This document shows, piece after piece, positions 1 through 21,934 of a DNA stretch of 21,934 nt. The position numbers and the translations under genes are program-made. Origin of the DNA: a virus. Location: IMG/VR virus record IMGVR_UViG_3300017734_000098, positions 1-21,934 of that record; one strand, written 5' to 3'. How positions within the stretch are numbered: the stretch's first letter is position 1; every line of letters starts with the position of its first letter. The notes below the pieces were generated by a model. That model ran no database searches, was not told where the DNA came from, and saw only the letters and a program-made list of their open reading frames with translations.

Positions 1-32
1 CCCTTAAACGAAAATCCTGATTCTTCCGCCAT
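1..32 (-). CDS. Start of next phage gene, cut by window edge
   Basis: An ATG at 30-32 on the minus strand opens a frame that runs to the left edge of the window and reads MAEESGFSFK. It starts three bases after the stop codon of the 1557-residue muzzle-like gene, the same tight packing as the other junctions here. Only ten codons are visible, so no function can be given. In related phages the gene after the muzzle usually encodes another tail or virion protein, but that is context only. Confidence 0.5.
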   Translation of the reverse strand, partial: MAEESGFSFK

Positions 33-35
33 ATC

Positions 36-3000
36 TTATTTCTTTGTCAGTTCTGGACCGAGGTTAGATCGATCGTAATGTGTGTTGATTGCATATAGCT
101 CCAGGTCTGATGCGGCGTTGGAGCTAAGCTTAATTTTACAAAAATAGTCACGAATAGCGTCACCATAGGTGGACTGATCGAGAATGGCGTAGAGCAAGTC
201 TCCGTTGGCTACGATGGAACCAGCCAGAAGGGTTTGGTTAATTGTAAGAATTTTGCCTGCAGCCCCTGCAAGGGTAACCTTAACTCCGTTAGCTTGACCG
301 TTTGTCGTGACGTATTTGTCTTGCGTCGCGTTGTAAAGATTACACCCGATCGGTAAGCCTAACCTGCCAACCTTGCTAACAAAGCTGATGACGTTAGAGT
401 TGTTTCCTGTGTTTCCGTCAACTACAGCTGGAATACCGATTTTGTGGGATGTGCTGTTGGCAGACTTATCTCTGGGCATAAGGGCAAAGTAGCTACGCTC
501 ACGCTCCTCCCAGCTGGTGATATCTGTATTCTGGTCACTGGTTGTGACAACCGCATCCCATGTGCCGCTGTTTCCCTCATAAGAAACAGCGTTAAATATC
601 TTAGCTAAGGATGGGTTGGGATTGATTACGGTTTCTACAACCGCAGTCTTCTGATGGCCGTAATAACTCGCTCTAGTTACATCCTCTTTGTGCTCGTGAA
701 ACAAGAACTCCTCACTTCCACCTGGGAGGCTTGTATAAAGGCAGCTAACAAACCTGTTGCCAATGTATTCGAACAGAGTCGGTTCTGCTCCGCTAGTGCT
801 TGAAAATTCATACAGTGAAGTCCACCTTTGTGACGCCACGTTGTATGCGCCCACAAACCCAACAAAGGTTGATATAGAGTTCATGGCCACGAGCACCTCT
901 CCATAGTCTGGGTCATACCCCATGAACACACGAGATTTAGTGGTGAGCTTGTCCCAGGCCTCAATCTTGTCTTGGAAGAAGCTGTCCATCCCTATGTCTG
1001 AGATCGCAGTGATCCCATCACCTGCAAGCTGCAGAACTTTTTTAGAGATTAAGTCCGTAAAGTAGATTCTGCCGTCCTTCATAACGGATAGCTGTGTCTT
1101 GCCTCTTGTCCCGTATCTACCAGCATAGTACGATGGAGATCCAATCACATTGTCTGCTGATGTCAGTACATCTGTTGTAGAAGAGAGCTTGACATTCACT
1201 GCACCAAGGGGCAGCCTAGACGCTTTGCCTGACTGAATGCAGGAAAGGTACCCATCGTTCGAGAAGAGCCTGTCAATGCCTCCGTATGCAGAGTCAAGGT
1301 CGATGTAGTTCGCCTTGCTCAAGTTGAAGTTAGACAGGTTCAGGAACGGCGAGTCAGAAGAGTACTTGTCACTGTAGGTAATGGCATGTCTTCTGTGGTT
1401 CTCAGCTGCGTACTTGTTTGTGAAGTGAGACCTTCCAAACATCTTGGCGTCAGAGGGGAAGAAGTGAGATGCCTCTTCGCTTTCCAAGTACATGTTCTTA
1501 AAGAACATCTGATCAATAGACCAGTATCTAAAGTAGTGATCAACAGCTTGGTTTGTTGAATCGCCTTCTTTTGCGTTCAGCTTTACAGGAACCCTCTTGT
1601 ACCAAACGTCGCCAGATGAAATGACATGCCCCGCTGTTGGAAGATTCGTCCCGTATGTGTGAATGCTTGGCAATTCATTATACGTTCTCTCACTCTTGCT
1701 CTTGGCAGGAGTATACACCTCTACCACAGCATTTCTTGCCCAGTTGAGAATAGGAAACCAGTGCTTTTTTGTTCCGTCACTAGCGTTGGTTGTCTCTTCA
1801 ATCTTTTGGCTGGCATTAAACTTGACTTGCTTTGCGCTTGCCCTATCCCATCCACCCACATTGATGTCTTTAATCAAGAGGAAGTCACCCTTAGCCATGG
1901 GGAAGTCCTTCTTGTCTGTGGTAACTGTGACCCCGTCAGCAGCAAGCTCAGTCACCCCTCCAGGGAAGACTGGGTTGCGTGCGCTAATCGGTGTTTCTTT
2001 TAGCCTGTCAACAGCATCCTCTTCTCTATCAAGAGTCTCCTGCTTTCTTTCGTCCTTGGTCCTAATAAGCTGATCGAGAAATGGAAGGTCTGGATTGTCT
2101 CCAATTTTCTCGACCCCTCTGTCAATAGCGTTACCCAGCTTGGTCAAGAATCCTGGACCCTCCTTGCCCTTCTCCTCTCTTCTTCTTCTGCGCTTATCTC
2201 TTCGCCTCTCCTTTGCCTCTTCTCTTTTGTTCTCAAAGTCCAGCTCAGCCCTGATCAGGTTGATGTCGTCAGTAACCGTATCCTTCCTGAGAATTGTCTT
2301 TCCTACAACAGGAAATTCAAGCTTGTTAGGGAAGAACCTTTGGAACTCTCCTACTGTGTCGTTCTCGTCAAAATGAATGACACGAAGCACGTCTCCGTCA
2401 GTTGGGTTGCAGACATAGTCAGCACCGTTTTCTCCGCAGTAAGAAGACTTGCTTCCTGACCACCCCTTGAGAGAGATGTACAGGTTTTTTGAAGCGTCCT
2501 CTTTCGCGTCAGCAGAGTCGTAATTGCCGTAGCTCCAGTAGTTTGCAAACCCGCCAGACACAGAGTACTGCTTGAAGGTGTCAATATCAGAACCCCCATA
2601 GACGATCTGGTACTTGTCAACCCATGCGGGCAATGTCTGGTTCTGTGAACCAACCTGAGGGAACTTGACCTTGATGTCAACCTTCCCGTTTGCATCATCG
2701 GACTCACCCTTCTGTTTTACGTACACGCTGCCAAGCTCCTTGACAAAGGACGACCTACCCTTCTTGTCATAGAAGATCATGCCAAACGTGTGGTTTGCAC
2801 CCCTCTTAAATGACTTGAAAGAACTCAGGTTGGCGTCAATGATTGCAATGCCCTTGTCGGCAACTTCGTGAGTGTCTGCCGTGGCGCTAATAATGCCCGC
2901 AAATCCTCTTTCATTTCCACTCCCACCTGGCTGTGCTTGAGTGTTTGTTGCTTGAACACCGTCTGGTTGGCCTACATTTACAAACCTTTCAATTACCAGG

Positions 3001-4709
3001 CTGCTATCAACTGCGTCGTGGTAAAGCAGCTCTGCTGTAATTTGATCATTAGCAACTGCAGGAGACTCAAGTTTAAATGTAATTTTAGCGCCCTTAAAAA
3101 AAACCAATTTAGTAGCCCCGTCGTCAGCTCTAACGGCAGTCGAAGTGGCTCTGGATTCAGGATTAGAATAATTTACTACAGGTCGCAGCGCTAGAAGGCT
3201 AGATCTAACACTATTTAGAGCTGTGCTCTTACTGGTGCTTGAAGAAAAAAATACAGACGTTGTAAATCTAACGTCATCCATTCCGTTAAAAAGGGCTGGC
3301 CTAAAGTTAGAGCCAGACTTCCTGCCTAGGTGCCAAGTTTGGCCCTCATCTTCAAAGCTAAATAAATGGTCATCAGCTTCGTCGTCAGCACAAGTAATGT
3401 ATGTGGTGGCTTCACCAGAACTAAACGAAAAGTCTACATTGATAGTGGTGTTCGCTGGAACTGGGTCAGGAAGTCTTGAAAAATCTATTGTGGCCCCCGA
3501 TTGCTTTTGGGTGGTGTTGCTTGCTGTGGCAGTAAACCCGCCGACATTCTCGCCAAACTTTGACGTGGTTACAACGAGGTGGTTGTCATTGTACGGCGCG
3601 TTGTAAACTGCCTCGAACTCTGCAGTTACATCAGGAAGCTCCCTCCCCTCTACGTAGTTTCCGTAGATAAGACGACCGTCCGCAATGCACTGAGTCTTAG
3701 CCAACAAAGGCACGTTGTCAAACAGTTTGTTTGCTTCGATCAGGGCGATGGGCTCCTGATCTCGGTCACCATAGAATCTATAGGTGCTGGCAGACTCGTC
3801 ATAAATAACAGTCTCCGTAGAACCAACAGTTCTTTTTAAGTCTGTATTTCTTTCAAGCCTGTCCGCCAAGTAGACAGCGCCCGTCTCGTTGTCTCTGTAG
3901 TAGACATTGATCTGCTTTACCTCTTGAGTACCCTTGTCTACAGATACTTCGTAGAAGTTTACGTCGTTCTTTCTGTACCCGTCTTCCTCCTGAGTTAGGA
4001 CTGTGACAGGAATTGTGCAGTCAGAGATGTTAGACAGGGCGCTACGCTCACCGTCTTGATACACCCACTGAATAGCAAAAGAGATGTTTTTGGCGTAGAT
4101 AAAGTTGCCGTCGAAGTTCAGGTCTTTGCGCCCAATAACAGAGAAGTCGTGGATGGGCTTAGTCTTTGCGACACTAAGGAACTCCAAGATGTCAGCCTCG
4201 TCGCTGACATCGTTGTAACTCAGGCTAAGAGCTCTGTTTACGTTGATCTTCTTGGGCTCGGTGACATTGTCTGTCATGTAGATCACAGGCACAATCGTAC
4301 CTGCCTGGTTGACATCAGCTCTGATGATGTCCATATCCACAAACTCAGGCTTGGTTCCAAACAGGTGTCTGGTTACCAAAACCTTTTTGTACTCAAGTGT
4401 CGTTGCGTTAAAGTCAATCCTGTAAACGCCGTGATTGATACTAGTTGTATCATACACAGCGAAGTACATCATGTTGTCCTCTTCATCAACGCAGCTTCCC
4501 AGAACCTCATACCCTCCGTCCTGTGCAATCTGGCTACCTGAGGCCGCAGCAATTACTGCGTTGCCCTTGGCGTTCTTGACTACGAATCCGTTGCCATCAG
4601 AATCGGTAGAGATGGTGACGTTTTTGGCGTCACTCATCTCGTTGGGCTTCAGCAGTCTTTCATCGGTGGACTTGTTGAGCGCCTGCGGTGTATTCTTACT
4701 ACTCGGCAT
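36..4709 (-). CDS. Giant tail-hub ('muzzle'-like) virion protein
   Basis: This 1557-residue protein is the largest in the window. Residues 12-50 contain NKSTDERLLKPNEMSDAKN followed by a Ser/Asp/Gly-rich stretch and a KNAKGN turn. I recognise this opening from the large proteins that close the short tail of crAss-like phages ('muzzle'), where it leads into beta-propeller-like repeats. Later parts are beta-rich with repeated aromatic/Gly turns, such as YYAGRYGTRG, RIYFTDL and VFMGYDPDYGEVLVA, which fits blades of a propeller. Residues of about 815-905 are a highly charged insert with five consecutive arginines at 840-844 and a predicted coiled coil. Its ATG shares one base with the stop of the 275-residue ring-protein gene (TAATG), so translation is probably coupled. 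No signal peptide or membrane segment is seen. An alternative is a P22 gp10-like stabilisation protein. A virion tail protein is likely; the precise homology is from memory. Confidence 0.7.
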   Translation of the reverse strand: MPSSKNTPQALNKSTDERLLKPNEMSDAKNVTISTDSDGNGFVVKNAKGNAVIAAASGSQIAQDGGYEVLGSCVDEEDNMMYFAVYDTTSINHGVYRIDFNATTLEYKKVLVTRHLFGTKPEFVDMDIIRADVNQAGTIVPVIYMTDNVTEPKKINVNRALSLSYNDVSDEADILEFLSVAKTKPIHDFSVIGRKDLNFDGNFIYAKNISFAIQWVYQDGERSALSNISDCTIPVTVLTQEEDGYRKNDVNFYEVSVDKGTQEVKQINVYYRDNETGAVYLADRLERNTDLKRTVGSTETVIYDESASTYRFYGDRDQEPIALIEANKLFDNVPLLAKTQCIADGRLIYGNYVEGRELPDVTAEFEAVYNAPYNDNHLVVTTSKFGENVGGFTATASNTTQKQSGATIDFSRLPDPVPANTTINVDFSFSSGEATTYITCADDEADDHLFSFEDEGQTWHLGRKSGSNFRPALFNGMDDVRFTTSVFFSSSTSKSTALNSVRSSLLALRPVVNYSNPESRATSTAVRADDGATKLVFFKGAKITFKLESPAVANDQITAELLYHDAVDSSLVIERFVNVGQPDGVQATNTQAQPGGSGNERGFAGIISATADTHEVADKGIAIIDANLSSFKSFKRGANHTFGMIFYDKKGRSSFVKELGSVYVKQKGESDDANGKVDIKVKFPQVGSQNQTLPAWVDKYQIVYGGSDIDTFKQYSVSGGFANYWSYGNYDSADAKEDASKNLYISLKGWSGSKSSYCGENGADYVCNPTDGDVLRVIHFDENDTVGEFQRFFPNKLEFPVVGKTILRKDTVTDDINLIRAELDFENKREEAKERRRDKRRRRREEKGKEGPGFLTKLGNAIDRGVEKIGDNPDLPFLDQLIRTKDERKQETLDREEDAVDRLKETPISARNPVFPGGVTELAADGVTVTTDKKDFPMAKGDFLLIKDINVGGWDRASAKQVKFNASQKIEETTNASDGTKKHWFPILNWARNAVVEVYTPAKSKSERTYNELPSIHTYGTNLPTAGHVISSGDVWYKRVPVKLNAKEGDSTNQAVDHYFRYWSIDQMFFKNMYLESEEASHFFPSDAKMFGRSHFTNKYAAENHRRHAITYSDKYSSDSPFLNLSNFNLSKANYIDLDSAYGGIDRLFSNDGYLSCIQSGKASRLPLGAVNVKLSSTTDVLTSADNVIGSPSYYAGRYGTRGKTQLSVMKDGRIYFTDLISKKVLQLAGDGITAISDIGMDSFFQDKIEAWDKLTTKSRVFMGYDPDYGEVLVAMNSISTFVGFVGAYNVASQRWTSLYEFSSTSGAEPTLFEYIGNRFVSCLYTSLPGGSEEFLFHEHKEDVTRASYYGHQKTAVVETVINPNPSLAKIFNAVSYEGNSGTWDAVVTTSDQNTDITSWEERERSYFALMPRDKSANSTSHKIGIPAVVDGNTGNNSNVISFVSKVGRLGLPIGCNLYNATQDKYVTTNGQANGVKVTLAGAAGKILTINQTLLAGSIVANGDLLYAILDQSTYGDAIRDYFCKIKLSSNAASDLELYAINTHYDRSNLGPELTKK

Positions 4710-5536
4710 TATCCCTTAGGTGCTTGCTTGTAGTTCTTTCTAATTGTCTTGAGTGCCTCCTCTTTGCTGAACGCCTTCATGCGAGCATTCGCTTTGCGTC
4801 TTTCGTTGTAGTACTCCTGACGTGCACGTGCCTTTTCTGCAATAGGTACAGCTGCTTTGCGCTCAACCACCTTAAAGTACATGTAAGACCTAAGCGCTTC
4901 TTCGAGGTAGATATGCACTGTCGGATCGGTGGATCTAGCTTCGTCTGCGATGTACTCGACAACAACCTCTGAAATGTTGTTGCGAGTTTCCATCTCGATC
5001 CTGTTCTGGTCAAGGTTAACGCGGTACCCCCCTTCGTACTGTCCGCCACCCACTCCATACAGCCTGCCCTCAACGCCTCCGTAGATGTAGTTCCTAAACA
5101 CGTAGTCTTCGAATCCATCACCTACCCTAGCCGTGCTGTTGCTTGCGCCTGAGGTAGATCCCTTGGACTCCACTCTGTCAAACACACCGTCGTTGTCTGA
5201 GTCGATAGGGTTGTTGTTGGAGTCGGTCTTGTATTTCTGCGAGATGTTAATGTTCTTGTTCTCCCCCAACACGTACACAATACCGTCTGTCCCCACGACA
5301 CCAATCTTCACCATGTCCACAAAGTCATCAGGCAACTCCACCGTATCGTTAGTGGTGTCGACACTGAGCTTCAGTGACTTAACTCGATTCATGATGTCGA
5401 ATCCGAACTCACGCACACCGCGCTTGGCGAAGTTCTTGAGAACCGCCTCGTCAATGTCGTTCACGTAATCGTCGTGTCCCGTCGTAAGCAAGAAATCGTT
5501 TACGATCTGAGACACTTTAATGGTGTTTCTTGCCAT
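4709..5536 (-). CDS. Tail ring / head-tail adaptor protein
   Basis: A 275-residue protein. The start MARNTIKVSQIVNDFLLTTG and the segment FAKRGVREFGFDIMNRVKSL (residues 36-55) resemble ring proteins of crAss-like phages that stack below the portal. The C-terminal helix-rich part (about 206-270) ends in RRKANARMKAFSKEEALKTI, which is also typical of that group. Residues 105-120 hold DSDNDGVFD, a calcium-loop pattern of the thrombospondin type-3 kind, in the middle of a Ser/Asn/Gly-rich loop. The middle (about 140-200) is beta-rich with a Gly/Tyr-rich turn. The gene overlaps both neighbours by one base (TAATG at 5536 and 4709), tying it to the other ring protein upstream and the muzzle downstream. 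Role as an adaptor or ring component is inferred from family resemblance and position; which ring it forms is unknown. Confidence 0.65.
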   Translation of the reverse strand: MARNTIKVSQIVNDFLLTTGHDDYVNDIDEAVLKNFAKRGVREFGFDIMNRVKSLKLSVDTTNDTVELPDDFVDMVKIGVVGTDGIVYVLGENKNINISQKYKTDSNNNPIDSDNDGVFDRVESKGSTSGASNSTARVGDGFEDYVFRNYIYGGVEGRLYGVGGGQYEGGYRVNLDQNRIEMETRNNISEVVVEYIADEARSTDPTVHIYLEEALRSYMYFKVVERKAAVPIAEKARARQEYYNERRKANARMKAFSKEEALKTIRKNYKQAPKG

Positions 5537-6273
5537 TACTTAGTAGGTTTTGGAACCTCCTCCTTGACGGAGAAGTTGTATATGTCTGCATCCCTCAAAT
5601 GCAGACCAATCATCTTCGCAATCTCAATAGCCAACTCGGGCTCGTAGTGCTCAGGCATGTCAAAGTGCCGAGCAGTGGTCTGGTTGGTCAGGTCGGTGGC
5701 CAGAGCGGGTAGGTTATCTACAAAGTCTCCTGCTTGGCTCCTGGACCCAGGCTGTCTGTAGTACCTAATGTGAATCTTCTGAATGGTTTCTGGAAAGACC
5801 TCGACGTGGTCTGACATCAAAGCCACAGGCTCGGACTCGGTAGGTACGTTTAGATCGCTACGCAGGATGCGGTCGATTTTATCTTCATCATAAACAACAT
5901 CGATGGGGATTCTAGTTGATCTCCCAAACAAGACAGCTCCGTTTGAATTGAGCGAGATGAGTCTTGCGAAGTTGTGCGTAAGGCTGTTCTTTTTAAATGC
6001 AGAAGCCGTGCCGTCCTTGGTCCACGGCTCAGAGAAGGAGTAGTAAGAAAGATCCTCTTGTAGTCTCTTTGTCCTAGACTTGCTTCCTTTTGCAGAGATG
6101 CCTCGTCTAACAGAGGCACGGGCTTGCTCAAACTCGTTGAACATCTTGTTGAACAAAGTCAACTGAGCTTGGTGTGCAAACTTGTTGAAAGACGCTGGCG
6201 TGACAAAGCCTCTCTGGTCTTTGTTGGCCAGCTCTCTTACTGCCTCGTATACTTTTGTAATGTTGGCATACAT
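5536..6273 (-). CDS. Tail ring / connector structural protein
   Basis: A 245-residue protein beginning MYANITKVYEAVRELANKDQ. The frame is open upstream to 6336, but I place the start at 6273 because the upstream codons run through a terminator hairpin and a TATATTTG promoter box, and the family normally begins near this Met. The N-terminal part (to about residue 75) is helical, with FNKFAHQAQLTLFNKMFNEF, followed by a basic segment SAKGSKSRTKRLQEDL. The middle is beta-rich and includes IHIRYYRQPG near residue 170. The C-terminal part (about 195-235) has MPEHYEPELAIEIAKMIGLH, a pattern common to head-tail connector proteins of podovirus-like environmental phages. It is followed, with a one-base overlap, by the 275-residue ring protein. 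A structural role is likely; the exact position in the tail is not determined. Confidence 0.6.
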   Translation of the reverse strand: MYANITKVYEAVRELANKDQRGFVTPASFNKFAHQAQLTLFNKMFNEFEQARASVRRGISAKGSKSRTKRLQEDLSYYSFSEPWTKDGTASAFKKNSLTHNFARLISLNSNGAVLFGRSTRIPIDVVYDEDKIDRILRSDLNVPTESEPVALMSDHVEVFPETIQKIHIRYYRQPGSRSQAGDFVDNLPALATDLTNQTTARHFDMPEHYEPELAIEIAKMIGLHLRDADIYNFSVKEEVPKPTK

Positions 6274-6277
6274 GAAA

Positions 6278-6285
6278 CAAATATA
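6278..6285 (-). promoter_or_regulatory. TATATTTG promoter box before the 245-residue ring gene
   Basis: The minus strand reads TATATTTG, then four bases (TTTC), then the ATG at 6273. It matches the Bacteroidota -7 consensus TAnnTTTG exactly. It lies directly downstream of the T-tract of a hairpin terminator. I see no convincing TTG/TTTG -33 box at the usual distance. With only four bases between box and ATG, the transcript would have almost no leader. Confidence 0.6.
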
Positions 6286-6313
6286 CAAAAAGAAAGCCAC
6301 CCTCTCGGATGGC
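6286..6313 (-). terminator. Intrinsic terminator after the 273-residue gene
   Basis: On the minus strand GCCATCC pairs with GGGTGGC (one G-T pair) around the loop GAGA, followed by TTTCTTTTTG. A seven-pair stem, a tetraloop and a T-rich tail make a good rho-independent terminator. It lies 23 bases past the stop of the 273-residue gene and touches the next promoter box. Confidence 0.75.
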
Positions 6314-6336
6314 CTTCCCTGTGGAGCGCTCTGCAA

Positions 6337-7158
6337 TTAAAGCTGCCTGTCGATCTCTTCTACAACGGGTACCGCCGCCTCTGTCAAGCAGTAGCGGGTG
6401 AATACGTCAATCGGGTCCATACCCGCTGGCACTGACACAATCATGCGGTTCGTGTCGAACCAACGAATGGCATCTGGGTCCACCTTGATTACGTTGTACT
6501 TCTGTGCTGTACGGATCTTGGCCTTCATCGCAACCGATGGGTTGTCGAATGACTCCATGAATCCTTTTGGATCAGCCTTAGCCTTAATCAAAAGATCGTG
6601 CTTGATCTCAGCTACTGGACGATCTACGTTCATATTGTACGCAGCCGCAATAGAGATGAGATCTTCTAAGTCTCTGTTTCTCAAAGTATTGATTGCGTCA
6701 TTCACTAAGAACTCACTATCAAGACTAACGGTCTTCTCCTTAATTGGATCAATAATTTTAAAACCACCGCCGCCGTTGGAATTGTTCTCTGGGTGTAGAA
6801 GCATGAACTTCATCAAGTTCGGCTTTGACTTTGGCACGAACAGTTTGCCCATGCGGAAAATCACAGGAGTCTTTACTGACGATGGGTTTTGCTCATCCTT
6901 GTAGATGGAGTTTTCTCGCTCACAGTAACGAATCTCTCGAACCATGTCTTGTTCCTCGTCGTAAACTGTGACGCCACTCTGCATTAGCATAAAGGTGGCT
7001 TGTCCTCGCAACGATTCAAACTCACGAGCTTCAATCTTTACGTCTTCACGCTTTAGCTTCTTCTTGGGAGCCAGCGTGACTTTCTTCTCTGTAGCCGTAT
7101 CTACCGCTTTGGCATTAGGCTTACGGCCCCGTCGGGGCTTGGGTGTTGTTTGTTCCAT
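6337..7158 (-). CDS. Conserved phage protein with N-terminal AT-hook motif
   Basis: A 273-residue protein. The first 40 residues are basic and disordered-looking and include PRRGRKP (residues 8-14), which matches the AT-hook core that binds the minor groove of A/T-rich DNA. The rest looks folded: a segment with YDEEQDMVREIRYCERENSI, then KLFVPKSKPNLMKFMLLHPE, a pattern I associate with uncharacterised proteins in the structural region of crAss-like and other Bacteroidota phages. Helical stretches follow (about 150-210). The gene is isolated: a terminator and a TACTTTTG box lie just upstream, and a terminator and a TATATTTG box lie just downstream, so it is probably a single-gene transcript. 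Function is not known. Position between capsid and ring genes suggests a head-completion or DNA-contacting virion protein, but that is inference. Confidence 0.6.
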   Translation of the reverse strand: MEQTTPKPRRGRKPNAKAVDTATEKKVTLAPKKKLKREDVKIEAREFESLRGQATFMLMQSGVTVYDEEQDMVREIRYCERENSIYKDEQNPSSVKTPVIFRMGKLFVPKSKPNLMKFMLLHPENNSNGGGGFKIIDPIKEKTVSLDSEFLVNDAINTLRNRDLEDLISIAAAYNMNVDRPVAEIKHDLLIKAKADPKGFMESFDNPSVAMKAKIRTAQKYNVIKVDPDAIRWFDTNRMIVSVPAGMDPIDVFTRYCLTEAAVPVVEEIDRQL

Positions 7159-7180
7159 TGATATTGAATTAAATGTTTTA

Positions 7181-7188
7181 CAAAAGTA
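7181..7188 (-). promoter_or_regulatory. TACTTTTG promoter box before the 273-residue gene
   Basis: The minus strand reads TACTTTTG, an exact fit to TAnnTTTG, 22 bases before the ATG at 7158. It follows the T-run of the terminator hairpin at 7191-7219 without a gap. No clear -33 element is visible. The leader is A/T-rich with no Shine-Dalgarno sequence. Confidence 0.5.
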
Positions 7189-7190
7189 GT

Positions 7191-7219
7191 AAAAGAGAGG
7201 AGAGCCATTCTCTCCCCTC
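7191..7219 (-). terminator. Intrinsic terminator after the 135-residue gene
   Basis: The minus-strand RNA would fold GAGGGGAGAG against CUCUCCUCUC around the loop AAUGG: ten pairs including one G-U, followed directly by UUUU. It lies 14 bases after the stop codon of the 135-residue gene and directly before a promoter box. Confidence 0.8.
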
Positions 7220-7233
7220 AGTTACCGTGTAGG

Positions 7234-7641
7234 TTACACAGTAGCAAAAACTGGTCCGTTGGCACTTGTGCCAATCAAACCCAAGTCTGTTGCTTCTTGA
7301 AATCCGTCGTCAGTCAACATGACTGAAGCGGCCTCATTTGCTGCATTAAGCGTCAATGTGTTTCTACCTTTTTTAAAAACGATAGAAGCAGCAGGTACAT
7401 CAGCACTGTTAATGTTGAGGCTGTTGATGTCAACAAAGAAAACAAGACCTGTTGGGCCTGTCAAATTCACTGTATATGCAGGTGCAGCTCCCGTAGCTGT
7501 AGCGTTGCCTTGAGCCTTGATAATAACTGTTCTAGAGTCAACCTCAAAACCCTGTGTCTTGGTGGCTTTAGTAGCTTCAATCGTCAAGTTCAAGTCAGCG
7601 CTTGCAGTCTGAGAAAGCAAAGGAAAAAGTTTGTCTGCCAT
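7234..7641 (-). CDS. Beta-rich protein next to the capsid gene
   Basis: A 135-residue protein that I do not recognise. It is rich in Thr, Ala, Val and Asn, with alternating hydrophobic residues such as RTVIIKAQGN, YTVNLTGPTGLVFFVDINSL and RNTLTLNAAN, which fits a small beta-sandwich. No signal peptide or membrane segment is seen. It follows the major capsid gene behind a ten-pair hairpin, and a strong terminator follows it, so it forms its own short transcription unit. Small beta-sandwich proteins beside a capsid gene are often capsid decoration or head-fibre proteins, which is my best guess. The ATG at 7641 sits four bases after a CTTTG element. Confidence 0.5.
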   Translation of the reverse strand: MADKLFPLLSQTASADLNLTIEATKATKTQGFEVDSRTVIIKAQGNATATGAAPAYTVNLTGPTGLVFFVDINSLNINSADVPAASIVFKKGRNTLTLNAANEAASVMLTDDGFQEATDLGLIGTSANGPVFATV

Positions 7642-7645
7642 GATT

Positions 7646-7653
7646 CAAAGATT
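7646..7653 (-). promoter_or_regulatory. Possible promoter box before the 135-residue gene
   Basis: The minus strand reads TAATCTTTG, then AATC, then the ATG at 7641. This differs from TAnnTTTG by one extra base, or by one base if read AATCTTTG. The four-base distance to the start codon is the same as at the boxes at 6278 and 11423. It follows a hairpin. Weaker than the other boxes. Confidence 0.35.
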
Positions 7654-7689
7654 ATGAAGATTAGAGTGAGAGCCCGAAAGCTCTCACTC
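7654..7689 (-). terminator. Hairpin after the major capsid gene
   Basis: The minus strand has GAGTGAGAGC and GCTCTCACTC, a perfect ten-pair stem around TTTCGG, 15 bases after the capsid stop codon. The following bases (TAATCTTC) are only moderately T-rich, so it may be a weak or partial terminator, or a hairpin that protects the 3' end of the abundant capsid mRNA. Confidence 0.65.
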
Positions 7690-7704
7690 GTCACTTCAGG
7701 TTAA

Positions 7705-9081
7705 TTACTTGATCAACACGTGCTGGTTAGCAGCGCGAGTAATCAGGTTGCACTCAGAGCGGTAGTAGAACTCAGCCTTGTCCTCAGACATGTTGGTGTG
7801 TCCCAAGATAGAACCGCGCACCCAGTGCTCAACGTCTCTGTTGTAACCGTTGGTACCCTTGTAGTTCATCTCCAAAGAAGGAGCTGAGTTACCAGTGCGT
7901 GGATCCTTGACGTTAGCCAAAGGAACCATAGCACCCTTAATGTCACCAACAGCACCCAACATAGGATCGTTCAAGAGCTTCCAGTCGTGCTTGTGGAAGG
8001 TGTAACCACCACGAGTAAACGACTTAAAGCCCAACTGCACAGCCATGTCAGCGTCATTGTTAAACGCGCCGAACTGACCAGGCAAGCCTGCGGTCACCTG
8101 AGTAGCGATACCAGCAGCAAGCATATCGTCGATGTCCAAAGAAGCAGATCTGTTCAAGTACATAGCGTACTCTGCAGGTGCGCCCTCCTTGTCCAATTCG
8201 AGGATGATAGAGTCGATGTCAGACATGTCCGCAAAAGTGCCTTGAGCACCACCAGACACGGCAGAAACAAGACCTCTACGCTCGACAGCTTGGAAGTAAC
8301 CCTCAGATCCAGTAACGGTTCCTTGGTCAGTACCCAAAGCAATGCTGTTGCCAGCAGCTCCAGTCATACCGTAGAGCAACATCATCTCACGCTGGTTCAT
8401 GAAGCGCTTGCGAGTGTCCTGCTCGCCCTTCACGTACCATCTGTAGTCACCGTTGCCGAGGTTCACCCAACCGATATTGGTGGCCTGAGAACCGTTCACC
8501 GCGTAAGTCTCCTTAGTGATGATGAATGGGTTGGTTCTCTTCACGATATCAGTGTCGTAGAACTGGCTTGGTTGATCAGTTCCTTGAGCATAGATGTTAC
8601 CGATGATAGCGAGTTCAGTTGCGCCTGCTTCAACAGTGACAGCATTGCCGTCCAATCTCTTGAACTTAATCTTTTCAGCTCCGTCGGCAAGCTCAACAAC
8701 AACCAAGCGTTGGCCACCTGGAGACAACAACACGTCGTTCAGGCGGACAGGAGGAGTGGTGGCGGTGTAGGCCGCAACGACGCACTCTCCAATAGGGCTG
8801 CCAGCAACGATGCCTCCTGAGGCGATAGCTTGCTTTTTGTGCAAGCGACCTTCTTCCCAGTACTGGACTTCGTCCTGTGTACCAGCGTTAGTCACAGCAC
8901 CAGTGAGCTGCAAGAATCCTGTGATGCCTTGGTCACCGTAGGTGCTGACCAAGATCTCTCTGTTGTCTGGCTTAGACCAGTCGTCAACGAGTGTTCCCAG
9001 AGCAACGTACTTGTCTGGAGACAGCTTGAGGTTTGCTGGTGCGACGTCAGACGCGCCGTCGTTTGTAAATGTAGTAGCCAT
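7705..9081 (-). CDS. Major capsid protein
   Basis: A 458-residue protein directly after the scaffold-like gene, as in most tailed phages. The N-terminal half contains LVSTYGDQGITGFLQLTGAV (residues 45-64) and the strongly charged segment QYWEEGRLHKKQ (73-84). It is followed by a beta-rich region, then a long region with YRWYVKGEQDTRKRFMNQRE, a helix typical of the HK97-fold spine, and the C-terminal EFYYRSECNLITRAANQHVL. The length and these patterns fit HK97-fold capsid proteins of the crAss-like kind, in which the protein has no long cleaved N-terminal scaffold. A hairpin follows the stop codon, and the upstream start region is A-rich (ATAAAAA) without a Shine-Dalgarno sequence. The order scaffold, capsid, small beta-rich protein, connector proteins supports the call. 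I am confident of the role, less so of the subfamily. Confidence 0.8.
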   Translation of the reverse strand: MATTFTNDGASDVAPANLKLSPDKYVALGTLVDDWSKPDNREILVSTYGDQGITGFLQLTGAVTNAGTQDEVQYWEEGRLHKKQAIASGGIVAGSPIGECVVAAYTATTPPVRLNDVLLSPGGQRLVVVELADGAEKIKFKRLDGNAVTVEAGATELAIIGNIYAQGTDQPSQFYDTDIVKRTNPFIITKETYAVNGSQATNIGWVNLGNGDYRWYVKGEQDTRKRFMNQREMMLLYGMTGAAGNSIALGTDQGTVTGSEGYFQAVERRGLVSAVSGGAQGTFADMSDIDSIILELDKEGAPAEYAMYLNRSASLDIDDMLAAGIATQVTAGLPGQFGAFNNDADMAVQLGFKSFTRGGYTFHKHDWKLLNDPMLGAVGDIKGAMVPLANVKDPRTGNSAPSLEMNYKGTNGYNRDVEHWVRGSILGHTNMSEDKAEFYYRSECNLITRAANQHVLIK

Positions 9082-9092
9082 TTTTTATAGTC

Positions 9093-10178
9093 TTAAATCT
9101 TGAAGGTCATAGTAGAATTACCCATCATCGCATCCTTCAACTGCTGAGTCAGGGGATTTTCAGTTTGTTGAACGCCCTGTTGGTTTGGTTGAGAAGAGCT
9201 TACGTTTGCTGCTCGTGTCACCAAGTTTCTTTGACCGTCACCCAACCCCTTCTTGTAGATTTCCTTCGCGATGGTGTCGATGTTGTCGATCAAAGCCCTG
9301 TGTGAACTAAGCATCTCGTAGTCCCAGTTCCCGTTGGTATCAACATAAGGATCGAAGTACTCATCGAGACGGGCGTTCTTGTCGATGAGAGACTGCTTGT
9401 AGTTATCCTGAAAGCCGAACTTGAAATCATTGCCTTCTCCTAAGTCGAATTGCAATCCTTCCAAATCATTTACCGTAGCCTTCATAGTGGAGATCCACTC
9501 CTCGTTGATGAAATTGTCGTCACCTCCTGCTTGCTCTTGGACTGGCATCTGGTACCCATCTCGCATTTCGCTAATGGAATCCCGTGCTGCTTTAGCATCA
9601 AGCTTCATTTGGATCTGACCCATTTGAACCTCACCCTCGTCATGAAGATCGGCGTCCACAGTGTACTTATTCTTCATAAGCACATTGATTTCCTTGTCGC
9701 TCAAGTCAGGGTACTGAGTCCGCATGTGAGTGGCAATCGCAGTCATATCATCCATTTCGGATGGGTTTACTGACTGATACTTGAACCAATCCATAGGGTC
9801 TCTACCTGTCTTGTTTACGAAGTCGGCAATCACTGCGATCCGTTCGTCTAACTCAGGTTGAGCTTCGGGTTGACTCAGGTCATCAAGGGTCTTGACGTCT
9901 CGCCCTAGCCTTTCGCTAAGGAATGAGAAGACCGCCTCCTCGACTTGTGAGTCTGTGTATTCTTCTTGTTGAGGAGCAGCCTCTTGAGAAGGCTGCTCTA
10001 CTTGTGGTTCAGCTTGAACTTCAGCTTGTGGTTCGGGCTGAGGCTCTGGCTGTGCTTCTGGTTGGGGAGTCGGTTCTGCCTGTGGCTCTGCCATAGCTTG
10101 TGCGACTTCCTGTTCAGATACAAAAGTGAAACCGCCTTCCTGGGCGGTTTCCTGTGGCTGGATGTTTTCGTTCTCCAT
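9093..10178 (-). CDS. Scaffold-like head assembly protein
   Basis: A 361-residue acidic protein just upstream of the capsid gene (11-base gap), where tailed phages keep the scaffold. Residues 31-72 are a low-complexity run built from Ala-Glu-Pro-Gln and Pro-Gln-Pro-Glu units, almost certainly unstructured. The following part (73-180) is helical and acidic, with VEEAVFSFLSERLGRDVKTL and DFVNKTGRDPMDWFKYQSVN. The remaining part carries more helices and a Gln/Asn-rich tail ending QQLKDAMMGNSTMTFKI. Acidic, Gln/Glu-rich, helical and disordered composition is the usual picture of capsid scaffolding proteins, which are removed or cleaved on maturation. No protease motif is visible. The start at 10178 is the first Met of the frame and is preceded by an A/T-rich leader. 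Function rests on composition and position. Confidence 0.65.
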   Translation of the reverse strand: MENENIQPQETAQEGGFTFVSEQEVAQAMAEPQAEPTPQPEAQPEPQPEPQAEVQAEPQVEQPSQEAAPQQEEYTDSQVEEAVFSFLSERLGRDVKTLDDLSQPEAQPELDERIAVIADFVNKTGRDPMDWFKYQSVNPSEMDDMTAIATHMRTQYPDLSDKEINVLMKNKYTVDADLHDEGEVQMGQIQMKLDAKAARDSISEMRDGYQMPVQEQAGGDDNFINEEWISTMKATVNDLEGLQFDLGEGNDFKFGFQDNYKQSLIDKNARLDEYFDPYVDTNGNWDYEMLSSHRALIDNIDTIAKEIYKKGLGDGQRNLVTRAANVSSSQPNQQGVQQTENPLTQQLKDAMMGNSTMTFKI

Positions 10179-10202
10179 AAATTAAATTTTAGTTTCTATG
10201 TA

Positions 10203-10517
10203 TTACACACCAATGTACGCCACCACGGATCCGCTGGCCAAGTTGATGCTTGACCACTTGCCGTAGATGGTGACGCCTCTTGGAAAGACCTGGTCGTTAG
10301 CCAACTGCTGACCACCAGTGCCTGTGCCTGTTGAGGTTGTGCCAAAACAGATGTTCGTGTCCCTTGCCACCAAGGTATCAAACGAAACTTCTTCAAGCAT
10401 AGTAATAGCTGCAAACACCTTTCCCGAAGGAGGGGTGATTGTAGCAGTTGTGCTGTCCGTGTAGATTGATCCGAACTGGCCAAACGTAATTGCGTCGATT
10501 GATCCTGGATATGCCAT
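10203..10517 (-). CDS. Small virion-associated protein
   Basis: A 104-residue protein opening MAYPGSIDAITFGQFGSIYT and ending GVTIYGKWSSINLASGSVVAYI. I recognise this general pattern from small structural proteins in the head region of many environmental phages, but no function is established. The sequence is beta-rich with Thr/Gly-rich turns (TTSTGTGTGG near residue 60). The closing 'YGKWSSI...GSVVAYIG' strand looks like the edge of a compact beta domain. It has its own TATATTTG box 14 bases upstream, which marks the start of a transcription unit running through the scaffold and capsid genes. A head-surface or host-contact role is possible. Confidence 0.55.
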   Translation of the reverse strand: MAYPGSIDAITFGQFGSIYTDSTTATITPPSGKVFAAITMLEEVSFDTLVARDTNICFGTTSTGTGTGGQQLANDQVFPRGVTIYGKWSSINLASGSVVAYIGV

Positions 10518-10531
10518 TGCTATTGTTTTTG

Positions 10532-10539
10532 CAAATATA
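10532..10539 (-). promoter_or_regulatory. TATATTTG promoter box for the scaffold-capsid unit
   Basis: The minus strand reads GTATATTTG, then 14 A-rich bases, then the ATG of the 104-residue gene at 10517. It is an exact match to TAnnTTTG and identical to three other boxes in this window. It lies in the 23-base gap after the 80-residue basic-protein gene. No terminator is visible before it. Confidence 0.6.
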
Positions 10540-10540
10540 C

Positions 10541-10783
10541 TTACTTTTTCTTCTTACCTTTTCCTGCCCTAATCTTAGCGGCTTCTCTCTTCCCAAAAGC
10601 AGACTTCACTCTCGCCATAGCCCATGCGTGCTGAGACACCTTAGGCCTGTTACCAGAGCTCATGTATGCGGCAAGCCCTCTCTTGTACACCTGCTTCTGA
10701 GCTGCACTCAAGCTGGCGTAGCCTTTACCCTTGCCCTTCTTTTTCTTTGAGGATATCTTCCCACCTTTTTTTAAAACAATCAT
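10541..10783 (-). CDS. Small basic protein with Lys-rich ends
   Basis: An 80-residue, extremely basic protein. It begins MIVLKKGGKISSKKKKGKGK and ends in KGKKKK, with a helical centre (about 22-68) containing SAAQKQVYKRGLAAYMSSGN and HAWAMARVKSAFGKREAAKI. The central helices with Lys-rich tails suggest a nucleic-acid-binding protein. It overlaps the upstream 63-residue gene by four bases (ATGA). It is the last of four consecutive basic genes between the fibre/adhesin block and the scaffold. I do not recognise a named family. A DNA-binding protein packaged in the virion is a plausible guess. Confidence 0.55.
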   Translation of the reverse strand: MIVLKKGGKISSKKKKGKGKGYASLSAAQKQVYKRGLAAYMSSGNRPKVSQHAWAMARVKSAFGKREAAKIRAGKGKKKK

Positions 10784-10971
10784 AGCTTATCTCTTTGCGC
10801 CATGAGCCTCTTGAGTCTAGCAGCTACGGCGGGTGGGAATCCTTTCTTTTTTCTCTTTGCTTTTGTTCCTCTATACTTATCGTAGATGGCAGAAATTTGA
10901 GCCATCAGCTTTTTTCTTTTGCCAACGTTAGAGCTACCCTTAGTGTACTTAGCGTTGAACTTCTTAGCCAT
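10780..10971 (-). CDS. Small basic protein
   Basis: A 63-residue basic protein beginning MAKKFNAKYTKGSSNVGKRK. A helix with KLMAQISAIYDKYRGTKAKR follows, then a KRKKKG patch and a second helix ending in LKRLMAQRDKL. The gene overlaps the upstream 58-residue gene by eight bases and the downstream 80-residue gene by four (ATGA), so the set is translated as a coupled series. Two helices separated by a strongly positive patch would suit binding to DNA or RNA. Family not recognised. Confidence 0.5.
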   Translation of the reverse strand: MAKKFNAKYTKGSSNVGKRKKLMAQISAIYDKYRGTKAKRKKKGFPPAVAARLKRLMAQRDKL

Positions 10972-11140
10972 GACTGGCTGTCTTAAAGTCCGCCTTTTCT
11001 ACAGCACCAGGGTGTGGCTTGTAGTCTCCCTCCATGAGATAGTATCTACCACCCTCAAGCATCCAGTGGTATCCCTTAGGAGGATCCACTGCGATCTTCT
11101 TCTTACCGACCTTGAGCTTACCTTTCTTGTACGCCTTCAT
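10964..11140 (-). CDS. Small basic protein
   Basis: A 58-residue protein starting MKAYKKGKLKVGKKKIAVDP. The frame could be extended to a GTG at 11167, but the ATG at 11140 shares one base with the stop of the upstream 92-residue gene (TAATG), the same arrangement as at several other junctions here, so I take that start. The basic N-terminus leads into GYHWMLEGGRYYLMEGDYKP, a beta-hairpin-like aromatic segment, and then HPGAVEKADF. The protein is probably a small beta fold with a positive arm. Function unknown; position in the basic cluster suggests a virion-internal or DNA-contacting role. Confidence 0.5.
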   Translation of the reverse strand: MKAYKKGKLKVGKKKIAVDPPKGYHWMLEGGRYYLMEGDYKPHPGAVEKADFKTASHG

Positions 11141-11418
11141 TACCACTTGACTTTGTTTGCCCACCACGCTGCACTCATCTTGCCACGGGCGATGTTCTTC
11201 CTGTGACGATCCTTGAATGCTTTACGTTGCTTGGCGTTTTGATTTGTCTTTGCACCCTGCTCTCCAAAGCGGATAAGCTTCACCTTGTTGCCCTCCTTTG
11301 CCAACACGATGTGTGACTTTTTAGAATGCTTAGGTGTGCGCTTCGCTTTGTTTACGCCAGAAAGCCCATGCTTTTTGAGCATGCGCTTGATTCTGGATCT
11401 GAGGGCTTCGGTACTCAC
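11140..11418 (-). CDS. Small basic phage protein (KMSAAxWANKxKW family)
   Basis: A 92-residue basic protein with a GTG start. It has helices near the N-terminus (LRSRIKRMLKKHGLSG), a middle strand pair SHIVLAKEGNKVKLIRFGEQ, and a C-terminal signature RHRKNIARGKMSAAWWANKV. I know close versions of this signature from small proteins in many marine phages, usually next to structural genes and without a proven function. The GTG lies four bases after a TATATTTG box. Met-13 is an alternative start but would remove a helix that relatives appear to have. It leads the four-gene basic cluster. A nucleic-acid-binding virion component is possible. Confidence 0.6.
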   Translation of the reverse strand: MSTEALRSRIKRMLKKHGLSGVNKAKRTPKHSKKSHIVLAKEGNKVKLIRFGEQGAKTNQNAKQRKAFKDRHRKNIARGKMSAAWWANKVKW

Positions 11419-11422
11419 AATA

Positions 11423-11430
11423 CAAATATA
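11423..11430 (-). promoter_or_regulatory. TATATTTG promoter box before the basic cluster
   Basis: The minus strand reads ATATATTTG, then TATT, then the GTG start at 11418. It is an exact TAnnTTTG match filling the 12-base gap after the 74-residue gene. As at 6278, only four bases separate the box from the start codon. Confidence 0.6.
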
Positions 11431-11655
11431 TTAAATATCAGAAGAGTGTTCCATGAGGTTCCCGTAGCGCAGATCGTCAAGCTTGTCTTCGTCTGAAATA
11501 GAAGCATCTCTATAGAAAGAAACTGAAGGTATGTTACCAGCTTTAGCCCACGTCAATGCACCCGATTCGGTTTCAAAGTATTCTTCAATACCAACCATCC
11601 TGATCACATATCCAGCCGTAATCTTATTACCTGTGTCTGTTGCAGTCTTTGCCAT
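11431..11655 (-). CDS. Small protein after the adhesin gene
   Basis: A 74-residue protein beginning MAKTATDTGNKITAGYVIRM. It has a hydrophobic central part, GYVIRMVGIEEYFETESGAL, and an acidic C-terminal part DEDKLDDLRYGNLMEHSSDI. Its ATG shares one base with the stop of the 321-residue gene (TGATG), so translation is probably coupled. I do not recognise it. As the last gene of the fibre block it could be a fibre assembly factor or a small virion protein, but nothing in the sequence decides this. Confidence 0.5.
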   Translation of the reverse strand: MAKTATDTGNKITAGYVIRMVGIEEYFETESGALTWAKAGNIPSVSFYRDASISDEDKLDDLRYGNLMEHSSDI

Positions 11656-12620
11656 CAGGAAATACTGTAGTAAGATTTTGTGTCAGTCATAATGTTATCT
11701 CTGTTTGGAAGCGTGGTGTCTGACCAAATGATCACCTCTGACAAATACCCTTGATATTGCGCCGCGCCATTGTCGTGGCGTCGGCCAATCGTAATACCTG
11801 CCGAAGCTGTTCTCAAGCTTCCCGAAGAGGGGAATCCAGTCAGGGTTGTGGCTGTATCTCCATTGGTGTCAATGTCTCCTGTATATGGTGATGCCGACAG
11901 GAAACTAACAACAACATACTCTTTATCTACGCCAACAGTGGCTGTGGTGTCTGCTCTTCCCAGGTGATTTGAAGAAGTAGAATACCTAGCTGCTGATCTT
12001 AGCTTCTGAGCCGCCCCCATAATCGACGTCTGAATCGTTTGGGTAGACGTAGATGAGGTCCACTGACTTACAATGTGCTGGCCCGCAGACACGGTTCTAA
12101 ACTGACCCACATAGGAAAGTATAAAGTGATCTCCGTTGTTTGATGAGAACGTATCAGACAGATGTTTTCCGTCAGACCCGAAGTAAAAATCAATGGTAGG
12201 AAAGGAGTTAGTGTTCGTAGCAATAACGCTACCAGAGTCCACGATATAAGGCATATCAGCCTGAGTAGACTGAGTCATGTGGTTCGAATTTGAGCTTTGG
12301 TCATACCAGGTCACAATTCGGCCACCCCCAGTCCCGCAGTGCTGAAGCAAAGCCGTAGTGTCTAAACCACCACTAACAGTAAATCCGATGTCTGCCTCGC
12401 TTCCCGAATCATTCCTTACTCGTATGGCATGAAAGACGTTAGTGTCAAGTCTACGCAAAGAATAAGCGGCGACCGCGCCTTGGTATGTCCCTAGGAAGGT
12501 GGGCGAAGAAGAAGACGGTACTGTTAGACCAGCAACTTTTTCTATGCTTGTTTTAGCTATGCCATCAATCTTTTCAATCGAAGACATAGATACACCGCTC
12601 AGCTTTTCAATATCTGGCAT
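11655..12620 (-). CDS. Adhesin-like virion protein, arabinofuranosidase-B/LamG-like
   Basis: A 321-residue protein. Residues 4-36 are three tandem 11-residue repeats of the form IEK(L/I/V)xG(V/I/L)xxxS, perhaps a short stalk or attachment segment. From about residue 50 comes AAYSLRRLDTNVFHAIRVRN, then ADIGFTVSGGLD, then RIVTWYDQSSNSNHMTQSTQ. This 'AYSLR...AIRVR...DIGF...TWYDQS' pattern is what I associate with the alpha-L-arabinofuranosidase B catalytic domain family (a concanavalin-like beta-sandwich), which is common in phage tail appendages. The C-terminal part (about 155-321) looks like a LamG-type sandwich and ends WSDTTLPNRDNIMTDTKSYY. It probably binds, and possibly trims, host surface polysaccharide. 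It sits directly after the fibre gene with a one-base overlap. Enzymatic activity is unproven. Confidence 0.65.
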   Translation of the reverse strand: MPDIEKLSGVSMSSIEKIDGIAKTSIEKVAGLTVPSSSSPTFLGTYQGAVAAYSLRRLDTNVFHAIRVRNDSGSEADIGFTVSGGLDTTALLQHCGTGGGRIVTWYDQSSNSNHMTQSTQADMPYIVDSGSVIATNTNSFPTIDFYFGSDGKHLSDTFSSNNGDHFILSYVGQFRTVSAGQHIVSQWTSSTSTQTIQTSIMGAAQKLRSAARYSTSSNHLGRADTTATVGVDKEYVVVSFLSASPYTGDIDTNGDTATTLTGFPSSGSLRTASAGITIGRRHDNGAAQYQGYLSEVIIWSDTTLPNRDNIMTDTKSYYSIS

Positions 12621-15600
12621 TAGGCGATCTCAATAAAGTCTGGAGATGGATTAAAGTAGATAGTTCTAGACTGTCCAGCAGTAACCACGTATCCAATGAT
12701 CCTAACAATGTCTCCGTCTGCCGAGGGTGCGGCTGTAGTGGGGTTACCGTCATCACCAACATATACAATGTCTCCTTTTGCGGGGGAGCTTCCAGAAAGT
12801 GTTGCTACTCTTACAACGCCCTTTACAACCATTTCATTTGCATTTGCACTGTCGGTGGCAATACCCAACAATCCACTAGCTGTACTTTCTGCGTCCTTAT
12901 CGGCAAGAGCCCATGCGCTGGAGCCAGCATAATAAAGCTTTCCAGCGACAAGTGATGCTGATGCAAAAAATGAATCAAGTATCTCTGCCCCACTGTGCAG
13001 CCCAGACGCACCAAGAATTTGTCCTGCGTTTATTCTAACGCCACTGTTTGAGCCAGTCGGGTTTACATAGCCCACGATATCAGCATTTCCAGCAACGTTG
13101 ATTCCTGTAGACAAAGTTTCAAACCTCTTGGCATTGTTGTAAAACAATTCTACGCCAGCATCTTTAGTAGATCTAATCGCTACCTCAGAATCATGCTCCA
13201 CTCTAAACTTTCCAGTTCCGTTTGGATTAACCAAGATGTCCCCGTTGGTCGGAGAGATCAGGCTGTTTCCATTAACGTTTAGATTACCTCCAAGAGATGG
13301 CGCTGTGTCCTGAACAACAGCTGACAATCCTGTGACATTTGTAGTCGCAGCAATAGTGATATTGTTGGAGTCGGTGTGGGTCAGCGTAATGTTGCTGCCC
13401 GCGTTAATGTTAATGTCTTGGTTTCCAGAACCCGCACCACCAGTAGTGTTTCTTAGAACAATGTCATCGCCACTATCTTGAAACGAAAGGGTTGTAGTGT
13501 TCTGTGTGTTGGTGTTTGATACTGTTGATGCAATCTCACCGCTTCCAGAAATAGTGATCCCAGTGCCTGCTGAAAACTTGCCCCTAATGTCAGAGTCCTC
13601 AAGGTCAAAAGCTGCTCTCGCTCCAGCGGCAGTAGTGGCCCCCGTGCCTCCACTACCGATTGGGACAGTGCCTCCAGTCAACTCCTGCCCGTTTAAAGAC
13701 AAGTAGTCTGTGTTGGCAAGAGTTACAGGTGGTGCGCTTGTCAGATAAGAGCTAAGGTCTGGCGGCGTGTATGATATTACTCCCGTAGACTGACTGTAAG
13801 ATAAGGCACCGTTGCCCGAAGCTGAGTTTTGAGTCGAAGAGATTTTACTTCTAATGTCAGCGTCTGATGGACCAACGTAACTTAAAATTCCGCCGTTAGC
13901 GTTAGTCGTAAATCCTATCTGCCCAAGGCCAGTAGACACAACCGTACCTATAACATCTGCCTGTAAGTCAAGCGGCTCAAGATTAAGCAACGCTTTCATC
14001 TCGGCTTCAGTAACACTTGAATGGTACTGAGGTGAGCCTGATTGATCAACAAAAACTGCAGCTTTGGTTTGGCTGTCTACGTAAGTTTTAACTGCCAACT
14101 GGCTGGGAACCAAGTTGTTGGTCGGGGAGCCAAATAGAACGTCAGTATCTACAAATGACGCTGAGCTTACATCAGATGTTGTTGTAAGTACAGCGTTATC
14201 AAGGTTAATGTTTGACCCGACAGTTATACGATCAATCTTGGTTTTGTCTCCGTTTGCAAAGGCTCCCTCTGACGGAGGCACCTGGTAGTCGGTATTGGCT
14301 GTGGCGATTGCGTATGCTCCAGCACCAGTCTTCTTCATAAGACCACTGGCCCCAGAAAAGTCTGAATCTAAAATTGCATCACTCACTGCGGTAACATCCA
14401 CCCACGAAGTATTACCGCTTCCGTCTGTCTTCAAGACGTGTCCGTCGGTGCCAGAGGAGTTGGGCAGTGTAAGTGTATAAGAGCCCGAGAGACTTGGAGA
14501 CTTGACAGCAATGCTGTTGGACCCGTTGAAAAGCTTGAGGCCGCCTGTATTTTTTAGCTCTACGTCTGTAGTGTTTTCAAACGTGACCGTTCCTACGTCG
14601 CTGTTGAACTTGTAGTTCGCAGGGTTAGATCCGTTCTTGCCAAACTGAAACACAGAGCCATCGTGAGCAAGAAGCTGATTGCCGCCAGAACCAAACTTGA
14701 GATTTGTGTTTACCGTGCAGTTGCCGCTTACAGTAAGATCACCTGTTACATTTACAGTTGCAACACCAGCAGCAGATCCAATTTTACCAATAGTAAAACT
14801 CTGCGATCCTTCTACGCCAATCGTTGAACCATCCTTAAACAGTACGTCTCCGTTGACAAACAGAGCTGCAGGTTTGTCAAGTGTAGTAGTATTTATTCCT
14901 ACCCTTTTATTTGCTTCATCAATATAAAAAATGGTGGCATCCTGAGCATCCCTAATGTTCAGGTGGCCATTCTCAATGATGTCAAGGTTCCTTGTGGTCT
15001 CTGTAGTCGTGAGGTTTACCGTGCCTATGTTCTTTGTAACCTGGTTGGCATCTACAAAGACAAGGTTTCCATTGGCGTCAGCCTTTAAGAGCTGGCCGTT
15101 GGTGGGAGACGAAGTGGGAAGCTCGTAAGGAGAGGTGGTGTTGGCTGCACCACCCAAGAAGAAGTGACCGCTGTCTAGGTTAGGGATGTCGTTAGTTGCG
15201 TCAACGCAAGAGACCTTAAATTCTTTAATGGTAGTCCCGTCAGCTCTAAGCACAACACCAACACTTTGAACAAGGTTGGTCGAGCCAGCGGGCTTTGTAA
15301 CGGTGACTCTTCCAGGCTGCGAAGATGACACGTACATTTTCTTGCCCTCGTCAGCCCCAGTGATGTTTTGAATATCCTGAGTTCTAGATCCAGCAACAAC
15401 TACACCTCCTGTTCCGTTGTGTGCGATGTCAGAATACACAAACCCAATGGCTGGCATTTTAGACGAGTCGCTTGCGTCAGCCAAAGCAACAAGAATGTTT
15501 GAGCCATCTACCCCAGCAGCGTACACCACGCTGCCCGCAGAGATTGTAACCCCCGTAGTATTTTTGACTGTAGCGTGAAGCTTATCAATATAAGCCCACT

Positions 15601-15829
15601 CTGTGGCGTTAGCTACAGGGCTACTCTTAACAAGAGCCTGACCTGTAGCTCCAGGAGGGCTCGTTGGTACGCCAGCTCCGTCTGCACCTTGCAGGCCGTT
15701 CGTAGCAATAGCAGCTTGGACCTGCACCACGTTCTGAGACGCAGAAGCTACTGTGACATTGGTCGCCCCCTCAGCAGGGGTGACCTTCACTTCGATTGGA
15801 TCCCCTAGTGTGAGGTTAACCTCTGCCAT
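12620..15829 (-). CDS. Long tail or head fibre protein
   Basis: A 1069-residue protein rich in Thr, Ser, Gly, Asn and Asp. Residues 82-215 form a compact domain of the type seen in marine phage fibres: VVYAAGVDGS, then LADASDSSKMPAIGF, then KMYVSSSQPGRVTV. The central part holds fibre-shaft features: two copies of a 'xLLKxDxxGNxxxVD' unit (about residues 245 and 465), and GGTGATTAAGARAAF, a motif common in tail fibres. Later comes VVQDTAPSLGGNLNVNGN, also known from cyanophage-type fibres. The last 122 residues repeat the N-terminal domain type. A short collagen-like GLQGADGAG lies near residue 45. It starts one base after the stop of the 117-residue gene and ends with a one-base overlap into the adhesin gene. 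Host recognition is the likely role; attachment site on the virion is unknown. Confidence 0.75.
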   Translation of the reverse strand: MAEVNLTLGDPIEVKVTPAEGATNVTVASASQNVVQVQAAIATNGLQGADGAGVPTSPPGATGQALVKSSPVANATEWAYIDKLHATVKNTTGVTISAGSVVYAAGVDGSNILVALADASDSSKMPAIGFVYSDIAHNGTGGVVVAGSRTQDIQNITGADEGKKMYVSSSQPGRVTVTKPAGSTNLVQSVGVVLRADGTTIKEFKVSCVDATNDIPNLDSGHFFLGGAANTTSPYELPTSSPTNGQLLKADANGNLVFVDANQVTKNIGTVNLTTTETTRNLDIIENGHLNIRDAQDATIFYIDEANKRVGINTTTLDKPAALFVNGDVLFKDGSTIGVEGSQSFTIGKIGSAAGVATVNVTGDLTVSGNCTVNTNLKFGSGGNQLLAHDGSVFQFGKNGSNPANYKFNSDVGTVTFENTTDVELKNTGGLKLFNGSNSIAVKSPSLSGSYTLTLPNSSGTDGHVLKTDGSGNTSWVDVTAVSDAILDSDFSGASGLMKKTGAGAYAIATANTDYQVPPSEGAFANGDKTKIDRITVGSNINLDNAVLTTTSDVSSASFVDTDVLFGSPTNNLVPSQLAVKTYVDSQTKAAVFVDQSGSPQYHSSVTEAEMKALLNLEPLDLQADVIGTVVSTGLGQIGFTTNANGGILSYVGPSDADIRSKISSTQNSASGNGALSYSQSTGVISYTPPDLSSYLTSAPPVTLANTDYLSLNGQELTGGTVPIGSGGTGATTAAGARAAFDLEDSDIRGKFSAGTGITISGSGEIASTVSNTNTQNTTTLSFQDSGDDIVLRNTTGGAGSGNQDININAGSNITLTHTDSNNITIAATTNVTGLSAVVQDTAPSLGGNLNVNGNSLISPTNGDILVNPNGTGKFRVEHDSEVAIRSTKDAGVELFYNNAKRFETLSTGINVAGNADIVGYVNPTGSNSGVRINAGQILGASGLHSGAEILDSFFASASLVAGKLYYAGSSAWALADKDAESTASGLLGIATDSANANEMVVKGVVRVATLSGSSPAKGDIVYVGDDGNPTTAAPSADGDIVRIIGYVVTAGQSRTIYFNPSPDFIEIA

Positions 15830-15830
15830 A

Positions 15831-16184
15831 TTACGTGTTGGTTACGTCTTCAACAGCTGTAAAGACTCCATGAAAAAATGTTTCTGTTTCAGAGCCAGCG
15901 TGCTGAATGTCATAGACATACTGACCCGAGAAGCTCATGGTCCCAGCAGGAATACTTAGTGTCAATTTTTTTCCAGCGTCGGAGTACGTAAAATTTGTAT
16001 CTCCCGAAGCCGTCAGTTCTACATTGCTTTCATTATCAGCCGCTGTGCGCACCTCCATTTTCCAACCAGCAACAGGGCGAGCACTAGACTGATCCGCATC
16101 AAATGTGAAGATCAGCTTAAACGTGTCTCCTTTTCTGCAGCGGATGTCCAGCCTGGACGATCTATCTAGATTGATGCTTGACAT
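15831..16184 (-). CDS. Small beta-sandwich structural protein
   Basis: A 117-residue protein: RSSRLDIRCRKGDTFKLIFT at the start, GWKMEVRTAADNESNVELTA in the middle, and SFSGQYVYDIQHAGSETETF then FHGVFTAVEDVT at the end. The spacing 'RxGDTF...GWKMEVR...GQYVYDIQ...GxFxxxxDVT' is a pattern that I know from small virion proteins next to phage fibre genes, likely an Ig-like beta-sandwich that anchors fibres. Its start overlaps the portal stop by one base (TAATG) and the fibre gene begins one base after its stop, which supports a function linked to the fibre. No catalytic features are seen. Confidence 0.6.
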   Translation of the reverse strand: MSSINLDRSSRLDIRCRKGDTFKLIFTFDADQSSARPVAGWKMEVRTAADNESNVELTASGDTNFTYSDAGKKLTLSIPAGTMSFSGQYVYDIQHAGSETETFFHGVFTAVEDVTNT

Positions 16185-18619
16185 TACTTCAAGAGTTCAT
16201 TGACGTTGACACTTTGAGATTCTTCAATCTCTCCTCGATTACCTTTTCTCTGCGATATAAGCTTAGACTGCTTAGCTGCCTGCTGATCAACACGCTCATC
16301 CTTCCTGTCCTCCTTGAGAACTTCAAGCTTTTCCTTGAACTCCTGCTCCTCAGTTCTGAATCCGAGAGTGGCCTGAGCTCTAATCATCTCAACCTCCCTG
16401 CGCATCGTGTGCTCCATCTGCATACGCTCTGCCTCAAACTTAGCCTTCACCTGCTCCATCTGCATATCAAGCTGAGCCTTGAGCTGAATCTCTTGAGCCT
16501 TAGCTTGTGATGCTGCCTGTGCCGTTTGAATGTTTGCTTGCGCCTGGGCTTGAGAGTTGGCTTGCGCCTGCTCCATCTGCTGCTTGATGCGCTTCTTACG
16601 ACGAACGACCAAGAGTCTTTCGGCTTGATCGACGTCACGCAACTGGCGAATGGCGATAGCATCCTCGATATCAATCTCTCTCTGCGACAGCGCTACTTGG
16701 ATGTTTTGCTCCAAGTACGCTCTGTCCTTGTCATCCATCTGCTTGCGCACCATGACACCGAAGTTGTACATAGGGAGGTCAGAGAACGAAGACACGACAC
16801 TCATGTTGGTAGACCCCACCGCATTCTCGTACACCCTATACAAGACTGACTCGGGCGGAAGGATCTGCAGGCACTTTACTACATCCTCCACTACTCTCTT
16901 AAACAGCATCATAGATGCGTGGGTCACATCATAGATGGCGTTGTTGCCACCTGCAATGGCCTGCTCTCTCACCCCAACCAAGTCTTCGCTCTTTGGTGTA
17001 GAACCATCCATAGCCTCATTGATTCCCGTGGCGTCACGGATCATGCGGAGATAGTGGTTGTACAAACCAATAAGCTGGTTGATGTTTCGGATGGTGTTGT
17101 CCAATGGACGAACGGGTGGGTTTTGGAATCCACCCTCTGGGTTCTTGCTCCTGTAGTAGAAGACACCAGTCTGCTCGTAGATGTCTTGGATCTCCAGTGG
17201 TTGGAGCTCCCCGCCCCTACCGAGCTGCACGTTGTCAAGTCCCTCGATGTCTACGATCAATCCATCAGGCTTGGCCTTGGCGACCGCCTGCTGGATCTTC
17301 AGGTGGGTAAGCTGAAGCTGGTCTGCAAAACCAGTAATGCTGCCCACAATAGACTTAGGCATCATCCGTCGCAAGTTCGTGGCTGACACAGAGTATGACA
17401 GACGAGCCTTGCTGATGTCGTGAATGTTTTTAGGCACGTTAGTCTTGATGCCGTACCCATACACGTAGTCGGTGCCTACAATGTACTTGCCCCCGTACAC
17501 TGTGGCATTCTCCATCTTGTGAGACTTGCGCTCAAAGACAGAGCTCTTAGGTGCGCTGTAGTCTTCCCCCTTGAAGAAAAAGTTTGTGTTTCCGAAGCGG
17601 TTGTCTTTGTCCTCGAAGTACATGCAATCCACAGAGAGAAACTCGAAGTCTAAGATTTGGATGCGGTACTCATCGTAGCCGTAGGACATCCGATCTCTTT
17701 TGTCGTCGTAGTGCTTGCGGCCAAACACAGAGGAGTCGTTGTTGAATTTACCAGACACTTGCTTGGCAATCTTCTCGAACTCCTCCTCTCCGAACTCCCC
17801 CATAGCTGTACGCTTGAGCTCTTCAATGGTGATGGTCTTAACGTGACCCGCATACACCAAGTCCTTAAAGTTGGGGTCTTCAGTGTAGCTGTGTACAAAA
17901 TCACATGGGTCGACGTAAGCTGTAACGATTCCGTGGTTAGGATCGTTCTCGCGCTTTACCACTGACAGGCCCAACGTCACGAGATCATTAACACAACGTC
18001 TAAACGTAGAGTCATTGAAGTCGTTCCAAGACAGAGTCATGTTGGTAGCAACCTGGGCTGCGACCTCGGCGTCTGTCTTAATGTTGGTGTCCAAGAAAAT
18101 CTCTGCCTCCTCCAGCGTATCTGGAATCTGGCTGGGATCCTCGGACATGTTGATGCCAGACTGTTTCATCTGAGCATACAAGTCCTTGTTCTGAACCTGC
18201 ATCTCAAGCTTGCGCTTTTTGGCATCCTTCTCGCTACTAGACACAGGGTCAATAGCTTGAAGATTTGGGTACGGTTCGGAAGACAGGATCTTGTTGACTA
18301 CAATCTTTACGAACTTGGGGATGATGGGTACAGGAGCCCAATCAAGATTGAGCAGCGTACCGTCTCCGTTGTTCGGGTCAAGGCTGTTTAGAATCTGCTT
18401 GTAGATAGTCGTATCCTGAGTCCCGTTTGCGTAGTCACGGTTTCTCTCAAATTCTTTACGACGTTTTCTGTATGTCCCAGATTCGTCATCTACCTTGCCC
18501 CAGTTACCCTCAATCGCTTTTGCGTACTTTAGCCCATAAGACTTCTCAAGCTTTTCTTGAGCAGGAGCAAGCGGATCAGGAAAGGTACTGGATTTTTTAT
18601 TCGCGTTAGAGTAGGACAT
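16184..18619 (-). CDS. Portal protein
   Basis: An 811-residue protein that follows the large terminase, as portals do. Residues 42-70 (RKRRKEFERNRDYANGTQDT) and 91-110 (NLDWAPVPIIPKFVKIVVNK) match the opening of crAss-like phage portals. The middle, with LVTLGLSVVKRENDPNHGIV and YVDPCDFVHSYTEDPNFKDL, fits the clip/wing region. The last 140 residues are a long Gln/Ala/Glu-rich helix run (IKQQMEQAQANSQAQAQANI and onwards), as in the extended barrel of P22-type portals. The dodecameric ring would be the DNA channel at one capsid vertex. The gene has its own TATATTTG box 21 bases upstream, with an AAAGGA stretch in the leader, and its stop overlaps the next start. Confident in the call; subfamily from memory. 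Confidence 0.8.
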   Translation of the reverse strand: MSYSNANKKSSTFPDPLAPAQEKLEKSYGLKYAKAIEGNWGKVDDESGTYRKRRKEFERNRDYANGTQDTTIYKQILNSLDPNNGDGTLLNLDWAPVPIIPKFVKIVVNKILSSEPYPNLQAIDPVSSSEKDAKKRKLEMQVQNKDLYAQMKQSGINMSEDPSQIPDTLEEAEIFLDTNIKTDAEVAAQVATNMTLSWNDFNDSTFRRCVNDLVTLGLSVVKRENDPNHGIVTAYVDPCDFVHSYTEDPNFKDLVYAGHVKTITIEELKRTAMGEFGEEEFEKIAKQVSGKFNNDSSVFGRKHYDDKRDRMSYGYDEYRIQILDFEFLSVDCMYFEDKDNRFGNTNFFFKGEDYSAPKSSVFERKSHKMENATVYGGKYIVGTDYVYGYGIKTNVPKNIHDISKARLSYSVSATNLRRMMPKSIVGSITGFADQLQLTHLKIQQAVAKAKPDGLIVDIEGLDNVQLGRGGELQPLEIQDIYEQTGVFYYRSKNPEGGFQNPPVRPLDNTIRNINQLIGLYNHYLRMIRDATGINEAMDGSTPKSEDLVGVREQAIAGGNNAIYDVTHASMMLFKRVVEDVVKCLQILPPESVLYRVYENAVGSTNMSVVSSFSDLPMYNFGVMVRKQMDDKDRAYLEQNIQVALSQREIDIEDAIAIRQLRDVDQAERLLVVRRKKRIKQQMEQAQANSQAQAQANIQTAQAASQAKAQEIQLKAQLDMQMEQVKAKFEAERMQMEHTMRREVEMIRAQATLGFRTEEQEFKEKLEVLKEDRKDERVDQQAAKQSKLISQRKGNRGEIEESQSVNVNELLK

Positions 18620-18640
18620 TTACAGTATTCCTTTATCTAG

Positions 18641-18648
18641 CAAATATA
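18641..18648 (-). promoter_or_regulatory. TATATTTG promoter box before the portal gene
   Basis: The minus strand reads CTATATTTG 21 bases before the portal ATG at 18619, in the 47-base gap after the terminase stop. It matches TAnnTTTG exactly. The leader contains AAAGGAA about ten bases before the ATG, one of the few Shine-Dalgarno-like stretches in the window. No hairpin terminator precedes it. Confidence 0.6.
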
Positions 18649-18666
18649 GTGTAAATTAAGTAAGGC

Positions 18667-20787
18667 TTAGGCGTTGGGCTTGAAGCGCCTGAAGAACTTC
18701 TTGTCGTCAAACTTGCTTACCTTCTTTTCAACCCTCACCTTCTGCGCGGCCAAGAGCGCAAGACCTGAACTAATGGTCAAGTCAAACTTGGTTCTCTTGT
18801 CAATGCGATACCCAATCCAATCCTCTAGGGTTCTGTTGAAATACATATTCCCAATACTACCGTCTTCTCTTTCCCCGACGTGATCAAAGATGTATTGCTC
18901 AATGGCTTGAGCGTGGGCGTGGATGACATCTTGAGAGTTAGATGGGATACCCTTGGTCCTGACATTGCTGCTGCTGCCTGGGGGCTTCAGGTGATCTGGC
19001 CTGTTCATTACGTATCCATCGTAACCCCTTGACTCAAAGTATCTTACGATGCCGTACTTATTGTTTTCAATTAAGAGTGGGTACCCGTAAAAGAAAGCTG
19101 CCATTAAAACATCTTCATAGAAGATCTTGGCCAAGTCAGGACGTGACGCATACTCTACAACAAACATGTTGGACGGGTGTGTCTCCGTCATGCTAAACTT
19201 GTTGTACAGATGCAAGGCACCCTTAGAGCCACGGCCATCAACCGTGGCGTCAAGGTCATACGAGTCGACTCCACCACAGCCTAGGTGGACATGAGGAGGA
19301 ACCTTCTTGCCCCCTTCTTCCTTGACTTTATTTCGCATCTCGGTAGGTGGCATCCAAGATGTACGAAACCTTCCGTTTGGATCAGGAGTAAAAGCCACTT
19401 CCTTGTCCATCTCCTTCCATAAGAAGTTGCCACGTATAACTGGGTTTGGATACAGATCTTCGTTGTTGTCTATCTGCTGATAGATCTTTCCGATGTTAAA
19501 GATGCTCGCCTCTACACTGTCCCTAAATGCTTCCTCTTCGGTAAACGGAAACTGACGAACCACCTCGTTCAGCTCCGAGGCATCAGACTTCAAAGAATCT
19601 CTTTCGTTCTTTAAGTAGGTCTTGGCCCCCTGCATGATGTCTTCTCCATCAAGGCCAGGTATAGCTTCTTCAGGATCTAAGACAACTGGGTTGCCGTACT
19701 TGTCGAAGAAGCCCTCAAGGGCGTTGTATGCTGGAATGAACAAACGATACAAACCACTCTTGGTTCTGCCGTTTGCATTGCGTTCGTTAGGGTTGCTGTC
19801 TTCCCATACAGCCTTGTACTCTTTGCCACCCTTGTCCATGGGGTTTACAGTAGAACCCACCAGAGCCTTTCCCACAATCTTCCTACCCACAATAAGACAC
19901 GTGCGCTCAATACGCCAAGCCTCCCTAATGTCGACAGGCTTCTCCCACTTACCCGCCTCATCAAGGTAGAGCATGTGGAGCTTCTCACCATCGTATGCGT
20001 TATTGGTGGTATTCTTCCAGTTGATTATCGTATTAAGAGCGTCGCCCTTCTGCGAAGTCTTATTCTTCTTCGTGATTCTCTTACTCGGCTCGCGAAAAGC
20101 CAGCTCCATGCGCGGGTTGGTAGTTCCATCTTGAATGGGTTTGAAGAAGAAGGGATACGATTTAAAAATCGAAACAACCTTCTTCATGAATATATTCTCC
20201 TGGGAGTCCTTACCCGTCTTAGACTGTATCCCTAGAAGCTTGTCTTTAACTTGCGTAGCTTCGTCCACAAGAACAGAGCTGCATACATTGGTATAGCCAG
20301 AACGACGACACTTAGTATAAAGCTGACCGATGCAACGGGGGTCAACTTCGCACGCAGCCATGTGGAGAAAGATCTCACGCTGGAAGGCAAGGTATGAAGG
20401 AAATCCGATATCGATTTTCGACCACTGGAGAAACATGTAGTGCCTGCCCGTGATGTACGTAGGGACGCCATGATTGTAAAACCAAACACCGTTACGCCTC
20501 CGCTCAAACTCCCCCTCGATGAAACCAGAAAATTTCCTGCGGAACTCCGAAGGCTTCTCGTACCACTCATCCATACTTCGTATCTTCTGCAACTCTTCGG
20601 GCATAGGAATGCGTCGCCACAGTTGCATAGACTTTGGCTGCTCATGGAAGAGTATCTCAGATCGCTTTGGTTTTTTCGGGAGGACAACAAGAAGCCCATG
20701 GAGTTCAATACTCTCGCCCACCGAACCGTTAGGGTCGATCTTAATCCCCTGATCTTCATATCCATCTACGTCGATTAAAGGAGACAT
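18667..20787 (-). CDS. terL: Terminase large subunit
   Basis: A 706-residue protein with both terminase domains. The ATPase part has YTKCRRSGYT at about 158-166, a variant Walker A with the lysine at the front, as in lambda gpA. It then has LHMLYLDEA at 270-278 (Walker B with D276 and catalytic E277) and GSTVN at 311-315, the coupling motif. The nuclease part has GGVDSYDLD at 506-513 (first metal-binding Asp), LLIENN at 571-576 (acidic second site), and a likely third acid near SQDVIHAHAQ. It cuts concatemeric phage DNA and drives it through the portal, whose gene is next. The start follows the stop of the 43-residue gene by three bases. A TerS partner is not recognised; the small genes upstream are candidates. 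Overall resemblance is to terminases of crAss-like and other Bacteroidota phages. Confidence 0.88.
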   Translation of the reverse strand: MSPLIDVDGYEDQGIKIDPNGSVGESIELHGLLVVLPKKPKRSEILFHEQPKSMQLWRRIPMPEELQKIRSMDEWYEKPSEFRRKFSGFIEGEFERRRNGVWFYNHGVPTYITGRHYMFLQWSKIDIGFPSYLAFQREIFLHMAACEVDPRCIGQLYTKCRRSGYTNVCSSVLVDEATQVKDKLLGIQSKTGKDSQENIFMKKVVSIFKSYPFFFKPIQDGTTNPRMELAFREPSKRITKKNKTSQKGDALNTIINWKNTTNNAYDGEKLHMLYLDEAGKWEKPVDIREAWRIERTCLIVGRKIVGKALVGSTVNPMDKGGKEYKAVWEDSNPNERNANGRTKSGLYRLFIPAYNALEGFFDKYGNPVVLDPEEAIPGLDGEDIMQGAKTYLKNERDSLKSDASELNEVVRQFPFTEEEAFRDSVEASIFNIGKIYQQIDNNEDLYPNPVIRGNFLWKEMDKEVAFTPDPNGRFRTSWMPPTEMRNKVKEEGGKKVPPHVHLGCGGVDSYDLDATVDGRGSKGALHLYNKFSMTETHPSNMFVVEYASRPDLAKIFYEDVLMAAFFYGYPLLIENNKYGIVRYFESRGYDGYVMNRPDHLKPPGSSSNVRTKGIPSNSQDVIHAHAQAIEQYIFDHVGEREDGSIGNMYFNRTLEDWIGYRIDKRTKFDLTISSGLALLAAQKVRVEKKVSKFDDKKFFRRFKPNA

Positions 20788-20790
20788 TGT

Positions 20791-20922
20791 TTATCTGCCC
20801 TGAGAAGCGTATGGCTTCTTGTAGCTTTTAGACGCTTTGTTCTTAGACTGCTTAGTCTTGGCGTGCACACCCTTGCGACGAACACGCTTCTTCTTGTAGT
20901 TGTTTACTTGTACTTTGGCCAT
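20791..20922 (-). CDS. 43-residue Lys/Arg-rich protein
   Basis: The minus strand encodes MAKVQVNNYKKKRVRRKGVH followed by a Lys/Ser/Asn-rich tail ending KKPYASQGR. Twenty of its 43 residues are Lys, Arg or His. It lies in the 150-base gap between the tRNA and the terminase gene and ends three bases before the terminase ATG. I remember near-identical short proteins upstream of terminases in environmental Bacteroidota phages, with no known function. Tight packing and the good reading frame argue that it is real. Its charge suggests nucleic-acid binding. Confidence 0.6.
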   Translation of the reverse strand: MAKVQVNNYKKKRVRRKGVHAKTKQSKNKASKSYKKPYASQGR

Positions 20923-20935
20923 TGTATTTAATTTG

Positions 20936-21009
20936 TACGCCCGACAGGATTCGAACCTGTGACCGTTTGCTTAGAAGGCAAATGCTCTATCCAACTGAGC
21001 TACGAGCGC
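20936..21009 (-). tRNA. tRNA-Arg (anticodon UCU)
   Basis: A full cloverleaf of 74 bases on the minus strand. The acceptor GCGCTCG pairs with CGGGCGT (with two G-T pairs), the D arm is GCTC/GAGC, the anticodon stem is TTTGC/GCAAA with loop CTTCTAA, and the T arm is ACAGG/CCTGT with loop TTCGAAT. The anticodon TCT is at 20973-20975 and reads AGA and AGG. The discriminator base is A and the CCA end is not encoded. It sits in a 93-base gap between the 44-residue and 43-residue genes. A phage tRNA of this kind usually supplements host supply for AGA-rich phage genes. Confidence 0.93.
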
Positions 21010-21015
21010 ATAGGT

Positions 21016-21150
21016 TTATTTTTTATTCCAAGCTTCCTCCCAGAATTTGAAGTCAGGTTTGTTCCTTTCGAGCACGATATCCTTCCAATCACTTTGAGAA
21101 TCTTTCGGCGAACCCTCCTGAGTAGTCTTTGTCTTCTTCGATTTTTCCAT
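21016..21150 (-). CDS. Short overlapping gene, 44 residues
   Basis: An ATG at 21148-21150 opens a 44-codon frame ending at TAA 21016-21018, seven bases before the tRNA. It overlaps the last 62 bases of the 96-residue gene in another frame. The protein is MEKSKKTKTTQEGSPKDSQS at the start, then DWKDIVLERN and KPDFKFWEEAWNKK, with a composition like a real phage protein (a charged start, then an amphipathic end with three Trp residues). It fills a gap otherwise empty up to the tRNA. No function is known. Weak point: the start region has only a poor Shine-Dalgarno sequence. Confidence 0.5.
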   Translation of the reverse strand: MEKSKKTKTTQEGSPKDSQSDWKDIVLERNKPDFKFWEEAWNKK

Positions 21151-21379
21151 TCTCGCTTAGCTCTTTGATCATTTGCTCAAGCTTCTGTCGCTCGATGATT
21201 AACTCCTTACAGTCCACCGCTGTCTGCTTGACGGCCTGCAGCTCAGCTTTGCGGGCTGAGCCTCCAGCCTCTGGGTCTACTGGCTTCTTGACTTCTTCAA
21301 TCATGTTGTCGATGGCAACAGCCATGCTGTTCATGAGGCGAGAAGAAGCGTCAAGTGTTGTGAACTTCTTGCGTGACAA
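21089..21379 (-). CDS. Short helical protein, possible TerS candidate
   Basis: A 96-residue protein, mostly helical. The segments MNSMAVAIDNMIEEVKKPVD and ELQAVKQTAVDCKELIIERQ, then KLEQMIKELSENGKIEED, suggest a coiled coil. The longest frame begins at a TTG at 21379, overlapping the 89-residue gene by 29 bases. The first ATG in frame is at 21334 (Met-16), so the start is uncertain. Its position two genes before the large terminase and its helical size leave a small-terminase role possible, but I see no helix-turn-helix and no firm family resemblance. Confidence 0.55.
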   Translation of the reverse strand: MSRKKFTTLDASSRLMNSMAVAIDNMIEEVKKPVDPEAGGSARKAELQAVKQTAVDCKELIIERQKLEQMIKELSENGKIEEDKDYSGGFAERFSK

Positions 21380-21620
21380 AGTTTACGTATAAAGGTGTTT
21401 TCTCTCCGAGGTATGATCCTACTACATTGTAGTCTAGAAACTCTACCGCGTCTTCATAGTCGGTGCCGTCTTTCATTAAGATCTCTACCATCTTGTTTAT
21501 GTCATATACGGCGACCACGTTGGCTCCGTAGGTACAGCCAACAAGGGCGTCATCAAATCCGTCTGCGGTGAGGCACTCCTCTTCTTCGAGGATCTCCATC
21601 AGGTATTCCTTTCCAATCAT
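21351..21620 (-). CDS. Conserved short phage protein
   Basis: An 89-residue acidic protein. It has MIGKEYLMEILEEEECLTAD, then a segment DGFDDALVGCTYGANVVAVY, and then DYEDAVEFLDYNVVGSYLGE, followed by TPLYVNF. The pattern 'FDDAL(V/I)G...AVYD...M(V/I)EIL...(Y/E)EDA.EF..(F/Y)N..G.Y.GE.TP' recurs in uncharacterised proteins of phages and bacteria; I have no function for it. Its ATG overlaps the stop of the GroES-like gene by four bases (ATGA), so it is translated with it. The 29-base overlap with the next gene is on the other side. Confidence 0.6.
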   Translation of the reverse strand: MIGKEYLMEILEEEECLTADGFDDALVGCTYGANVVAVYDINKMVEILMKDGTDYEDAVEFLDYNVVGSYLGEKTPLYVNFVTQEVHNT

Positions 21621-21934
21621 GACTCTACGTATAAGAAGTCCTGAGCACGAGTTCTGTAATACTCCTTGCCGTCGATCTTGATGCGGTAGTCCATGCTCTT
21701 GGGGATACCTACAACATCTCCTACCTCTACACCAAGCTCCTCAATCCACGGAGCCGTGAACGCAACACGACCAGTCTTTACTGGCTTCTCCTTGAGCTCT
21801 ACCAGTTCTATAATCTTGCTATCCTCCTTGACCTCTTCCTCTACTGGCTCAAGCAAACTCCAGCCGCCAAGCGGAACGATATCCCCCTCTGAGTTCTTGT
21901 AAGCAATAGCCTGTGATTCGGTTGCTGTCTCAGG
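21617..21934 (-). CDS. GroES-like co-chaperonin, 5' end missing
   Basis: The frame runs from the right edge to a stop at 21617-21619; the N-terminus is beyond the window. The visible 105 residues read like the Cpn10/GroES family: VPLGGWSLLEPVEEEVKEDS at the start of the barrel, a mobile-loop-like stretch IIELVELKEKPVKTGRVAF, then ELGVEVGDVVGIPKSMDYRI, and the closing KIDGKEYYRTRAQDFLYVES. The family order 'L.PV...KxG.V...VxVGDxV...DGxEY...xDxL' is intact, and the visible part is slightly longer than a typical Cpn10 of about 97 residues. It would cap a GroEL ring of the host and could help fold the capsid protein, as T4 gp31 does. No GroEL partner is visible here. Confidence 0.7.
   Translation of the reverse strand, partial: PETATESQAIAYKNSEGDIVPLGGWSLLEPVEEEVKEDSKIIELVELKEKPVKTGRVAFTAPWIEELGVEVGDVVGIPKSMDYRIKIDGKEYYRTRAQDFLYVES

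Follow-up and report, generated by a model that had tools for sequence, protein, structure and literature searches.

Tlr6F/DUF5754, DUF5824, DUF5872 and DUF6321 belong to the commonest uncharacterised families of viral proteins and have usually been treated singly. Tlr6F was reported to occur in almost every polinton-like virus as well as in many giant viruses, several virophages and some phages (PMC4642659; PMC12220804), where it was listed without a known function (PMC4642659), and a haptophyte giant virus was found to encode both DUF5754 and DUF5872 (PMC12085832). No literature naming DUF5824 was found in open-access text. The internal proteins of T4 were described as small, basic, variable between relatives and provided with a common N-terminal capsid-targeting sequence (PMC9026906). 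Here four small genes of an uncultured phage are described which form a conserved four-place cassette, the places of which are held by swapped, unrelated occupants. This arrangement is well supported among the related loci compared; the component families were already known one by one, and a limited search of open-access text yielded no description of an exchangeable four-place cassette.

The window, i.e., the whole stretch of DNA analysed, comprises 21,934 nucleotides. The phage's capsid protein is about 30% identical to the capsids of Cellulophaga phi38:1, Flavobacterium Elemovirus and Maribacter Panino, and a 1557-aa protein carrying the crAss muzzle C-terminal domain (PF25729) is found at the end of the module, the gene order being terL, portal, p117, a 1069-aa protein, a LamG-like protein, p74, the four cassette genes, p104, scaffold, capsid, p135, p273, p245, p275 and the 1557-aa protein. 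No protease was identified within the window. As the preliminary description had it, four consecutive genes encode 92, 58, 63 and 80 residues (hereafter p92, p58, p63 and p80), with successive overlaps of 1, 8 and 4 nt. These genes, all on the minus strand, make up the cassette: p92 at place 1 (11418-11140, GTG start, net charge +24), p58 at place 2 (11140-10964, net +7, pI 9.7), p63 at place 3 (10971-10780, net +19) and p80 at place 4 (10783-10541, net +24, with Lys-rich ends). The claim that all four are very basic fits p92, p63 and p80 but overstates p58, which is moderately so. The remaining genes of the window, the 43-mer discussed below excepted, range from -42 to +5, the most acidic being the scaffold at -42. 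The cluster had also been located between the adhesin block and the scaffold, and this position is right on both sides, but an acidic 74-aa gene lies between it and the former and an acidic 104-aa gene with a promoter box of its own between it and the latter.

The single promoter box proposed for the cluster was recovered as TATATTTG (11430-11423, minus strand), which precedes the first gene, opens the cassette and is of the Bacteroidetes -7 type TAnnTTTG. A second copy (10532..10539, minus strand) lies at the cassette end, ahead of the p104-scaffold-capsid genes, and the portal and p245 genes are preceded by the box as well. The cassette is predicted to be expressed jointly, from a box shared with other structural genes, as had been suggested. 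Of the relatives, 49/61 have TAnnTTTG no more than 130 nt ahead of place 1, versus 273/3400 (8%) random windows. Conservation in independent contigs, the fixed order and the box upstream of place 1 together establish that the four reading frames are real genes, beyond chance. Within 11382-11430 the distance from the box to the GTG of p92 amounts to 4 nt, for which reason a leaderless mRNA is conceivable, as is initiation at an internal ATG (codon 13); relatives have an ATG near the GTG position.

The fifth small basic protein, of 43 aa and mentioned earlier as preceding the terminase, is indeed encoded directly upstream of terL (20922-20791, minus strand, net +16). It lies outside the cassette, gave a profile match in just 2/80 loci and by eye resembles short GQGR-ending proteins near other late genes (HTVC104P gp63, S-EIV1). 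A tRNA-Arg gene (anticodon TCT; 20935-21009, minus strand) is located between this gene and a 44-aa gene upstream of terL, and a 79-aa reading frame (21617-21856, minus strand) shows sub-threshold similarity to Cpn10/GroES (E 0.0012); GroES/GroEL genes were also seen near the p92 homologue in Elemovirus and MW202828.

p92 matches phrog_7595 over its full length (E 3e-29, residues 10-92 on profile positions 5-96 of 96) and, more weakly, a phrog annotated as minor head protein and DNA pilot (E 2e-4). Its AlphaFold2 model (pLDDT 89.6) consists of one helix, then a beta-hairpin, then a pair of helices, the conserved residues being G, W, H and N. When this fold was compared with predicted viral structures, phage XkdF (E 0.0024), Tunisvirus V9SE36 (prob 0.98, E 0.01, TM 0.44; compared by fold only) and ICP1 ORF125 (E 0.027) were retrieved, and ICP1 Gp125 is a predicted prohead protease (PMC9040626; PMC7567579). 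Aeromonas phage 2L372X carries a p92 domain (approximately residues 80-150) directly before an XkdF-type Peptidase_S78_2 domain (176-287); p92 resembles these fusions in the domain that precedes the protease and differs from them in standing alone, without a protease domain. The rV5 proteome paper yielded nothing on the p92-bearing protease protein. The PF19058 profile of Tlr6F/DUF5754 matches neither p92 nor anything else in the window, but the Elemovirus homologue, which the p92 profile retrieves (E 4e-18), passes the PF19058 cut-off (E 1.5e-12). As just such distant homologues pass it, p92 is to be regarded as a relative and not as a member of Tlr6F/DUF5754, to which the homologue, and perhaps the fold match to the Tunisvirus protein, links it and from which an added N-terminal helix sets it apart; the connection is thus a transitive one only. 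In three related loci (L052:2122-4854, L077:6937-7251 and L081:6240-6554) the p92 frames lack a stop after the conserved KW and read on through a hydrophobic segment, that of L052 leading into an 895-aa ORF with an end reminiscent of a type IX secretion sorting domain, and in two further related loci (L058:3194-4075 and L064) the p92 domain is fused to an extension of about 200 aa beginning KKYEDGG.

p58 and p63 are without a curated family. p58 possesses the conserved core HWM...GRY..M and is the hallmark of the cassette; its assignment as RcnB was rejected (15.7 bits versus a cut-off of 25.9, over 17 residues). The preliminary description recognised a family signature only in the 92-mer, which has to be corrected, as p80 also matches a Pfam family above its cut-off, namely DUF5824 (PF19141, 34.8 bits versus 25). 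This likeness is confined to the core of p80 (residues 27-61), which covers profile positions 72-106 and hence 35/127 of the profile, and p80 differs from the family by its Lys-rich tails and its tie to p63. The p80 model shows a three-helix core with a disordered basic N-terminus (pLDDT 73.9). Sequence searches of the PDB with profiles of all four proteins gave no matches, and Foldseek against the PDB returned chance-level matches alone for p80 and for p92, with no DNA-binding fold found for either and no histone or HU match for p92.

The rules by which the cassette is composed emerged from 80 IMG/VR loci with a related capsid, inspected over 10 kb per side where available, in which families were detected by iterative searches and then by profiles for all occupant families; 68 of these loci make up the non-redundant set, and KRKF, LRSW, HTAH and X100 (the last being DUF6321) are working names. 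By iterative searches p58 was found in 69, p92 in 52 and p63 and p80 in 20 each of the 80 loci. The gene order is fixed across the clade, and where one cassette family is missing another small basic ORF occupies its place. Within the non-redundant set, place 1 holds either p92 (37 loci) or a DUF6321 protein (24 loci) and never both, for which Fisher's test gave p=1.7e-12, a value that is not a strict probability because the loci share kinship. Place 2 is held by the 58-aa family, and places 3 and 4 by one of the pairs p63+p80 (DUF5824), DUF5872a+b or KRKF+DUF5872/LRSW, the pair types never being mixed; p80 accompanies p63 in 15/15 non-redundant p63 loci, it never occurs without p63, and four loci (L006, L011, L032 and L052) have both fused into one ORF. 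The commonest complete combinations are p92-p58-DUF5872a-b (16 of the 68), DUF6321-p58-KRKF-DUF5872c (13), the window's own p92-p58-p63-p80 (10) and DUF6321-p58-KRKF-LRSW (3), the remaining loci having mixtures or partial sets. Mapped on the capsid tree, the occupants require a minimum of 12 switches at place 1 and of 18 at places 3-4. The window itself is an example, as its nearest capsid relatives (L002, L003) have, behind p92 and p58, a fused DUF5872 pair where the window has p63+p80. Profile comparisons revealed no usable homology between p92 and DUF6321, p63 and KRKF, p63 and DUF5872a, p80 and DUF5872b or KRKF and DUF5872a; the two DUF5872 forms are related to each other, and so, via a short profile match, are the KRKF proteins of the clade and of pelagiphages. 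The co-occurrence check proposed beforehand for the four genes was therewith strongly positive, documenting a conserved, ordered set in the clade loci. Strict places, exclusive substitutes and linked pairs together imply that each place represents a function which unrelated families can supply.

Some of these otherwise unrelated proteins have N-termini in common. One module, FPDLxxDGKVxxxDILKGRGV, is common to p58, p80 and a p63-p80 fusion, and another, KLPxxVRNxMGYMxxGG, to p58 and p80. A shorter motif, K(x)GG, occurs within the first 25 residues of 65/223 cassette proteins as compared to 13.4 expected (maximum of 26 in 500 shuffles), an enrichment which is inflated by shared ancestry within families, and of 12/793 other ORFs as compared to 6.7 expected; it was found in several unrelated cassette families and is absent from p92. 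This putative leader recalls the capsid-targeting sequence common to T4 internal proteins. Two related loci (L077:18090-18983 and L069:18128-18916) encode, downstream of the tail genes, a protein of 262-297 aa with the N-terminus MKSKKSYKKY..GG, the C-terminal motif GGEYIFNP and similarity to the virion structural family phrog_13764 (E 4e-5), which makes it a candidate ejection protein.

Judged by homology, complete or nearly complete sets are present in unrelated marine phages of SAR11, Roseobacter and Prochlorococcus. HTVC106P (SAR11) encodes p92, p58, a KRKF-like protein (gp26) and LRSW (gp25) in the order of the clade, CRP-901 (Roseobacter) KRKF, LRSW, p58 and p92, HTVC104P DUF5872a, p58 and DUF5872b, CRP-13 p92, DUF5872a and DUF5872b, HTVC027P KRKF, LRSW and DUF6321, and HTVC111P with its relatives HTAH, a p63-like protein and p80; homologues of p58 are thus found in HTVC106P, CRP-901 and HTVC104P. 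The Prochlorococcus siphophage MED4-184 has p63-like, p80, HTAH and p92 genes between a MuF head-morphogenesis gene and a scaffold gene matching phrog_206, the T7-like P-SCSP2, also a phage of Prochlorococcus, has KRKF, HTAH (by eye), LRSW/DUF5872 and DUF6321 between scaffold and capsid, and S-TIP37 has a DUF6321 gene in the latter position. Many of the unrelated carriers accordingly hold about one representative per place, the order differing. DUF5824 is matched by proteins of HTVC111P, MED4-184 and the T4-like HTVC008M, the last of which has DUF5824 and p92 in or beside its cytidyltransferase, while Melnitz combines both within one cytidyltransferase polypeptide. Some pelagiphage and roseophage homologues adjoin endolysin genes and not capsid genes; head-module placement is therefore common, not universal. 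Neither p92 nor KRKF was matched in phi38:1 or in Panino, two relatives that have been cultured, so that phages of the wider group can do without the set. Large phage proteins of phrog_727, phrog_3477 and phrog_28131 contain KRKF and/or DUF6321 modules and thus represent cassette members as domains.

The T4 proteins IPI, IPII and IPIII resemble the cassette proteins in being small, basic and encoded with head genes, in forming a set that varies between relatives and perhaps in short N-termini common to otherwise unrelated proteins; the likeness does not evidently extend to sequence, and the cassette has four fixed places, T4 a loose set. T4-GC119 of the T4-like cyanophage S-P4 is a polypeptide of 529 aa (net +63) that unites LRSW-like (by eye), KRKF (E 5e-28) and DUF6321 (E 7e-24) modules, which are separate genes in the cassette; it differs in being a single gene adjoining gp16 in a T4-like myovirus.

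The charge of the cassette proteins and their position in the head module, both of which had been emphasised at the outset, are borne out. The accompanying idea of histone- or protamine-like condensers is not: p92 is confidently folded and lacks a charged tail, which leaves a literal protamine reading unsupported, p58 has a conserved core at just +7, and p80 has a three-helix core. As the best explanation, with a probability of about 0.5, the proteins are considered exchangeable late head-assembly or internal-head proteins, possibly associated with DNA. Head assembly is indicated by the position among portal/MuF, scaffold and capsid genes in this clade, MED4-184, P-SCSP2 and S-TIP37 together with the occurrence of p92 in prohead-protease proteins, and the endolysin-adjacent placements still fit late expression. 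The exclusive alternatives and their repeated switching, the promoter box in common with structural genes, the N-terminal K(x)GG and the precedent of T4 speak in favour of this explanation too. Against it weigh the placements at endolysin or cytidyltransferase genes, the missing matches in phi38:1 and Panino, and the failure to find a DNA-binding fold or, in the window, a protease. The estimate was held at this level, with other explanations kept, because T4-GC119, the multi-module homologue in S-SM1, a cyanophage with a virion proteome measured by mass spectrometry, is annotated there as hypothetical and not as structural (PMC3037559), the S-P4 homologue being labelled structural. T4-GC119 was for the same reason dropped as proof of virion presence. 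Also dropped was the argument that DUF5824 occurs in virions by way of the cyanophage cytidyltransferase T4-GC190, detected by mass spectrometry; it had been drawn from the DUF5824-bearing cytidyltransferases of HTVC008M and Melnitz, and S-SM1 has no DUF5824.

Another explanation, to which we assign a minor but real share, takes the proteins as helpers of late infection that bind nucleic acids inside the cell and do not stay in the virion, for instance in condensing replicated genomes or assisting terminase or prohead protease. Their charge and position between packaging and capsid genes would suit such helpers, as would the p92 domain preceding the XkdF protease domain and the DUF6321/KRKF polyprotein T4-GC119, which has the small terminase gene (gp16) as its neighbour and carries no structural label in S-SM1; placement on the scaffold/capsid side in unrelated phages and on the endolysin side in others would be left unexplained, and no fold similarity to DNA-binding proteins was found for p80 or p92. 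It is rather improbable that the proteins are ejected counter-defence or host-takeover cargo, their exchangeability reflecting an arms race. Repeated swapping of unrelated families in one place would be expected of such cargo, the internal proteins of T4 differ from one relative to another, with IPI acting as an inhibitor of a restriction enzyme (PMC9026906), and the tag-like N-terminus is also borne by the putative virion protein of L069 and L077. However, the same families occur in phages of Bacteroidota, Alphaproteobacteria and cyanobacteria, and DUF5754 and DUF5872 also in eukaryotic viruses (PMC12085832, PMC12220804), a span that argues against a host-specific target, and four strictly kept places are unusual for arms-race cargo.

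Frequent switching could mark a mobile recombination hot-spot where small basic genes of any kind accumulate and no function is shared, the more so as the families are widespread and also form domains of many larger proteins; random collection would not be expected to yield a strict order, places with exclusive occupants, linked pairs or complete sets shared by unrelated phages, which renders this improbable. Least credible is a role as ribosome- or RNA-polymerase-binding early proteins, which the small size, the basic charge and weak matches of p80 to ribosome modulation factor (Foldseek E 5.6, TM 0.22) and of the p92 profile to ribosomal protein L24 (E 0.2) might suggest: both matches are at chance level, p80 was hence rejected as ribosome modulation factor, location and box are typical of structural genes, and early-gene neighbours are absent.

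Within the preferred reading, i.e., exchangeable head-assembly or internal-head proteins, the cassette would be a modular set of small late proteins inserted into head-assembly modules, each of the four places having a job that several unrelated small families could do and the families being swapped as single genes or linked pairs. The likeliest site of action would be the prohead: a charge opposite to that of the scaffold suggests that the proteins enter together with the acidic scaffold or replace it as DNA arrives. They may then attach to the DNA as it comes in, or to the inside of the capsid, and remain in the head as internal proteins, of which some might be ejected, whereby their mode of action would be like that of the basic internal proteins of T4 and unlike that of protamines. 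Late expression, presence in prohead or virion, contact with DNA and ejection are in this sense what we infer. More tentatively, and with less confidence than the head-assembly reading itself, the cassette could be a portable four-part kit organising DNA or a core inside the head, with parts functionally equivalent across unrelated families, which is passed around among podo-, sipho- and myophages infecting unrelated marine hosts and has Tlr6F/DUF5754 and DUF5872 in common with giant and polinton-like viruses.

For the family, the finding means that a relative of Tlr6F, p92, now has a cassette, partners, a confident predicted fold and a fusion to prohead-protease proteins. The rules of composition suggest that Tlr6F/DUF5754, DUF5824, DUF5872 and DUF6321 would act together in defined roles, some of them interchangeable, and a list of orphan families may thereby turn into one testable system in culturable phages.
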